Of a stretch of 35,001 bases of DNA, positions 1 through 35,001 are shown one piece after another. The stretch lies in NCBI GenBank assembly GCA_020629615.1, contig JAHDCZ010000024.1, positions 1 through 35,001 of the forward strand, written 5' to 3'. The notes beneath the pieces are model-generated. The model saw only the letters and a list, made by a program, of their open reading frames with translations, was not told the DNA's origin and did no database searches. A program made the translations under genes and the position numbers. The stretch comes from Saprospiraceae bacterium (GTDB lineage: Bacteria; Bacteroidota; Bacteroidia; Chitinophagales; Saprospiraceae). Within the stretch, counting starts at the first letter, position 1, and each line of letters starts with the position of its first letter.

Positions 1-3000
1 CAATACTTAGTTTTTGAAGATTGTTCAGAAAATACCAGTAATACAAGTTGGGTGGTTTTCGACGGTAGCGGTGATACAATACAGATTTCTTCATTTACGC
101 AGGATAGTATCTATGTCAATAATATTGACTTTGTCAAAATCTGTCTGGAGATCGATGGAGATTATTGCAATGATAGGATGTGCGAATACATCACTATAAC
201 TAATGATGGATCAGAAGTCTGTGGAAATGAACAAGACGATGATGGAGATGGCCTCATCGATCTCTTCGATCCAGACTGCCCTTGTGAGGATGGTGCATAT
301 CAAGCTCATTGTTCATATGACTGTGAGATTATCCCGGACAATTTTCCTGATATTAAAATGAAAGTAAAGTGGGAGAGTGGTTTTATTGGGAGATCAACTT
401 CAAATATTGTTGTAGGAGACATTAATGGAGACAATGAAACAGAAATTTTTTCAGTAAGATTTGAAAGTGTTGATTTATTCAGCGCCAATTACTACGCTAC
501 ATTACTTTATGGACCTACGGGTGTACTTATTAATGAAAAAAAATATGATTTTATTTCTGGCACTCCTGCAATTGTAGACACTAATCAAGACGGTGTGGCA
601 GAAATAATTATCCCAATTCACAGAGAGACCAAAATTATGGATTCAGAGTTGAATACTATCTTAAATAGTGAACCTATAGGTTATACACAATTCAATTCTA
701 ATTCAACAAGCAGTTCAGTAACTAGTGCTACCTATCAATTAAGTGTAGCCGACCTAAATTCAGACGGTATAACAGAAATCCTAAGGATGCGACACGTTAT
801 CAATGGTCAAAATGGAAATATTTTATTTGAAGGGGAAGAAGGGCTTGGATGCAATGGGGGAACATCAGTATATAATTGTGGGTATTCTAATACTATTGCA
901 GCGGATGTCATAGAATCAAATGATGTTTTAGAAGTAATTGCTGGCAAAACAGTATATATTCCTGAATTTAATAACCTAAATGATTCTATTGGAAATCAAT
1001 TGCAGGCCATTACTGCTGTAAGCCCGATCAACGATGGTTTATCATCAGTTGCTGATATAGATGGTGATGGAAAGTTAGATGTAATAATTGTGGGTGGATC
1101 GGACAATGGAGATGGCGGAGGTATATGGATATGGAATCCAAGGGATAATGAACTAATTGCTTCTGCTAATGCAGGTGAAAGAGGTGGTGTAGCAGCTATA
1201 GGGGATATTGATGGTGATTGTATGCCTGAAATAGCTATGACATTTAGAAATGAGTTAAGAGTTTATCGATACGTAGGTACACAAGATTTAGAGCTTACTT
1301 ATAGCTTACCTACATCAGATAACTCAGGATTTACAGGAGTTACTATGTTTGATTTTAATCAAGATGGTAAGCAAGAGTTAATTTATAGAGATGAAACTTC
1401 GCTGAAACTCATTGAAGGTGAAACTGGATTAATCATCGATAGTGTTCAAATATTTAGTAATACGGGTCTTGAATCACCAATTATTGCTGATATAGATGAT
1501 GACAATCAAGCAGAAATTCTAATTGTTGGAACCATGGCTGGTGAAGAAGAATCTAAAATATATTGCTTCGAATCCGCCACTACACCTTGGGCACCTGCTC
1601 GCTCTGTTTGGAATCAGTATGCCTATAATCCTACGCAGGTCAATGATGACCTTACCATACCTCGTTACCAACAAAATGCCGCACAGCCGCTACAAGGCAT
1701 AGAAAACTGTCCAAGAGAGACTTGCAATACTCCTTATAATAACTTTATGGTACAGGCAACGATGAGGACCCAAGAAGGGTGCTATGTATGGCCAGAGCTA
1801 CAAAGAGATTTATCAGTTAAAGCATCATCAAAATGTATAGGTGACAGTATAGAAGTATGCTTGCACCCAATATCTAACGACACATTGATCATCCGTAATG
1901 GGGTGACGGTGAGTTGTTATCTACCACCATGGGAGAATGGCTCAAATGGACTCTTGGATTCACTTATGATTACATCAGATACGAGCTGTATCATGATGCC
2001 TCAGTTGCCCGGAATCGACTCCCTTATGATAGTTATCAATGATGAAGGAGGATACTATCAGCCAGATTTTCCAAATACTGAAATTTCAGAATGCGATTAT
2101 TCGAATAATGAGTTTGTGCTCTATCTAGGAGGTCCAGATTTTCAAATATCTGTGATTGATCAGGAGTGCAATCCTGATAGTCTCATCTTTTATATAGCTG
2201 TAGCTAATGTAGGTGTAGACTCGGGTGTGAACTGTATCAATGGTGCATGTTATTTATCAGATCCTTATGAAGATCTTGCAAATGGTCTTGTTCTTGACCC
2301 CTTAGAATCGAGAACTTGGTGTTTTGAATATGACATCTCTACAATGAAATATCTAAATCAAGATACTTTCAGAGTGGCTCTTGCTCATCCAATTGGACAG
2401 TCTCAGATTTGGTGGACGGTCAATGATGAAGGATTTGCCCCTGGGGCCGAAAGTTCAAATTTAACAGGAATATATGAATGTAACTATGAAAACAATATAG
2501 CTAGTGTTTCATTTGATATTAGCATAAAAAACTTAAATCTGGGTCCTGATATTTTTAAATGTCATACTGAGGTATTTACGATAAATGCTGGATCAGGTTT
2601 CGAAAGCTACCTTTGGAATGATTTAACGACGGATTCTATTTACTCTGCAGTAGAAGCGGGCTTACATACTGTCGAAGTCACTGATTATTGCAATCGAGTT
2701 TATCGTGATACGCTTAAGGTGATCATCGATGAAAGTTCTGACATAAATTTAGGTCCAGATATAAATCTGTGCTTTAATCAAGACACCACATTAACAATAG
2801 AAGGCGATTATGATCAAGTGTTTTGGACGCCAACGACGCTAGTAGATTGTGATACATGCATGAATGTTTCCGTAGATGTAAGCTCATTAACTACTTTTTA
2901 TATTCAAGCTCGAAAAGGTAATTGCATCAGCTATGATTCAATAATACTTGATAGAATAATTCCTGAAATGGATACAATGTTCATCAATACTTGTAGTGGA

Positions 3001-4605
3001 GATACAATTAATTTTCAAGGCCAAACCATAACATCTTCAGGAATTTACGAACATCTTGCGCTGGACTGTAGTCAATTGGATGTTCTGGATGTGATTTTTA
3101 CCAAACCGGACTCAACAGAAATTACAGAGCAAATATGTTCTTCAGACTCTATTTTATTTAATGGGGAGTATCTAAATACTACGGGGATATACGAAATGAT
3201 GACTCAAAATATGTTGGGATGTGACAGTTCAATTATTTTGCGTTTGGAAGTTGTGAATGAATTAGTTGTGAATGAAACTTTAAATATTTGCCAATTTGAC
3301 TCCGTCCAAATTTTTGGTAATTGGATTACTGGCGATACCTCCCTACAGCAAATTTTTACAGCTTCATCAGGTTGTGATTCTATACAAACATATTCAGTTG
3401 TTGTCAATCCATTGCCAATGAATAATTTACAATTTCAAATTTGTGAAGGCGACTCAATCTATCTTTATAACGAATGGTACAGTAATGATGACAATTATAA
3501 TATATGGGTACCAAATTCTTTCGGCTGTGATTCATTAATCTCTGTAGAGTTAACGATAAAAGAAAATTTTGAGACTTATGATACATTAATTGTATGTCAA
3601 GGTGATACAGTACAGATTTTCGGAGAAACAATTACATCGGATAAAGATGTCTGGGAGTACTCCGAAGCAGTCAATGGATGTGACAGTGTTTCAAATTATA
3701 AGGTCATTTTTGTTGATTTTTTGGAGTCATCAGAAGAAGTTTTATTGTGTCCCGGAGATTCCATCGAAATTGGCGGAAATTGGGTGATGTCAGAAGGACA
3801 ATATGAAACATTTCAAACGTCAATGATTGGATGTGATTCCGTTCATATCATTTATGTGGGCATGGTAAATGAACCACCGATACCAGAAACAGATATTGAT
3901 TGTGAAAATTTAGAAATATTACTAAGTATAAACTCGCAAACAATTTGGAAACCAATATGGAGCAACGGAGATACAAGCTATCAAACAAATTATTCAAATG
4001 GCATTCTAGAAGCAACTTTAGACTTGTATTCTCAACCTAATTGCACAAAACAGTTTACAATTACCTTACCTCAGCTTCCAGAAATAGATCAAATTCCGAT
4101 ACTAACGGATACCATAGTAAAGCTGGATCATAGTATTGAGATTGATTTGGGGCTAAATCCATTTGAATGGTCTGTCTTGTGGAATAATGCTGCAATCGTA
4201 AATTGCGATACTTGTATCATTGTAGAAATTACACCAATTCAAGATACAGAAATAAGCATATATTTAGAACATAAATCTGGCTGTACCTATGAATCTACTT
4301 TTATGGTCAAACTTCTAGAGGAGGAGACAGGCATCTACGCACCTAATATATTTTCACCCAACGGAGATAACAATAATGACGAATGGACCATCTTTACATC
4401 TCCCGATATACATATTTCGCAATGTAGCATTTATGATCGTTGGGGAAACTTGGTGTTTTTCTCATCGGAGAGCCAACCATTTTGGGATGGAAAAATAAAT
4501 GGACAATACTGTGAACAAGGGATATACGTATATTTTATAACATTCGTCGATTCAAACAACAACAATAAATATGAGATGGCAGGCGATTTAACTTTAATTC
4601 GGTGA
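1..4605 (+). CDS. Giant T9SS type B surface protein, 5' end outside window
   Basis: The reading frame is open from base 1, so the N-terminus lies upstream and the GTG at 52 is not the start. From the left: a cysteine-bearing acidic motif GNEQDDDGDGLIDLFDPDC (about 218-280); a propeller-like region with seven FG-GAP/VCBS calcium loops (e.g. GDINGD, ADIDGDGKLD, GDIDGD, ADIDDD; about 410-1530); a CARDB-like beta domain (about 2130-2520); two LGPD-type Ig-like domains (about 2535-2960); six tandem ~51-residue repeats with a C-x-x-D-[ST]-[IV] opening and a GCDS closing motif (about 2968-3870); and a C-terminal gliding-motility/T9SS type B domain opening with APNIFSPNGD (about 4336-4602). Known for the family: type B tails direct export through T9SS and surface attachment. 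A role in adhesion, gliding or particle binding is inference; the ligand cannot be told. Confidence 0.93.
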   Translation, partial: QYLVFEDCSENTSNTSWVVFDGSGDTIQISSFTQDSIYVNNIDFVKICLEIDGDYCNDRMCEYITITNDGSEVCGNEQDDDGDGLIDLFDPDCPCEDGAYQAHCSYDCEIIPDNFPDIKMKVKWESGFIGRSTSNIVVGDINGDNETEIFSVRFESVDLFSANYYATLLYGPTGVLINEKKYDFISGTPAIVDTNQDGVAEIIIPIHRETKIMDSELNTILNSEPIGYTQFNSNSTSSSVTSATYQLSVADLNSDGITEILRMRHVINGQNGNILFEGEEGLGCNGGTSVYNCGYSNTIAADVIESNDVLEVIAGKTVYIPEFNNLNDSIGNQLQAITAVSPINDGLSSVADIDGDGKLDVIIVGGSDNGDGGGIWIWNPRDNELIASANAGERGGVAAIGDIDGDCMPEIAMTFRNELRVYRYVGTQDLELTYSLPTSDNSGFTGVTMFDFNQDGKQELIYRDETSLKLIEGETGLIIDSVQIFSNTGLESPIIADIDDDNQAEILIVGTMAGEEESKIYCFESATTPWAPARSVWNQYAYNPTQVNDDLTIPRYQQNAAQPLQGIENCPRETCNTPYNNFMVQATMRTQEGCYVWPELQRDLSVKASSKCIGDSIEVCLHPISNDTLIIRNGVTVSCYLPPWENGSNGLLDSLMITSDTSCIMMPQLPGIDSLMIVINDEGGYYQPDFPNTEISECDYSNNEFVLYLGGPDFQISVIDQECNPDSLIFYIAVANVGVDSGVNCINGACYLSDPYEDLANGLVLDPLESRTWCFEYDISTMKYLNQDTFRVALAHPIGQSQIWWTVNDEGFAPGAESSNLTGIYECNYENNIASVSFDISIKNLNLGPDIFKCHTEVFTINAGSGFESYLWNDLTTDSIYSAVEAGLHTVEVTDYCNRVYRDTLKVIIDESSDINLGPDINLCFNQDTTLTIEGDYDQVFWTPTTLVDCDTCMNVSVDVSSLTTFYIQARKGNCISYDSIILDRIIPEMDTMFINTCSGDTINFQGQTITSSGIYEHLALDCSQLDVLDVIFTKPDSTEITEQICSSDSILFNGEYLNTTGIYEMMTQNMLGCDSSIILRLEVVNELVVNETLNICQFDSVQIFGNWITGDTSLQQIFTASSGCDSIQTYSVVVNPLPMNNLQFQICEGDSIYLYNEWYSNDDNYNIWVPNSFGCDSLISVELTIKENFETYDTLIVCQGDTVQIFGETITSDKDVWEYSEAVNGCDSVSNYKVIFVDFLESSEEVLLCPGDSIEIGGNWVMSEGQYETFQTSMIGCDSVHIIYVGMVNEPPIPETDIDCENLEILLSINSQTIWKPIWSNGDTSYQTNYSNGILEATLDLYSQPNCTKQFTITLPQLPEIDQIPILTDTIVKLDHSIEIDLGLNPFEWSVLWNNAAIVNCDTCIIVEITPIQDTEISIYLEHKSGCTYESTFMVKLLEEETGIYAPNIFSPNGDNNNDEWTIFTSPDIHISQCSIYDRWGNLVFFSSESQPFWDGKINGQYCEQGIYVYFITFVDSNNNNKYEMAGDLTLIR

Positions 4606-4634
4606 ATTTGTAAAGTGCAATCTTTGATGATTTT

Positions 4635-5492
4635 TTAATTTTCATGATTTCCTTCGCTAATATTATCGATGCTCTTATAAATCATAAAACGCCATAATAT
4701 TCTCAGATAGATAATCGCTTGTTGGAGCAGAATGAATATCAATATGGTCCACCCAGAGACCATTCCCACTGTTTTATTTGCCCAGAGATATATGAAAGTT
4801 CCGAAGAACATGACAAGTGCAAACATGAAGAGTACTAATAAACTTTTCCAAAAATATTTTTTCGTTTTAAATAATCCATTTTTTAAACCAAAGATCACAT
4901 TCAAGTCTTCTCGAATGATGGAAATTCTAGAATGAACAGACCAAAGAAAAATGAAACTCAATAACAAAAAATATAAGGGAAATGCAAGGATTAATATCCA
5001 GACATAAGGCTTCTCAGTATAGAAGTATTCCATAGCTGCTTCAAAACTACTAAGGATTGGAATCCAAATTAGGGCAGAAATAAAGAAGAATATAATAAGA
5101 AAGAATAGTGCAATCTTTGAAAATGCAAAAAAGTAGCGAGCAGCATTGGACCAAAATGAAGACCATGAATTTTCATTCAGAATGATACAGCCCAAACTTC
5201 CCGCATTTAAAAAGATACTGAAAACAGCATAAACCAATAGTAGATATCTCAATTGACCAAAAATAGGCGAGATGGAAGCGCCGTGTACATTTAAAAAGTC
5301 ATTAAAAGTTGTATAATTAAATTGTTCTAACAAGTTGGATAAACCGGCCGAGTTGCCTATAGACGCATCCATTACTTGATAAATTTGTATTCCCAAAGTC
5401 AATGCCAACAAAAGCTGCACCGTGTAGATGATGAGACCAATCATCTTAAAACGAAAACCATTCTTTATACTTTTTATAAAAATCTTTATCAT
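4635..5492 (-). CDS. Polytopic inner-membrane protein of unknown function
   Basis: A 285-residue protein with about six hydrophobic spans (around residues 18-40, 82-106, 121-147, 163-185, 217-238 and 243-266), short loops rich in Lys/Arg, and a hydrophilic tail. No catalytic motif or transporter signature was recognised, so no function is assigned. Its ATG overlaps the stop codon of the M1 peptidase upstream by one base (TAATG), which strongly suggests translational coupling and a functional link to that peptidase. It converges on the giant surface-protein gene with only 29 bases between the two stops and no obvious terminator hairpin there. Confidence 0.85.
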   Translation of the reverse strand: MIKIFIKSIKNGFRFKMIGLIIYTVQLLLALTLGIQIYQVMDASIGNSAGLSNLLEQFNYTTFNDFLNVHGASISPIFGQLRYLLLVYAVFSIFLNAGSLGCIILNENSWSSFWSNAARYFFAFSKIALFFLIIFFFISALIWIPILSSFEAAMEYFYTEKPYVWILILAFPLYFLLLSFIFLWSVHSRISIIREDLNVIFGLKNGLFKTKKYFWKSLLVLFMFALVMFFGTFIYLWANKTVGMVSGWTILIFILLQQAIIYLRILWRFMIYKSIDNISEGNHEN

Positions 5493-7480
5493 TAAAATAG
5501 AAATCCAACCGTTTGTAATGCATTTTGGAACCAGTAGATGGCTTTCGCCGAATATTTTTTTATGCTTAGATCAATGGGATTTGAAAAATAGCTATTGTTA
5601 TTTAGATCAACATCAATAAATATTTTTTGCTCAGGATCAATATGAACAGATTTGACTTTGGAAGGTCCTTCAAATACAAAATCTTTTGATCTTCCTTTTC
5701 CATTCCATATTTCTTTAATCACATTACCGTTATCTAAATAGAATTCAATTTCAACCGGAATTTCAAAAGTACCCAATTGTTCAATTCTCACTTTGGACAA
5801 AAAATGACCTGTTTTTTTTCCTTCTTGGTATTTGATTTTATCCTGATTTCCAAACCAGCCATGTTTCGATTTAATAGGAATATGACGTAACTGTCCTACC
5901 TTGAAATCGCAATATCGAGTGGTATTCAAACTTTGGTCTAAAAAAGAATTTAAATCCATTCCGTATTTAGACTCCAATAAATCTGTTAAATACTCATTCG
6001 CAACAGCGTAAAAATCCTGAGATTTAGGATGTTTAAATTTCCATCGATTAAAGTAATTCTTCATCATTTTGTCAAAAGCTTCTTCACCAGCCAATCGTTT
6101 TAAGGTTTGCAACATGGTGGCGGTTTTGGCATAGACAATAGGCTTAGTATCACCTTTGCTTTTCCATCCTGGTTGATTGATGATATCCAAACTTAAGTTG
6201 TCAAGACTAGTGTATTCGTTTCGTGTGAACGAAGAATTGTTGGCGGCATAACCGCAAATATTAAAAAGCGACTGGTCTTTTCCGTAATACTCTTCCATGA
6301 TACAGTCTTCATAAAAGGTAACAAATCCTTCGTCCAACCACGCTTCTTCTTTTTCATTTGATGCGACCATACCCATAAAATACTGATGGCTAAATTCGTG
6401 AATCATGAGCGATTCAATAGAACGGATGTTTGAAGGCCAAGCGTAAAACGAACCTCCTGTGATAAAAGTAGGATATTCCATAAAACCCGATCGCAATCCT
6501 TTCATTGGAGGGTCAACCATGGTGAGATAAGTGTAGGGATATTCTCCCACATGTTTTTCAAAATATTCCAAGGAATTTTTAACGGCTTGAATCAAACGTT
6601 GTCCATGGGTACAATGTTCTCCTGGGATCAATAGACGGATATATACATGTTTCCATTGATCTTCCATGACTTCATAAGAAGGGTAGGCTGTCCAGGCAAA
6701 ATCAATCAAATCCTCTCCATGATAATGGCTGGTTATCGTATTGTCCGAATTTTCAATTTGGCTAACCAAACAACCGCTGGCTCCTAAAATAAATTTTTTG
6801 TCTGTTGTAATTTTGACATCGTAATTTCCAAAATCCGCGAAGAACTCGGTTCTTCGATGGGCTTGATGAGAATTCCACGCCCAAGTTCCATCCGCCTTTG
6901 TGACGTAGGGGCAGGCTTGTGGAAACCAATGTACAAACATGAAAAAATCATCCTTCGCATATCCCATTCGCGCAATGGTTTTGGGCATTTTTGCCTCAAA
7001 ATTCATGTTGAGAATTAAGGTGTCGTTAGGCAATAATTCTTCCTTAAGGGCTACTGATAATATAGATTGATCCTCTGTGTTATCATCACTAGGTTGGATA
7101 TATCGATACTCTAAGGAAGATCCATTAGAGTCGATCAATTTTGTAATATCGATCCATCCCCATGTGTCGGATGTTCTTTTTGTGATGTCTTGACCAAAAA
7201 TATTATTGGCGCTTTTCATAAAGGTGGATTCCATGTTTTTGAAGGAATTCAAATACATATAAAAGCGCATTTCATTCAACGTGTCTGGAGAAGTGTTAAT
7301 CCAAATTAATTGTTCGGTCGCTAGGATCTTTTTCTTTTCATGATCTAACTGGAGATTAATCTCGTAATTGGCATTGCGAATACTATGTGGATTTTTAAAA
7401 TAAGGATCACATTGAGCAAAGCTCTCGATTTGGAACAAGATCCCGACAGTTAGAAACAATATGTTTAAAGCTAAACGCAT
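5492..7480 (-). CDS. M1 family zinc metallopeptidase (aminopeptidase-type), exported
   Basis: 662 residues beginning with a signal peptide (MRLALNILFLTVGILFQIESFAQ). The gluzincin zinc site is intact: HEFSH at residues 361-365, followed after exactly 18 residues by the third ligand Glu384 (in AWLDE). The upstream exopeptidase motif, usually GAMEN in M1 enzymes, reads GFMEY here, a variant of that element. Known: M1 enzymes remove N-terminal residues from peptides. Inferred: a periplasmic or surface enzyme working on imported or extracellular peptides. No T9SS tail is visible; the C-terminus is a beta-rich region ending in a short hydrophobic stretch. It lies 78 bases downstream of the RNA methyltransferase gene and is coupled to a membrane protein through a TAATG overlap. 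Confidence 0.93.
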   Translation of the reverse strand: MRLALNILFLTVGILFQIESFAQCDPYFKNPHSIRNANYEINLQLDHEKKKILATEQLIWINTSPDTLNEMRFYMYLNSFKNMESTFMKSANNIFGQDITKRTSDTWGWIDITKLIDSNGSSLEYRYIQPSDDNTEDQSILSVALKEELLPNDTLILNMNFEAKMPKTIARMGYAKDDFFMFVHWFPQACPYVTKADGTWAWNSHQAHRRTEFFADFGNYDVKITTDKKFILGASGCLVSQIENSDNTITSHYHGEDLIDFAWTAYPSYEVMEDQWKHVYIRLLIPGEHCTHGQRLIQAVKNSLEYFEKHVGEYPYTYLTMVDPPMKGLRSGFMEYPTFITGGSFYAWPSNIRSIESLMIHEFSHQYFMGMVASNEKEEAWLDEGFVTFYEDCIMEEYYGKDQSLFNICGYAANNSSFTRNEYTSLDNLSLDIINQPGWKSKGDTKPIVYAKTATMLQTLKRLAGEEAFDKMMKNYFNRWKFKHPKSQDFYAVANEYLTDLLESKYGMDLNSFLDQSLNTTRYCDFKVGQLRHIPIKSKHGWFGNQDKIKYQEGKKTGHFLSKVRIEQLGTFEIPVEIEFYLDNGNVIKEIWNGKGRSKDFVFEGPSKVKSVHIDPEQKIFIDVDLNNNSYFSNPIDLSIKKYSAKAIYWFQNALQTVGFLF

Positions 7481-7558
7481 TTACTCACAAAATAAACCAT
7501 TTTGAACGATCCTTCTATCTGTTTTCTGTCAATCTTAGGTAAGACTTTGGCATTATGC

Positions 7559-8707
7559 TTAATGGCGTGAACGATCTTTTTTCTTACCCTTAAACAACTC
7601 GTATTTCTGAAAGCGACATTCAAGTGGACCGTTGAATAACTTGATTTTTCTTGAGGGTCGGAGCCCAATGAATTTGATGTCCTGAATATCAGAAGTAATG
7701 ATCCATGCTTCCGATCCCGAACAATGATGTTTTAATTGAGTACCGATTTGTTTGTAAAAAGGAACCATGTCTTCATTGGAGTTTAACCTTTCACCGTAAG
7801 GTGGATTTATCACAATGTGCATGTTGCTATTATCGACATTGGTATCTAGAAAATTACCTACTTGAAAATCTATGACGTGATCACAATCAGCTAATTCAGC
7901 ATTTCTTTCGGCAATACGAATCACTTTGAAATCCAGATCACTTCCATAAATTTCGACATCATTAGGGCTTATCATTTCTTCTGCTTCATCCCTAATTTCT
8001 TCCCATAATTGTTCATCAAAGTCTTTCCATTTTTCAAAAGCAAAAGTTCGATTGATTCCAGGTGCAACCTTATTGGCAATTAAAGCAGCTTCTATAGGAA
8101 TCGTCCCCGAGCCACACATGGGATCTAAAAATGCTGTTTTCATATCCCATCCCGACAAAAGAATCATTCCGGCAGCCAAGGCCTCGCTGATAGGTGCCGC
8201 ACTTTGTTCTTTTCTATAACCTCGCTTGGCGAGTGTTGTTCCGCTGCTATCGAGAGAGACCGTGCATTGATCTTGATAGATGTGGATGTTTATTCTTAGA
8301 TCTGGTTCTAGGGTATCAATGGAAGGCCTTTTTCCAAAAGTATCTCGAAATTGATCGACGATGGCATCTTTTGATTTTAATGCCACATATTTCGAGTGAG
8401 TAAAAGCATCGCTGTTACTTGTGGCATCAATTGCAAATGTTTGATTCAATCCGAGGTAACTCGACCAACGAATGGTACGAATTTGCTTATATAATTCTTC
8501 CTCATTACGCACTTTTAAAATAGCAATGGGTTTCAAAACTTTGATGGCTGTCCTTAGATGAAGATTTGCTTTGTATAGTATAGCTTGATCTCCTTTGCAC
8601 TTGACTGCTCGATTTAAGACTTGAATTTCTTTAGCTCCTATTTTTTGTAACTCACTTACTAAGACCTCTTCTAAACCGAATAATGTTTTTATGATGATGT
8701 CAAACAT
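7559..8707 (-). CDS. RlmL-like THUMP-domain class I rRNA methyltransferase
   Basis: 382 residues with a THUMP-like RNA-binding region (about residues 45-155) followed by a Rossmann methyltransferase domain. The SAM-binding motif DPMCGSGTIPIEAA is at 195-208 and the N6/N2-type catalytic motif NPPYGERL at 301-308. This matches the COG0116 family, whose Escherichia coli member RlmL makes m2G2445 in 23S rRNA. E. coli RlmL is fused to a second methyltransferase (RlmK); this protein corresponds only to the N-terminal half, as is usual in Bacteroidota. The precise target nucleotide is not readable from sequence. The ATG at 8707 is preceded by GACCTTTG, one mismatch from the TAnnTTTG box, only 4 bases before the start. 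Confidence 0.9.
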   Translation of the reverse strand: MFDIIIKTLFGLEEVLVSELQKIGAKEIQVLNRAVKCKGDQAILYKANLHLRTAIKVLKPIAILKVRNEEELYKQIRTIRWSSYLGLNQTFAIDATSNSDAFTHSKYVALKSKDAIVDQFRDTFGKRPSIDTLEPDLRINIHIYQDQCTVSLDSSGTTLAKRGYRKEQSAAPISEALAAGMILLSGWDMKTAFLDPMCGSGTIPIEAALIANKVAPGINRTFAFEKWKDFDEQLWEEIRDEAEEMISPNDVEIYGSDLDFKVIRIAERNAELADCDHVIDFQVGNFLDTNVDNSNMHIVINPPYGERLNSNEDMVPFYKQIGTQLKHHCSGSEAWIITSDIQDIKFIGLRPSRKIKLFNGPLECRFQKYELFKGKKKDRSRH

Positions 8708-8801
8708 GGAGCAAAGGTCTTATTTTTGTTTAGAAAGCGTAATTTATTTTCTTGACGGCATAAATATTTTTTTCCTGAATCATGGTTTATCTCGAAATAT
8801 G

Positions 8802-9356
8802 CTAATTTTTTCCTTTAAAGAAACCTACTTTGAAGTTAATTCCTCCTCCGAATCCTGCGAAATTAGATCGTTGAAAATCAGGAAGATTTTTGAGATTATA
8901 GGCTTGTTGGTAGGATGCCAAAAAGCCTATTTTTAAGTATTTTATAAGGCAAATTTCAAAGCCAAGCTCTGGTGAAATAATAAATATTTTGTCCCCGTTT
9001 CCAGGTCCAATACGGATTTTGAAAATTTGATCAAAAGATTTAAAAAAGTCATTCACGTAACCCAAAAATAATCCTGTGCTCGTCATGTGTTCATCTAGTT
9101 CCCCCATTTTAATATTGATCTCTTTTATAAAAGAATCGAAATAACCACCAATGATGAATTTCGATACACCGAGGCCGATATCCATTCTGACCGATGTACG
9201 TGTTACTTCGTTCATTCTATAGAGTTGAACTGTAGGAGAGATAAAAAATGACGAATAACCACTATCACCTGATGAAAAGGGAAAGTTGGATTGTCCAAAA
9301 GTATGAAGTGACAAACTTAAGGCAATAATAGTGATGATGTGTGTAATAAATTTCAT
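8802..9356 (-). CDS. Outer-membrane beta-barrel-type protein, tandem paralog 1
   Basis: 184 residues with a signal peptide (cut after TFGQ) and a body of alternating glycine/aromatic strands typical of small porin-like or OmpA-like barrels. It aligns along its length with the two genes directly upstream (9435-10073 and 10160-10798): shared landmarks are GY-x2-F, an [IV]G[LV]G(F/V)S-F segment, GFL-x-SYQ and the ending FGGGI-F-x-G-F. Compared with its siblings it lacks about 20 residues in the central loop before the SPELG strand. Function unknown. Periplasmic or outer-membrane location is inferred from the signal peptide and strand pattern. Confidence 0.8.
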   Translation of the reverse strand: MKFITHIITIIALSLSLHTFGQSNFPFSSGDSGYSSFFISPTVQLYRMNEVTRTSVRMDIGLGVSKFIIGGYFDSFIKEINIKMGELDEHMTSTGLFLGYVNDFFKSFDQIFKIRIGPGNGDKIFIISPELGFEICLIKYLKIGFLASYQQAYNLKNLPDFQRSNFAGFGGGINFKVGFFKGKN

Positions 9357-9380
9357 TCAATTTGATCAAAAGATAATTAC

Positions 9381-9399
9381 AAAAAAGGTGATGCCCTTT
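9381..9399 (-). terminator. Weak possible terminator after paralog 2
   Basis: Read on the minus strand, AAAGG-GCATCA-CCTTT forms a 5-bp stem followed by a short T run, 36 bases past the stop of paralog 2. The stem is short and AT-rich, so this is only a weak candidate. Confidence 0.3.
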
Positions 9400-9434
9400 G
9401 AGACTTACTTTTTTTAATAGTATTTAAAGTAGTA

Positions 9435-10073
9435 TTAATTTGATTCCCAACTCTTATTCTTCATTTCCACGTTCACGCCTTTACCTTTATCAAATATACC
9501 AAACCGCAAGCATATTCCGTATCCCAAGCCCGAGAGACTTGAATTGTCAAATTGAATTTTAGAATTCAGATTTAAAACACTTTGATAAGAAAGTAGGAAG
9601 CCTATTTTCAAATGTTTATATATATTCATCTCGATACCCATTTCTGGAGCAACCATAAAGACATCGATGTCTGATTCTCCCGATAGGGGGCTTCCAGCAA
9701 GAAGACTAGCAGTGCCAAAACCTATCTTTAGTTTTCCTAAGAAATGAAAAAGTTTTTTCTGATGTAATGTATATCCGAGTAAGAACCCACCATGTAATTG
9801 ACTAATTGTGGCATTTTCAATAAATACATCAAAATCTACCACTGTACTACTGAAATATGCGCCTATTAAAATATTAGAAAAACCAAAGCCTAGTTCTCCA
9901 CCTCCGGAAGTTAATTTTTGATCATTTATATGGTGGATTTGAATGCATCGACCACCAAAGAAGCCCTTATATTCTTGATTGAAAACGTCGAAAATTGTGT
10001 TGGTTTGAGCATCTCCCGTTGACAAGAATAATAGAAAAAGAAATATACTTTGTAGAGATCTGAAATAAATCAT
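9435..10073 (-). CDS. Outer-membrane beta-barrel-type protein, tandem paralog 2
   Basis: 212 residues; signal peptide ending near STGDAQ; same beta-rich architecture as its neighbours (GFGFSNILIG, APEMGIEMN, GFLLSYQS, GYGICLRFG). The segment between strands (SLLAGSPLSGESDID) replaces the DxD-rich loop of paralog 3, so loops diverge faster than strands, as expected for a surface-exposed barrel. The C-terminal tail after the last strand is hydrophilic and Lys-rich. It sits 86 bases downstream of paralog 3, beyond that gene's terminator, so it probably has its own promoter, although no clear TAnnTTTG box was found. Function unknown. Confidence 0.8.
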   Translation of the reverse strand: MIYFRSLQSIFLFLLFLSTGDAQTNTIFDVFNQEYKGFFGGRCIQIHHINDQKLTSGGGELGFGFSNILIGAYFSSTVVDFDVFIENATISQLHGGFLLGYTLHQKKLFHFLGKLKIGFGTASLLAGSPLSGESDIDVFMVAPEMGIEMNIYKHLKIGFLLSYQSVLNLNSKIQFDNSSLSGLGYGICLRFGIFDKGKGVNVEMKNKSWESN

Positions 10074-10102
10074 CTATGTTTGATATCGTAATGTTAAACA
10101 TT

Positions 10103-10137
10103 AAAAAAAAACGCCCTTACTCAAATTGTAAAAGCGT
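10103..10137 (-). terminator. Rho-independent terminator after paralog 3
   Basis: On the minus strand ACGCTTTTAC pairs with GTAAGGGCGT (10 bp, two G-U wobbles in RNA) around a 7-base loop and is followed at once by nine T residues. It lies 23 bases past the stop of the gene at 10160-10798 and separates it from paralog 2. Confidence 0.8.
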
Positions 10138-10159
10138 CATTATAAAAGTTTTTTACGAT

Positions 10160-10798
10160 TTAATTTCGTCTTCTTCTTTTGATTTCAAGCTCTTCATCTT
10201 CTTCGAAATCTCTGTTAAACATTCCAAGGCGGAAACTGATTCCACCACCGAAGCCAGAGAAATCTGAGCTTTCAAAACCAGGAACATTATCCATATCAAT
10301 AACATGTTGATAGGAAGCGATTATACCCATTTTTGCAAAAGGGAAAAGATTTAATTCAATCCCAACTTCAGGAGTAATAGCTAAAATATCATCCATGTCT
10401 TCAACGCCAAAAAAATCAGCTCCACCAACATCAGAGTCACCAATTCCAATTTTTAACTTACTTATAAAATGAATCGCCTTTCTCTGGTTTGTAGTAAATC
10501 CTAATACCAATCCACCATGAGCAACACTTATGTCGCTTTCTCCTAAGTCCGTATCGAATTCTCGGATCGTTGTATTGAGATAACCACCAAATAGGAAATT
10601 CGAAAATCCAACTCCAATTTCACCGCCGACGGAAGTACGACCGACACCGTCAATGTGATGAATAAACAAAGATGGTCCTGCATAGAATCCCGTATATCCA
10701 ATATTTCCACCGCTAAAAATAGTACTAGTCTGTCCAAATACAGGATAAGAAAAATAACTTGAAAGGAGTATTGCTAAAACAATAGTCAGTTTTTTCAT
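10160..10798 (-). CDS. Outer-membrane beta-barrel-type protein, tandem paralog 3
   Basis: 212 residues; signal peptide MKKLTIVLAILLSSYFSYPVFGQ; barrel-like body with GEIGVGFSNFLFGGYL, TPEVGIELN and FSGFGGGISFRLG, closely matching paralogs 1 and 2. The tail is unusual: a run of acidic residues (EEDEELE) is followed by KRRRRN, a zwitterionic patch lying beyond the last predicted strand. A well-formed terminator follows the gene at 10103-10137. Upstream, TTG-N22-TATTTTCG (one mismatch from TAnnTTTG) is a weak promoter candidate. Function unknown; outer-membrane location inferred. Confidence 0.8.
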   Translation of the reverse strand: MKKLTIVLAILLSSYFSYPVFGQTSTIFSGGNIGYTGFYAGPSLFIHHIDGVGRTSVGGEIGVGFSNFLFGGYLNTTIREFDTDLGESDISVAHGGLVLGFTTNQRKAIHFISKLKIGIGDSDVGGADFFGVEDMDDILAITPEVGIELNLFPFAKMGIIASYQHVIDMDNVPGFESSDFSGFGGGISFRLGMFNRDFEEDEELEIKRRRRN

Positions 10799-10871
10799 TA
10801 ATTGATTATTTGTTGAGTAATATTTTTATAACGAAAATAGACAAGCAATTGTAGATAGTAGCAATCAATTA

Positions 10872-12011
10872 TTATTCACGCATCAACTCACGAGCAATAA
10901 CAATTTTTTGAATCTCCGAAGTCCCTTCACCAATAGTACATAGTTTGGAATCTCTGTAGAATTTTTCGACTGGAAAATCTTTGGTGTAACCATAACCTCC
11001 GAAAATCTGGACCGCATCGGTAGCTACTTCTACACATATTTCAGAAGCATAATATTTGGCCATTGCAGATTGTTTGGTCATCTTTTGCTTGGCCATTTTC
11101 ATATCAGCTGCTTGACGAGTTAATAGTTCGGCAGCCTCTATTTTAGTCGCCATGTCTGCTAGTTTAAAACTAATGGCTTGAAAGTTAATAATTGGCTGCC
11201 CAAATTGTTGTCTTTCTTGAGCATACTGGGCCGCGGCCTCATAGGCACCTTTGGCAATTCCTATGGATAGAGCCGCAATACTTATCCGCCCACCATCCAA
11301 AATTTTCATGGCTTGTTTAAAGCCTTCACCTTCATTACCTAATCGTTGACTATCCGAAATGCGACAATTATCAAAAATCATTTCAGCCGTCTCCGAGGCA
11401 CGCATACCAAGTTTATTTTCTTTTTTTCCAGCATTAAACCCAGGCGTATCTCGTTCGACAACAAAAGCAGTAATTCCATTGCTGTCTAATAAATCACCTG
11501 TTCGGGCCAGGACTACTGCGACATGACCTGAAATACCGTGAGTAATCCAATTTTTGGTGCCATTTAAGATCCAATCGTCGCCATCTTTTTTGGCCACACA
11601 GGTCATTCTCATGGCATCACTTCCCGTATTGGCTTCAGTTAATCCCCAAGCTCCAATCCATTCACCGCTGGCTAATTTTGGCAAATATTTTTGTTTTTGC
11701 TCTTCATTTCCAAATTCTAAAATATGATTGGTGCATAAGGAGTTATGGGCTGCTACAGATAATCCGATCGAACTACAAACTTTTGCAATTTCGACAATTA
11801 TACTTATATATTCTTGATACGCTAGACCAGATCCTCCATATTCCTCTGGAACCAATACACCAAGAAATCCATGCTTGCCCATCTCGTGCATCATATCCAT
11901 CGGAAAATGTTGGGACTCATCCCATTCCATCATATAGGGTTTGATATATTGCAGTGCAAATTGTTTTGCACTGTCTTCGATCATTTTTAAATTTTCTAAA
12001 TTTGTTGACAT
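10872..12011 (-). CDS. Acyl-CoA dehydrogenase (short/medium/branched-chain type)
   Basis: 379 residues, the usual length of soluble acyl-CoA dehydrogenases. Visible family hallmarks: the FAD-binding stretch [13 protein letters not shown], a GTKNWITHG motif, QFGQPI-x-FQ, and the C-terminal segment [16 protein letters not shown]. The catalytic base Glu362 sits in IGEGTSEIQ, the position used by short- and medium-chain enzymes. Known reaction: alpha,beta-dehydrogenation of acyl-CoA with electrons passed to ETF. The chain length or branching of the substrate cannot be decided here. It lies 79 bases downstream of rarA with its own putative control region: an operator-like palindrome at 12056-12069 overlapping a TTTG (-33) element 17 bases before TATATTGT. 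Confidence 0.93.
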
Positions 12012-12032
12012 CTAAAGGGTAGTTTATTTAGC

Positions 12033-12069
12033 ACAATATACTTGTTTCTTTTAATAACAAACGTTCGTT
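12033..12069 (-). promoter_or_regulatory. Putative promoter and operator of the acyl-CoA dehydrogenase gene
   Basis: On the minus strand AACGAACGTTTGTT (12069-12056) is a 14-base inverted repeat with 12 of 14 symmetric positions. Its TTTG can serve as a -33 element, spaced 17 bases from TATATTGT (12040-12033), a near match to TAnnTTTG. A palindrome covering the -33 box is the typical placement for a TetR-family repressor of fatty-acid genes; the identity of a regulator is inference and none is encoded here. Confidence 0.4.
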
Positions 12070-12090
12070 TTGAGGTAAACAATTGTTCAT

Positions 12091-13365
12091 CTAATAGCCA
12101 TACTTTTCTTTCCAAAGTCGTTTTAATCGTTCGCGAAATTTGATTTCAGATCCTGAGCCTTTGGGTTCATAAAGTTGAGTGTTGGTTATTTGTTCGGGAA
12201 GAAACTCCATGTGGGCAAAATTATCCTCATGATTGTGAGCATACTGATAGTCCTTTCCATAATTCAAATCCTTCATTAATTTGGTCGGCGCGTTTCTCAA
12301 GCTTAAGGGGATAGAAAGATTTCCTGTATCTTTTACCAGTTGTTGAGCTTTGTTTATAGCCATGTAAGCTGAGTTGCTTTTAGGTGAACAGGCCAAATAA
12401 ATTACTGCTTGTGACATGATGATTCGACCTTCAGGCATCCCAATATTTTGAATTGCTTGAAAACAAGCATTCGCGATAAGCAGGGCATTTGGATTTGCTA
12501 GACCAATGTCTTCCGAAGCGGATATTACCAAGCGTCTACAAATAAATTTAGGATCTTCTCCACCTTCAACCATCCTTGCCAAGTAATAGACTGCGGCGTT
12601 GGGGTCGCTACCACGTATGGCTTTGATCATCGCAGAAACAATATCGTAATGCATGTCACCAGTCTTATCATACATTACAATGTTTTGCTGGATGATTTTC
12701 AAAACAGAATTATCATTAATTACGACTGTTTCGCTGGATTCAAATTGATTGCTTACAATTTCTAAACCATTGAGAAGTTTGCGCGCATCACCACCTGAGT
12801 ATTTTAATAGCGCATCATAAGACTCAATTCTAAACTCTTTTTTCTGGAGAATTACGTCTCTTTTAATGGCGGTATCAATCAATTCGATTAAATGTGTATT
12901 CTCTAAAGAATTCAAAACATAAACTTGGCATCGAGAAAGTAGGGCGGGTATTACTTCAAAAGATGGATTTTCTGTCGTGGCTCCAATTAAAGTGACAATT
13001 CCCTTTTCCACAGCATTCAGAAGAGAATCTTGTTGAGATTTACTGAAACGATGGATTTCATCAATAAACAAAATCGCTTTAGTCTGGTCAAAAAACCTTG
13101 ATTTTTCCGCCTTCTGAATGGTTTCACGTACGTCTTTAACTCCAGAATTAATCGCACTTAAAGCGTAATACGGAATTTTAAGTTGATTAGCTAATATACT
13201 TGCAATGGTTGTTTTTCCTACTCCTGGAGGTCCCCACAAGATGAATGAATGCACTCTTTCGGTAGAAATCATTTTATTAAGGACGGCGTCTTTCCCTGTG
13301 AGATGCTCTTGACCTACAAATTCTTCCAAGCTTTTTGGACGTAATCTTTCCGCTAATGGTTGCAT
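12091..13365 (-). CDS. rarA: Replication-associated recombination ATPase RarA (MgsA)
   Basis: 424 residues, AAA+ clamp-loader-like ATPase. Walker A GPPGVGKT is at residues 45-52, Walker B LFIDEIH at 99-105 and sensor 1 in [11 protein letters not shown] (126-136). The start ([22 protein letters not shown]) and the C-terminal tetramerisation region with [19 protein letters not shown] and [10 protein letters not shown] are characteristic of RarA. Known role: acts at stalled replication forks together with SSB and recombination proteins. It faces the Kelch gene divergently across 91 bases. Confidence 0.95.
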
Positions 13366-13456
13366 GCGTTAAAAATACTTGAAATGTCGTGAAATATATC
13401 ATGCAAATAGCTTATAATCATTATTATTGAGCGCTTTTTAAAACAAACAAAATATT

Positions 13457-14665
13457 ATGAAAGGATTGTTCGTGAGTATGTTTTTTTTCTCGTTAATCAT
13501 GGCATCTTATGCACAGGAGTGGACGGAAATGACTTCATTACCATCAGAAGTAAACGGAAGACACCATCCAGTTACTTTTTCTAACGGTATTTATGGATAT
13601 TATCTGACTGGAGGAAACACGGTGACAGAAGCTGAGAATGATTTTTATCGATACAATTCAGAAGAAGATAGTTGGGAAATTTTAGACGATTTTCCTGGAT
13701 TGGCAAGAGGATTTAGTATTGGAGCTCAAACCGATACTAAGGGTTACGTTGGTTTCGGAGCCGGAGTAAATGGAATATTAGGCGACTTATGGGAATTTGA
13801 TTTTGCGACCCAACAGTGGACCGAATTGGCAGAGTGCCCATGCGACCCAAGAACTCATCCGGCGTTTTTAAGTTCTAATGATGGCAAACTTTATGTCGGC
13901 TTAGGTGGTGGTAATGGAAACAAAAATGATTGGTGGTCCTATGATATAGCTACCAATACCTGGGAACAAAAAGCAGATTTTCCAGGTGCAGTGCGTCATC
14001 ATCCGTTTCAATTTACTATTGGAGAATACATGTATGTAGGCATGGGGCATGGGAATGACGACATTTTTAATGATCTATATAGATACGATGCATCAAGTGA
14101 TTCATGGGATGAAATGTCAAGTCTTCCGGGAGAAGGAAGGGTAGCAGGTACACAATTTTCACATGACGGTAAAGGATATGTACTTAGTGGCGATGGAGAC
14201 GATCATTGGCTGATGGAAGAAGGTGAATTTTGGGAATATACGCCCGAAACAGATGAATGGAGCCAATTGCTTTCTCATCCTGGGAATTCAAGATGGGCAC
14301 CAGGTTCATTTGTTATTGAAAATACGATTTACTTAACCAGTGGTTATCAATACGAAACTGGATTGTATATTAATGATCTTGTAGCTTTTAATTTAGATCC
14401 TGAAACCTCTGTAGAAGATATCGGTTTTCCAGAAAATGATTTTTTCGTATTCCCGAATCCTGTAAAGGAAAGCATTCAGTTAAGTGGTGCATTTCAAAAT
14501 TTGAATATTGAGCAGATTGATTTGCTTAGCGCGAATGGAACTTTGTTAACATCAGTCAAAGGTATCGAACAATTAAGTTTTATAAATATCCAAAACGGAT
14601 CATACATACTTCAAATATTCTCAGATGAAGCTTTAATTCAACGAAAGTTAGTCGTGCTGAAATAG
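13457..14665 (+). CDS. Exported Kelch-repeat protein with T9SS type A sorting domain
   Basis: 402 residues: signal peptide (cut after MASYAQ), then five to six Kelch-type blades of about 50 residues (recurring patterns such as NDFYRYNSEEDSWEI, GDLWEFDFATQQWTEL, NDWWSYDIATNTWEQ, NDLYRYDASSDSWDEM, GEFWEYTPETDEWSQL), forming a probable beta-propeller. After a short linker comes a type A sorting domain from about residue 330 (VFPNPVKESIQLSG to QRKLVVLK). Known: such tails mediate T9SS export and anchoring. The binding partner is unknown. The next gene begins after a single base, so the two are likely co-transcribed even though the second product is cytosolic. Confidence 0.9.
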   Translation: MKGLFVSMFFFSLIMASYAQEWTEMTSLPSEVNGRHHPVTFSNGIYGYYLTGGNTVTEAENDFYRYNSEEDSWEILDDFPGLARGFSIGAQTDTKGYVGFGAGVNGILGDLWEFDFATQQWTELAECPCDPRTHPAFLSSNDGKLYVGLGGGNGNKNDWWSYDIATNTWEQKADFPGAVRHHPFQFTIGEYMYVGMGHGNDDIFNDLYRYDASSDSWDEMSSLPGEGRVAGTQFSHDGKGYVLSGDGDDHWLMEEGEFWEYTPETDEWSQLLSHPGNSRWAPGSFVIENTIYLTSGYQYETGLYINDLVAFNLDPETSVEDIGFPENDFFVFPNPVKESIQLSGAFQNLNIEQIDLLSANGTLLTSVKGIEQLSFINIQNGSYILQIFSDEALIQRKLVVLK

Positions 14666-14666
14666 A

Positions 14667-15365
14667 ATGATCTCAATGCAAGATGTTTTCCAAAAATTGT
14701 TGATAGTTCATAAGAAAGCGTCTGATAAAGATCGAGCCGTAAAAATGTCACAGTACATGAGAAATCAATTTGATTTCTTGGGTGTTTCAGCTCCCGTTCG
14801 AAAGGAGCTCATGCAGCCTTTTTTTACGGAATATAAATTGCAAATACGACCTCATTTTAGAGACCTCGTTTTATTGTGTTGGAGTCACCGATACCGAGAA
14901 ATGCAGATGGCAGGAATGGAAATTCTAGGAAAATTTCAAAAAGATTTGACAGAAGATGATATTCCTTTCTTGGAAAAACTTATCACAAGTAAATCATGGT
15001 GGGATACAGTGGATTGGTTGGCTTCTAATCCCGTAGGTCACGTTTTTAAATCATACCCACATTTACAAGAAACGATCCCCGATCGATGGATGTCCAATCC
15101 TGATTTTTGGTTAAGACGTACTGCCATACTATTTCAACTAAAGTATAAAGATGAAGTAGATACCGAGATGCTCTATCGTTTCATAAAGAGCCAGAAAGAT
15201 TCTAAAGAATTTTTTATTCAAAAAGCCTGTGGTTGGGCATTGCGTCAATATTCCAAATACAACCCAGAGTCAGTAATTTCCTTTTTAAAAAACAATCCGG
15301 ATCTTCCTCGATTGACGATTACAGAAGGTTACAAGGATATGAAACGAAAAGGGATGGTATCATAA
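14667..15365 (+). CDS. alkD: AlkD-like DNA alkylation repair glycosylase (HEAT-like repeats)
   Basis: 232 residues of all-helical HEAT-like repeats (DNA_alkylation family, PF08713). Residues matching the known active-site set of Bacillus cereus AlkD (Trp109, Asp113, Arg148, Trp187) occur here at Trp112 and Asp116 (in SWWDTVD), Arg151 (in WLRRTAI) and Trp190 (in KACGWALRQYS), all with a constant offset of three. This argues for an active N3-/N7-alkylpurine glycosylase rather than a catalytically dead HEAT protein. Start: ATG one base after the Kelch stop; a second Met (residue 4) is possible. A strong terminator follows at 15391-15427. Confidence 0.92.
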   Translation: MISMQDVFQKLLIVHKKASDKDRAVKMSQYMRNQFDFLGVSAPVRKELMQPFFTEYKLQIRPHFRDLVLLCWSHRYREMQMAGMEILGKFQKDLTEDDIPFLEKLITSKSWWDTVDWLASNPVGHVFKSYPHLQETIPDRWMSNPDFWLRRTAILFQLKYKDEVDTEMLYRFIKSQKDSKEFFIQKACGWALRQYSKYNPESVISFLKNNPDLPRLTITEGYKDMKRKGMVS

Positions 15366-15390
15366 GTTTATAATTGGATAAAGACAGCAA

Positions 15391-15427
15391 AAAAAGAGGA
15401 ATTCCATACAATGGAATTCCTCTTTTT
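15391..15427. terminator. Strong bidirectional Rho-independent terminator
   Basis: A perfect 17-bp inverted repeat (A-rich left arm 15391-15407, T-rich right arm 15411-15427) with a 3-base loop and a GAGGAATTCCAT core. A T tract lies on the right and an A tract on the left, so it can end transcripts from both sides. It sits between the convergent alkD-like and S46 peptidase genes. Confidence 0.93.
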
Positions 15428-15471
15428 TTTGAAAACAGTAGGTAGTTGGTACTTATTACAATCTACTGCAC

Positions 15472-17541
15472 TTACATCCCTTGCAATTCATTCACAATAC
15501 GATCAGCTTTATAAACGTATTTCATCGCCGCCACGATTCCACCTGCATGAACTGAAACTGTTCTGTTTTTTTCTTCATCAAAAATGAAATTGCCAGGAAG
15601 TGATTCAATATTTCCATCAAAAATCAATCCTATACATTCTTTCTTTTTGTTGATCATTGGACTACCAGAATTACCTCCAATAATATCATTGGTACTCACG
15701 TAGTTTAAAGGAGCCATTAATAATTCCATGGGAGGATTTTGCCACTTTTTAGGGAGTGACCAAGGAAATACTTTCCCATGACTATAATGCCGATCATACA
15801 TACCAAAGTAGGTGGTTATTGTGGGAGCGGTTGTTCCATTGTACTCGTATCCTTTAACAACACCGTCAGAAATTCTAAGTGTAAATGTGGCATCAGGAGG
15901 TAGGGTAGAACCATAAACATTAAATACTTGATTGGCAATCTTTTGTTCTAAAGATTTTCTTTTTGCGGAAGAAGCCTGAAAAGCCATTAAACTCTCTCGG
16001 TATTTACTAATTAAAATTCGTGAAGCTTTGAGAAGAGGATCTTCCGTTTTACTCTCATTCAAATTTGCTAAATACGCTTCAGTCTTATCTTTATTGGTAA
16101 ACACAGTTTTCATCACAGCCCTGTTCACGTAATCATTGATATTGGCTCCTTCAAGGAGATTCTTTAAAGTAGGATCTCCGGGATAAATGTCTTCTTGGAT
16201 TTCTGTCAGCAACAGCTTGAAAAGTCTTCTTTCTTTTTTATCATCGATGCTTGCTCCTAAATTATGAATCTTTTCCATAGTAGCATCCAGTTCTGATTGT
16301 TCAGCATTCTCAGCCAGCTGATTTTCGTACTGTGCAATTTCATACAAAAGCAACAAGGTATTTCCTCTCAATCCTGATTGTCCCAAGTGCATGATTGCCC
16401 ATGATTTTGGTAAGAGTTTGTCGTATTCGGCACTTAGTTGGTCCCAATAATCCACATTTGGCGAATTGGTACGTATATGCTGCTCCATTTCTATCTTTCG
16501 ATTAAATAGATTTGGATTATGCATCCCTTCCAATCGACCTGTGATCGCTTTTACACCGTTGCCAATATTTGCGATTGTATTCAATTTTTCTTGAGCTTCA
16601 AATTCTTTTTCAGGATCATCTTTGATCATGTCGTATTCTTCATTCATAATGTCTAGTCTGTTACTCATGAATTTCAATTGCATTTTATAACGATAATCTC
16701 GATCCCATTTCAATTGGTCTACTGTCCGATATCTTTCGGTGCTTCCTGGATTACCTACTACAAAAGTGGGTTCTCCTTCATGTACACCATCAGTATTGAA
16801 TTTTAAATAATGAGCGCTAGTATTCAATGGATTTCCATTGTCATCATATGCTCTCCAAAAAGTACAATCTAAATTGTATCGAGGATAGGTAAAGTTATCT
16901 GGATCTCCACCATAAAATCCTAAATCAAGTTCAGGAATTAATACCAATCGTATATCGCTAAATCTTTTGAAGGCATAGAGAGAATATTTTCCTCCGCTAT
17001 AATAGGTCACTACTTGTGTTCTTAGATCTTGCCATCCATCTTTTTTACTATACATCGCTTCGATTTCTTTGAGAGTATTTGCTACTGTTTCTTCTGGTGA
17101 TAACTGATCGTTAGCATTTTCAAGCTTGTCATTCACTTGCTCTGTAATATCAATGGCATGAATGAGTTGTTCAACAAATAAACCTTCGGCTTTTCTTTCG
17201 TCCTTTAAAGTGGTAGCATAAAATCCATTTTTGTCGAAATTTTCACCATCTTTTTGAAGTTTTCCGACAACATCCCTAGAACAGTGATGATTGGTCATGA
17301 TTAATCCATTGGGAGAAACAAAAGAGGCTGAACACCAAGATGCAAATTTAAGAGAAGACATTCGGACGTCTTTAAACCATTGATCGTTTGGTTCAAAACC
17401 ATATGCTTCTTTAAACCATTCTTTCGGTGGATTTTCAAAGGTCCACATTTTACCAAAATCAAAAGGACTCGCTTTGGTTTGAGTAAATCCTATTTGTCCA
17501 ATACAAAAAATAAAAATTAAAAAGATTCCTGTTTTTTTCAT
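15472..17541 (-). CDS. S46 family dipeptidyl-peptidase, DPP7-type
   Basis: 689 residues, close to the family norm of about 700, with a signal peptide ending near GFTQ. The chymotrypsin-like triad is present: His86 (in TNHHC), an Asp in GGDPDNFTYPR (residue 213 or 215; the latter is the likely base partner), and Ser625 in GGNSGSPM. Eighteen residues after the serine, where DPP11 enzymes carry the Arg that selects acidic P1 residues, this protein has Gly643 (FDGN), as in DPP7. A DPP7-like preference for hydrophobic P1 residues is therefore inferred. Known location: periplasm or cell surface, releasing dipeptides from N-termini. It is the only gene between a terminator and a divergent neighbour, so probably monocistronic. 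Confidence 0.95.
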   Translation of the reverse strand: MKKTGIFLIFIFCIGQIGFTQTKASPFDFGKMWTFENPPKEWFKEAYGFEPNDQWFKDVRMSSLKFASWCSASFVSPNGLIMTNHHCSRDVVGKLQKDGENFDKNGFYATTLKDERKAEGLFVEQLIHAIDITEQVNDKLENANDQLSPEETVANTLKEIEAMYSKKDGWQDLRTQVVTYYSGGKYSLYAFKRFSDIRLVLIPELDLGFYGGDPDNFTYPRYNLDCTFWRAYDDNGNPLNTSAHYLKFNTDGVHEGEPTFVVGNPGSTERYRTVDQLKWDRDYRYKMQLKFMSNRLDIMNEEYDMIKDDPEKEFEAQEKLNTIANIGNGVKAITGRLEGMHNPNLFNRKIEMEQHIRTNSPNVDYWDQLSAEYDKLLPKSWAIMHLGQSGLRGNTLLLLYEIAQYENQLAENAEQSELDATMEKIHNLGASIDDKKERRLFKLLLTEIQEDIYPGDPTLKNLLEGANINDYVNRAVMKTVFTNKDKTEAYLANLNESKTEDPLLKASRILISKYRESLMAFQASSAKRKSLEQKIANQVFNVYGSTLPPDATFTLRISDGVVKGYEYNGTTAPTITTYFGMYDRHYSHGKVFPWSLPKKWQNPPMELLMAPLNYVSTNDIIGGNSGSPMINKKKECIGLIFDGNIESLPGNFIFDEEKNRTVSVHAGGIVAAMKYVYKADRIVNELQGM

Positions 17542-17685
17542 GTTTAATTATTTGTCAAATAAATCAATCAACAATTTACGTTAAATATTATTTCTTAAGC
17601 CCATTTGAAAATGTTAAACCTAAAACTGAGCTCACTAGATGCTTATGATTTTTTTTAATATCTTGTCGATATCATAAAATCTGTC

Positions 17686-18420
17686 ATGAAAAAAATAAAT
17701 TTAATAATTATCCTACTTGTTTGTATTCATTTACTTCATGGACAAGAAGCAATTATAACGGATAGACCGGATGCAACCGAAGCCACTGCAGTAATGAACC
17801 CCGGTGCTGCCCAAATTGAATCAGGATATACCAATACATGTCATAATGGAGATCATCATGCTTGGATGGATGGTTTGCTCAGAATCGGTGTTTTTAAAAA
17901 TGCAGAATTGCGCTTGATTAATACCTACCATCTAGGAGAAACTCCAGAATCCGAAGGGTTTGGTGCGCTAAAAACTGGTATGAAAATGGGTTTGAGACCA
18001 GAAAAGGGTGGGTGGCCAGCCGTTTCATTTTTGGGACATGTTACGTTTGCAAATTTTGGTGAAGAAGCGCTTAGACCATCGTACATCACCCCAGATTTTA
18101 GATTTTTATTCAGTAAAACTTTTACCGATGTCTTTTCTTTAAGTACCAACATCGGAATGGAATGGGATGGAGTTACCGCTGTCAGTCGTCCATTATATAC
18201 CGCATCCTTGGGTATCAGCATAACGGATTGGTTAAGTGGGTTCACGGAATTATATGGTTTTTTTCCGGAGGCCTACGGTCCTGAACACAGTTTTGATGCA
18301 GGCATCACCCTTTGGCTGATCGAAAATGTTCAATTGGATGCCTTCTATGGATTGGGTTTGAATGATCGTGTCCCTGATGAGTTTTTTGGAATGGGTATCT
18401 CTTGGAGAGCATTTAAGTAA
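17686..18420 (+). CDS. Putative outer-membrane channel, MetA-pathway-like (PF13557-type)
   Basis: 244 residues with a signal peptide (MKKINLIIILLVCIHLLHGQ). The segment TDRPDATEATAVMNPGAAQIESGY is a recognisable opening of the Phenol_MetA_deg/transporter-like family, followed by alternating beta strands (LRIGVFKNAELRL, GALKTGMKMGL, SLSTNIGMEWDG, GITLWLIENVQLDAFYGLGL). Known: members are predicted outer-membrane beta-barrels; despite the family name most have no proven link to phenol. Substrate unknown. It is transcribed divergently from the S46 peptidase across 144 bases. Confidence 0.75.
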   Translation: MKKINLIIILLVCIHLLHGQEAIITDRPDATEATAVMNPGAAQIESGYTNTCHNGDHHAWMDGLLRIGVFKNAELRLINTYHLGETPESEGFGALKTGMKMGLRPEKGGWPAVSFLGHVTFANFGEEALRPSYITPDFRFLFSKTFTDVFSLSTNIGMEWDGVTAVSRPLYTASLGISITDWLSGFTELYGFFPEAYGPEHSFDAGITLWLIENVQLDAFYGLGLNDRVPDEFFGMGISWRAFK

Positions 18421-18499
18421 TACTGGATTTTACGATTTTACTATATCGTGAATAGTTAGTTGACAATGCTTATGAGTTGCACGAATGAAATTTCTTTTT

Positions 18500-19120
18500 T
18501 CAAAAATTAATCCTAATATTCAATAAATATCTTTTAGATTCTGGTCCAAGATTAAATATAAGATCCAGGATACTTAGATTCGGCGTAAAGCCAAATTTGT
18601 CTTCAAACACCTGAGGATATCTATCCATTTTTTGCCTTTCGGCGAATGAGTTAAATTTGTTTTGATTTCTAAAGTCATATGCGTAGCCTTTCGGCGAATA
18701 ATGATCTGAAAATTTAGGTGAATAATCTATTTGCAAAAGATTTAAAAAATGATGATGTAGCGATAAATTGAGATCAAAAAGTAAACTGAAATTCTCAGAA
18801 ATGATCAAACGGTAACCATCAATGTAATGCTCGTAAAATGCGCTTTTCCCATAATTACTTTTGAGAGCACTTAAATGATGTCTAACCCAGTTTTCATCGT
18901 AGCTAATTTGAACATCTTTGATGTTGGATTGATTATTTTTTCCTTTTTTTAATGGGATTGATAAACTGGAACTCCCATTCGCCGAAAGGCAAAAAAACTT
19001 ATTTCTTAAACTCCTCTTTTGATAATTTTCGTGCTGTTCTAATACAAGTTCGTAGCCTTGCGCAATTAAGGCATAGAAGATAATCGGTGAGCAATATTGA
19101 CTAGGATAAATTATTTTCAC
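18500..19120 (-). CDS. WbqC-like family protein
   Basis: 206 residues matching the WbqC-like family: an N-terminal YPSQYCSPIIFYALI segment, EQHENYQKRSLRNKF, NGSSSLSIPLKKGK, the W-x2-HHLSALKSNYGKSAFYEHY motif, and the conserved GFTPNLSILDLIF near the C-terminus. WbqC was named from O-antigen gene clusters; biochemical function is unproven. The start is GTG (19120): no ATG occurs just upstream in frame and the family N-terminus begins here. The gene carries three exact copies and one diverged copy of a hairpin-capable 14-mer (see repeats). It is divergent from a glycosyltransferase gene, consistent with a surface-polysaccharide role. Confidence 0.88.
   Translation of the reverse strand: MKIIYPSQYCSPIIFYALIAQGYELVLEQHENYQKRSLRNKFFCLSANGSSSLSIPLKKGKNNQSNIKDVQISYDENWVRHHLSALKSNYGKSAFYEHYIDGYRLIISENFSLLFDLNLSLHHHFLNLLQIDYSPKFSDHYSPKGYAYDFRNQNKFNSFAERQKMDRYPQVFEDKFGFTPNLSILDLIFNLGPESKRYLLNIRINF
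18578..18592 (-). repeat. Diverged copy of the GSC-TTTC-GSC-GAAT element
   Basis: Minus strand GGC-TTTAC-GCC-GAAT: same layout as the exact copies but with swapped stem bases and one extra loop base. It encodes the conserved GFTPN segment, so selection on the protein may explain it. Confidence 0.4.
18634..18647 (+). repeat. 14-mer repeat GCCTTTCGGCGAAT, copy 1
   Basis: Exact 14-mer inside the WbqC-like gene. With flanking bases (18628-18648) it forms a perfect 21-base inverted repeat with copy 3. Contains the mini-hairpin GCC-TTTC-GGC (GCC-GAAA-GGC in the mRNA). Confidence 0.8.
18686..18699 (+). repeat. 14-mer repeat GCCTTTCGGCGAAT, copy 2
   Basis: Second exact copy, 52 bases from copy 1, same orientation but read in a different codon frame (Ser-Pro-Lys-Gly versus Phe-Ala-Glu-Arg). 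Confidence 0.8.
18977..18990 (-). repeat. 14-mer repeat GCCTTTCGGCGAAT, copy 3 (inverted)
   Basis: Third exact copy in the opposite orientation, encoding Cys-Leu-Ser-Ala-Asn. Identity with copy 1 extends to 21 bases (18976-18996). Confidence 0.8.
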
Positions 19121-19130
19121 ACCACAATTT

Positions 19131-19149
19131 AAGATACCGTTTATCTTTG
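19131..19149 (+). promoter_or_regulatory. Back-to-back -7 boxes of the WbqC/glycosyltransferase divergent promoter
   Basis: AAGATA-CCGTT-TATCTT is a perfect 6-base inverted repeat with a 5-base centre. Extended to the right it reads TATCTTTG (19142-19149), an exact TAnnTTTG box, 8 bases before the glycosyltransferase ATG. To the left the minus strand reads TATCTTAA, a partial match, in front of the WbqC-like GTG. No clear -33 TTG is seen. Confidence 0.5.
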
Positions 19150-19157
19150 CACAAGAA

Positions 19158-20423
19158 ATGCATCCATACTTTACTAAATCCAGCTATCTAAATCATCCTT
19201 TGGTAGAACCATTATGGACTAATAAACCAGATTTAGTCATCGTAATTCCGGCCTACAAGGAGATGGATTTGCAAGACTGTTTGAATCATTTATATAAGAT
19301 TCAAAACACCGACATTGTGGTGAGCGTAATCGTAGTGATAAACTATCGTATGGAGGATGATGAGGCGATCAAAATATTTTCTAATCAACAATACGATTTA
19401 ATCAAAGCTTGGTTTAACAATCATTCGTCCGATGCTTTTAGTGGGGAGGTTTTAATTTTAAAGGAATTAACTTTTAAACATGCTGGAGTTGGATTGGCGA
19501 GAAAAATAGGGATGGATGAAGCGGCATATCATTTAATCAATTCCAATCTTGAACATATTCCCATAGTAGCTTTCGATGCAGATTGCACCTCTTCTTCAAA
19601 TTATTTTGAAAAGATTAAGGAGCACTTTGAGCTTTATCCAAAACGCTCTGCCGCAAGCTTGTACTTTGAACATGAACTTAGTGAGTTAAAACCTTTAGAT
19701 CGAAAGCGGATTGCTAGTTACGAACTTCACCTTCGTTGCTATGTAAATTTGAAAAGAATGCTGGGCTTGCCGTTTGCTTTTCAAACGATTGGGAGCTCGA
19801 TGGCGGTGCGTGCCAAGGACTATGTTGCTAAAGGCGGAATGAACAAAAGGAAGGCTGGTGAGGATTTTTATTTTTTACAGAAGTTTATCGAAGATCGACG
19901 GTTTTCAGAAATTAATGATCTCGTGGTCTATCCTTCTAGTCGTTCGTCGGATCGAGTTCCATTTGGAACAGGCAGAGCAATTGAAAATATGATCCAAGAA
20001 GCTCAGGAAGATTTTACGACTTACGCACCGCAGTCATTTATAGCTTTCAAAACACTTGTGGACTCACTACGATTTTTGTATGAATCAAATGAAGATGAAC
20101 TCATCCAATTTGTGCAAGGCCTAGAAGAGGGTTTAAGGACTTTTTTAGAGCAACAAGATTTTTTGAATAAAATAAAAGAGGTAAAAAGCAATGCTTCAAA
20201 TTTCGAATCGTTTCAGAAGCGATTTTTTCAGTGGATGAATGCATTTAGATTTATGAAATATCTCCATTTTTATAGAGATCATTATGCACCCAATGTTAGT
20301 TGTTTAGAAGCTTTAAATTATATTTCTTCGTGTGAGGGATTGAGGTTCACAGAGATTGAAGAAGGCTTGATATATTTGCGATTAAAAGATCGACAAAGCC
20401 AATTTTGGAAATCAATCTCTTAA
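19158..20423 (+). CDS. Family 2-like GT-A glycosyltransferase
   Basis: 421 residues. The GT-A fold is indicated by an N-terminal strand DLVIVIPAYKE (25-35), the metal/nucleotide-binding DAD at 140-142 in VAFDADCTSS, and GEDFYFLQKF (234-243), the acidic acceptor-side motif of family 2 enzymes. GVGLARKIGMDEA (111-122) is also typical. No membrane span is evident, so it is probably cytosolic or membrane-associated. The long helical C-terminal part (about 285-421) is of unknown role. Donor and acceptor are unknown. The stop overlaps the miaE stop through a shared TTAA. Confidence 0.85.
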   Translation: MHPYFTKSSYLNHPLVEPLWTNKPDLVIVIPAYKEMDLQDCLNHLYKIQNTDIVVSVIVVINYRMEDDEAIKIFSNQQYDLIKAWFNNHSSDAFSGEVLILKELTFKHAGVGLARKIGMDEAAYHLINSNLEHIPIVAFDADCTSSSNYFEKIKEHFELYPKRSAASLYFEHELSELKPLDRKRIASYELHLRCYVNLKRMLGLPFAFQTIGSSMAVRAKDYVAKGGMNKRKAGEDFYFLQKFIEDRRFSEINDLVVYPSSRSSDRVPFGTGRAIENMIQEAQEDFTTYAPQSFIAFKTLVDSLRFLYESNEDELIQFVQGLEEGLRTFLEQQDFLNKIKEVKSNASNFESFQKRFFQWMNAFRFMKYLHFYRDHYAPNVSCLEALNYISSCEGLRFTEIEEGLIYLRLKDRQSQFWKSIS

Positions 20424-21004
20424 TGCAAAGCACTTCGGATTTCTAATCCATCCAATATTTCGGCTTCTCGTTCAACCCACCATTCGAGACGGGGAAACAC
20501 TTGTTCTTCGCTAAAATAATTAAGCGCCATTTTAACATAAATATGTCCATGTTTGGCCTCACTTACCCATAACATTTTGTAAAATTTGGCCATTTCTTCG
20601 TCAGTTTGGGCGTCTGCAACCATTTTAAATCGTTCTGCACCTCTTGTTTCTACAACAGAAGCAATCAGCATTCTATCCATGAAGCGTTCTTCTCTTCCGG
20701 AATGACAAAGTTTAATCAGCTGTTTGACGTATTTGTCTTCCTTAATCTGATGTGCTAATTGAATTCCTCTTTCGGCCATAATTTTATAGACCATTTGAAA
20801 ATGTTCTAATTCTTCTACACCCGTTTCTATCAATTCAGGAATGATTTCTACACGGTCGGGATATTTAGCAACCATGCTCATAGCCATCGCTGAAGCCTTT
20901 CGTTCACAATCAGCGTGATCTTGAAGAAAAGATGGAAAATCATTCATTACGGCTTCTATCCACTCTTGTTTTGAAGGAATTCCTACGTCTAAATTTAATT
21001 TCAT
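20420..21004 (-). CDS. miaE: tRNA-(ms2io6A)-hydroxylase MiaE
   Basis: 194 residues, ferritin-like four-helix di-iron enzyme. Candidate iron ligands form the expected duplicated pattern: Glu34 (CERKAS), Glu65-x2-His68 (EELEHF), Glu119 (VVETRGAERF) and Glu149-x2-His152 (SEAKHGH). Known reaction: O2-dependent hydroxylation of the isopentenyl group of ms2i6A at position 37 of tRNAs reading U-initial codons, so its presence suggests aerobic growth. It has an excellent Bacteroidota-type promoter almost touching the ATG. It converges on the glycosyltransferase with a 4-base overlap of stop codons. Confidence 0.93.
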   Translation of the reverse strand: MKLNLDVGIPSKQEWIEAVMNDFPSFLQDHADCERKASAMAMSMVAKYPDRVEIIPELIETGVEELEHFQMVYKIMAERGIQLAHQIKEDKYVKQLIKLCHSGREERFMDRMLIASVVETRGAERFKMVADAQTDEEMAKFYKMLWVSEAKHGHIYVKMALNYFSEEQVFPRLEWWVEREAEILDGLEIRSALH

Positions 21005-21008
21005 AAAC

Positions 21009-21038
21009 CAAAGATATAAGCAAAGTAGAGTAATTCAA
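21009..21038 (-). promoter_or_regulatory. Bacteroidota sigma-type promoter of miaE (near-leaderless)
   Basis: Minus strand: TTG (21038-21036), a 19-base spacer, then TATCTTTG (21016-21009), an exact TAnnTTTG -7 box. Only 4 bases separate the box from the ATG at 21004, so the transcript should start at or within a few bases of the initiation codon. Confidence 0.7.
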
Positions 21039-21209
21039 TAATTAATTTACTAAAAATACATTATGATATTCGTAATGTGTAAAACATTGTAAATGAGATC
21101 TGTGCAAATTTATTGTATACCATATTAATAATGTCCTGAAAACATATTATAAAAATATTTAATATGTGGCATGTTTCTTGTTTTTCTAGAAGCAAAAAAA
21201 GGCTTTACT

Positions 21210-24200
21210 ATGAAATTTAGATTCATAGCACCAATAATTGTTGTAATAGGAATAATGAGTTTAACCAGCTCAGTTGATAAATGTGAAAGCAAGCGGCATA
21301 AAATCCCTAAGAAAGATCGTATCGATGCGGCCATGCATCAGGAATATATGATGACACATGATATGGCCTCGGGAAAAGTGCCACGACAACAGTTGATGAA
21401 AAGTCAGAAAATTCTTCAGCAAATTGCTCAAGAACATAGCGACAGAATTCCTTCGATGAATTTATCTTGGTCGGAGAGAGGTCCAAGTAATGTCGGTGGA
21501 CGAACAAGAGCCATCTTAGTAGATCAATCCGATCCTAGCTCTCAAACTGTTTTTGCCGCCGGTGTTTCGGGAGGGCTTTGGAAAACAAGCAGCATAGAAT
21601 CCAATGACCCGTCATGGCAAAGTGTGGATGATTTTTTCGGAAGCCTCTCTATTTGCGCCTTAGCGCAAGATCCTTCAAATACTTCTATTCTATATTTTGG
21701 TACTGGTGAAGGCTATTTTGAAGATGATGCCGTTCCGGGTATGGGCTTGTGGAAAAGTTCTGATGGTGGGGATAGTTGGCTTCACTTGACGTCAACAGCG
21801 AATGATGATTTTAGTTTCGTTCAAAAAATTGTTGTTGATCAAAATGGATTTCTGTATGTCAGTACGTTTAGTGGAGTTCATAAATCAACAAATGGAGGTT
21901 TATCTTGGACGAAAGTATTAGGAATTTCAAAAGGCGCCGCAACCGATAAAGCGAATGATTTAGCGATTGCCCAAGATGGAAGCATATATGCGAGCATGGG
22001 AATATATTGTCAAGATGGATTGTATAAGTCTGTCGATCAAGGTACAAGCTGGACTAAATTATCGACCGGTCTGCCAAGTAGTTCGTTTCATAGGATTGAA
22101 TTTGAATTGGCTCCTTCGGATAATAATACCATATATGCTTTGTTTCAAGACTCTAATACTGGAGGATGTAAAGGAATTTATAAAAGCAATAATGCCGGTT
22201 TGACTTGGACAACAACAAGTAATCCCAATGCCTTGGGAATGACAAATTTTGCGCGTACACAGGCTTGGTATAACTTGTCTTTGGCTGTTGATCCTCTCAA
22301 TAAAGAAAGGTTATATATCGGTGGTATTGATCTTTTTATGACTGCCAATGGAGGGATGTCATGGACTCAAGTCAGTCAATGGTCTGGATCAGGTGGAATT
22401 CAATACGTCCATGCCGATCAACATTTTATGTGTTACCTTCCAAATAATTCGGACAAGTTATTGTTTGGAAATGATGGAGGAATCTGGTATTCAAATAATG
22501 CCGCTTCTTCGATGCCAGTGATTTTTCCGAAGAATAAGGGCTATAATATTACCCAATTCTATGCTGCAACAGCTGATCCAACTCCTGGTAAAGATTTATT
22601 TATTGCAGGAGCTCAGGATAATGGGACGCAAGGATTTAATATGCCAGGCATCAATGAAACCGTAGAGTTAAGTGGTGGTGATGGTGCCCGTTGTTACATT
22701 GATAAAAATAATCCCAATATTCAAATTACCTCTTATGTATTCAATAACTATTTCGTTTCTACGAATGGGGGTAATAGTTTTAGCTTTTTCAATTTCAATG
22801 ATCATGGATTGTTTGCCAATGCTACTGATTATGATCATAATACTCAGATCCTTTATGCTGCCAGTGAGCCCGGTAAATTGTTGCGTTGGAATAACCCAGC
22901 TGTGGGTGGAAACAGTCACGCGAACATGACCATCAATGGAATCAATAATGATCAAATTAGTTTCGTGAAGGTATCACCTAATGTGGCTAATAGATTGTAT
23001 TTGGGGACTTTGAAGGGTGATGTATATTATTTTGATAATGCACATTCTGGTACAACAAAAAATGCAATTAAAATAAGACATGATGTTGATGGATTCGTCT
23101 CTAGCATAGCCATAGCTCCAAATAATGAAAACAATATTCTGGTAAGCTATAGTAACTACAACAGAAAAAGCATTTATCATTCCTTGAACGGTGGAACGAC
23201 ATGGAATGATGTAGAAGGAAATTTACCTGATATGCCTGTCCGTGATGTCATTTTTAATCCCGAAGATATTGATAAAGCCATACTTGCGACAGAACTTGGT
23301 GTTTGGGTTACAGACGATTTGAACTCGACGAATACAACATGGATACCCAATAATTTGGGATTGGCACAAGTACGTGTAGATGACTTGTTTGTGCGTGAAT
23401 CTGATAAATTCATCTTGGCGGCAACACATGGACGAGGATTGTATACGAGTTCTACATTTGGAACGACCAAGGTGTCTTTTGTAGAGGGAACAATGGATCT
23501 AATGGAAATGCCGATGAGCGTTTCGGAAGGTCCATGTCAAGAAGACTATTACGAAGTCGATATTCCTATTCAAATAACTGCCAACCCAACTTCAACAGAA
23601 ACGGTGACAGTCTCAATCGATTATCCCAATAGTACCTCGACCAATCAACGCGATTATGTTTTGAAAAATTCGAGTGTCAGTTTTACTCCTTCAGGAAGCA
23701 TGACTCAATATATTAAATTGCGATTGTTGGATGATGCCATCGAAGAAAATATGGAGTACTTGGTACTTAAATTGAACCCTCAATCTGCACAGCTTGGAGA
23801 TCATTCGAGTATACAACTAACGATAAGAGATAATGATTATCAACCTGGTGCTGGGGGAGGTGCTGTAGAAATAGGTGATGGATCTGCAACGCAGGATGAC
23901 TTTCCTTTTCGAGGATATTATGAAGATGAAAAAACTCAAATAATCTATCGTGCTACAGAATTAATGGGAATGGGACTTCAAGCTGGTCCGATATCCGCTT
24001 TCTCGCTAAATGTAAAAACAAAACACAGTACCGGAGAATTCAGTGGATTTACTGTAAAAATGAAACACACTTCTTTGAATGATGCTAATCCGTCAGGTGT
24101 GCCATTCGAACAGGGATTTCAAACGATGTATAGTGCGAATACCAGTACGGTTGAAGGCTGGAATCAGTTTGACTTTAACCAAGATTTTAATTGGAACGGA

Positions 24201-25433
24201 ACAGACAACATCATGGTAGAACTTTGTTACAATAACAATAGCTGGTCTGATGATGATGAGATGTATTGTACGGTCACGCCTTATAATTCAGTTCAATATA
24301 GATATGTTGATGGTAATATTGGTTGTAATCTTAGCTCAATTCAAAAGAATTCCAACTTAAGACCCGATGCCAGATTTTATCAAGTGGGTGGGGGAATAGA
24401 ATTAGCAAATACTATTGGTAGTAAAAATAGTTTTGTGTCAGGTGGTCAGACGGCTCATTTTTATGAGAACGGTAAACTTATCATGAGTATTGAAAATTTA
24501 TCGAATCAAAACATAGCCTGTGTTACCGCAGAATTAGATGGAATAGGTAATGGTATAATTAGCCCGACTTGGTTGAATGGCAAATCGTTAAATGAGAAAA
24601 CATTTTATGTGGATGCGGATCAAGATGTGCATTATCGTGTGAGTCTGTATTATCATGAAGATGAATTAAGTGCTTGGTCAGATCCTGATCAATTGAATAT
24701 TATAAAAACACCTGTTCCTATTTCTGATTATTCTGGTGGAGGTTTTATCATAGCTGAAAATTATGAAGTTGATATTGAATCTTTAAGTGGAGGAGTAAAA
24801 TCCTATTCTACCGAATTCAATGGTTTTTCAGGTTTCACTTTGACAGATTTTAGTTTTTCGGTGGTTCCCTTAGATTTGGTTGATTTTCATTTGACGCATG
24901 AACCCGGAAAATACAACGAATTGAATTGGACAGTAGAAAACGAAATAGCCATGGACGTTCATGTGATCGAACGATCTTTCGATGGAAGAATATTTGATGA
25001 GGTAGGAAATATCGAATCCAAAAATCAATTTGATCAGAAATCAGATTATCAATTCTGGGACAGAGATTTAATTTTTACGAATAAAACATATTATTATAGG
25101 ATTAAATTTATTGGAGAAGATGGCTCCATTAATTATTCCGATCTAAAATCAGTCTATGTAGGAGATAGAAATTCGAATGTGCTACTCGTGTTCCCAAATC
25201 CATTCAAGAGCGAATTGAATTTGGAACTGAGATCAGAAAGAGGAGACGTAAAACTGAAATCTATTGAGATTAGAAATTTATCTGGTGAATTGATTCATCA
25301 AGAAAATTTTGATGACAGCTCGATACATAAAGCATCAATTAATTTACAGCAGTATCCAGCTGCGATGTATTTGTTGAACTATCGCTTGAGCAATGGCAAG
25401 GAGGGAACTACTAAAATCACTAAGACAAATTAA
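21210..25433 (+). CDS. Large Asp-box beta-propeller / Calx-beta protein with T9SS type A tail
   Basis: 1407 residues from the ATG at 21210, chosen because it begins the signal peptide (MKFRFIAPIIVVIGIMSL); an in-frame codon at 21171 would put 13 residues in front of it. The VPS10/sortilin-like propeller region opens with SERGPSNVGGRTRAI and carries seven Asp-box motifs (SSDGGDSW, STNGGLSW, SVDQGTSW, SNNAGLTW, TANGGMSW, STNGGNSF, SLNGGTTW). It is followed by a Calx-beta domain (about 23470-23840, ending IRDND), a further beta-sandwich (about 23870-24390) and a type A sorting domain (VFPNPFKSELNL to TKITKTN). Known: such proteins are secreted by T9SS. No glycosidase catalytic residues were identified, so an enzymatic role is not claimed; adhesion or ligand binding is inferred. 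Confidence 0.9.
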   Translation: MKFRFIAPIIVVIGIMSLTSSVDKCESKRHKIPKKDRIDAAMHQEYMMTHDMASGKVPRQQLMKSQKILQQIAQEHSDRIPSMNLSWSERGPSNVGGRTRAILVDQSDPSSQTVFAAGVSGGLWKTSSIESNDPSWQSVDDFFGSLSICALAQDPSNTSILYFGTGEGYFEDDAVPGMGLWKSSDGGDSWLHLTSTANDDFSFVQKIVVDQNGFLYVSTFSGVHKSTNGGLSWTKVLGISKGAATDKANDLAIAQDGSIYASMGIYCQDGLYKSVDQGTSWTKLSTGLPSSSFHRIEFELAPSDNNTIYALFQDSNTGGCKGIYKSNNAGLTWTTTSNPNALGMTNFARTQAWYNLSLAVDPLNKERLYIGGIDLFMTANGGMSWTQVSQWSGSGGIQYVHADQHFMCYLPNNSDKLLFGNDGGIWYSNNAASSMPVIFPKNKGYNITQFYAATADPTPGKDLFIAGAQDNGTQGFNMPGINETVELSGGDGARCYIDKNNPNIQITSYVFNNYFVSTNGGNSFSFFNFNDHGLFANATDYDHNTQILYAASEPGKLLRWNNPAVGGNSHANMTINGINNDQISFVKVSPNVANRLYLGTLKGDVYYFDNAHSGTTKNAIKIRHDVDGFVSSIAIAPNNENNILVSYSNYNRKSIYHSLNGGTTWNDVEGNLPDMPVRDVIFNPEDIDKAILATELGVWVTDDLNSTNTTWIPNNLGLAQVRVDDLFVRESDKFILAATHGRGLYTSSTFGTTKVSFVEGTMDLMEMPMSVSEGPCQEDYYEVDIPIQITANPTSTETVTVSIDYPNSTSTNQRDYVLKNSSVSFTPSGSMTQYIKLRLLDDAIEENMEYLVLKLNPQSAQLGDHSSIQLTIRDNDYQPGAGGGAVEIGDGSATQDDFPFRGYYEDEKTQIIYRATELMGMGLQAGPISAFSLNVKTKHSTGEFSGFTVKMKHTSLNDANPSGVPFEQGFQTMYSANTSTVEGWNQFDFNQDFNWNGTDNIMVELCYNNNSWSDDDEMYCTVTPYNSVQYRYVDGNIGCNLSSIQKNSNLRPDARFYQVGGGIELANTIGSKNSFVSGGQTAHFYENGKLIMSIENLSNQNIACVTAELDGIGNGIISPTWLNGKSLNEKTFYVDADQDVHYRVSLYYHEDELSAWSDPDQLNIIKTPVPISDYSGGGFIIAENYEVDIESLSGGVKSYSTEFNGFSGFTLTDFSFSVVPLDLVDFHLTHEPGKYNELNWTVENEIAMDVHVIERSFDGRIFDEVGNIESKNQFDQKSDYQFWDRDLIFTNKTYYYRIKFIGEDGSINYSDLKSVYVGDRNSNVLLVFPNPFKSELNLELRSERGDVKLKSIEIRNLSGELIHQENFDDSSIHKASINLQQYPAAMYLLNYRLSNGKEGTTKITKTN

Positions 25434-25576
25434 TTTACTCCATTGTAGACAAAATAGATGATAATAAGCAGGATGATCGTAACGAGAATAGAAATTTTAA
25501 AGAATTGCTTTTCTTCTTTCGATCGAACTGCGGTAGAATTAGTTTTTTTTCTTGATTTCTTGTTACGTCTTGACAT
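25430..25576 (-). CDS. Possible 48-residue single-span membrane protein
   Basis: ATG at 25576, stop TAA at 25432-25430. The N-terminus is strongly basic (MSRRNKKSRKK), followed by a polar stretch (TNSTAVRSKEEKQ), then one hydrophobic helix FFKISILVTIILLIIIYFVY and a short tail. That is a coherent N-in membrane microprotein, and it fills most of the gap between two genes on the same coding logic as the helicase neighbour. Its stop shares TTAA with the stop of the propeller gene. No recognised family and no clear promoter, so it remains a candidate. Confidence 0.55.
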   Translation of the reverse strand: MSRRNKKSRKKTNSTAVRSKEEKQFFKISILVTIILLIIIYFVYNGVN

Positions 25577-25635
25577 AGGAAATGTTAGTTTATTATGTTC
25601 CCTAATTTAAAATTTATTCAACGAAAATCAAAAGA

Positions 25636-26946
25636 TTATTTTTGCTGATCGTAGTATTCAGTGATTCTTTGATCTACTTTAACATCTTTGGGCTTGATCG
25701 GATTTTTTAGCACTATTCCCTCTAATGTTGTGCATCGACTTAAAGCCACGTAAGTTTGACCGTATTCAAAGGCGCCTGAACCCAAATCAATAATCACGCG
25801 ATCAAAGGTTTTTCCTTGACTTTTGTGAATAGTGATTGCCCAAGCTAATTTTAAAGGGTATTGGGTGAAAGTACCTATAACCTTTGTGCCGATTCCACTA
25901 GATGTTTCTTTATCCAAGTCGTATCGTAATATTTCCCATTCCATGGGTTCTACTTCAATAATTTTTTCATTGCCCTGATTACTTGGGATCGCTACATTCA
26001 CTATTTCGTTGGTTAAGGATACCACTTTGCCAATAGTACCATTGACAAATCGTTTTTTAGGATCATTTTTGACAAACATGACCTGGCATCCTTTTCGTAA
26101 TTCTAGAGAGGGATTGGTCGGGTAGAGTCGTTCCTGAAATTGTCCAGTGATTTTAGCATTATAAAACATTTGATCTGTGGGAAGTTTGGACAATTCTTCT
26201 TTGTTGATATTGTTAGCGACTAGATTTCTACTTGTCAGCGTGATATAATAGTCGTCTTCAATTTCTTCACTTGGGATGTGCCTCCGATTTAATTCTTCGA
26301 GATCATCGTAATCAAAATGCATGGTACGGATATTGTCCAAAATTCGGATGAAGTTTCTCTCTTCTTGACGATAGACTTTTTGAAGCTCAATCATTTCCAT
26401 GTCATATCCTAAATTTTGTATGACATCAGAGGCAAAGAAATATGGACTCTCATATCGAGTTCTAAAATATTCTCTCTCCACCGGGGAAGAGATCACCGGT
26501 GGTAATTGAAATAAATCCCCAAAAAAGATCATCTGTACTCCTCCAAACGGTTTGTCTATACCACGATTTAATCGAAGAAAGTAATCGATATTATCCAACA
26601 TATCGGCACGTACCATTGATATTTCATCGATGATAATTGCTTCGACTTTACGATAGATATAATTGTTTTTTCTTTTATGAATATCTTCTTTATTGAGCAT
26701 TTTCGGTGGAAACCGAAAAAAGGAATGAAGGGTTTGTCCTTTGACATTTAAAGCCGCTATACCTGTCGGAGCAAGTACTACGATTCTTTTTTTACTTGTG
26801 TTACGAAATAATTGAAGTAGGGTAGATTTACCAGTTCCAGCTCGCCCGGTAATAAAAGCGTGAATATGCTCGAACTCTAAACGATTGATCGTTTGGTTGA
26901 ATTCTCGACTAAGATGTATAGGCTCCGCCAGCTTTGGTTCCTTCAA
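25636..26946 (-). CDS. Pif1/RecD-like superfamily 1B DNA helicase
   Basis: 436 residues. Motif I (Walker A) GRAGTGKS is at 34-41, motif Ia APTGIAALN at 59-67, Walker B IIIDEISM at 104-111 and motif III FFGDLFQLPPV at 141-151. The C-terminal UvrD_C_2-like part has AWAITIHKSQGKTFDRV and YVALSRCTTLEGI (motifs V/VI). This is the small bacterial Pif1 type, a 5'-3' DNA helicase family with roles in replication and recombination. The start appears to be TTG (26946): the frame is open for another 60 bases upstream but without ATG or GTG, and a -7 box TATATTTG lies 14 bases before it. Confidence 0.9.
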   Translation of the reverse strand: MKEPKLAEPIHLSREFNQTINRLEFEHIHAFITGRAGTGKSTLLQLFRNTSKKRIVVLAPTGIAALNVKGQTLHSFFRFPPKMLNKEDIHKRKNNYIYRKVEAIIIDEISMVRADMLDNIDYFLRLNRGIDKPFGGVQMIFFGDLFQLPPVISSPVEREYFRTRYESPYFFASDVIQNLGYDMEMIELQKVYRQEERNFIRILDNIRTMHFDYDDLEELNRRHIPSEEIEDDYYITLTSRNLVANNINKEELSKLPTDQMFYNAKITGQFQERLYPTNPSLELRKGCQVMFVKNDPKKRFVNGTIGKVVSLTNEIVNVAIPSNQGNEKIIEVEPMEWEILRYDLDKETSSGIGTKVIGTFTQYPLKLAWAITIHKSQGKTFDRVIIDLGSGAFEYGQTYVALSRCTTLEGIVLKNPIKPKDVKVDQRITEYYDQQK

Positions 26947-26960
26947 ATTATATATTTTTA

Positions 26961-26968
26961 CAAATATA
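26961..26968 (-). promoter_or_regulatory. -7 box of the Pif1-like helicase gene
   Basis: Minus strand TATATTTG, an exact TAnnTTTG match, 14 bases upstream of the TTG start. The nearest TTG is 25 bases further upstream, longer than the usual spacer. Confidence 0.45.
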
Positions 26969-27049
26969 ATATGTATTCTAGAGGTCTCTGCATCAAAAAG
27001 AATTAATTCTTAGTGTTTGCACTTCTTTAATTACGATAGAGGATTAATT

Positions 27050-27790
27050 ATGGCTTCCAATAATTTTCAATTCAAGAAGTTTGAAATTCAGCAGGTGTTT
27101 TGTGCGATGAAGGTCAATACAGATAGTATTCTTTTGGGGGCTTGGAGCCCAATGTTAAAGTGTAAAAATGTATTGGATATTGGATCGGGGAATGGATTGA
27201 TCTCCCTGATGATTGCACAGCGAAATCCATTTTGTAAGATAACAGGTGTCGAATTGGATTTAAAGACAGTTGAAGAAAGTAAAATCAATTTGAAATCCTC
27301 ACCTTGGTCGGAGCGAATAGAAATGTTTCATTCTTCAATTCAAGAGTTCACTAATTCGCATATGGGGTGCTTTGATGGAATCGTGAGCAACCCACCTTTT
27401 TTTGTTGATAGTTTAAAATCACAAAATATTCAAAGAGCTTATGCCAGGCATACACTAAGATTATCCCACACAGAATTACTAAAATCGGTCAATAGGCTCC
27501 TGAGTTCCAAAGGTGTTTTTTGTATTATTTTACCGATTCGAGAGGCGGATCAATTTTGTTTAATGGCAGGAAAATTTCAGCTACATCTTGTGAAGCGATG
27601 CAATATTCGACCTAGAGTCGCAAAGAAAATAAATAGAGTAATGTTGGTTTTTAAGCGCCATTATCAACATTTTGAAACTTCTGAATTAATTATCTATCAA
27701 GAAAGTAGTCGTAAATATTCAGATGATTTCCAGCGTCTAACCGAATCGTTTTACTTAGATTCAACATTCAAGGGTAAAAAAGCTATCTAA
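27050..27790 (+). CDS. trmN6: tRNA1(Val) (adenine37-N6)-methyltransferase TrmN6 (YfiC)
   Basis: 246 residues from the ATG at 27050; a TTG at 27017 would add 11 residues that do not fit the family. The N-terminal signature FQFKKFEIQQVFCAMKVNTD is diagnostic, followed by the SAM loop VLDIGSGNGL (41-50) and the catalytic NPPF at 114-117. Known reaction: m6A at position 37 of tRNA1(Val). The gene is divergent from the helicase and converges on pepT, with one base between the stop codons. Confidence 0.92.
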   Translation: MASNNFQFKKFEIQQVFCAMKVNTDSILLGAWSPMLKCKNVLDIGSGNGLISLMIAQRNPFCKITGVELDLKTVEESKINLKSSPWSERIEMFHSSIQEFTNSHMGCFDGIVSNPPFFVDSLKSQNIQRAYARHTLRLSHTELLKSVNRLLSSKGVFCIILPIREADQFCLMAGKFQLHLVKRCNIRPRVAKKINRVMLVFKRHYQHFETSELIIYQESSRKYSDDFQRLTESFYLDSTFKGKKAI

Positions 27791-27791
27791 T

Positions 27792-29027
27792 CTAATTACT
27801 ATATTTTGTTGCGGTTAATTTTGCAATTTCAACAATAACCTGAGTAGCTTTGTGAATCGATTCTAGTGGAACATACTCATAGCGCCCATGAAAATTATGT
27901 CCACCTGCAAATATATTAGGGCAGGGAAGCCCCATATAAGATAATTGTGAACCATCGGTCCCCCCGCGAATTGCCTTAATTTTGGGTTTGATCCCTAATG
28001 ATATCATAGCCTCTTCTGCGATGTCAACAATATGCATAACGGGTTCGATCTTTTTTCTCATGTTGAAGTATTGATCTTTGATTTCAACTTCAATGAGGTT
28101 TGCGCCCAAATCATTATTTAATTGATCTGCAACTGCTTGAAAGTCTTTCTTTCGCTTTTCAAACTTATCCATATCATGATCTCGGATAATATAATTTAAC
28201 TTTGTTTTTTCGACTTCACCACTCATCGCATTGAGATGAAAAAATCCTTCATATCCTTCTGTTTCTTGAGGAATCTCATTCGCTGGTAAAGCGGCAATGA
28301 ATTTTTGAGCGATCAACATGGAATTAATCATTTTACCTTTGGCATATCCGGGATGAACAATTTTACCATTTATGGTAACCTTTGCTCCTGCGGCATTAAA
28401 ATTTTCGTATTCTAGTTCGCCGATCTCACTGCCATCCATTGTGTAAGCCCATTCGGCACCAAATTTTTGAACATCAAATTTATGCGCACCTTTTCCTACT
28501 TCTTCGTCAGGTGTAAAACAAATTCTAATTTTTCCATGCTTGATTTCTGGATGTTGAATAAGATATTCCATCGCGGAAACAATTTCGGTAACTCCTGCTT
28601 TATCATCAGCTCCAAGAAGTGTGCTGCCGTCCGTTGTGATTATGGTTTGACCTTTGTAAAGTAGTAAGTCTTCAAAATAACTAGGGGAGAGAACTATGTT
28701 TTCCTGAGCATTTAAAATGATATCACCGCCATCGTAATTTTCATGAATTTGAGGATTTACATTGGCTCCTGTAAAGTCGGGAGAGGTGTCAATATGAGCA
28801 ACAAAACCTATGGTCGGTACGGCATGGTCCACGTTTGATTCTAAGCTAGCCATGATATAGCAGTTTTCATCCAAACTGACATCAGTCATGCCGATTGTTT
28901 TAAGTTCGACCTCCAATTTTTTTGCCAGATCCCACTGTTTTTCAGTACTAGGGAACTCAGGATTGTTTGGATCAGATTCTGTATCGATAGTCACATAACT
29001 TATAAAACGCTTGAGTAAAGGATCCAT
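27792..29027 (-). CDS. pepT: Peptidase T (tripeptide aminopeptidase, M20)
   Basis: 411 residues, the standard PepT length. The two-zinc site can be read in full: His78 and Asp80 (VAHIDTSPD), Asp141 (LLGADDKAG), Glu175/Glu176 (FTPDEEVG), Asp198 (YTMDGSE) and His377 (FAGGHNFHG). Known reaction: release of the N-terminal residue from tripeptides in the cytosol. It lies 37 bases downstream of the FG-GAP T9SS gene on the same strand and may be read from that transcript. Functionally it completes peptide breakdown begun outside by the S46 and M1 enzymes (inference). Confidence 0.96.
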
Positions 29028-29064
29028 TAAAATAGTTTTTTTTGAAATTGAGAATTTGATAACA

Positions 29065-31338
29065 CTAAAACTTAATGAGTTTTGAATTGTATTGATGTTG
29101 GGATGAAATTATAAAATATATTCCAGAAGGAAACGATTGTAGATCGATGAACTCATCCATTGAATTAAATTCTCCCATTTTTTGCATGGTAGAACTATAG
29201 ATTTCCAAATTGTAATCCAATGAATTGATGTTTTTGATGAACACTTTATCATTGGTAGGATTAGGATAAAACAATAGCTCGTTTTCTGCGGATAAAAGAT
29301 GACTAGAATTGATGATTCCCGATTCAGATATATTCGTTTCAAACATACTAAGTCCACCTCTTCTATTTCCGAGAATTAAATTTAAACTGCCGTCAGAATC
29401 TATATCACTAAGACTTGGACTAATTAATTCGCCATCCCATATATCTCCCCAGTAATCATGTAATTTTTCAAATGGAGTTGTAATATCTGATGTGTCCACC
29501 AGATGAACATAAAGACCGCTATTTTCGGACCCAGATATAAAATATAGGCTATCACCTACGGTTTGAAGGATCGGAGCACTACTGCCTCCAGGAAAAGTAG
29601 GTTTTCTTGTGTTTATTCCTCCAAAACTTGGAAAAAAAACGCCTTGGCTTTCATCCATTTCAAAATGTGGAATTTCGTTTGATCCCGTATTTACAAAATA
29701 GTTGATGTTTCCTAAAACCATCTCTTGAGAAAGATTCAAATTCCTCTCGCCGACAAAAAGATCTAGATCTCCATCTTCATCGAGGTCGTATAGAGTCGGT
29801 TTCGAGAAAGCTCCAACGTCGATCTCAAAATAAAAATATACAGGTTGCTCAAATTTTATTTCACTTTCGGTACTGATATTTTCAGAATAGTAAAGCACTC
29901 CAGTGTGGTCACCTACGATGGCATCAAGGTCGCCATCATTGTCGAGATCACCAAAACAGGGTGCAAAATTTTTCGATTCATTAGAAAACTGTGCATATTC
30001 CATAAAATCCGTATCAAACAATTCAAATTTCGGTGTATTGGGACTACCAGTATTTTTATATAAGACAATTTTTGAAAGTTTACCTTCGATTTCATCATGT
30101 ATACCGCTCGTTCCTACGACCAAATCAGTTAAGCCGTCATTGTCAATATCAACAAAGCATGGAGACGTATCACTACCCAGATCGATCGTTTCTTCAACCA
30201 AGAAATCATTTTGTAACCATTTGAAATCTGATTGTCCATTGGATTCTAGATTTTCATAAATGTGCATGCAAGAATAATTATCTGTGAGACTAATGCTGTT
30301 CGGAGCACATATCAAGTCAAGGTCGTTGTCGTTATCAAAATCTATTTCATAAACTGCGGGAAAATTAAATAGGTCAATGGGAACATCGTTTTGGGGATAA
30401 TCGTCTTCTAAAATGGTAAACCAAGCATTATCAGTTCCTTGTGCGTTGAACAAAGCTTTTATTTTATCAGAGAAGATATCACCAATTAAAACATCAATAG
30501 TAGAATCATTGTTGAGATCGAGTGCAGTCGTAGTTGAACCAGCATGAACTCTATTGTCAGAATCGGTTTCACCTTTAAATCCACTTGCACATTCCGAAGA
30601 CACCGTACTTAAACTTATTGTTGTACTTTCTGACGCTTCCGCGAATTTACCCCAACATGGGTCTTGGACAATAAATTTTAGTGAATCGGAAGGTAAATTG
30701 AGTTCTTGAGAGACATTCTTGTAATAAACTAAACTAGTGCCTTCAGTATCAAATGTAAGAATGTCTAAATCACCATCTAGATCAATGTCTTTAATTTCTG
30801 GTTTGTCCATGTGAGACGAAAATATTAATTCATGGCTGTCATCTGAATTTATTGTATACAATAAACCATTTTCGCTATTTGCAGTGGGGTATTCAGTGAA
30901 GCTTAATTTTCCATTGTTAAATTGTCCTTTAAATAATTTTATTCCGTCCGTATTGTTTTCTGTTCCCCAGGTGAATACGTCAATAATTCCGTCCTCGTTG
31001 AAATCTCGGCAAATCACCCATCGTTCAAAATCAATGAATGCTTTACTCAATTCTTGCGAGTATTCATATTTGAATGATTCAGAATTATCATTGAATAAAA
31101 ATACGAGCGGTACATTCCCATAACGGTCAAATATGATCAAATCTTGACTGCCATCGTTATTCAAATCGTGATTGAATAATTGAGGTGAATTAAATCCTCC
31201 CGTAAAAGGAATCGATAAATCAATACCCAATTGGCTCACCTCACATTGATATCTTTTAAAAACATCTTGGGCCTGTATGAATTGGAGTTGCATAGATATC
31301 ACTACAAACACCACAACAAATTTTAAGTTAATTCTCAT
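29065..31338 (-). CDS. FG-GAP/VCBS repeat protein with T9SS type A sorting domain
   Basis: 757 residues if started at the ATG at 31338, which begins a good signal peptide ([16 protein letters not shown], cut near FIQAQ); an ATG at 31350 adds four residues. At least nine calcium-binding loops are visible ([89 protein letters not shown]), suggesting one or two integrin-alpha-like propellers. A type A sorting domain closes the protein ([14 protein letters not shown] to NSKLIKF). Surface adhesion or carbohydrate/protein binding is inferred. It is the first gene of a possible two-gene unit with pepT. Confidence 0.92.
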
Positions 31339-31514
31339 TATTGAAAGCAAATGAAGATTTAAATAATATTAAAAGATTACTAATATGGTCGGGTCTATAA
31401 AAATACTACTTTTAAAGGAATAGAACATTTGTAATTACCTTGTTTTTGCGCTTAAAAAGGCTTGTTTTAATATCATTCTTAGTAATTTACAAGGCAAAAT
31501 TTTTTTATTTGGAT

Positions 31515-32498
31515 ATGGATAATTCTAAAACTTTCTCCGAAATACAAGCATTCTATTTTGATTATTTTTTAGGAGCAATACAAAAGTTTTCAACTGAAAA
31601 TCCTTTTTTGTTGGTTACCGTTTGCTTACTACTCGCTTTTATATTAGAAATTAGTCTTCCTAAAAGGATTGAGTATGATAGAGTGAAAAGAAAGGGATTT
31701 GTAATCGATTTATTCTATTTTTTCATATATGATTTTGTCATATTTTTTTTGGGCCTATATGCAGTGACCTATGTTTTAAATAACTTGTTCTACTCAATTA
31801 TAGGTGGTCTTGGACTGGATAAGGCCAGTTTGCAAATTTTTGATATTCATGGATTACATATTGTATTTCAGATAATTATTCTTTTTGTCATCGTTGATTT
31901 TTTTGAATGGTTTGCTCATTTTTTAATGCATCGATTTGATTTTTTATGGGCGTTTCATAAAATTCATCATGCCCAAGAAGAAATAGGAGTTTCTTCATCT
32001 CGTCATTTTCATATTTTGGAATTTTTTGTGTTTAAACCAATAGTATTCTTGCCAGTTAGTCTTATTGGGTACACTACTTCGGAATATGCCATTTATACAT
32101 CATTCTTTATTGTTTTTGTCGCGTTTTTTACTCATGCGAACGCTAAAATTCCTTTAGGGAAGCTTAATTTATTGATTAATTCTCCCAATACCCACATATG
32201 GCATCACGCTCAAAATGTACCTGAAAAATTTAGATATGGAGTCAATTTTGCATCAGTTCTTAATATTTGGGATGTTCTATTAGGGTATTATTATTTGCCT
32301 GATGACAGTAAAAATCCACAATTGGGAATTTGGGATATGGAGGAAGTTCCCAAAACAATATGGGGACAGTTTTTTTATCCTTTTAAATACCTCTTTACGA
32401 AGAAATGGACTAGCAATCGGTTTGATGTCATCCCTAAAGAATTCATTAAGTTAAAGAAAAGAGCCAAAAAGAAGGCGAGTAAGAAAGCCCAAAAGTAG
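31515..32498 (+). CDS. Sterol desaturase / fatty acid hydroxylase family membrane di-iron enzyme
   Basis: 327 residues from the ATG at 31515 (MDNSKTFSEIQ); a start at 31440 would add 25 residues and cannot be excluded. The three histidine boxes of the family are present: HFLMH (31917-31931), HKIHH (31956-31970) and HIWHH (32193-32207), with an extra HFH between the second and third. Four to five hydrophobic spans precede and separate the boxes. The C-terminus is a Lys/Ala-rich tail (KKRAKKKASKKAQK). Known: members use O2 and a di-iron centre to hydroxylate or desaturate lipids. The substrate here (fatty acyl, carotenoid or sterol-like) is undetermined. The stop lies one base from that of the next gene. 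Confidence 0.88.
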   Translation: MDNSKTFSEIQAFYFDYFLGAIQKFSTENPFLLVTVCLLLAFILEISLPKRIEYDRVKRKGFVIDLFYFFIYDFVIFFLGLYAVTYVLNNLFYSIIGGLGLDKASLQIFDIHGLHIVFQIIILFVIVDFFEWFAHFLMHRFDFLWAFHKIHHAQEEIGVSSSRHFHILEFFVFKPIVFLPVSLIGYTTSEYAIYTSFFIVFVAFFTHANAKIPLGKLNLLINSPNTHIWHHAQNVPEKFRYGVNFASVLNIWDVLLGYYYLPDDSKNPQLGIWDMEEVPKTIWGQFFYPFKYLFTKKWTSNRFDVIPKEFIKLKKRAKKKASKKAQK

Positions 32499-32499
32499 A

Positions 32500-34065
32500 T
32501 TAAAACTTTTTGGCGTTCTTTATAATATTATGCCTGTTGGTAATTAAAAAATCTTTCTTTAAATACTCAAGGATAGGTCTGTCATCTACCAAATAAACTG
32601 AATCAGAATCCAATGGGAATTCAAAAATGTGTTTAGGATTAAATATTAATTGGCTGTATTTGTTTTGAAGACAGCAGGTGTTGAATTTTTTCGGATCGAG
32701 ACTGCTAAAGTTTACTTCTTGATTTAATTTAGAAACAAAAATTAAATCATCCATTTGATTAATTTGGTTCCCAATTATTTTTGGCTTAAATCCGGAATGA
32801 AGCAAAGTTTGGTATACTAAATATCCTGGATTTTCTTTGTTTTTTTCTAAATGACTTTGAAAGTTAATAACGAACAAACCATTTCTTTTCAGCTTACTTT
32901 TGATGGTTAAAAAGTTTTCCAATGTGTAAAGGTATGTCGGTTGATTTTCAGATGCAGAAATATCAAGAATGATCATATCATATTTTTTATCCACCTTTCT
33001 GATAAAGTGTCTTGCGTCATCTTCAAAGAAATTGATCTTTTTGGCATTTAGATAAAAGTGATCAGAAGAGACATCTAGCATTCTTTTATCAATATCTACA
33101 ACATCAAGATTATGATCAAACCGAAGCAGTTCATTGACAAGAGCTCCACCAGCAAGACCGCATAACAAAATATCTTTTTGCCTTTCTAGCATTGTGGATA
33201 TAGATGAAACAATATGGACGTATTTATATTTGGAATCTACGGTAAGATCACCACCTTTTATTACAGATTGGGGTATGTTGTTTACATTTAAGATTCTATC
33301 AAATTGAATGCCGTTATGATGTTTTTGATCTATTACTTCGATCTTGCCTAGTAATCCTTCACTAGAGTGTACAATGGTATAAGTATCGTTATCAAAATCT
33401 GAATTCACAGCTAGACTTGTAATATAAATGCCGGCGCTCAGCAAAAGGGTAAGCAGATTATATTTTGAAACTCCGTAAAACATGAACAGAGCTAAAAGAC
33501 ATATCACGAATATTAAGAGTAGGGAATTGCTTACACCGAAAAGCTCAATGAAAATAAATCCAAATAGCAAAGTACTGATAACACCAGACAAAGCAGAAAT
33601 TGAAAAAATACGTCCAATAATTGCAGAATCTTTACTCCTTCTTTTTTCTAATAACTGAATCAGAATAGGAGGGATTGAAGCTAAGGAAGTAATTGGAATA
33701 AAGAGGAGTAAAAAGAGAGTTACAAAATTAGATACTGTAAAATGATCTAATATTTTTGCTAATGGTAGAATGCTTTGCAGAATTAAAAAATCTATGGCAA
33801 CGCCTAAAGTAAGAACCATTAACAAGTAGTTTAGGGTTTGCTCAATATTCTTTTTTTTACAAAAGTATCCCCCAACAAAATACCCGATTGACATAAAAAA
33901 CATTGTCAAAGCAATTGTCTGTGTCCAAGTAGGTAGACTGGAACCAAAAAAGGGTTCGATGGATTTACCAATAAGTAATTCTAAAGCCATAATTATAAAT
34001 CCTTCCAAACTAGCAAGAATGAAAATGTCAGAAATCTTTATTCGGCTCTTTTTCAATTTATTCAT
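32500..34065 (-). CDS. Membrane protein fused to a spermidine-synthase-like domain
   Basis: 521 residues: about six to seven hydrophobic spans (residues ~13-215) followed by a cytosolic Rossmann domain like spermidine synthases (from about residue 235). The nucleotide-binding loop reads GLAGGAL rather than GGGDGG, followed by VVDIDKRMLDVSS and FFEDDARHFIRK. Where true spermidine synthases have a DSSDP-type polyamine/gate segment, this protein has LDISASENQPTYLYTLENF. The fused membrane/spermidine-synthase architecture is widespread but of unknown function. I infer it is not a polyamine synthase but a SAM- or decarboxy-SAM-binding enzyme acting near the membrane. It overlaps the upstream thioredoxin-like gene by 8 bases. 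Confidence 0.85.
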   Translation of the reverse strand: MNKLKKSRIKISDIFILASLEGFIIMALELLIGKSIEPFFGSSLPTWTQTIALTMFFMSIGYFVGGYFCKKKNIEQTLNYLLMVLTLGVAIDFLILQSILPLAKILDHFTVSNFVTLFLLLFIPITSLASIPPILIQLLEKRRSKDSAIIGRIFSISALSGVISTLLFGFIFIELFGVSNSLLLIFVICLLALFMFYGVSKYNLLTLLLSAGIYITSLAVNSDFDNDTYTIVHSSEGLLGKIEVIDQKHHNGIQFDRILNVNNIPQSVIKGGDLTVDSKYKYVHIVSSISTMLERQKDILLCGLAGGALVNELLRFDHNLDVVDIDKRMLDVSSDHFYLNAKKINFFEDDARHFIRKVDKKYDMIILDISASENQPTYLYTLENFLTIKSKLKRNGLFVINFQSHLEKNKENPGYLVYQTLLHSGFKPKIIGNQINQMDDLIFVSKLNQEVNFSSLDPKKFNTCCLQNKYSQLIFNPKHIFEFPLDSDSVYLVDDRPILEYLKKDFLITNRHNIIKNAKKF

Positions 34066-35001
34066 TTACATGATTAATAATAAATTCACTTAATTCTTCT
34101 CGTTGAGGATTTTGAGCTAATACTTTTCCTGATGGATTAAGAATATATACAGAAGGTATAAAGTTATGAGGAACAAGACGTTTTAAGTTATTATCTGCAC
34201 CTTGCTCCAAGCAAAAGTCCAAAATTTCATCATTCAAGTATTCTTCTGAAAATCTTTTCCATTCTCGCATATCCTTATCCACACTTATAGCAATAATTTG
34301 GTAGGGAAGTTTTGAATTCTTTAGAGCATTCTTAACGTTTTCTATTTCTTGCTTACTGCTCCAACAATCGGATTTTAATAACATCAAAATGATATTTGAT
34401 TCAAGGGAAAGGGATTCTTTTAAATCTCCACTCAAATAATTGTCTAGGGCTTTTAAATCAAGATGAGAATTTGTTGATGCATTCAATTTCTGGATGAGTT
34501 GATCTTTTAATATTATTTCATATTCATTAGATACATCAAATGGTATTTTTTTTATAAATTTCATTAATCCAAATTGATCTTCCTTCGGATTTAATTGATG
34601 CAAAGCAAAAAGTTTTAGGACATTATTAGGTTCTGATTCAGCATATGATTTTTGAAAATCTTTATAAGTGGCATATAAACGATCATAGTTTTCTTCTGCT
34701 GAACTTTGATAGACCTCCCCACTAAAATTTAAGGTGTTAGTTACCAATTCTTTTGTCAATATATCACCGGCTTTTTTTAAATCTTCAAAAATTCTATTTG
34801 ATTCTAAATAATAGTCTTTTAGTTTAATAGAATTCTCGTTGCCTTCTACCGTGTAATTATTGAAGTCTCTTTGAGTTGTGTTTACGACAAGCTTATTTCC
34901 TTTTTCCAAGAATAGATAAATGTAAGTGTCATATTTTTGATTGTGTATCGCATAAATTCCCGATCCATACACGAGATCTTTCTTAAATTGAAATGAATGA
35001 T
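34058..35001 (-). CDS. Thioredoxin-like protein, N-terminus outside window
   Basis: The frame is open to the right edge (GTG at 34972 is internal), so the N-terminus is missing. The visible N-terminal part is beta-rich (YGSGIYAIHNQKYDTYIYLFLEKGNKLVV), resembling the DUF4369-type domain found before TlpA/AhpC-like domains in Bacteroidota. A helical linker and then a thioredoxin-like fold follow (NIILMLLKSDCWSSKQEIENV, IIAISVDKD, FIPSVYILNPSGKVLAQNP with the cis-Pro preceded by Ile). The redox motif is CWSS (34355-34366): the resolving cysteine is replaced by serine. A role in thiol chemistry, isomerase-like rather than disulfide-reducing, is inferred. It probably forms an operon with the next gene (8-base overlap). 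Confidence 0.78.
   Translation of the reverse strand, partial: HSFQFKKDLVYGSGIYAIHNQKYDTYIYLFLEKGNKLVVNTTQRDFNNYTVEGNENSIKLKDYYLESNRIFEDLKKAGDILTKELVTNTLNFSGEVYQSSAEENYDRLYATYKDFQKSYAESEPNNVLKLFALHQLNPKEDQFGLMKFIKKIPFDVSNEYEIILKDQLIQKLNASTNSHLDLKALDNYLSGDLKESLSLESNIILMLLKSDCWSSKQEIENVKNALKNSKLPYQIIAISVDKDMREWKRFSEEYLNDEILDFCLEQGADNNLKRLVPHNFIPSVYILNPSGKVLAQNPQREELSEFIINHVNE

Follow-up and report, generated by a model that had tools for sequence, protein, structure and literature searches.

The window analysed here, an entire contig of 35,001 bases from a genome that is 79% complete (G000), contains a gene for a member of a bacterial family, widespread but little studied, that joins seven transmembrane (TM) helices to a spermidine-synthase-fold domain (here referred to as FULL). 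The family name implies polyamine synthesis despite the absence of the acidic residue that binds decarboxylated S-adenosylmethionine (dcSAM). We tentatively propose that FULL is quite possibly an extracytoplasmic, S-adenosylmethionine (SAM)-dependent N-terminal transferase of exported proteins that sits on an MFS body and is assisted by a redox helper. In a wider and more doubtful form, this would amount to a second N-terminal capping system of Bacteroidota beside pyroglutamate, with a periplasmic SAM-dependent transferase on a SAM-delivering MFS body, clients that begin with (M)GGP, A(G)PP or, in the clade of the window, Cys-His, and a monothiol thioredoxin guarding the N-terminal Cys of the last. 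Computation supplied the evidence given below on fold and number of helices, on loop charges and the conserved site, and on gene order and N-terminus statistics.

The FULL open reading frame (positions 32500..34065, minus strand; 521 amino acids) lies downstream of a thioredoxin-like gene (Trx) on the same strand (34058..34999, minus), and the two share eight bases (34058..34065, minus). This overlap had been described in the first-pass annotation of this DNA, together with CWSS replacing CxxC in the first gene (34355..34366, minus; residues 212-215 of the partial Trx protein) and the peptides GLAGGAL and LDISASENQP in the second, and all were recovered as described. The same annotation looked to genes beyond the right edge to complete the pair; the window being the whole contig, there are none to examine, and the Trx gene lacks its 5′ end because the contig stops there. 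The FULL product scored 45.1 bits against PF01564 and 52.7 bits against the polyamine aminopropyltransferase family NF002956, below the cut-off of 472. It passed the cut-off of NF037959, ‘fused MFS/spermidine synthase’ (128.7 bits, cut-off 40), but it has only half of an MFS and no dcSAM acid. A structural model (pLDDT 90.9, pTM 0.89), built from a 62-row alignment, has long helices at residues 11-221 that were taken as seven TM helices (33403..34035, minus; half an MFS fold plus one helix), and a complete spermidine-synthase fold that matched 3gjy (Z 23.8, rmsd 3.5, 252 aligned) and forms a predicted periplasmic domain at residues 225-521 (32503..33393, minus).

In total 81 FULL proteins were found, 74 of them distinct, and truncated, 12-TM and distant ones were left out of the 62-row alignment. 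At E <= 1e-70, 30 of the 396 genomes searched in the order contain a strong relative, which in one genome is just a half; at E <= 1e-60, the class has such relatives in 72 of its 395 genomes searched. By record title, 56 of the 68 loci in one collection belong to Bacteroidota; one scan of viral_contigs returned no relative. No paper on the bacterial fused family was recognised in a literature search covering parts of the sources, and the accessible part of one source on bacterial aminopropyltransferases does not mention a transmembrane fusion (PMC11107197).

The alignment was then used to assess conservation of key residues in the enzyme domain. Motif I, GLAGGAL in the window (residues 303-309; 33139..33159, minus), has Gly in 52 rows and Ala in 10 at position 306, where GGG(D/E)G has its acid. 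FULL has no DSSDP-type substrate motif and shows a D.....E..P pattern instead; in the window it lies in LDISASENQPTYLYT (residues 367-381; 32923..32967, minus), which holds D368 and E373. Nine residues are invariant in 62/62 rows (N262, G303, G307, D326, D350, R352, D368, E373 and D494), the counts for D349, D350 and R352 being partly built in because loci L069-L136 came from a scan preselected on a peptide pattern around DDARH, while those for G303, G306, G307, D326, D368, E373 and D494 are free of this preselection. Position 324, at the end of strand 2, is always acidic (E in 49 rows, D in 13). The first-pass annotation had called the GGGDGG and DSSDP motifs altered and had seen both proteins as lacking canonical residues of their parent families. 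The alterations are present, but in the alignment they are a family-wide rule and not a local loss, and the missing residues are not a sign of decay, given that N262, D326, D350, R352, D368, E373 and D494 are kept throughout. Judged from this alignment, the active site of FULL differs from that of spermidine synthase and is not decayed. A pseudo-enzyme or decayed spermidine synthase was considered and rejected on account of the alternative site, invariant in 62/62 rows.

The fold of the domain, the two acids D368 and E373 near the substrate side and the amine transporters among the MFS-fold matches described below would also suit a polyamine device, that is, an MFS polyamine carrier bearing an aminopropyltransferase or a relic that binds polyamines, with the Trx gene as a passenger. 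We regard this as unlikely. Polyamine synthesis is not our first choice because the motif-I acid, which binds decarboxylated SAM according to the accessible part of PMC10349129, is missing in 62/62 rows; moreover, the window genome has a separate PRK03612-type gene in which this acid is kept, and a polyamine device would leave the start residues of PID-CTERM proteins (see below) unexplained. The envelope-modification role at which the earlier annotation hinted is the better fit. The PRK03612-type relatives (NF002956) resemble FULL in their TM part but keep GGG(D/E) and DxPDP; all 13 rows carry Asp or Glu at the motif-I acid site, although eight were selected by script for GGG(D/E)G and only five are independent for that motif.

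The orientation of the domain was predicted from loop charges and from a natural fusion. Lys and Arg are more numerous in loops 2-3, 4-5 and 6-7 than in loops 1-2, 3-4 and 5-6 in 63/63 rows (means 6.8 vs 1.8), a count that took 63 of the 74 distinct proteins. The identical bias is seen in 13/13 PRK03612-type relatives, and since these are predicted alike, topology by itself is not specific to N-terminal modification. In locus L076 a 6-TM half-transporter (here HALF) is fused to FULL in one chain, and residues 18-422 of its model (pLDDT 84.8, pTM 0.82) matched the MFS transporter 6zgs (Z 31.2, rmsd 3.1, 340 aligned) and VMAT2 9kq8 (Z 31.0, rmsd 3.5, 345 aligned). HALF and helices 1-6 of FULL would therefore form one 12-TM MFS fold, with TM7 as a thirteenth helix. 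MFS proteins have both termini in the cytoplasm, and since the enzyme domain follows TM7 it should be periplasmic, a prediction from the model with which the loop charges agree. For the window protein itself, no MFS fold was among the matches of the model, the match list being filled by the spermidine-synthase domain. We thus picture FULL with a cytoplasmic N-terminus, six half-MFS helices, a seventh helix and then the periplasmic domain, and a second 6-TM half, which may come from an adjacent gene, another copy of the protein or a stretch fused to it, would complete the 12-TM fold. Four loci (L076, L204, L231 and L232) encode HALF and FULL as a single chain, 725-764 amino acids long and with 13-14 TM segments by a crude count. 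Elsewhere HALF directly precedes FULL without Trx (L073, one L110 pair, L206, L208), faces it (L096 and the other L110 pair), is separated from it by one small ORF (L085), or has no FULL close by (e.g., L060 and L063).

FULL was set beside the fungal enzyme NHMT (AN4663 of Aspergillus nidulans) by architecture, without a claim of membership, and our best reading of this analogy is that FULL may work like NHMT. In the accessible part of its description, NHMT is an ER-resident protein of 558 amino acids with seven TM helices and a spermidine-synthase-like domain that methylates secreted LPMOs on their N-terminal His; the replacement of its motif-I acid is the authors' ground for excluding spermidine synthesis, methylation is abolished without the TM part, and SAM in the ER is named as a possible limitation (PMC10349129). 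As far as that part of the text goes, FULL and NHMT have in common a stretch of about 215 residues that makes seven TM helices and, after it, a spermidine-synthase-like domain without the motif-I acid, and the acid at the end of strand 2 (FULL position 324) may correspond to AN4663 E340, the two being equated by motif. Secreted substrates in an export compartment, a feature of NHMT, are proposed for FULL. The differences, again within that part, are that NHMT is a fungal ER protein encoded by one gene, with no half-transporter or thioredoxin partner reported. Its 7-TM part is called unique to filamentous fungi and without a good fold match (PMC10349129, part of the text); the L076 model suggests that such a match may be missing because one chain would contain half a transporter plus a helix. 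The FULL domain also resembles METTL13 (5wcj; Z 17.8, rmsd 2.9, 183 aligned; profile E 1.1e-11), which differs in that the matched chain has no membrane part and which the accessible part of PMC10349129 names as an enzyme that methylates the N-terminus of elongation factor 1 alpha. We infer that the MFS body might pass SAM or its product across the inner membrane, and that the FULL domain, without the dcSAM acid, would take a group from SAM, most probably a methyl, and attach it to the alpha-amine of a freshly exposed N-terminus, as NHMT does in the ER. If this is true, a SAM-type enzyme acts on the N-termini of exported bacterial proteins beyond the cytoplasm, SAM needs an inner-membrane route, which the half-transporters would provide, and the fungal NHMT architecture has bacterial counterparts.

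Start residues of PID-CTERM proteins also bear on an N-terminal target. Most signal-peptidase-I substrates of Bacteroidota start with Gln, which is converted to pyroglutamate, according to the accessible parts of PMC5837995 and PMC10653852. That Q-rule system, with its glutaminyl cyclase, is likewise a periplasmic N-terminal protection of exported proteins as described there; it has another enzyme and another start residue, and the system proposed here would be an alternative to it. Among 395 genomes of the class, PID-CTERM proteins co-occur with FULL, being present in 59/72 genomes with FULL and 124/323 without (Fisher p 1.2e-11, a test that ignores kinship), with FULL status in the PID-CTERM tests defined as an A5 match at E <= 1e-60. 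Start residues were read at 87 of 90 PID-CTERM loci, 30 returned by the search and 60 chosen by FULL status regardless of start residue, by means of a cleavage rule that ignores which residue comes first; two FULL-positive and two FULL-negative genomes contributed two readings each. The start residue was Q at 1/47 sites with FULL vs 27/40 without (Fisher p 1.1e-11, likewise ignoring kinship). Of the 47 sites, 33 read A, G, P or S and 13 read another residue, mostly early sites by eye, and the rule misreads sites in both groups: seven of the 13 non-Q sites without FULL are followed a few residues later by a Q (L272, L275, L280, L335, L339, L348 and L350). Exceptions are G423, which has FULL and Q, and G663 and G539, non-Q as read and with no FULL found; G651 and G685 are non-Q in genomes that are 71 and 73% complete, and in G754, also non-Q, the match to FULL is confined to positions 2-46. 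If the transferase proposal is true, it would account for the many departures of PID-CTERM proteins from the Q-rule.

The sample is dominated by related genomes, which could mean that FULL and non-Q PID-CTERM proteins were co-inherited without a functional link and that adjacency of Trx is chance synteny in one small clade. We consider such a lineage effect very improbable. The link persisted in a within-family permutation over the four families with both states (28 rows, p 1e-4, accounting for kinship by family only); family f55 has nine non-Q readings with FULL and five Q readings without, and no homologue was found in these five genomes at E <= 1e-10. Other unrelated proteins beside FULL also repeat an N-terminal motif, as described below. 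Nor is the Q-rule lost as a whole, an idea that was rejected since other signal-peptide proteins of FULL loci start with Q at 41/99 sites near FULL and 51/116 far from it.

XrtX genes lie beside FULL in five loci (NCBIfam confirmed the two tested), and seven PID-CTERM proteins are encoded in FULL loci, of which five start by eye with G, T or A and GPP-type runs and two (L058 and L099) with Q. The idea that a GPP signature sets the PID-CTERM proteins of FULL genomes apart was rejected, the signature being found in 7/15 in both groups. The adjacency of XrtX and PID-CTERM genes to FULL in some loci, with the co-occurrence of FULL and PID-CTERM proteins, would also fit if exported proteins or peptides were modified away from the N-terminus, at a side chain, at the C-terminus after exosortase, or with a lipid, and start residues shifted for another reason. 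We find this unlikely, as the difference falls exactly on the start residue, and S8 proteases and Cys-rich proteins adjacent to FULL show MGGP at the processing point.

Together with the PID-CTERM proteins, these make up three unrelated kinds of exported protein with unusual processed N-termini that adjoin FULL genes, candidate clients of an N-terminal transferase. S8 proteases with an I9 propeptide are found next to FULL in 17 rows (15 distinct), with MGGPPG at the junction of propeptide and protease domain in 16 and EGGPPGGGG in one. None of the six distinct junctions and one more distant junction of their nearest homologues read MGGPP, a comparison that drew on 30 genomes outside the 51 FULL-positives of the order scan and in which seven of 21 matches were read. 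The second kind, Cys-rich secreted proteins in L097 and L234, has MGGPGGGGGGD directly after the signal peptide. Across the 396 genomes of the order, MGGPxGGG occurred at 29 sites in 28 genomes, nine of them within 1 kb of FULL (six S8 proteases and three Cys-rich proteins); the remaining 20 come from genomes with no FULL match in the order scan and are 13 linkers that we take to be FtsH-like, two C-terminal tails and five others. A loose GG pattern was present in 16/195 neighbours near FULL vs 8/266 far from it (p 0.018), with several of the far and some of the near matches false on reading.

The Trx protein of the window passed the cut-off of PF13905 (30.3 bits, cut-off 27). In the four sequences found, C212, S215 and P282, the last of which we take to be the cis proline, are invariant (CWSS, CWSS, CKHS and CYSS), and none of them has CxxC. 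The lone Cys, whose conservation the first-pass annotation proposed to check, is kept, and the refuting case it named, a return of CxxC and GGGDGG in close homologs, is not what these sequences show. The proteins have the fold, the invariant Pro and, in relatives, the lipoprotein-type signal in common with TlpA-like Bacteroidota thioredoxin lipoproteins (PF13905 with DUF4369) and differ from them in having CxxS for CxxC in 4/4. Two intact relatives of 375 and 378 amino acids carry the lipoprotein-type signal, and the window copy is without it; DUF4369 exceeds its cut-off of 25 bits in the L049 protein and the L050 fusion frame, and L069 falls short of it at 18.6 bits.

Trx and FULL are adjacent in all four loci of the closest clade (the window, L049, L050 and L069), whose FULL proteins form one clade in the FastTree phylogeny (support 0.81). 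The gene order is HALF, Trx, FULL in L049 and L050, from the genus of the window, and in L069, from a MAG; the window shows the last two. A dedicated pair, as the earlier annotation put it, describes this clade and is too wide beyond it, where HALF is the commoner partner. A general pairing of Trx with the spermidine-synthase-like protein was rejected, such Trx genes adjoining FULL in the gene maps in the window clade only; two weaker matches do not adjoin it (two genes off in L222, farther in L086). The restriction to a clade of four is what the lineage effect would predict, yet HALF and Trx genes overlap by 11 bases in L049 and by 4 in L069, which argues against chance synteny. In L050 the HALF frame continues into the N-terminal domain of Trx, with a lipoprotein-like signal at the position of FULL’s TM7. 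The same locus also has a 10-base N gap, further along.

A further exported neighbour, a secreted protein with the mature N-terminus KA|CH, is found beside the module in L049, L050 and L069. Three genomes of the genus contain 33 sites with this pattern, 30 with loci; a hydrophobic stretch precedes it in eight frames, of which only the module-adjacent L395 and L396 resemble signal-peptide proteins, and in G001 and G002 the protein beside the module is the sole signal-peptide protein of its kind (20 of 23 sites read). The bare CH pattern is not enriched in all neighbours (4/195 near vs 3/266 far, p 0.46). Counting against the transferase reading are the Q starts of L058, L099 and G423, the lack of enrichment of the GPP and CH patterns, and the window genome itself, in which neither a KA|CH protein (10 sites), nor HALF (at 79% completeness), nor a PID-CTERM protein was seen.

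Within the proposed transferase system, the secreted protein with the Cys-His N-terminus is the likely client in the window clade, and we infer that the CxxS thioredoxin lipoprotein may guard its Cys, or a Cys-Cys pair of the enzyme, through a mixed disulfide. Such a thiol step is plausible from the combination of an N-terminal Cys, a CxxS thioredoxin and a Cys-Cys enzyme in three loci. The enzyme pair lies at residues 464-465 of the window protein (32671..32676, minus strand) and marks the type B clade, which contains the window and is separated from the rest in the FastTree phylogeny (support 0.87); it is present in 16/19 members of the clade and in 13/13 rows of alignment A5. The FULL domain is otherwise poor in Cys, which counts in favour of the extracytoplasmic transferase reading, with 0.44 per 100 amino acids without the pair (0.61 with it; 62 rows), below the 1.28 per 100 of nine soluble paralogues.

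The loop-charge pattern of the FULL proteins, which combine seven transmembrane helices with a spermidine-synthase-fold domain predicted to be periplasmic, was also observed in all 13 PRK03612-type proteins, which are canonical fused aminopropyltransferases with the motif-I acid intact. Because the loop charges match in 13/13 cases, the catalytic domain of the PRK03612-type proteins may be periplasmic as well. One of the 13 (L238, G000:C190:14109-15632) is encoded in the same genome as the window.

FULL genes were also recovered from records titled Kiritimatiellae and Sericytochromatia (L107 and L116). In the tree both were placed within the Bacteroidota family, which suggests transfer or misbinning.

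In the window, a fatty acid hydroxylase gene (31440-32498, forward strand; PF04116, 82.8 bits) is convergent with FULL and ends one base short of the FULL end. The reverse-strand gene at 29065-31350 encodes a protein that has FG-GAP repeats and ends in a type IX secretion tail, and homologues also occur near the module in two loci of the same genus (L049 and L050). Three other loci (L080, L097 and L234) carry two FULL genes in tandem, one of type A and the other with the C-terminal Cys-Cys pair; only the end of the first is present in L080. A secreted protein of 119-123 aa and a Cys-rich secreted protein starting with MGG are encoded 3' of these pairs. S8 lipoproteases adjacent to FULL (L054, L055, L086, L090 and other S8 loci) frequently end in DGxVxxDPDGNxDPIAHx at the C-terminus.
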